Origin: a virus | IMG/VR virus record: IMGVR_UViG_3300021962_000704 | Coordinates: 1 to 22,467 of that record | Length of the DNA: 22,467 nucleotides | Strand: one strand, 5' to 3' | Shown here: one piece after another, positions 1 through 22,467 of the stretch | How positions within the stretch are numbered: the first letter of the stretch is position 1 | Layout of the letters: each line of letters opens with the position of its first letter | Position numbers and translations under genes: made by a program | The notes under the pieces: model-generated | What the model saw: only the letters and a program-made list of their open reading frames with translations | Told to the model about the DNA's origin: nothing | Databases searched by the model: none

Positions 1-1
1 C

Positions 2-475
2 TACCTAAGTGAGGCAGAATTCTTGCATGAGCAAGATAGGATTATCGAAGATACAAAAGCACAATTTAGAATCGAGCAGATTAAGACTGAAGGAAACGAT
101 CCAATTAAAACTGGTCAATCATTCGGAACACCTCACGATTTGGCAACTCTTTATAAAGGTAATGGAGGTGTTCCAAAAGGGTATGACGCAGACAAGAAGG
201 CACCTAAAGGTGGCTGGCCTGGAGCAGGACGTCCTGAGGAGCCTGGAAGTTATCGAACACACGAACATCCACTTGGTTGGGATCCATTAGGAAACAAGAC
301 TATAATGAACGTGTCAGAGACGAAGTCAAACAAAAGACAGTCAATCGAAGCATACAGAAGTATGTTAAACTCGATTCCTTCTAAGAAAAGAGCACTGACT
401 GAGACTTTTAACGATGAAAATGAGCAAGATAGCTCAAATTTATTAAACGAAGATAACATCTTACAAGAGGAATAA
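2..475 (+). CDS. 20: Portal protein C-terminus (gp20-like), 5' partial
   Basis: The frame is open from base 2 and ends at 475, so only the last 158 residues or so of the protein are present. The visible part begins with an acidic, helical stretch (LSEAEFLHEQDRIIED) of the kind that ends T4-family portal proteins. A polar, glycine/proline-rich tail follows (GGWPGAGRPEEPGSYRTHEHP) and ends in charged low-complexity sequence. The portal is the 12-fold ring at the head vertex: it nucleates prohead assembly, is the DNA entry channel and binds the neck. Its place just upstream of the prohead protease and scaffold matches the T4 order 20-21-22-23. The assignment rests mainly on that order and on the helix, because the conserved core lies outside the window. 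It could be another head protein. Confidence 0.6.
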   Translation, partial: YLSEAEFLHEQDRIIEDTKAQFRIEQIKTEGNDPIKTGQSFGTPHDLATLYKGNGGVPKGYDADKKAPKGGWPGAGRPEEPGSYRTHEHPLGWDPLGNKTIMNVSETKSNKRQSIEAYRSMLNSIPSKKRALTETFNDENEQDSSNLLNEDNILQEE

Positions 476-487
476 ATCATAAGTGCA

Positions 488-495
488 TATTTATA
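488..495 (+). promoter_or_regulatory. TATTTATA motif, putative late promoter
   Basis: Exact TATTTATA only 5 nt before the ATG at 501. If it acts as a -10 element, the transcript would start at about the start codon and be leaderless. It is one of eight identical motifs placed upstream of genes in this window. Confidence 0.45.
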
Positions 496-500
496 TTTAG

Positions 501-1355
501 ATGAAAAAGTCAACACATTCCAAGATCAAGAACACTGCAATTCTATTTGAGTTGCTGACTAGGCAAGTTGCAGCAGACACGATCAAGGGTATCGATAAGT
601 CACCAGCGTTAAAGCTGATTAGAGAGTATTTCAAATCAAACTCTGTAGTCGCTAGGGAATTGGTGTTATACCAAACATTGGTGAATGAAAGATTCGCTAA
701 TCCAGAGAAAGCAGCGTACCTAGTTAACACTGTGGTAAAGCTGCGCAACAAGCTAGACGCAAAAACCTTAAAAGATACAAAGTACTCCTTAATTCGAGAG
801 ATTAAGAATCACTACGATTTAGGGGATTTCTTTAAAACAAACCTATCTGACTACAAACTCTACGCTTCTATTTATAGAGTGTTTGAAGGTGTAACTGTCT
901 CAAGGGCAGCAGAGGTTGTTAATAGCCGATATACAATTATTGAGCATTTAACAAAAAAGAAATCAAACCAACTCAACGAATCAGCTAACCCAGTAGGCGA
1001 CTATCTTAAACAAGATGAGGAAGTAAGGTTATTAGCATACAAGTTGATGATTGATAAGTTTAACGAGAAGTACGCTAATCTATCAACTAGACAGAGAAGC
1101 ATTCTTAAAGAGTATATCAACAATATCTCAAACACAGTGTCTTTGAAAGAATTTGCTACAAAAGAGGCAAAACTACTACAAACTCAATTGAAGAAGTTTC
1201 AACCTAAGGTAGCAGATAAGGTGACTAAAATCAAGTTAAACGAAGTAAGCAACATGCTTGACTCTTTTTCCAAAATGCGTAACATTAAGGAAGAACACAT
1301 CTTGTCATTGTTACTTTATCATGAACTATTAAAAGAGCTGAAGAATGTCAATTAA
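501..1355 (+). CDS. Conserved phage protein of unknown function, prohead operon
   Basis: 284 aa, charged and predicted mostly helical. I do not recognise a named family with certainty. The N-terminal pattern KIKNTAILFELLTRQVAADT recalls hypothetical proteins I associate with other T4-like phage genomes, but I cannot confirm this. There is no signal peptide or membrane segment. It lies between the portal and protease genes, where T4 encodes the prohead core proteins 67 and 68, so a head-assembly role is likely by position only. At 284 aa it is much longer than those T4 core proteins. The ATG at 501 is chosen because an in-frame stop lies directly upstream (498-500) and the next Met is far downstream. 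Its 3' end overlaps the next gene by 11 bp, suggesting coupled translation. Confidence 0.7.
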   Translation: MKKSTHSKIKNTAILFELLTRQVAADTIKGIDKSPALKLIREYFKSNSVVARELVLYQTLVNERFANPEKAAYLVNTVVKLRNKLDAKTLKDTKYSLIREIKNHYDLGDFFKTNLSDYKLYASIYRVFEGVTVSRAAEVVNSRYTIIEHLTKKKSNQLNESANPVGDYLKQDEEVRLLAYKLMIDKFNEKYANLSTRQRSILKEYINNISNTVSLKEFATKEAKLLQTQLKKFQPKVADKVTKIKLNEVSNMLDSFSKMRNIKEEHILSLLLYHELLKELKNVN

Positions 1356-2088
1356 GAAAACACTGACCGAAGAAGAAAAAAACGAAGTTCGTAGTTATAT
1401 TAAAAAGCTACGAAAAGAGGGAAGTACCACAGCAGGTGTTCCTGGCTTCCTTACTGCAGCTGCTTGGTCTGGCGAAGAGGGTGGAGATGGTACTACAGCT
1501 ATCGATGTTGAAGATGACCAATATGCATACTCAATCAAACCTAGTGAGAAAAAACCACACTTTGTTAAGCTAAACGAAGCAAACTATAAAAACTTTAAAG
1601 AGGATAGTTCATTAACTGAGGTTCAGAAAGTGAATAGAAAGGTACTTGAAGTGAACCGTATGTTGAGAGAGATATCTCAAGCGCTAGATCACAGCATGAA
1701 GCTGAAGCAAGAATCAGCGTTAGATAATTCTCGTTATTGGAAAAAGACAAACGAAGCTATTCTTAAAATGAAAGCTAGAATTGCAGAAGTTAATAAGAAG
1801 GTGAGTCGATTGGCTAACCTAAAAGAACTAGCTGCAAACTCGGTAAAGGATAGATTAGTGCAGATTTTCAATAAAGCAGGAATCCAAATAACAGCTCAAG
1901 ATGTGGATTACAACCAGATTGGAGCTGATTGGTATGAGTTTGATATCATGCTTAATGGGGAACCAATTGCTATTGATTACAAAGCTGGTGAAATTATCTA
2001 TCAAGATTACGATGAGGACATAAGACTTGGAAACCTTAACCAAGAACAACAGTTAGTGCAAAACATATCCAAAGAAATAAAACCATGA
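1345..2088 (+). CDS. Putative prohead core/internal head protein
   Basis: 247 aa, unassigned. Residues 1-24 form a charged helix (TEEEKNEVRSYIKKLRK). Next comes a Gly/Thr/Ala segment, KEGSTTAGVPGF (residues 24-35), that closely matches a segment near the N-terminus of the major capsid protein in this window (KEGSGTTAGVGGSGF). Residues about 95-175 are long, basic and probably coiled-coil, followed by a small C-terminal domain rich in Asp/Tyr. The shared segment suggests this protein, like the capsid protein, may be cut by the prohead protease between Glu25 and Gly26. It overlaps the upstream gene by 11 bp and the protease gene by 4 bp (ATGA). A prohead core role, as for T4 gp67/gp68, is inferred from position and the shared segment, not from homology to those proteins. 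Confidence 0.7.
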   Translation: MSIKKTLTEEEKNEVRSYIKKLRKEGSTTAGVPGFLTAAAWSGEEGGDGTTAIDVEDDQYAYSIKPSEKKPHFVKLNEANYKNFKEDSSLTEVQKVNRKVLEVNRMLREISQALDHSMKLKQESALDNSRYWKKTNEAILKMKARIAEVNKKVSRLANLKELAANSVKDRLVQIFNKAGIQITAQDVDYNQIGADWYEFDIMLNGEPIAIDYKAGEIIYQDYDEDIRLGNLNQEQQLVQNISKEIKP

Positions 2089-2699
2089 AACAAGTACTAG
2101 TTGACTATATAGGATCAATAACCGTAACGCCAGAACAGATTACAGAGTCTATGGCAACCAACAACGGTAAGGTTATTGTTAGTGGTATCATGCAAAGAGG
2201 TAGTACTAGAGGTGATGAAAACTTTAACCAGAATGGAAGAAGTTATCCATTACCGATTTTAAAGCGTGAATGTGATAAGTACAAAAAAGTATTCATTGCA
2301 GAGCGTAGAGCATTGGGAGAGTTAGATCACCCAGAATCTTCTGTAGTGAATTTATCAAACGTATCCCACAACGTATTAGACTTGTGGTGGAATGGCGCTG
2401 ACTTGATGGGTAAGATAGAAATTCTAGGAACGCCATCAGGAAACATAGCAAAAGAACTTCTGAAGGCTGGAATCCGTTTAGGTATTTCATCTCGAGGTAT
2501 GGGTTCAGTATCAAACCTAGGAGAAGGTAAGGTAGAAGTTCAAGATGATTTTGAAATCGTTTGTTGGGACTTAGTATCGAATCCATCTACACAAGGAGCC
2601 TTTATGTCACCATCACTTAATGAAGGTGTAAATAGAGGAACAGCAAACAAATATTCAAAAATCAATTCACTTATTGGTGATATAATTTCAGTAATGTAA
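2085..2699 (+). CDS. 21: Prohead core protein protease (gp21-like)
   Basis: 204 aa, close to T4 gp21 (212 aa). It shows the pattern of phage prohead maturation serine proteases (T4 gp21 type, peptidase family S77): an N-terminal strand followed by NQNGRSYPLPIL (residues 48-59), a GELDHP motif with the probable catalytic His82, and GISSRGMGSV with probable nucleophile Ser135 or Ser136. DLVSNPST (162-169) follows as the closing conserved strand. The enzyme cleaves scaffold, core and capsid proteins after Glu during head maturation and then degrades itself. It starts inside the stop codon of the previous gene (ATGA), indicating translational coupling. Its site between portal and scaffold/capsid genes is the T4 arrangement. 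I am confident of the family; the catalytic residues are inferred from the motifs. Confidence 0.93.
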   Translation: MKQVLVDYIGSITVTPEQITESMATNNGKVIVSGIMQRGSTRGDENFNQNGRSYPLPILKRECDKYKKVFIAERRALGELDHPESSVVNLSNVSHNVLDLWWNGADLMGKIEILGTPSGNIAKELLKAGIRLGISSRGMGSVSNLGEGKVEVQDDFEIVCWDLVSNPSTQGAFMSPSLNEGVNRGTANKYSKINSLIGDIISVM

Positions 2700-2700
2700 T

Positions 2701-3060
2701 ATGAAACTAAAACAAATTATAGAAAATCTTGACCAAAAGGTAGAGCGCAACGAAAAAGCTGCATTCTTACAAGAGGTATCCTTATTCAATGAATATGGAA
2801 AGATCATTTACCGTACTGATGGTATGCGTGAAGCAGCTGAAAAAATTAGTAAGATTGTTGAGAACGCTGAGCGTATTGCATTGCAGGAAACTGACGAATG
2901 GTTCGATGAAGTAACCGTTAAGCGTAATATGAAGTCTCTTCGCTCCAACAATGAGGCATTTAGAAAGACTGTAGGTGAAGTTGCTAAATTGCAACAACGA
3001 CTAGAAGCTCTTTACGAAGAAATGGGTAGTACTTTAGGTAGATACTACGAAATACACTAA
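2701..3060 (+). CDS. Small helical protein, prohead operon, unknown function
   Basis: 119 aa, highly charged and almost entirely helix-forming, with no Cys or membrane segment. It begins with a short amphipathic helix (MKLKQIIENLDQKV). The rest is probably one long coiled coil, with heptad-like spacing through residues 40-115. It begins one base after the protease stop. Position among protease and scaffold genes suggests a prohead core component, but I do not recognise the family. It could instead be an assembly chaperone. Confidence 0.65.
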   Translation: MKLKQIIENLDQKVERNEKAAFLQEVSLFNEYGKIIYRTDGMREAAEKISKIVENAERIALQETDEWFDEVTVKRNMKSLRSNNEAFRKTVGEVAKLQQRLEALYEEMGSTLGRYYEIH

Positions 3061-3062
3061 GC

Positions 3063-3470
3063 ATGAGCAAGCACCTTATAAACAAGCTGATCTCAGAAAT
3101 TCTCAATGAATATGTCTTTGAGGCTGAAGAAAAGGCTCCGACTAATCCCTTTGCAGCACCAGGTGCAGATGCCGGCGGAGATGCAGCGGCTGCAGATGAA
3201 GCAGAACCAGCAGCAGACGGTGCTGACGCTAAAGACGAAAAAGACACAGAAAAGAAAGAAGGAGGAGGGGAGGATGCCTTATCTTTTAGCTTCGATATTG
3301 ATGGAGTCAAGAGGTATAATAAAGCACACTTCATAAATTCTAAAGCTGTAGCTAAAAAGATTACTAAAGATGGAATTATTGCTACAGTAGAACCAGATGG
3401 GGTTAACATCCTAGTAGGTTTCGACGATATTACAGAAAGCGCTAAAAAATTCTTTAAAGTTAAAAAATGA
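3063..3470 (+). CDS. Small acidic protein with linker and C-terminal domain, prohead operon
   Basis: 135 aa in three parts. Residues 1-20 form an amphipathic helix (KHLINKLISEILNEY). Residues about 20-75 are a disordered Ala/Asp/Glu/Pro/Gly linker. Residues about 76-135 are a compact domain of alternating strands (FDIDGVKRYNKAHF, then DGIIATVEPDGVNILVGF). An N-terminal helix plus acidic linker is typical of proteins co-packed with a phage scaffold. VFEAEE (about 18-23) offers a possible Glu-Ala site for the prohead protease. It begins 2 nt after the previous stop, and its stop overlaps the next start (ATGA). The function is unknown; a core or internal head protein is the best guess from context. 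Confidence 0.65.
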   Translation: MSKHLINKLISEILNEYVFEAEEKAPTNPFAAPGADAGGDAAAADEAEPAADGADAKDEKDTEKKEGGGEDALSFSFDIDGVKRYNKAHFINSKAVAKKITKDGIIATVEPDGVNILVGFDDITESAKKFFKVKK

Positions 3471-4243
3471 AAAAAACACAAATCAGCATAACAGAGCTTA
3501 CTCAGCAGATTCTTTTCAAAAAGAGAATCAAAATGATAATGGAAAACGCAGCAGGAATGGCATCTGGTATTCAGAGTCAGGTTGTTAATCTAGGAAAGGA
3601 GCTACAAGCTGCCGGAGAAGATGCAACAGACGAAGAAGTACAAGCTGCACTTCTAATGGCTGCCTTAAATGACCAAGGAAAATTAGACAATGTAGATGCT
3701 CAAGATGTTGATGCAGTTGCCGGTCAAATTAAAGAAGCTAGAGGCTACACTATCTCAGAGAGTGCAGGTGGATTGATCCATACCCTTGAGATGGTAGGAA
3801 ACATACTAGGGAATACGGCATTGATGAATGTAATAGCAAAAGCAGTAGAAAAAGCCACTGGAAAGAAAGTAGATCCAAGTAAAATGGCAGCTGGGATTAC
3901 TAAGATGGCAGGGTTCTTGAAAAAGTTAACCGGACTACCTGCAAAGGCAATGGAAAAGTTTTTCGGATTCATTGCTGGAAAAATGGGTGGTGGAGATGTA
4001 GCTCAAAAGATAGCAGGATATGCAGGAACAATGATTGTTGTATTGGTGTTCTTTGCTTTGGGTACGATGTTCTTCCCAGTATTAGGTGCATCACCTTTAA
4101 TGATTGTATTATCCCTTACTGGATTAGTTGGAAAAGGATTTGAAATTGCAGCACTATGGAAGCACATTAAAGAAGCAATCAAACAGTACAAAGACGAAAA
4201 AGGAAAAGGCTCAGAAGAGTTACCAGATCTAGCAGTAGCATAA
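3467..4243 (+). CDS. Putative membrane-associated or internal head protein
   Basis: 258 aa. Residues 1-25 are a basic amphipathic segment, 30-130 are Ala-rich helices, and 140-180 are basic and glycine-rich. Two adjacent hydrophobic stretches, at about 183-203 and 204-223, look like a membrane hairpin and are followed by a charged tail. Two sequences fit the T4 prohead protease consensus (Leu/Ile-X-Glu, then Ala/Ser/Gly): IKE-A at 88-91 and ISE-S at 96-99. T4 proheads start on the inner membrane with help from a membrane protein (gp40). A protein with membrane segments in a prohead operon could be an analogous anchor, or an internal protein ejected with the DNA. I do not recognise the family. 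It is translationally coupled to the upstream gene (ATGA) and is the last gene before a terminator. Confidence 0.65.
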   Translation: MKKTQISITELTQQILFKKRIKMIMENAAGMASGIQSQVVNLGKELQAAGEDATDEEVQAALLMAALNDQGKLDNVDAQDVDAVAGQIKEARGYTISESAGGLIHTLEMVGNILGNTALMNVIAKAVEKATGKKVDPSKMAAGITKMAGFLKKLTGLPAKAMEKFFGFIAGKMGGGDVAQKIAGYAGTMIVVLVFFALGTMFFPVLGASPLMIVLSLTGLVGKGFEIAALWKHIKEAIKQYKDEKGKGSEELPDLAVA

Positions 4244-4270
4244 CCTACAAATATACAAATTATTTTTAAC

Positions 4271-4300
4271 AAACCCACCCTAAAAAGTGGGTTTTGTGTT
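4271..4300 (+). terminator. Rho-independent terminator of the prohead operon
   Basis: The 8-bp stem AAACCCAC/GTGGGTTT (4271-4278 with 4287-4294) has an 8-nt A-rich loop and is followed by a T-rich run (TTGTGTTTT). It lies 28 nt after the stop at 4243. Confidence 0.85.
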
Positions 4301-4313
4301 TTACTGTAATACT

Positions 4314-4355
4314 TATTTGTAAATACGCTATCCTTATTATAGTGTCCTATATTTG
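4314..4355 (+). promoter_or_regulatory. Possible promoter region for scaffold/capsid genes
   Basis: The 158-bp gap before the scaffold gene has no exact TATTTATA, but TATTTGTA (4314-4321) differs at one base. TATATTTG (4348-4355) fits the Bacteroidetes host -7 consensus TAnnTTTG. The TTTG at 4316-4319 would be a -33 element, but the spacing of 28 nt is longer than usual. A promoter is expected here because a terminator lies directly upstream. Which element is used is uncertain. Confidence 0.3.
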
Positions 4356-4401
4356 ATATTAAATTGCTGGCTCCAATAGCCTCAGGACAAAAAAATCCAA
4401 A

Positions 4402-5430
4402 ATGAACAAATTATTAAAAGATGCAATTGCAGATGCTAAAGCTGTTAGAGAAACCGCGTTGGCTAATGCTAAGTTTGCACTTGAAGAAGCATTTGCTCCG
4501 AAGATCCAATCTATGCTATCTCACAAAATCAAAGAAGAGATGGAAGAAGATGAAGTAGAGGAAGTACCTGCAGAAGACAGTGCTGATGAAAAAATGGAAT
4601 CAAGAATGCGAAGAAACGCTGGAATCTACGAAGAAGATGATATCTTTGGAGATGAGAGTGGAGAAGGCGCTGCTGATGATGCAGGTGAAGATCCAGAAGC
4701 GTTAGCTGAAGAAGGTGACGAAGAAGAAATGCCTGCTGAAGAAGAAATGCCAACTGAAGAAGAGATGCCTGCTGAAGAAGAAGGTGATATCTCAGACGAA
4801 GACCTAGAAGAATTGATCCGTGAGTTAGAAGGTGAAGATGAAGAAGCTCCAGCTGAAGACGAAGAGGAATCTCTTGAAGAAGGTGAAGATGAAGAGTATG
4901 AAGAAGCTCCTAAGTCAGAAGGCAAAAAGAAAAAAATGAAGATGATGGAAGAAGAAGGAGACGAAGAGTCAGGTGATGACGAAGAAGTTGACTTAGAAGA
5001 AATCATCCGTGCATTGCGTGAAGAAGATGAAGAAGGTGGTGAAGACACTGAACGTGCTGAAAAAGCAGAGGAAGAGTTGGAAGAAGCTTACAAAGTAATC
5101 AAATTCTTACGTAGCAAATTGAACGAAGTAAACCTATTGAACGCTAAATTACTTTATGTAAACAAGTTGATCAAAAAAGAAGGTCTTACTGAAGGTCAAA
5201 AAGTGAAAATCATCGAAACTTTCGATCGTGCTAAAAACGTTCGTGAAGCGAAATTGATCTACACAACTCTTGCTGAATCAGTAGCTAAGAAAGCAATAGC
5301 AAAAGCTCCTGCAACTAAAACTAAAATGGTAGAAGGATTTGCTTCTAAAAGCCAAAAGCCAACTACTAAGATTCTAAGTGAGAACAAAATTTACAACCGT
5401 TTTACAGAATTAGTAAAATTTAATCGTTAA
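4402..5430 (+). CDS. 22: Prohead scaffold protein (gp22-like)
   Basis: 342 aa. Residues 1-42 are a helical N-terminus. About 43-225 is an extremely acidic, low-complexity region of Glu/Asp with Ala/Pro, including the imperfect repeat EEEMPAEEEMPTEEEMP. About 226-295 is the conserved gp22-type helical domain, recognisable by KLNEVNLLNAKLLYVNKL followed by LTEGQKVKIIETFDRA. The protein fills the prohead core, sets capsid shape and is normally cut to small peptides by gp21 before packaging. It sits directly upstream of the major capsid gene, as in T4, 22 nt away and with no terminator between, so the two are probably co-transcribed. The acidic region is much longer than in T4 gp22 (269 aa in total), which accounts for the extra length. 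Confidence 0.9.
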   Translation: MNKLLKDAIADAKAVRETALANAKFALEEAFAPKIQSMLSHKIKEEMEEDEVEEVPAEDSADEKMESRMRRNAGIYEEDDIFGDESGEGAADDAGEDPEALAEEGDEEEMPAEEEMPTEEEMPAEEEGDISDEDLEELIRELEGEDEEAPAEDEEESLEEGEDEEYEEAPKSEGKKKKMKMMEEEGDEESGDDEEVDLEEIIRALREEDEEGGEDTERAEKAEEELEEAYKVIKFLRSKLNEVNLLNAKLLYVNKLIKKEGLTEGQKVKIIETFDRAKNVREAKLIYTTLAESVAKKAIAKAPATKTKMVEGFASKSQKPTTKILSENKIYNRFTELVKFNR

Positions 5431-5452
5431 TCAAATTTAAAAAACCAAGAAA

Positions 5453-7063
5453 ATGAACTTGTTTGAAAACATGCATAGTGAAAACAGAGGCGAAGCAACA
5501 AAGCCTTTGATTTCTAAGTGGTCTCGTACGGGATTACTTGAAGGTTTGGGATCTAAAAATGAGAAGTCTACTGTGGCTGTCCTTTTGGAAAACCAAGCAA
5601 AACAATTAGTAAAAGAGGGTTCTGGTACAACTGCAGGTGTAGGTGGATCAGGATTTGAGCAATGGAGTGGTGTAGCTCTTCCGTTAGTACGTCGTGTATT
5701 CGCTGAGATCGCTGCAAAAGAATTCGTTTCTGTACAGCCAATGAACTTGCCTTCAGGTCTAGTATTCTACTTAGACTTCAAATATGGTAACAACAAAAAA
5801 CCATTCGGATTTGCTCCAACTGGATCAAACCAAACTGGTACTCTACAAGGTATCACAAATGCAGCTGGTAACCCAACTGACGGTCTTTACGGAGCAGGTC
5901 GTTTCGGATACTCTGTAAACAACGCATCATCTTCATTGTTAGCTGTAGTGACTGGTTCAGTTCAAGCAACTGACGTTAACTTTGATGGTAACTACACTGG
6001 ATCATTAGCTCAATGGAGAACTTGGTCTATCTCAACATCTACATTAACTCGTTTTGATGAGTATGGTGTACGTTCATTTGTACCAGTTTCTGGTTCAACT
6101 AACCTAAGTGAAGGTCAGTACTTGCCAGCATTTACTCGTATCGCTGGAAGTAATATCGTATTCGTTGTAACTGCATCACTTGCAACAGCAGGTATTGGTA
6201 CAGCTGCAACAGTAGCTAAAGTTATCTACTCTGTACAACCAATCAACGATAACAGAAATGACTTCGAATCTAAAGATGTAACTGGTACAAACCGTTCACT
6301 TGATGCGGATTTACAAATTCCAGAAATTGAATTGCAAATGCGTTCAATTCCAGTAACTGCTAAGACTCGTAAGTTGAAAGCTGCATGGACGCCAGAGTTC
6401 GCGCAAGATCTTAACGCTTACCACTCAGTTGATGCTGAAGGTGAATTAACAGCTATGTTGTCTGAGTACGTTTCTATGGAGATTGACTTAGAGATCATGG
6501 ATATGTTGATTTCAGCAGCTGCAACGACAGAGTACTGGTCTGCAAAAGTTGGTCAAGAGTGGAATGGTTCTGCATTCGCTGCTGGACAGTTCACTGGAAC
6601 TGCTTACATCCAAGGAACTTGGTTTGCTACTTTAGGTACTAAACTACAAAAAGTGTCTAACCAAATTCACGCGAAAACATTACGTGGTGGTGCAAACTTC
6701 CTAGTATGTTCTCCAGACGTTTCTACAATCCTAGAATCAATCCCAGGATATGCAGCAGACGGAGATGGAACAAAATCTAAGTATGCAATGGGTGTACAAA
6801 AAGTAGGTGCTATGACTAGCCGTTACCAAGTGTACAAAAATCCATACATGCAAGAGAATACAGTATTGATGGGATTCAGAGGTAACCAATTCTTGGAAAC
6901 AGGAGCTGTTTACGCACCATACATTCCATTAATGTTGACTCCACTTGTATACGATCCGAATAACTTTATCCCAAGACGTGGTGTAATGACACGTTACGCT
7001 AAAGTTGTAACTCGTCCAGAGTTCTACGGTAAAGTATACGTAGCTGATTTGAACAACTATTAA
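5453..7063 (+). CDS. 23: Major capsid protein (gp23-like)
   Basis: 536 aa, near T4 gp23 (521 aa). The diagnostic segment is PLVRRVFAEIAAKEF followed by VSVQPMNLPSGLVFYL (residues 77-107), equivalent to the gp23 motif with VQPMNSPTG. Conserved C-terminal parts include QLNLQMRS-like EIELQMRSIPVTAKTRKLKA with WTPEFAQDL, and the closing PRRGVMTRYAKVVTRPEFYG. Residues 1-55 are the probable propeptide, with a likely gp21 cleavage at Glu55-Gly56 in LVKEGSGTT; LLE-G at 28-31 is an alternative. It forms the hexamers of the head shell. Arginine codons are mostly CGT, unlike the AGA-rich neighbours, consistent with very high expression. A strong terminator follows. No separate vertex protein gene (gp24) is visible nearby. 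Confidence 0.96.
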   Translation: MNLFENMHSENRGEATKPLISKWSRTGLLEGLGSKNEKSTVAVLLENQAKQLVKEGSGTTAGVGGSGFEQWSGVALPLVRRVFAEIAAKEFVSVQPMNLPSGLVFYLDFKYGNNKKPFGFAPTGSNQTGTLQGITNAAGNPTDGLYGAGRFGYSVNNASSSLLAVVTGSVQATDVNFDGNYTGSLAQWRTWSISTSTLTRFDEYGVRSFVPVSGSTNLSEGQYLPAFTRIAGSNIVFVVTASLATAGIGTAATVAKVIYSVQPINDNRNDFESKDVTGTNRSLDADLQIPEIELQMRSIPVTAKTRKLKAAWTPEFAQDLNAYHSVDAEGELTAMLSEYVSMEIDLEIMDMLISAAATTEYWSAKVGQEWNGSAFAAGQFTGTAYIQGTWFATLGTKLQKVSNQIHAKTLRGGANFLVCSPDVSTILESIPGYAADGDGTKSKYAMGVQKVGAMTSRYQVYKNPYMQENTVLMGFRGNQFLETGAVYAPYIPLMLTPLVYDPNNFIPRRGVMTRYAKVVTRPEFYGKVYVADLNNY

Positions 7064-7085
7064 TAGTAATTCAAATATAACCTTG

Positions 7086-7113
7086 AACCCCTCCTTGTGA
7101 GGGGTTTTTTGTT
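7086..7113 (+). terminator. Rho-independent terminator after the major capsid gene
   Basis: The 8-bp stem AACCCCTC/GAGGGGTT (7086-7093 with 7099-7106) has a 5-nt loop and is followed by a run of T. It lies 22 nt after the capsid stop and just upstream of the next TATTTATA motif. Confidence 0.92.
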
Positions 7114-7121
7114 TTCCATGC

Positions 7122-7129
7122 TATTTATA
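7122..7129 (+). promoter_or_regulatory. TATTTATA motif, putative late promoter of phoH-like gene
   Basis: Exact TATTTATA, 21 nt before the ATG at 7151 and directly after the capsid terminator. A new transcript must start here for the downstream gene to be expressed independently. Confidence 0.6.
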
Positions 7130-7150
7130 TAAAACGAAAGTTATTAGTTT

Positions 7151-7843
7151 ATGGAAGGACAACAGAATCCGCAAAAGAAGATTAGCAATCTCGATAAGAG
7201 AAAGCCGAAGAATCCGATCAAGTTTAAGATTGAGCTAAACGAGGAGCAGAAAGCAGCGAAAGCTATTATCTACGACAATCCAGTAATCCTTCTAAAAGGA
7301 ATGGCAGGTTCTGGTAAGACCCTAGTTGCATGTCAGGTAGCCCTTGATATGTTTTTCAAAAGAGAAGTCGAGAAGATTGTGATAACAAGACCAACAGTCG
7401 CTAAAGAGGAGATAGGATTTCTTCCAGGTGATATGAAGGAAAAGATGGATCCATGGTTAGCACCCATCTACGCCAATTTGTATATGCTATACAATAAGGA
7501 GGCGATAGATAAGATGGTAGCTGAGAACACAATCGAGATTGTTCCATTTGCATTTATGCGAGGAAGAACATTCCCACACACAATAGTGTTAGTAGATGAG
7601 TGTCAAAATATTACACACACTCAGACCGAAATGATGCTAGGTCGATTAGGTAAAGGAGGAAAGATGATTTTCTGTGGAGACCTTGCACAGATTGACTTAA
7701 AAAACAAAAAGGACTCGGGAATCAGCTTCTTTCTGCGCTTAGAGGAGCATGTACCAGGAGTTAGAATTTTATCACTAAAAACTAACCACAGACATGAGAT
7801 TGTAGAAAACATCCTATCTGTGTATTCAGATTATCGAGATTAG
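7151..7843 (+). CDS. phoH: PhoH-like P-loop ATPase
   Basis: 230 aa. The single PhoH domain has Walker A GMAGSGKT (residues 50-57), ITRPTVAKEEIGFLPGD (78-94, the PhoH-characteristic segment), Walker B TIVLVDE (144-150) continuing into CQN, and a GDLAQID sensor-like motif (176-182). The fold resembles the superfamily 1 helicase ATPase core. The usual PhoH sequence at Walker B is DEAQN; here it is DECQN. PhoH homologues are common in marine and T4-like phages. Their role is unsettled; phosphate-starvation links and RNA metabolism have been proposed. The gene stands alone between a promoter motif and terminators on both sides, splitting the head genes from the neck genes. This looks like an inserted independent unit. 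Confidence 0.93.
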   Translation: MEGQQNPQKKISNLDKRKPKNPIKFKIELNEEQKAAKAIIYDNPVILLKGMAGSGKTLVACQVALDMFFKREVEKIVITRPTVAKEEIGFLPGDMKEKMDPWLAPIYANLYMLYNKEAIDKMVAENTIEIVPFAFMRGRTFPHTIVLVDECQNITHTQTEMMLGRLGKGGKMIFCGDLAQIDLKNKKDSGISFFLRLEEHVPGVRILSLKTNHRHEIVENILSVYSDYRD

Positions 7844-7865
7844 AAGTTTAAACATATTATTTGAG

Positions 7866-7890
7866 AAAGGACCCTAGCGGTCCTTTTTTG
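7866..7890 (+). terminator. Rho-independent terminator after phoH-like gene
   Basis: The stem AAAGGACC/GGTCCTTT (7866-7873 with 7879-7886) has a 5-nt loop and is followed by a T run. It lies 22 nt after the stop at 7843. Confidence 0.9.
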
Positions 7891-7914
7891 TTTGCGAAAA
7901 GCTTTTTTCGTTGA

Positions 7915-7922
7915 TATTTATA
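7915..7922 (+). promoter_or_regulatory. TATTTATA motif, putative late promoter of the neck operon
   Basis: Exact TATTTATA, 15 nt before the ATG at 7938 and after the phoH terminator. It decides the start of the next gene: a TTG start at 7911 would lie upstream of the motif. Confidence 0.6.
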
Positions 7923-7937
7923 GTAAAATCTAGATAC

Positions 7938-9113
7938 ATGAATATACCAATTTGGCCAGGCTCAAGTTCTTTCGCAAGTGCATCTGCTTCGTATTACGGT
8001 GGTACCAGTGCGACGAGACCAACACCATTTGGCTATTACGATAGTGACGTTACTTTCAAAACAGAAGCCAACAAGGTTGCTGATTGGTGTGCTCGTAAGC
8101 TAGGATATCCAATAATGGAAGTTGAGTTGCAAGACATTAACTTTTTTGCAGCATTTGAAGAGTCAGTAACTGAGTTCAGTACTCAAGTTAACATGAATAA
8201 CGCTAAGGATTATATGCTTACGTTGCAAGGCACTCCTACAACAAACCAGCTATCTCAAAGAGTTATTACACCTAATATGGGTAGAACAATTAGCATGGCT
8301 AAGCAGTACGGTAGTGAGGCCGGATCTGGTGGAGATGTGTCTTATAAAAAAGGCTACATTCAACTAACCGGATCAGTGAGTGAGTATGACCTAAACGCTT
8401 TATGGGCTAATGTATATGAGTCAGGAAGTGCTATTGAGATTAAGAGAGTGTATCATGACTTTACACCTGCAATTGTAAGATACTTTGACCCTTATGTGGG
8501 AACGGGAGCAGGAACGCAACAGATGTTGGATAGCTTTGGATGGGGTTCTTACTCACCAGCGGTATCGTTCATGGTAATGCCTTTGTATGCAGATTTACTT
8601 CGTATGCAAGCTATCGAACTAAATGATACGATTAGAAAGTCAACATATAGTTTTGAGTTGAGAAACAATAAACTAAAACTATTCCCAACACCAACATATG
8701 GAGTTAATATGTGGTTTGAGTATATTGTAGTAGCGGATAGAAATAATCCACTAAAAACTCCTTCAGGATCGATAAGCGATTTAAGCAACGTACCTTATAG
8801 TAGAATACAATTCACAAACATCAAAGATATAGGATTGCAGTGGATATACAAGTATACCCTTGCAACAGCTAAAGAGATGCTAGGATTGATTAGAGGTAAA
8901 TACTCTACAGTTCCAATCCCGGGATCTGAGATGACATTAAATGGGGCAGACCTAATTGCACAAGGACGTGAAGATAAAACTGCACTAATATTGGAGTTGA
9001 ATACATTACTAACATCGATGACACGACAAGGTCAGATGGAACAAGAAACAGCAATTGCAACAGCACTTTCAACACAGTTATCGAAAGTACCACTATACAT
9101 ATACATTAAGTAA
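7938..9113 (+). CDS. 13: Neck protein (gp13-like)
   Basis: 391 aa from ATG 7938. An in-frame TTG at 7911 is rejected because it precedes the promoter motif. The start is Ser/Ala/Tyr-rich, followed by a helical segment with WCARKLGYPIMEVEL and a mixed core. The C-terminal segment (KYTLATAKEMLGLIRGKYST, then VPIPGSEMTLNGADL, then helical repeats) is the signature I associate with gp13 of T4-like cyanophages. gp13 joins gp14 to form the neck that closes the filled head and receives the tail. It is longer than T4 gp13 (309 aa), as marine relatives often are. Its stop overlaps the next ATG by 1 nt. This is a good family match from memory; a search was not possible. Confidence 0.85.
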   Translation: MNIPIWPGSSSFASASASYYGGTSATRPTPFGYYDSDVTFKTEANKVADWCARKLGYPIMEVELQDINFFAAFEESVTEFSTQVNMNNAKDYMLTLQGTPTTNQLSQRVITPNMGRTISMAKQYGSEAGSGGDVSYKKGYIQLTGSVSEYDLNALWANVYESGSAIEIKRVYHDFTPAIVRYFDPYVGTGAGTQQMLDSFGWGSYSPAVSFMVMPLYADLLRMQAIELNDTIRKSTYSFELRNNKLKLFPTPTYGVNMWFEYIVVADRNNPLKTPSGSISDLSNVPYSRIQFTNIKDIGLQWIYKYTLATAKEMLGLIRGKYSTVPIPGSEMTLNGADLIAQGREDKTALILELNTLLTSMTRQGQMEQETAIATALSTQLSKVPLYIYIK

Positions 9114-9622
9114 TGGCATTATTTGGAAGTAGTAGAGATATCAGCTTTATACACAAAGTGAATGGTGAGTTGCTAGACAATATAATTCAGCAGGAAGTTC
9201 ACTATTACAAATTATACTTACCAGGTGTAAAAAGTAAGGATGTGAATAATCTTTATGGAGAAGCTTCTGCACAAAAGACTTATTTTAGACCAGTTCGGTT
9301 AACTTGTATAATTGACAGAACTCAAGGAGTTCAAACAGTACAAGACGATCAGTTTGGTATAGACGCTACTTCTGGTTTCAATTTTAAGTTTTTAAGATTA
9401 AAGTTAGAGGAGCTAAACTTGGTACCACAAGTAGGTGATATTATTGAAGATCGTGGAATGTACTATGAAGTAGATAACACAAACGAGGTTCAGTTTATTG
9501 CAGGTAAGGATAACGAGCACTCCAAAGGAGTTGGACCAGAGTTCGGTAAGAGTTTAACTGTCGAGTGTGTAGCTCACCTATCAAGAGTATCAAGACTTCA
9601 GATAGAAAAAATTAGAATATAA
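9113..9622 (+). CDS. 14: Neck/head completion protein (gp14-like)
   Basis: 169 aa. Features echo T4 gp14 (256 aa): a short N-terminal helix, the segment EVHYYKLYLPGVKSKDVNNLYGEA (residues 28-51, like the T4 region with YYVPRE and LIFGED), and VPQVGDIIEDRGMYYEVDNTNEVQF (about 103-127, like GDLIYFPMDNSLFEINWVE). The similarity is partial and the protein is shorter, so the assignment leans on its position between gp13 and gp15. It would form the lower neck ring. It overlaps both neighbours by 1 nt, implying tight translational coupling and fixed stoichiometry. Confidence 0.75.
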   Translation: MALFGSSRDISFIHKVNGELLDNIIQQEVHYYKLYLPGVKSKDVNNLYGEASAQKTYFRPVRLTCIIDRTQGVQTVQDDQFGIDATSGFNFKFLRLKLEELNLVPQVGDIIEDRGMYYEVDNTNEVQFIAGKDNEHSKGVGPEFGKSLTVECVAHLSRVSRLQIEKIRI

Positions 9623-10818
9623 TGTACACGAAAAAGAATTTACCAAAATCCCAATACGAGCTTTCTACTGGAAACGTAGATAAGCGCTTTGGTCGTGACA
9701 ACGATGTCAGAAGGGATGACGATACTCTAAAAGAGTTATCGATTGGTTTATTTGATATCGATCATACAATTAAATGGTACTTTGATAATGTAATTAAACC
9801 ACAAGTAGATGAGTTTGGTACAACAGTAAAAGTTCCAGTAATGTTTGGTGCTCCAGAAAAATGGAAGAACGTCCAAGCGGATGGATACTTTCGTGATATG
9901 GCTGGAAAGATTCAATCACCATTAATTTCATATAGAAGGAGTGGTATAGAAAAGGATAAGACTTTAGGATCAAAAGTAGATGCTAACTATCCACAACTAT
10001 ATCACACACAAGAGATAAAATACGGTCACCAAAACAAATACGATCAATTCAGCGTACTCACAAATAGCAAGCCAATCAAGTCATATGTGACTACTATAAT
10101 TCCTGAGTTTGTAAACGTGACTTACGAAGTAATCATTTGGACCGACTTTGTTGAACACATGAATGGTATTGTAGAATCGATACTTTACTCAGAGGGATCT
10201 TTTTGGGGTGAACCTGATAAGTTTAGATTTAGAACCAAAGTTGACAGCTATACAAATACAACAGACCTACTTCAAGATCAAGATCGAATCGTAAGAACCT
10301 CGTTTACATTAACTTTGTTCGGATACATTATTCCAGACGTGTTGGTGAAAAACCTTAGCAAGAAACAATCATCCAAAGCGTTTGATTCAAGACAGCTTGT
10401 TATGGAAGCGACTGCGGATGTAGATCCAACAGTATTCCAACAAACAGATACGCTAACTGCAGGACCTGGAACTAGCATGACACAGCCAACTGTAACAGCT
10501 ACTCCAAATGCTTTATCAACAGCAAATCCAGCATTACTTCAATATCTAAATACAAATATTGCAAAACAAGCCACAACCATAACTGTACCAGAATACGCTT
10601 ACTTTACGGCAGCATTCCTACAAGCACCTGCAGGATTACCTACAACAAGTGTTACTAACTTTATGTTCTTCGTTAATGGCCAGTATGTTGAGCCAAGTGC
10701 AATTCTAGAATTTGTCGATAACGGTAGTGGTCAGTGTAGGTTGAGAATAGATCCTGGACTACTAGGTTTCACACTAGTTACAACAGATGAGGTTATAGCA
10801 ATAGGAAAATTCGCTTAA
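9622..10818 (+). CDS. 15: Tail completion/terminator protein (gp15-like) with C-terminal extension
   Basis: 398 aa, versus 272 in T4. Residues about 30-240 match the gp15 plan: KVPVMFGAPEKW (T4 RVPITYASKEHF), then VTYEVIIWTDFVEHMNGIVE (about 166-185; T4 MIYELSIFTRYEDDMFQIVE), then IVRTSFTLTLFGYIIPD (about 223-239). gp15 caps the tail and sheath end and docks it to the neck. After a Thr/Pro/Ala linker (about 255-310) comes an added, probably beta-rich domain ending FFVNGQYVEPSAILEF and DEVIAIGKFA. It is not in T4 gp15 and resembles small virion surface domains. The gene is followed 1 nt later by a small fibre-like gene, so the extra domain may hold a neck-attached accessory protein; that is inference. 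Confidence 0.85.
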   Translation: MYTKKNLPKSQYELSTGNVDKRFGRDNDVRRDDDTLKELSIGLFDIDHTIKWYFDNVIKPQVDEFGTTVKVPVMFGAPEKWKNVQADGYFRDMAGKIQSPLISYRRSGIEKDKTLGSKVDANYPQLYHTQEIKYGHQNKYDQFSVLTNSKPIKSYVTTIIPEFVNVTYEVIIWTDFVEHMNGIVESILYSEGSFWGEPDKFRFRTKVDSYTNTTDLLQDQDRIVRTSFTLTLFGYIIPDVLVKNLSKKQSSKAFDSRQLVMEATADVDPTVFQQTDTLTAGPGTSMTQPTVTATPNALSTANPALLQYLNTNIAKQATTITVPEYAYFTAAFLQAPAGLPTTSVTNFMFFVNGQYVEPSAILEFVDNGSGQCRLRIDPGLLGFTLVTTDEVIAIGKFA

Positions 10819-10819
10819 C

Positions 10820-11137
10820 ATGGCATTAATAAGAGGAAGTCAAATATCAGGTAGTGTTCAGAGTGCAAGTTATGCACTTACAGCTTCATATGCATTAAAT
10901 GGTGGAGGTGGAAACGTATTCCCATTCTCAGGAAGTGCAGTAATTACTGGTTCTCTAACAGTGAGGGGAACTATTAGCGATATTTTTTTAATCAAGAATA
11001 CTAACAATCAACCAATCCTAACCGTATCACAAAGTGGTGTTATAGTGGTAGCAACGCAAAGCGCAGCTTTAACTGGATCAGCTCCAAATGGAGGAATATA
11101 CTTTACTTCGGGTGCATTTTTTGTAGGATTAGATTGA
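10820..11137 (+). CDS. Small fibre-like virion protein
   Basis: 105 aa, rich in Ser, Gly, Ala and Thr. It starts with SASYALTASYAL (residues about 15-26), the same alternating stripe found in the 1336-aa fibre (TASFARTASYA). A beta-strand-rich unit follows (FPFSGSAVITGSLTVRGTIS and GGIYFTSGAFFVGLD). Such sequences form beta-stranded trimeric stalks or small decorative domains in phage fibres. There is no signal peptide or membrane segment. It is the last gene of the neck operon and precedes the promoter motif at 11155. A short fibre or fibre-associated adaptor is likely; the exact attachment is unknown. Confidence 0.65.
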   Translation: MALIRGSQISGSVQSASYALTASYALNGGGGNVFPFSGSAVITGSLTVRGTISDIFLIKNTNNQPILTVSQSGVIVVATQSAALTGSAPNGGIYFTSGAFFVGLD

Positions 11138-11154
11138 TTAACCAAATCCAAACA

Positions 11155-11162
11155 TATTTATA
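11155..11162 (+). promoter_or_regulatory. TATTTATA motif, putative late promoter
   Basis: Exact TATTTATA, 29 nt before the ATG at 11192. It is followed by TAACAACTTATTA (11169-11181), a 13-mer that recurs after the motif upstream of the sheath gene. Confidence 0.6.
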
Positions 11163-11191
11163 TTCAAATAACAACTTATTAAAAATTACAC

Positions 11192-12478
11192 ATGGCAGAA
11201 TGGAAAAAGGTCATAGTCTCAGGCTCCGCAGCCGAACTATCATCGCTTAGTTTAACAACCGACTTATCGGTTGCAAATGGGGGTACTGGGGCATCAACCT
11301 TTACCGCAGGTCAACTCTTGACAGGAAACGGAACGAGTGCAGTAACTACAACAGCAGTTAACGGTACTGGTAATATTGTAGCAACTACTGGTGCAACTGG
11401 TTTATCAGCATCTGGTTCATTTAGTGGATCATTTCAAGGTAATGGTGCAGGTTTAACTGGAGTAACTGCAACAGCAGTATTCCCAACAACCAACCTAACA
11501 CCAATCACAGCAGCATCTCAATTATTTGCTAACGATGGTGTAAACAAATACGTAACAGTAGGACAAGTATCGGCTTCAGTATATGGAGGAGTATCGAGTG
11601 ACATTACAATTTCAGCAGCAGGTGTTGCTTCAATTGCAGCTGACTCAGTAGCATTAGGAACTGACACAACTGGAAACTACGTTGCAACAATCGATGCAGG
11701 TGCAGGTTTGACTGGTGGTGCAACTACTGGTGAAGGTATTGCTCACACACTTGCGGTAGGTGCAGGTACTCACATCACAGTAAACGCGAATGATGTAGCA
11801 GTTAATACTGGAACATTAGTACCAGCGATTTCTGGTTCAATCTTTGGACAAGTATCAGGTGACGTATTAATAACTGGAGCAGGTGTTGCTACAATTCAAG
11901 CGAATGCAGTTGCTATCTCAACAGACGTATCTGGATTAGGAACTGGAGTTGCAACATTCTTAGCTACTCCATCATCAGCTAACTTAGCAGCAGCGGTAAC
12001 GGATGAAACGGGAACTGGAAACTTAGTATTCTCAGCATCTCCAACGTTCACTGGAACCTTAAACGCAGCAGCAATCTCCACATCAGGAAACGTAACTGTA
12101 GGTGGTAACTTGACTGTAACTGGATTAATCACTGGATCAGCAACATTTATTAACTCCACTAACGTATCGATTACTGATCAGTTTATATTACTAGCATCTG
12201 GATCAGGAGTAACGGTAGATGCAGGTATTATTGTTCAAGATGCAGCAGGTGATGGTGAAGCGTTCTACTGGGAAAACAACACAACCGGTACATCACGTTG
12301 GGCAATCGCATCATCTGTATCTCCATCTGCAGTAACAGTAACAGCAGCGGAATACATGGTATCTGCTAAAACAGCAGCAGGTGCTCCATCAGGAGCTCCT
12401 ACATATGGTGGTGCAACAAATGGATTTGGTCAGATGCACATAAATAGTGCAACTAGCGACATTTATATTTACGCATAA
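11192..12478 (+). CDS. Fibre/adhesin-like virion protein
   Basis: 428 aa, almost all Gly, Ala, Ser, Thr and Val in short alternating strands. This composition indicates a trimeric beta-stalk. Residues 1-20 (AEWKKVIVSGSAAELSSLSL) match the start of the 1336-aa fibre (PSWKKVITSGSDAVLNSLSG), so the two share a virion-anchor module. Repeated units include GNGTSAVTTTAVNGTGN, ITISAAGVASIAADSVAL and VLITGAGVATIQANAVAI. The C-terminal 110 residues or so contain a distinct domain (QFILLASGSGVTVDAGIIVQ, then EAFYWENNTTGTSRWAIASS) that is the likely tip. There is no enzymatic motif. It probably binds or decorates the outside of the particle. Whether it sits on the neck, tail or baseplate cannot be told from the sequence. 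Confidence 0.75.
   Translation: MAEWKKVIVSGSAAELSSLSLTTDLSVANGGTGASTFTAGQLLTGNGTSAVTTTAVNGTGNIVATTGATGLSASGSFSGSFQGNGAGLTGVTATAVFPTTNLTPITAASQLFANDGVNKYVTVGQVSASVYGGVSSDITISAAGVASIAADSVALGTDTTGNYVATIDAGAGLTGGATTGEGIAHTLAVGAGTHITVNANDVAVNTGTLVPAISGSIFGQVSGDVLITGAGVATIQANAVAISTDVSGLGTGVATFLATPSSANLAAAVTDETGTGNLVFSASPTFTGTLNAAAISTSGNVTVGGNLTVTGLITGSATFINSTNVSITDQFILLASGSGVTVDAGIIVQDAAGDGEAFYWENNTTGTSRWAIASSVSPSAVTVTAAEYMVSAKTAAGAPSGAPTYGGATNGFGQMHINSATSDIYIYA
12460..12467 (+). promoter_or_regulatory. Variant late-promoter motif (CATTTATA)
   Basis: One base differs from TATTTATA. It lies inside the end of the preceding coding region, 26 nt before the ATG at 12494. It may serve the two small genes that follow, or be chance coding sequence (encoding Ile-Tyr-Ile-Tyr). 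Confidence 0.2.
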
Positions 12479-12493
12479 CATCAATAATCAGTT

Positions 12494-12691
12494 ATGAGTT
12501 TGTTAAGCAAATTAGGAGTATCAGATACTCCAAAAGAAACTAACCTAGCTCTTGAGGATCAATTAAATCTTCAAGAGCTTGAGTTTTTATTAAGAGCATT
12601 AAAATCTACCAATTTAGTTGGAGAGCAGGTTGAAATGTTTTATAATATGGTTATAAAGCTACAAAACCAATACACAAAGTTAGCTAATTAA
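12494..12691 (+). CDS. Small helical protein, unknown function
   Basis: 65 aa. Two predicted helices: residues about 22-38 (EDQLNLQELEFLLRALK) and 43-62 (GEQVEMFYNMVIKLQNQYTK), separated by a short turn (STNLVG). It appears related to the next gene's product, which has the same helix-turn-helix spacing and the pattern L-x-E-(x)n-L-(x)n-G-x-(x)n-LQ-x-K/Q-L. There are no catalytic motifs, Cys or membrane segments. A start close to the preceding stop and an A-rich upstream region support translation. It may be a small adaptor or assembly factor for the fibres around it, but that rests on position only. Confidence 0.65.
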   Translation: MSLLSKLGVSDTPKETNLALEDQLNLQELEFLLRALKSTNLVGEQVEMFYNMVIKLQNQYTKLAN

Positions 12692-12703
12692 AAATAACAA
12701 GTT

Positions 12704-12946
12704 ATGAATTTATTCTCAATTGATCTATCTCCAAACGAGGTAGCAGTCCTACGTCAATCACTAGATGTGATAACTATCCCAGGCAAAGATGCCGTATTTA
12801 TCGCTACCTTGCAACAAAAACTTGATCGCGAGTTAACTGAGATTGGAAGAGCGTTGAATGCTCAAGAACAGCAGAAGCAAGTGGAGCTAGAAGCTTTCGT
12901 TAAAGCAGAAGCCAAGAAAGCAGCCAAAGCAGCACCTGCTCAGTAA
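12704..12946 (+). CDS. Small helical protein, likely paralogue of preceding gene
   Basis: 80 aa. Residues 8-24 (LSPNEVAVLRQSLDVIT) and 29-45 (DAVFIATLQQKLDREL) form a helical hairpin resembling that of the 65-aa protein just upstream. A third charged helix and an Ala/Lys-rich tail follow (AEAKKAAKAAPAQ). It starts 12 nt after the preceding stop with an A-rich leader. Its function is not recognised; the location between two fibre genes suggests a fibre-assembly or structural role. Confidence 0.65.
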   Translation: MNLFSIDLSPNEVAVLRQSLDVITIPGKDAVFIATLQQKLDRELTEIGRALNAQEQQKQVELEAFVKAEAKKAAKAAPAQ

Positions 12947-12955
12947 ACCGCATAC

Positions 12956-12963
12956 TATTTATA
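12956..12963 (+). promoter_or_regulatory. TATTTATA motif, putative late promoter of the long fibre gene
   Basis: Exact TATTTATA. The distance to the start at 13051 is 87 nt, the longest in the window, which leaves room for a structured 5' leader. Confidence 0.6.
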
Positions 12964-12973
12964 TAAAATAACT

Positions 12974-13035
12974 TGTTGCAGGCCGCAAGGAAGTAGGCGC
13001 ACACACGGCATTAGTGTATGTATCTAACCGCAACA
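12974..13035 (+). ncRNA. Possible structured 5' leader of the long fibre mRNA
   Basis: The outer stem pairs TGTTGC (12974-12979) plus GG (12981-12982) with CC (13028-13029) plus GCAACA (13030-13035): 8 bp with one bulged A. Inside lies a hairpin, CACACAC (13000-13006) against GTGTATG (13014-13020), with 6 of 7 pairs and a 7-nt loop. A CC-GCAA-GG mini-hairpin (12983-12990) is also possible. It could be a translational control element, or the fold may be chance. It does not look like a tRNA, and I see no hammerhead core. Confidence 0.3.
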
Positions 13036-13050
13036 TAAAAGTATTATAAT

Positions 13051-16000
13051 ATGCCAAGTTGGAAAAAAGTCATTACCTCAGGCTCTGATGCCGTATTAAA
13101 CTCTCTATCAGGATCCTCGTTTGTTTACTCAGGAGCAGACGTAACCGCAGCACAAAATCTAAGATCAATAAACTCATCAGGAGATGAGGGAGGGGAAATC
13201 TTCCTTAATAAAGCCGTTACAAACACATCTATTACGGGAGGTGTTACTATCGATGTTTGGCAAAATAGATTAAGATTTTTTGAGCAAGGGGGCACTGCAC
13301 GAGGATATTTCTTGGATATTACAGCAGGCGGTGCAGGTGTTGGAACAAACCTAGCATCGGGAGGTGGAACTGTAACATCAGTATCAACAGCAGGAACAGT
13401 ATCGGGTATCACTCTAACTGGTGGTCCTATTACGGGAGCAGGTACAATCACATTAGGTGGATCTATTTCAGGTTTGACAAACTCAAACTTATCAGGCACA
13501 GCGGGTATTACAAATGCTAACTTAGCAAATAGCAGTGTTACGATTGGATCAACTGCAATATCGTTAGGAAGCACGTCTACAACGTTAGCAGGATTAACAA
13601 GCGTAACATCGACTAATTTTACCGGCTCTCTACTTGGTACAGCATCTTGGGCAACTAATGTTGTTAACAATGGAGTAACCTCAGTAGGAGGTACTGGTAC
13701 TGTTAATGGCATCACACTAACTGGTACAGTAACAAGTACTGGTAACTTGACTTTAGGAGGTACACTTTCCGGTATTGGTAACTCACAACTAACAAATAGT
13801 AGCATTACAATCGGATCAACCGCTATATCATTAGGTGGAACATCAACCACATTGGCAGGACTTACTAGTGTAACTTCAACAAGCTTTACTGGTTCATTAT
13901 TAGGAACAGCTTCATTTGCGAGAACTGCATCTTACGCAATCAACCCAACAATATCAGGTTCAATTAACAATGTAGATTACATTGATTTTGCTACCGGTAG
14001 TGTTATTGGAACCAACGCACCTGCCTGGAAACAAGGTCGATTGTTTTATGATTCTGGTTCCGGTGCATTAGCAATGTACAATTGGGAACAAGATGTAACA
14101 TTAAACATAGGACAAGAACAATGGTTAAGAGCTAGAAACCAAACTGGTGTCACTATTACAAATGGTTCAGTTGTTAGATTAAGTAGTGCTATTGGAGATA
14201 GACCAACAGTTGTTTTAGCTCAAGCTACCGACCAATCAAACGCTTTTAGTACCGGTAATGAGATTATGGGTATGGCAACGCACGATATCGAACATGGAAC
14301 AGATGGTTTCATAACTACATTTGGGATAGTTAACGGAGTAAACACATCAGCATTCACAGCCGGTGACTTGTTATGGGTATCACAGTCTGCAGGACAGTTT
14401 ACAAATACACCTCCAGCAGCTCCAATTGATAAAACTTTTGTTGGTATCGTAACTAGAGCCAATCCATCCAATGGTTCAATATTTATGACACCATCAACAC
14501 CAATTCACTTTCATGATATAAGTTCAGTTTCAGCGTCTACATACCAACAAGGAGACTTATGGATGTATCGCTCAGGATCTGCTGGATTATCCAATGCTTG
14601 GATTAATACAAAACAACTATCAGGTTCATATGGTTTAACGGGAAGCTTAACAGCAACTTCGTTTACTGGTTCACTATTAGGAACAGCATCATTTGCACGA
14701 AGTGCTTCATACGCAGTTTCGTCTTCATGGACAACTCCAGGTGGAAATAATCGAGCTGTGCAGTTTAACAACAGCGGTACTTTAGGAGGTGAGGATTTTT
14801 TCACATACAATTCATCACTAAGAGCAGTGACGCAGGGAGCTTTCAATATAGCATCAGCAAACTACGCCCATGCGGAAGGGTTATTCGCATCAGCATCAGG
14901 TGAATATTCACACGCAGAAGGAGCAGGAACAAAAGCAATTGGTAATTACTCACACGCAGAAGGTCAGAATACAATCGCTACTGGATTGGGTTCTCACGCA
15001 GAGGGTTTAGGTAGTATATCAGTAGGTAATTTATCACACGCGGAGGGTGGATTTACATCAGCCTCTGCAGACCTATCTCACGCTGAAGGATCGCAGACAA
15101 TAGCATCAGGAAACGGTTCACATGCAGAAGGTAGTGCTACTATAGCATTAGGACAATACACACATGCGGAGGGTAGAAGCACAGTAGCGTCGGGATCATT
15201 CTCACACGCGGAAGGGTTATTCACATCAGCATCAGGTCAGCATTCGCATGTAGAAGGTTACTATGCAGTTGCAAGTGGAATATATTCTCACGCTGAAGGT
15301 ATTAGTACAGTCACTTTTGGGTCAAGTTCACACGCAGAAGGTGAAAAGACTTCAACATATGGAGTTGCATCGCATGCAGAAGGTAGCTATAGTACAACGG
15401 GAGCTATCACTGCATACATGGCAACACTAGGATCTAATCCTGGAGAATATGTACTAAACTCATCGTATGGTGACCAAACTAGCTACCTATCACAAGATAG
15501 CCGAGTTCTAATTGATGACACACCATACGCCAACACTTATGGTTTTACTGAAACGACAATATCATCATCCTATTTTAGTGGAACTAATACGGTTATAACT
15601 TTTCTCGATACGAGCATTTCAACTAGTACAATTCTAGTAGTTAACAAACAATATTTGAATGCAAGTCAAGGTAATCAGTCTATAGGTGGTAATTACGGAC
15701 ACGCAGAAGGTTATCAAACCAAAGCAGCAGGAATGTATTCACACGCCGAGGGATTTAATGCATTTGCAATAGGTGATTATTCACATGCCGAAGGTGAGAG
15801 TGCCTTTGCTTACGGACAAGGTTCACACGCCGAGGGTGTTAGTGAGACCTACGGTAGTTACTCACACGCAGAAGGTAATGGTAGCATTACATATGGAGAA
15901 AGTTCACACGCAGAAGGTCGCAAGACATATTCCGGAGCTGGAGCATATAACCCTGATAGTTCAATTGCAGCCGGTGTATTTTCATTAGATAAATACTATG

Positions 16001-17061
16001 GTGATTTAACAGCACAATTTGCAGCAGGTACTTTCATAGTATTACAAGACAAGGATGGATACACAAATGGTGGATTCCCAGTAACAAGGATGCTTGAGAT
16101 TGCATCTTCAACAATGAATGGAACACCAGCAACAGAAATCACACTAGTGGATACTAGCGTTGATACTGGTGGTGGGAATAAATACCGAGTTGGGTACTCG
16201 TCCAACGGCATTGATACTGAATTATGGCCACTATATTGGAGTACTACAATTGGTAATGAATCACATGCACAAGGTGTCGAGTCTGTAACTGTCGGATTAT
16301 ACTCGAACGCATCCGGAGGAAGTACTATAGCTCTTGGTGTAGGTCAATCAGTGGTTGGTTTATTAAACACACCAACCGAGGATAGTTATGCCTTTATTGT
16401 TGGAGGTGGTAATGAATCATCTGGTGCTAGAGACAACACGCTAGTTGCTACAACAGCGAATGTTACAATCAATCGACCAACAGTAATATCGTATAATACT
16501 GGCGGTACACAAGCGCTAAACACAACCGATCCAGAAGTTAGAACTGCACAAGTTTATGATACTACTACAAAGTCCCGCGACGTACAAGAGAAGATTTCCG
16601 ATTCTATCGGAAGTAATCCAGTTAGAAACTACACCGGAGACATTATTGAAGGATATGTTAATCTATCTAACATACCTTTAGATGGACAACTATGTTACCT
16701 GGATAGTGATGATTTGTGGTATTTAGTAGATCAAAGTAGTACAAAAGCTACCTTCCTACTAGGACTACCATTTAACATAGATACAGGAACTGGTAGATGC
16801 CAGATATTATTAGAAGGTCATGTAACGGTTACTGATTCGGGAGGAGGATCGGGATATCCATACGTCCGCGCAGCTGACTCTGGTATACCGGTATATATAG
16901 AGAACAATACAACAGTCGGTAATATGGACACCACTGTACCGACAACAACGAGCGGTACGAATGTAGTAAGGGTATTAGGACATTGCTATTATCAAAACTC
17001 AGTCAACACTAATAATTGGCAAATGAAATTTAAACCATCAAATGATTGGGTATTAATTTAA
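13051..17061 (+). CDS. Long tail/neck fibre with YadA-head-like SHAEG repeats
   Basis: 1336 aa, the largest protein here. Order of parts: anchor (residues 1-20, PSWKKVITSGSDAVLNSLSG, shared with the 428-aa fibre); tandem stalk modules (about 107-196 and 208-295) each ending in SLLGTAS(F/W)A; a module at about 310-490 (GSVVRLSSAIGDRPTVVLAQ and FTAGDLLWVSQSAG) seen in many phage fibres; a third stripe near 540; 13 HAEG repeats with 14-residue period (606-778); an inserted domain (779-882); 6 more repeats (883-956); a second, related insert (957-1070); one degenerate repeat (1071); then a C-terminal receptor-type region ending MKFKPSNDWVLI. HAEG repeats resemble the left-handed beta-roll of trimeric autotransporter adhesin heads (YadA/Hep_Hag type). 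It is probably a trimeric fibre used in host binding. Its position next to neck genes leaves the attachment site open. Confidence 0.85.
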   Translation: MPSWKKVITSGSDAVLNSLSGSSFVYSGADVTAAQNLRSINSSGDEGGEIFLNKAVTNTSITGGVTIDVWQNRLRFFEQGGTARGYFLDITAGGAGVGTNLASGGGTVTSVSTAGTVSGITLTGGPITGAGTITLGGSISGLTNSNLSGTAGITNANLANSSVTIGSTAISLGSTSTTLAGLTSVTSTNFTGSLLGTASWATNVVNNGVTSVGGTGTVNGITLTGTVTSTGNLTLGGTLSGIGNSQLTNSSITIGSTAISLGGTSTTLAGLTSVTSTSFTGSLLGTASFARTASYAINPTISGSINNVDYIDFATGSVIGTNAPAWKQGRLFYDSGSGALAMYNWEQDVTLNIGQEQWLRARNQTGVTITNGSVVRLSSAIGDRPTVVLAQATDQSNAFSTGNEIMGMATHDIEHGTDGFITTFGIVNGVNTSAFTAGDLLWVSQSAGQFTNTPPAAPIDKTFVGIVTRANPSNGSIFMTPSTPIHFHDISSVSASTYQQGDLWMYRSGSAGLSNAWINTKQLSGSYGLTGSLTATSFTGSLLGTASFARSASYAVSSSWTTPGGNNRAVQFNNSGTLGGEDFFTYNSSLRAVTQGAFNIASANYAHAEGLFASASGEYSHAEGAGTKAIGNYSHAEGQNTIATGLGSHAEGLGSISVGNLSHAEGGFTSASADLSHAEGSQTIASGNGSHAEGSATIALGQYTHAEGRSTVASGSFSHAEGLFTSASGQHSHVEGYYAVASGIYSHAEGISTVTFGSSSHAEGEKTSTYGVASHAEGSYSTTGAITAYMATLGSNPGEYVLNSSYGDQTSYLSQDSRVLIDDTPYANTYGFTETTISSSYFSGTNTVITFLDTSISTSTILVVNKQYLNASQGNQSIGGNYGHAEGYQTKAAGMYSHAEGFNAFAIGDYSHAEGESAFAYGQGSHAEGVSETYGSYSHAEGNGSITYGESSHAEGRKTYSGAGAYNPDSSIAAGVFSLDKYYGDLTAQFAAGTFIVLQDKDGYTNGGFPVTRMLEIASSTMNGTPATEITLVDTSVDTGGGNKYRVGYSSNGIDTELWPLYWSTTIGNESHAQGVESVTVGLYSNASGGSTIALGVGQSVVGLLNTPTEDSYAFIVGGGNESSGARDNTLVATTANVTINRPTVISYNTGGTQALNTTDPEVRTAQVYDTTTKSRDVQEKISDSIGSNPVRNYTGDIIEGYVNLSNIPLDGQLCYLDSDDLWYLVDQSSTKATFLLGLPFNIDTGTGRCQILLEGHVTVTDSGGGSGYPYVRAADSGIPVYIENNTTVGNMDTTVPTTTSGTNVVRVLGHCYYQNSVNTNNWQMKFKPSNDWVLI
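13369..13938 (+). repeat. Tandem stalk-module duplication in the long fibre
   Basis: Two units of about 88 residues (107-196 and 208-295) share TVTSV/GVTSV starts, a GITLTG core, IGSTAISLG-STTLAGLTSVTST and a SLLGTAS end. The amino-acid identity is clear, while DNA codons differ. This is coding DNA, not a mobile repeat. Confidence 0.85.
14866..15384 (+). repeat. SHAEG repeat block 1 (13 units)
   Basis: Thirteen (S/A/T)HAEG units (one HVEG) at residues 606-778, with an average period of exactly 14 residues or 42 nt. The DNA units vary at third positions. Confidence 0.92.
15697..15918 (+). repeat. SHAEG repeat block 2 (6 units)
   Basis: Six HAEG units at residues 883-956, with period 14 except one 13-residue unit (after VSETYG). 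A single degenerate unit, SHAQG, follows at 16261-16275. Confidence 0.92.
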
Positions 17062-17071
17062 TAAAAAACAA

Positions 17072-17806
17072 ATGGGAAGCATACTAAAAACAGAGAACCT
17101 ATCAATAATAATCTTAGAAAATCCAGACTATTCAATAGGTAAATTGACACCTAACTCGATTATCGACTACAAGCTTACTATAGTAGGTATTACAGATGAG
17201 GGTAAACCCGTATACACAGTACATGCAAGTTCGGGAGGAACGACTTTAGGAAAATTAAACACACTACTTTCAGAAGTACCTCAACCAAAGACTCAGCAAA
17301 TTCAAGTCGAGTTAGATGTGTATTTAAACACAAAAGACGAAAAGATACACTATGCAACAGTATCTTCGGCAAATGACATGGCTAAGAAGTTTAGTGAAGT
17401 AGAGTCAGATTATCCATACATATTTAGTACTGACGGAGATGTGGAGATTAGACTGATCGCAGACTCTGCGATGGAGGATATATTAAATTGGAGTGGTGAG
17501 AGTATAGATATAGATGATTTGCGAACTCGCATCAACGAGTTAGATAGTATTATCAAGTCAACTCAGTTAAAAATGCAATTCCTAAAAAAATCATCAACAA
17601 CACAAGCATATAATGGTCTTGGATTGGATAAAGTAGAGGAAGAGTTTGCAAAAAAAGGAATACCCGAACCATTGCAAAAACTACAAGACAGCTATACAAA
17701 AATGTCCATGGTTACTTCGCTTGATGGCGATATCAAAGTTAAGGCTAACCTAATTGCAAACATATACAAGAACTATAGTGCATTTATCAAACTAACTGGT
17801 AATTAA
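17072..17806 (+). CDS. Unknown protein downstream of the long fibre
   Basis: 244 aa. The N-terminal half (1-130) alternates strands (IIILENPDYSIGKLTP, VYTVHASSGGTTLG). The second half is helical: a segment at about 150-172 (DDLRTRINELDSIIKSTQLKMQF) is probably a coiled coil, and a C-terminal charged helix bundle follows. There are no catalytic or membrane motifs. It starts 10 nt after the fibre stop with an A-rich leader. Being directly downstream of a long fibre, it could be a fibre-assembly chaperone or adaptor; this comes only from the common phage arrangement of fibre then chaperone. Confidence 0.65.
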   Translation: MGSILKTENLSIIILENPDYSIGKLTPNSIIDYKLTIVGITDEGKPVYTVHASSGGTTLGKLNTLLSEVPQPKTQQIQVELDVYLNTKDEKIHYATVSSANDMAKKFSEVESDYPYIFSTDGDVEIRLIADSAMEDILNWSGESIDIDDLRTRINELDSIIKSTQLKMQFLKKSSTTQAYNGLGLDKVEEEFAKKGIPEPLQKLQDSYTKMSMVTSLDGDIKVKANLIANIYKNYSAFIKLTGN

Positions 17807-17808
17807 GA

Positions 17809-18405
17809 GTGGAAGATAGTCAAGTATCAGGTATTTCAGTATCGTTGATAGCTAACATGCGTGGTGTCGAAGCAGCATCGATTGCTAGCATTGGAGGCGT
17901 AGCAACTAGTGCTTTACAAGGATGGCCAGCAGCTGCTTATGGATATCCATTAGTTGATCCGAACTACACTGTAACAACTCAAAATGCATCAGCTGGATTA
18001 GGAATGGCTTATACCCGTATCAATATAGCTATGTCTGTTGATGCTCGAGCTAACACTGATAACGCAATATACATGGGCTGGGTTGATCAGCAACAACCTG
18101 GTTCAAACAATTGGACACGACATCAAACCTTTAGTACAACGTTTAACATTGATAAAAATGGTCAACCCGTTAGATGGAACGCAAGCAATTTAACAATAGC
18201 CAATTCAGTATACGGAATAAACTCAGGTAGTGGAAGTCCATTACCATATAGTCTCTTCACTAACCAACTCTATAGATTTACAGCTTTCCCAATCTTTGAC
18301 GATACATCATCTTATGCATCGATTATAATAAATGCTGGTGATGCAAACAATGCACCAACAAAGATATCGTACCAAAGCTACTTGGACGGCATTGCTCACT
18401 TTTAG
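17809..18405 (+). CDS. Unknown small virion-like protein, GTG start
   Basis: 198 aa from a GTG start (17809) that lies 2 nt after the preceding stop; the frame is closed just upstream (stop at 17800-17802). The first ATG would remove 16 residues, including the conserved-looking VSGISVSLIANMRGVEAASI. That Ala/Gly/Ile-rich stretch continues to about residue 38 (ASIGGVATSALQGWP) and looks like a surface-exposed oligomerisation segment. The remainder is beta-rich with many aromatic and Asn residues (NWTRHQTFSTTFNIDKNGQP), compatible with a fibre tip or carbohydrate-binding-like fold. I cannot assign a family. It ends the fibre transcript; a promoter motif for the next gene follows. Confidence 0.65.
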   Translation: MEDSQVSGISVSLIANMRGVEAASIASIGGVATSALQGWPAAAYGYPLVDPNYTVTTQNASAGLGMAYTRINIAMSVDARANTDNAIYMGWVDQQQPGSNNWTRHQTFSTTFNIDKNGQPVRWNASNLTIANSVYGINSGSGSPLPYSLFTNQLYRFTAFPIFDDTSSYASIIINAGDANNAPTKISYQSYLDGIAHF

Positions 18406-18417
18406 AAAACAAACACA

Positions 18418-18425
18418 TATTTATA
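18418..18425 (+). promoter_or_regulatory. TATTTATA motif, putative late promoter
   Basis: Exact TATTTATA, 15 nt before the ATG at 18441, just after the stop at 18405. Confidence 0.55.
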
Positions 18426-18440
18426 TTAAAATAAGTTATA

Positions 18441-18713
18441 ATGGAAAAAGCAGTTTTTACACAAGAGGAAGTTGACCAAATTAAGTTACTTCAAGACAAG
18501 TATAATACACTAGGTGTACAGTTGGTACAAATTAAACTTGCAATGAAGAATGGAAAGGATTACCTAAAATCCTTAGAGGAGGAAGAGCAACGAATTGACG
18601 AGCAGATTTTTGAAACAAACATGGAAGAAAAGGAATTAGCTAATCAATTGGATGTGAAATACGGACAAGGGTCGCTAGACTTAGAGTCTGGTGAATTTAC
18701 ACCAAATTCTTAA
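18441..18713 (+). CDS. Small coiled-coil protein
   Basis: 90 aa, acidic and helical. Residues about 8-72 form one or two long amphipathic helices (EEVDQIKLLQDKYNTLGVQL, then EEEQRIDEQIFETNMEEKEL), ending in a short polar tail. There are no Cys or membrane segments. The N-terminal EAVFTQEEVDQIK style resembles small coiled-coil proteins seen beside phage tail genes, but I do not recognise a function. It has its own promoter motif and lies directly upstream of the sheath gene, which also has one, so it is a monocistronic unit. It could be a tail-assembly factor. Confidence 0.65.
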   Translation: MEKAVFTQEEVDQIKLLQDKYNTLGVQLVQIKLAMKNGKDYLKSLEEEEQRIDEQIFETNMEEKELANQLDVKYGQGSLDLESGEFTPNS

Positions 18714-18742
18714 CAAAAACAAGGTTTCGAGTTCCGTTGTGA

Positions 18743-18750
18743 TATTTATA
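18743..18750 (+). promoter_or_regulatory. TATTTATA motif, putative late promoter of sheath/tube genes
   Basis: Exact TATTTATA, 25 nt before the ATG at 18776. It is followed by TAACAACTTATTA (18759-18771), identical to the sequence after the motif at 11155. Confidence 0.6.
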
Positions 18751-18775
18751 TTAAACTTTAACAACTTATTACGAC

Positions 18776-21154
18776 ATGGCCGAAAGAATAGTATCACCAG
18801 GAGTATTTACAAACGAGAAAGACCTTTCGTTTTTGCCTGCAGGAATTGCAGCAATTGGAGCAGCGATCGTTGGACCAACAACTAAAGGACCTGCGTTTGT
18901 ACCTACAGTGGTAAACAACTTTAATGACTTTATCGCGAAGTTTGGTGGTTTGAGCGAAGACACTTATGTACCTTACGCAGTTAAGAGTTACCTAAACAGC
19001 GCCGCTACGGTGACTGTTGTGCGTGTTCTTACATCTGGAGGATATAATGCAAAATCAGTACAAATTATTTACTCAGGTTCTCTTGGGTTTAAATTAGTTG
19101 GTGTAATTTTACCATCTACTGCAATTGGCTTCTCAACTGGAAACGGATTCGAAAAATCAGCATTTACTGGTTCAATCAGTGTAACTGGATCCAAAGGATT
19201 CATCTTATCAGGATCAGGAGTATCAACTCAAGTATTAACAGCATCAGCTAACCCAGCAAGTGTAGATTCATTTACAAACGTACTAGGTACATCAGTAAAA
19301 GGAACTAAGAAAGGATATGTGTACACGTACGCTAGCGACTTCTTAAGCTCTAATGCTGGTTTATCAGGATCTGTCTTCTTTGAGACTGGATCAACATCAG
19401 CACTTGTAGACTTGTCTAGTTCAATTTATGGAAACTATGCACCAGCTGCAACACCATACATTACATCACAAATTATTGGGGGTTCTAAACTTCAATTATT
19501 TAAAGTAGTGTCTTTGGCAGATGGAACAGACACAAACACTGCATACAAAATTAGTATTGTCAACACAACTATCCCAGGAACAGATCCAGGATCAGACTAT
19601 GGTTCATTTACTCTATTGGTGCGTGAATACGGTGACACAGACCAAAGACCAGTTGTTCTTGAGTCTTACACTAACTTGAACTTAGACCCAGATTCTTCTA
19701 ACTACATCACAAGACGAATTGGAGATAGAAGCTTCTCAGTAGATGCAGCAGGTGTTGTATCAATTAATGGAGATTATAGAAACGTATCAAAATACATCCG
19801 TATCGAGGTAGCTGACGACGTTAAGAACAAAGCAATCAGTGCAAATGTTAAACCATTTGGATATGAGGCTTTGGTACAACCAATCTCTTCAAGCTACACA
19901 ATGCCAACAGCTTCTATAGTTAGCCAATTAACTCAAATCAATGGTTCTTATAGTAAGAAAGCATACTACGGATGGGATTATGCATCTAATGACAACGTTA
20001 ACTTCTTGAAACCTTTAGCAAAAGGAACAGTACAATTAGGAAACGGATTCAACTTAGATGAGTGTTTCTTACACCCAAGTGCATCTAAAGCAAACGCCAA
20101 CTCTACATTCGTAGGAGGATCAAGTGTATCAGCTTCAGTCTTTGTAGGACTAGATGTAAATAACGTATTGAAATTCAACATACCATTACAAGGTGGTTTT
20201 GATGGAATGGATCCAGCAATACCTAAGTATGTAGGTTCAGCTATTAGACCAAACAACCTATTTGGTATGGATTGTACAAATGCAAATACGCCAGGTGGAG
20301 CAGCTTATGTAAAAGCCCTTAACACAATCGCAAATGCTGACGAGTATGATATCAACCTAATCGTTACTCCAGGAGCAACAATCAAAGATCACGCAGCGAT
20401 TATCAACAAATCAATCGAAGTAGCTGAAGATCGTGGAGATGCATTTGTATTAGCAGATCCAATCGTACAAGGAGGATCAGTAGCAGCAGCAGTAGCAGCA
20501 GTAGTAGATTCAGGAATTGATTCAAACTACGTAGGTACTTACTGGCCATGGGTTAAAATCATCGATACAGATAAAAACAAACCGGTATGGGTTCCACCAA
20601 GTGTAATCGTACCACGTGTAATGGCATACAACGATTCAGTAGCATACGAATGGTTTGCACCAGCAGGTCTAAATCGTGGAGGTGTATCTGAAGCAGTAGA
20701 CGTAGAGTTGAGATTGAACCAAGCACAACGTAATGACCTTTATGAAAATAAAGTAAATGCGATTGCAACATTCCCTAACCAAGGAGTATGTATCTGGGGT
20801 CAGAAAACACTACAAGCTAAACCATCAGCACTAGATAGAATCAACGTACGTCGTTTGATGATTACATTGAAAAAATTCATCGCATCTTCAAGCCGTTACT
20901 TAGTGTTCGAAAACAACACAACAGCGACTCGTCAAAGATTCTTGAACATTGTAACACCATACTTAGAGACTGTAAAATCTCGTCAAGGATTGTATGCTTT
21001 CCGTGTAATCATGGATGAGACAAACAACACACCTGACGTAATCGACAGAAACATCATGTACGGTCAGATCTACTTACAACCAGCAAAAGCAGCAGAATTT
21101 ATCGTATTAGACTTTAACATTCTTCCTACTGGAGCAACTTTTGATAACGCTTAA
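18776..21154 (+). CDS. 18: Tail sheath protein (gp18-like)
   Basis: 792 aa (T4 gp18 is 659). The N-terminus MAERIVSPGVFTNEKDLSF is typical of T4-family sheath proteins; GVFTNEKD is the exit-arm start. The C-terminal domain (about 640-790) is the most conserved part, with LMITLKKFIASSSRYLVFEN, a segment through NIVTPYLETVKSRQGLYAF, and FIVLDFNILPTGATF. The sheath contracts around the tube to drive infection. The extra length over T4 sits in the Ser/Gly-rich middle (about 95-330), which would be the surface-exposed domain. Arg codons are mostly CGT in the C-terminal half, as in the capsid gene, fitting high expression. It is followed 19 nt later by the tube gene with no terminator between, so the two share a transcript. 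Confidence 0.96.
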   Translation: MAERIVSPGVFTNEKDLSFLPAGIAAIGAAIVGPTTKGPAFVPTVVNNFNDFIAKFGGLSEDTYVPYAVKSYLNSAATVTVVRVLTSGGYNAKSVQIIYSGSLGFKLVGVILPSTAIGFSTGNGFEKSAFTGSISVTGSKGFILSGSGVSTQVLTASANPASVDSFTNVLGTSVKGTKKGYVYTYASDFLSSNAGLSGSVFFETGSTSALVDLSSSIYGNYAPAATPYITSQIIGGSKLQLFKVVSLADGTDTNTAYKISIVNTTIPGTDPGSDYGSFTLLVREYGDTDQRPVVLESYTNLNLDPDSSNYITRRIGDRSFSVDAAGVVSINGDYRNVSKYIRIEVADDVKNKAISANVKPFGYEALVQPISSSYTMPTASIVSQLTQINGSYSKKAYYGWDYASNDNVNFLKPLAKGTVQLGNGFNLDECFLHPSASKANANSTFVGGSSVSASVFVGLDVNNVLKFNIPLQGGFDGMDPAIPKYVGSAIRPNNLFGMDCTNANTPGGAAYVKALNTIANADEYDINLIVTPGATIKDHAAIINKSIEVAEDRGDAFVLADPIVQGGSVAAAVAAVVDSGIDSNYVGTYWPWVKIIDTDKNKPVWVPPSVIVPRVMAYNDSVAYEWFAPAGLNRGGVSEAVDVELRLNQAQRNDLYENKVNAIATFPNQGVCIWGQKTLQAKPSALDRINVRRLMITLKKFIASSSRYLVFENNTTATRQRFLNIVTPYLETVKSRQGLYAFRVIMDETNNTPDVIDRNIMYGQIYLQPAKAAEFIVLDFNILPTGATFDNA

Positions 21155-21173
21155 TACTTAATATAAACGACAG

Positions 21174-21662
21174 ATGGCAAATTTAATTGAAAACAACGAA
21201 ATCTTCTACACACCTTACGAACCTAAGGTACAGAATAGATTCATCTTATCTGTAGAAGGCATCCCAGCTTTCTTATGTAAGAAAGTGTCTCGTCCAGGTA
21301 TTGAGTGTGGAGAAGTAGTATTAGACCACATTAACATCATCCGCAAGATGAAAGGAAAATGTAAGTGGAACGATATCACAATCTCTATGTACGACGCAAT
21401 CGTACCATCAGGAGCACAATCAGTAATGGAGTGGGTACGTGTATCTCACGAGTCAGTAACGGGCCGTGACGGATATGCAGATTTCTACAAAAGAGATTTC
21501 GATATCTTCGTACTTGGACCAGTAGGTGATAAAGTAGAAAACTGGAAAGTGAAAGGTGCATATATCAAAACTGCAACGTTTGGAGATATGGACTGGTCAA
21601 CAGAAACTCCGGTTGAGATTTCTTTAACACTAGGAGTTGACTACTGTGTATTAGAATACTAA
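21174..21662 (+). CDS. 19: Tail tube protein (gp19-like)
   Basis: 162 aa, versus 163 in T4 gp19. The order of elements matches: N-terminal FYTPYEPKVQNRFILSVEGI, then SRPGIECGEVVLDHIN, WNDITISMYDAIVPSGAQSV, and C-terminal MDWSTETPVEISLTLGVDYC. The tube polymerises as stacked hexameric rings inside the sheath and is the DNA conduit. It lies 19 nt after the sheath stop with an A-rich leader and is followed by a strong terminator. I see no unusual substitutions. Confidence 0.96.
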   Translation: MANLIENNEIFYTPYEPKVQNRFILSVEGIPAFLCKKVSRPGIECGEVVLDHINIIRKMKGKCKWNDITISMYDAIVPSGAQSVMEWVRVSHESVTGRDGYADFYKRDFDIFVLGPVGDKVENWKVKGAYIKTATFGDMDWSTETPVEISLTLGVDYCVLEY

Positions 21663-21680
21663 GATCAAAAACTAATAACA

Positions 21681-21716
21681 AAAAAGTCTCAGTAACCGCT
21701 GGGACTTTTTCTTTTT
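21681..21716 (+). terminator. Rho-independent terminator after the tail tube gene
   Basis: The 12-bp stem AAAAAGTCTCAG/CTGGGACTTTTT (21681-21692 with 21699-21710, one G-U pair) has a 6-nt loop and is followed by a pyrimidine run. Confidence 0.92.
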
Positions 21717-21723
21717 CCATGCA

Positions 21724-21731
21724 TATTTATA
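21724..21731 (+). promoter_or_regulatory. TATTTATA motif, putative late promoter of baseplate gene
   Basis: Exact TATTTATA, 33 nt before the ATG at 21765, directly after the tail tube terminator. Confidence 0.6.
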
Positions 21732-21764
21732 AAGGAATCAAAGTTACTAAAAAAGTTTTATTTT

Positions 21765-22467
21765 ATGTCAAAAGTTCTTAACGACGAGTATCCAGCAGGA
21801 AAGATGCTCACAGACGAAGAGATCAAAGCCAAATTCATGGCTGAGTCAATCAACACTGGAACCCTAGAAACAGTATCATCACCCTCAATCGTACCAACGG
21901 AAGTAATCGAACTACCATCTAAAGGTTGGTTCTACCCAGAAGGGCATCCACTTTCAGAAGGAAAGATCGAGATGAAATACATGACTGCAAGAGAAGAGGA
22001 TATCCTTTCATCACAAAACCTTATTAAACAAGGGGTGGTAATTGATAAACTATTGCAATCACTTATTGTTACTAAAATCAACTACAACGATTTACTTACG
22101 GTAGATAAGAATGCAATCTTTATTGCAGCTCGCATCTTAGCTTATGGTAAAGATTACGATGTAGAGATTGCTTGTCCAAGCTGTGGAGAGAAATCAAAAC
22201 ACAGTATTGACTTAGGAGATTTTGACGATAAACTAATTAGCTGGGAAGGATTCGAAAAAGGACAAACTACTCACACATTCACTTTACCAATTGGTAAAAA
22301 CAAGCTTACTTTAAAGTTCTTAACACATGGTGATGAGAAAAAGATTGAAGAAGCCGTGAAAGGGTATAAAAAGATGAGTAAGCTTTCTGGAGTTGATCCA
22401 GAATTGTCTACACGTTTGAAACATATCATTGTAGCAGTTGATGGAAACGAAGATAAGGGAATTATCA
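21765..22467 (+). CDS. 26: Baseplate hub protein (gp26-like), 3' partial
   Basis: 234 codons are visible before the window ends; no stop is reached. The pattern fits the T4 gp26-type baseplate family: ELPSKGWFYPEGHPL (residues 49-63), MKYMTAREEDILSSQNLIKQ (70-89), a helical section with VDKNAIFIAARILAYGKDY, and CPSCG with Cys137/Cys140, followed by acidic sequence. A Cys-x-x-Cys pair of this kind may bind a metal, but only one pair is visible. The T4 protein is a hub component required for baseplate assembly. It follows the tube gene with its own promoter motif, so baseplate genes probably continue beyond the window. The start ATG is in an A/T-rich leader, with no in-frame alternative closer to the promoter. 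Confidence 0.85.
   Translation, partial: MSKVLNDEYPAGKMLTDEEIKAKFMAESINTGTLETVSSPSIVPTEVIELPSKGWFYPEGHPLSEGKIEMKYMTAREEDILSSQNLIKQGVVIDKLLQSLIVTKINYNDLLTVDKNAIFIAARILAYGKDYDVEIACPSCGEKSKHSIDLGDFDDKLISWEGFEKGQTTHTFTLPIGKNKLTLKFLTHGDEKKIEEAVKGYKKMSKLSGVDPELSTRLKHIIVAVDGNEDKGII

Follow-up and report, generated by a model that had tools for sequence, protein, structure and literature searches.

Predicted barrel domains inserted at one turn of the SHAEG beta-roll in phage fibre proteins

The window analysed here, a whole stretch of 22,467 nucleotides (IMG/VR record IMGVR_UViG_3300021962_000704), comes from an uncultured tailed phage and encodes a long fibre protein in which a regular array of SHAEG repeats is interrupted twice. 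What are the interrupting domains, and what do they do for the fibre? The protein (P0001, upstream of the tail sheath gene at 18776) matches phrog_25468 (PHROGs; function unknown) with an E value of 1.1e-47 and YadA_head (PF05658, Pfam) with 6.3e-4, at 20.5 bits under the family cut-off of 25. No enzyme family in Pfam or PHROGs matches it. The features are listed below.

13051..17061, + strand: open reading frame of the fibre protein P0001, 1336 aa
13951..14649, + strand: middle domain, about aa 301-533, 86% identical to fibre L149/L043
14866..15384, + strand: SHAEG array 1, 13 units at 14-residue spacing, aa 606-778, modelled as a YadA-type left-handed beta-roll
15385..15696, + strand: insert 1, A-like, aa 779-882; domain core aa 787-878, nt 15409-15684
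15697..15918, + strand: SHAEG array 2, six units between the two inserts, aa 883-956
15919..16260, + strand: insert 2, B-like, aa 957-1070; core about aa 965-1059, nt 15943-16227
16261..16425, + strand: last SHAEG-type unit (SHAQG, aa 1071-1075) and degenerate coils, their end near aa 1125 set by eye
16528..17058, + strand: C-terminal region, aa 1160-1336, common to other fibre ORFs (15 matches, best 49%)

Spacing of the units in the window is 14 save for one of 13 and the two inserts, which start right after the units at aa 774-778 and aa 952-956, respectively. The fibre that shares the middle domain is without SHAEG units and without matches to the insert profile. The segment at aa 1075-1160 has related stretches in other sequences.

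Relationship of the two inserts

An earlier note, made from the DNA letters, had proposed that two related inserts lie between SHAEG units, and this is borne out by BLASTP (E 2e-5, 34% identity over 65 aa), by Smith-Waterman alignment (score 75 against a shuffle mean of 32.9, with none of 5000 shuffles as high) and by profiles. The motifs that it named are present in both inserts (YGDQT and YGDLT; VLIDD with PYAN and VLQD with GYTN; TISSS and EIASS; ITFLDTS and ITLVDTS), but the domain does not end at the last of these as supposed, since about 25 more residues, with at least one further predicted strand, precede the return of the array. Profiles of the A-like and B-like subfamilies, in the comparison that the note had asked for, match at 99%. 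A profile built on 58 inserts of other contigs, the window left out, finds inserts 1 and 2 with domain i-Evalues (scaled to 10,000 sequences) of 8.5e-18 and 2.6e-15; the best of 2000 shuffled inserts reached 0.028 (whole-sequence E 0.0063).

It is most improbable that a stretch of the beta-roll was recently duplicated in place to give the inserts. The two are homologous and a recent case exists elsewhere, in fibre L123, whose two inserts are 76% identical over 94 residues. However, neither window insert resembles SHAEG units above shuffles, contrary to the suggestion that they bud from the beta-roll, and their predicted fold is unlike that of the roll's coils. Each also has closer relatives in other phages, as the best five matches of insert 1 (41-43%) and the best rows for insert 2 (46-60%) are all inserts of other phages' fibres. 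Compared with 34% mutual identity, the pair does not have the look of a recent local duplication, and of the proposed duplicated domain it is the homology that stands. An AU test with the window pair as sisters gave a p value of 0.0586, at which sisterhood is not formally rejected. When compared with aa 1110-1336, insert 2 also outscored 97% of 300 shuffles, a likeness put down to chance among eight comparisons.

Extent of the family and site of insertion

The inserts form one family of domains of about 90 residues that, in everything searched, was confined to the SHAEG-type (YadA-like) rolls of phage fibres. The family occurs in 66 ORFs, the window included, with 78 distinct domain sequences by profile; a SHAEG-type motif stands on both sides of 66 of these and on one side of the remaining 12 (five of them cut by an end), and none of the 78 lacks it on both. 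When 24 viral records were searched whole, 16 taken because they bear inserts and eight because of a sheath gene, all 27 family matches fell within the 16 taken for their inserts, and the two matching stretches then examined in those records were SHAEG fibres. The eight sheath-related records, which may be incomplete, gave no match. Flavobacterium phage vB_FspM_immuto (MW353176), which has a related capsid protein (52.7% identity), carries a SHAEG tail spike with 11 SHAEG-type units in an unbroken row and no inserts. Phages of this sort can therefore do without inserts.

At E 0.1, searches with family members (39 and again 62 in Pfam, 39 in PHROGs, 62 in NCBIfam) gave no known family to which two or more of them matched. 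The best result of a PDB profile search, a GH81 glucanase with an E value of 0.084, was not accepted as real. Searches of named phages by tblastn gave no match at E 1 with either window insert and 10 records at E 0.1 with a flanked L123 insert; stretches from three of these (L275 immuto, L276 and L277) are without a profile match. A DNA-pattern scan of cellular genome contigs returned 46 loci, all of them lacking a profile match at E 0.1, but the pattern fixes one His codon and there may thus be bacterial copies. Among the papers listed by literature searches, none showed a description of the insert. Two older subfamilies, A-like and B-like, are found within the family, their sets (17 and 13 of 68 rows) having been chosen by hand from BLAST results and a tree; the tree of the 68 domains is poorly resolved, and a ten-row B clade is absent from it but not rejected (p 0.377).

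Judging by the sequences, the insert exits the roll at one fixed turn, after position 14 of a coil and before position 1 of the following one, and re-enters it in register. Gly is at position 14 before the insert in 52 and at position 1 on return in 47 of 60 inserts, the window's two included; among 1210 uninterrupted units, 412 have S at position 14 and 268 have I. Since the search motif itself includes the invariant Gly at position 8, that residue gives no independent test. PMC9543794 likewise places the rare loop insertions and deletions of YadA-type heads between positions 14 and 1. With its exit at the fixed 14/1 turn and its return in register, the insert would leave the stack of coils unbroken.

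Predicted fold, variability and spacing

The structure prediction that had been proposed was made with AlphaFold2, which gives each insert a confident fold of its own (pLDDT 93.0 for insert 1 and 90.5 for insert 2). Neither of the outcomes named beforehand as counting against related domains, no significant profile match and no independent fold, occurred. In the models a compact strand-rich domain, predicted to be a small beta-barrel, leaves the YadA-type beta-roll between coil positions 14 and 1 with the roll undisturbed. YadA-type heads align to the flanks across the insert in both models, BoaA (3s6l) with Z 12.7 and rmsd 0.9 over 75 residues for insert 1, and Z 13.2 and rmsd 1.1 over 75 residues for insert 2. 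The nearest solved fold is that of K1 lyase residues 140-231 (7w1d_H), the "rider", matched by insert 2 with Z 8.5 and rmsd 2.3 over 81 residues (Foldseek 4.0e-5). Insert 1 matches GH110 with Z 7.7 (rmsd 2.8, 77 residues) and K1 lyase 7w1c_B with only Z 6.7, in a tool whose Z scores below 8 may mean little, and has no Foldseek match in the PDB at 0.001. EF-Tu, E1 enzymes, polymerases and T5 pb9 are also among the fold matches, with Z about 6, so the barrel fold is a common one. The relation to the K1 rider is a likeness of fold only, as a sequence-profile link was not found (hhalign of profile A4 with the rider region, probability 0.7%, P 0.078, a comparison of little power with its one template sequence).

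If P0001 forms a trimer, as solved YadA-type heads lead us to infer, each insert would give a ring of three barrels on the fibre's exterior. We favour this reading, in which a family of barrels is plugged into one fixed turn of a trimeric roll as rings on its outer face, with a probability of about 0.55, and the barrel modules probably help the fibre to hold together and to grip the host. A receptor-binding part, as the note suggested, is possible.

The expectation that inserts vary more than repeats among relatives had a mixed outcome in 50 non-identical pairs, many of them overlapping, of related fibres other than the window's, for which no close relative of the whole fibre was found. In 22 pairs the inserts showed the higher conservation, in one the two were equal and in 27 the repeats were the better conserved; the inserts were the more conserved in 18 of 19 pairs at insert identities of at least 76% and the less conserved in all 18 pairs at 53% or below. 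In some inserts dS is low (0.17-0.23 vs 0.69-1.08 in the repeats of the same pairs), which suggests exchange of inserts as a unit. The inserts might instead be the primary receptor-binding domains, with variable loops that each recognise a host molecule and a roll that is only a rod. Variable stretches of the family include aa 824-830 and 869-873, the inserts of some pairs diverge beyond the remainder of the fibre and have raised dN/dS (L127/L056 1.07 over 88 codons, L096/L095 0.73, L135/L120 0.65), and fibre comparisons indicate that the distal part is exchangeable as a whole. Against such a role, the repeats are less conserved than the inserts in 7 of 11 pairs picked by hand from these comparisons, mean column entropy is alike in strands (2.34 bits) and other residues (2.28 bits), the immuto array has no inserts, and the roll or C-terminal region could equally hold the receptor site. 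We consider such a role unlikely.

In the window the B-like insert 2 lies six coils after the A-like insert 1, close to the array end. Among 27 spacings in 17 thinned proteins, nine are of six coils (1.85 expected) and three are shorter (12.7 expected), with none of 20,000 random placements as extreme. Eight of the nine six-coil spacings end in a B-like insert, and eight of nine spacings before a B-like insert equal six coils. A general six-coil packing pitch was dropped because no excess is left once B-like inserts are excluded (1 of 18 spacings, 1.13 expected), when a weak shortage below six coils is seen (3 vs 6.92 expected, P 0.034). Short spacings of 4 coils (L116, L118) and 5 coils (L004) exist, and fibre L283, outside this count, has one of 4; counting by profile only misses divergent inserts and gives 0 of 25 spacings below six, vs 3 of 27 with them.

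Recurrence of the A-six-B arrangement in diverged fibres suggests joint packing of the two rings near the array end, or the arrangement may simply be inherited. A more tentative extension, which we hold possible but doubtful, is that A-like and B-like rings packed six coils apart make glycan pockets between barrels, the number, kind and place of the modules being varied by recombination. The fixed insertion site and the A-six-B arrangement would also suit barrels that are purely structural, clamps or spacers that stiffen the trimer without host contact, and in K1 lyase the trio of riders contributes 27 hydrogen bonds along with nine salt bridges (PMC8822698). Yet immuto manages without inserts, fibres differ in how many they carry (profile counts run from one to three, and the gap count in L093 is four), and tailspike barrel insertions also shape glycan sites, completing the clefts in several tailspikes (PMC10653864); a purely structural role appears rather improbable.

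Comparison with known systems

YadA-type adhesin heads (BoaA, BpaC, EibD, AtaA) have the same coil, with a 14-residue period and the 14/1 insertion turn. They are bacterial surface proteins whereas the window protein is a phage fibre, and the sources consulted describe in them rare loop insertions and motifs such as FGG and HANS, not this domain. The top Foldseek match of the insert 1 model among predicted viral proteins is UniProt A0A6J5LUW0 from an uncultured Caudovirales phage (BFVD; 33% identity, 202 columns, E 8.6e-7), whose name, LbR_YadA-like, refers to the roll.

The barrel insertions of phage tailspike depolymerases (K1 rider, 7W1C/7W1D; LKA1 gp49, 4RU4; KP34gp57, 8BKE) and of GH110 enzymes are, like the inserts, small domains (about 90 residues) set into one turn of a coiled-beta structure. 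Their scaffold is a right-handed beta-helix with an active site, whereas the window fibre is modelled as a left-handed YadA-type roll, and unlike them window-type inserts can recur within one fibre. According to PMC8822698, the K1 rider departs at rung 2, makes contact with the adjacent chain and with rungs 6-8, holds the trimer like a clamp and helps to line a glycan site. Beneath the rider is a second glycan site that is non-catalytic, at which the R472A change reduced adsorption of the phage; the rider mutants that the paper names lie at residues 154-215, inside the range matched by insert 2. If our favoured reading is true, the family offers a way to recognise fibres without annotation in uncultured phages and to split the distal parts of these fibres into modules, and it yields testable statements on fibre build, namely one insertion turn and a recurring A-six-B arrangement. 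It would also unite, in a pairing that we have not found described, the YadA-type roll of adhesins with the barrel insertion of tailspike enzymes.

Phage and fibre layout

The record, 22,467 bases of viral DNA, has genes for a prohead protease, a Gp23-type capsid protein and both tail sheath and tail tube, which assigns its source to the contractile-tailed phages. In the capsid protein it shares 52-54% identity with Flavobacterium phage immuto, Microcystis phage Mel-JY01 and an uncultured phage. The fibre carries an array of SHAEG coils, modelled as a YadA-type left-handed beta-roll, and is laid out as follows.

13051-17061, + strand: fibre ORF, 1336 aa
From aa 606 of the fibre, + strand: SHAEG array of 14-residue units, comprising 13 units, 104 other residues (insert 1, aa 779-882), 6 units, 114 other residues (insert 2, aa 957-1070) and 1 SHAQG unit

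The middle domain (window 13951-14649) is 86% identical to that of the fibre at loci L149/L043 (L149 ORF from 4979), whose distal half has SVAIG-type coils, no SHAEG units and no insert-profile matches. The distal half therefore differs wholesale there, which points to exchange of the whole distal part. In a 2921-aa fibre (L150, ORF from 1460) the middle domain shares 77% identity with that of the window, and the insert profile matches twice, weakly. In the whole-fibre search, residues 1-19 (window 13051-13107) were found again in many fibre-like ORFs on other contigs, 84-95% identical, and the window ORF at 11192 begins with a variant of them; this common N-terminus is perhaps a shared attachment tag.

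The insert family and its predicted fold

The earlier note described two related domains interrupting the array, and this observation is confirmed. The shared motifs it listed, from YGD-x-T to IT-x-x-DTS, are found in both inserts, and both lie within the array, with 13, 6 and 1 units around them. BLASTP relates the two at E 2e-5, with an alignment score reached by 0 of 5000 shuffles. Profile alignment of A-like (17 rows, as insert 1) and B-like (13 rows, as insert 2) sets, hand-picked and including the window's rows, gave 99% probability, and a profile built on 58 inserts of other contigs recovered both window inserts (i-Evalues 8.5e-18 and 2.6e-15). The note's interpretation holds in part: neither insert resembles the SHAEG units above shuffles, which argues against a domain budding from the beta-roll, and AlphaFold2 gives each insert a confidently predicted fold.

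Loci were gathered by two DNA-pattern scans (SHAEG, then YG-N/D-x-T at a set distance), a sheath search, an insert 1 search and a whole-fibre search, which together yielded 225 loci beyond the window's own. The scans are biased to the motif, yet more inserts of the same proteins turned up without it. Between their SHAEG-type motifs, the first 148 loci (the window accounts for three) have 68 distinct stretches 45-200 residues long, which thinning reduced to 66; some of these stretches are not the insert domain. The profile, run over every locus entire, gave 108 domain matches in 66 ORFs (62 distinct), window counted; the 78 distinct domain sequences each adjoin at least one SHAEG-type unit. In 24 viral records it gave 27 matches, which may overlap earlier loci apart from the stretches read. 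Together the inserts make up a new insertion-domain family, borne by a scaffold that is already known.

The closest relatives of insert 1 (loci L127, L148, L146, L123 and L131) are 41-43% identical to it, and those of insert 2 (L148, L085, L127, L137 and L134) 46-60%. In 11 of the 13 B-like rows no more than one or two SHAEG-type units follow the insert; one of these rows, L116, sits at the end of its locus. The domain tree has few supported forks, and AU tests rejected neither a ten-row B clade nor the window inserts as sisters.

With flanking coils, insert 1 was modelled at mean pLDDT 93.0 and pTM 0.82 (60-row alignment) and insert 2 at 90.5 and 0.83 (43 rows). When aligned by VIA-align with solved YadA-type heads, the coils either side fit as a single stack over 75 residues, both for insert 1 (Z 12.7, rmsd 0.9) and for insert 2 (Z 13.2, rmsd 1.1). 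Both inserts resemble small barrels. The top match of insert 2 is residues 140-231 of the K1 lyase tailspike, its barrel insertion domain or rider (Z 8.5, rmsd 2.3, 81 residues), followed by the enzyme family GH110 (Z 7.7); insert 1 matches GH110 best (Z 7.7, rmsd 2.8, 77 residues) and K1 lyase at Z 6.7. Foldseek matched the insert 2 model to K1 lyase at 4.0e-5 over 200 columns, and the match therefore takes in more than the insert; for insert 1, Foldseek of the PDB returned nothing at 0.001. No sequence link was seen between the inserts and the K1 rider.

Insertion site, spacing and variation

With coils numbered as in YadA-type heads (Gly = 8, SHAEG = positions 4-8), the chain leaves the roll after Gly at position 14 in 52 of 60 inserts and returns at Gly in position 1 in 47. 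According to PMC9543794, rare loop insertions or deletions of YadA-type heads fall at this entry turn, from position 14 to position 1. In an appendage protein of a Lachnospiraceae phage (L276, 2761-4260), a SHAEG unit is followed by a different insert of ~100 residues that the profile did not match, and another domain may thus use the same site. Elsewhere, the array may close with QHVQG and a stretch like AFIxGNGTSxxxRxNLxxASGS, a further array following later in the same protein (L096, L099, L111). In the L093 fibre (ORF from 894), which has 71 SHAEG-type motifs, gaps of 97, 108, 110 and 136 mark four inserts, and four steps measure 7 residues in place of 14.

Spacing was counted in coils between successive inserts in the 17 proteins that, after thinning, had two or more inserts (27 spacings). 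Six-coil spacings number 9, against 1.85 expected under random placement, and those below six coils 3 against 12.7; 0 of 20,000 random placements were as extreme. With B-like inserts removed (18 spacings, 12 proteins), six coils occurs once against 1.13 expected, and spacings below six number 3 against 6.92 (P 0.034). Since a B-like insert closes 8 of the 9 six-coil spacings and there is no excess otherwise, what stands out is one arrangement, in which a B-like insert follows the previous insert after six coils and the array then ends (8 of 9 B-like pairs). Its inserts have diverged, those of the window being 35-60% identical to other members. Packing may preserve this arrangement, or it may just reflect descent. 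Shorter spacings, of 4 and 5 coils, occur in L116, L118 and L004, and in L283, outside the counts.

Whether inserts vary more than repeats differed from pair to pair. In 50 pairs of non-identical related fibres, many overlapping and tallied by hand, inserts were less conserved in 27, more conserved in 22 and equal in 1; repeat alignments can slip, which lowers repeat identity. Among 11 chosen pairs with codon counts, inserts were more conserved in 7 and less in 4, and in three the insert dS was low (0.17-0.23, with 0.69-1.08 for the repeats), as would fit inserts being swapped whole. Inserts that diverge more than the remaining protein are those of L127/L056, L135/L120 and L103/L116.

Comparison with known barrels

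PMC8822698 describes the K1 rider as departing at rung 2, touching rungs 6-8, binding the adjacent chain to stabilise the trimer and contributing to a second, non-catalytic glycan site, in which R472A lowers adsorption. In several tailspikes a glycan cleft is completed by barrel insertions (PMC10653864), and in GH110 the helix is surrounded by two small barrels that join in the dimer (PMC7939477). From these barrel roles, we infer that the inserts would clamp the fibre trimer and could shape grooves that hold glycans. Their predicted fold is of a known kind, in a place where we found none described.
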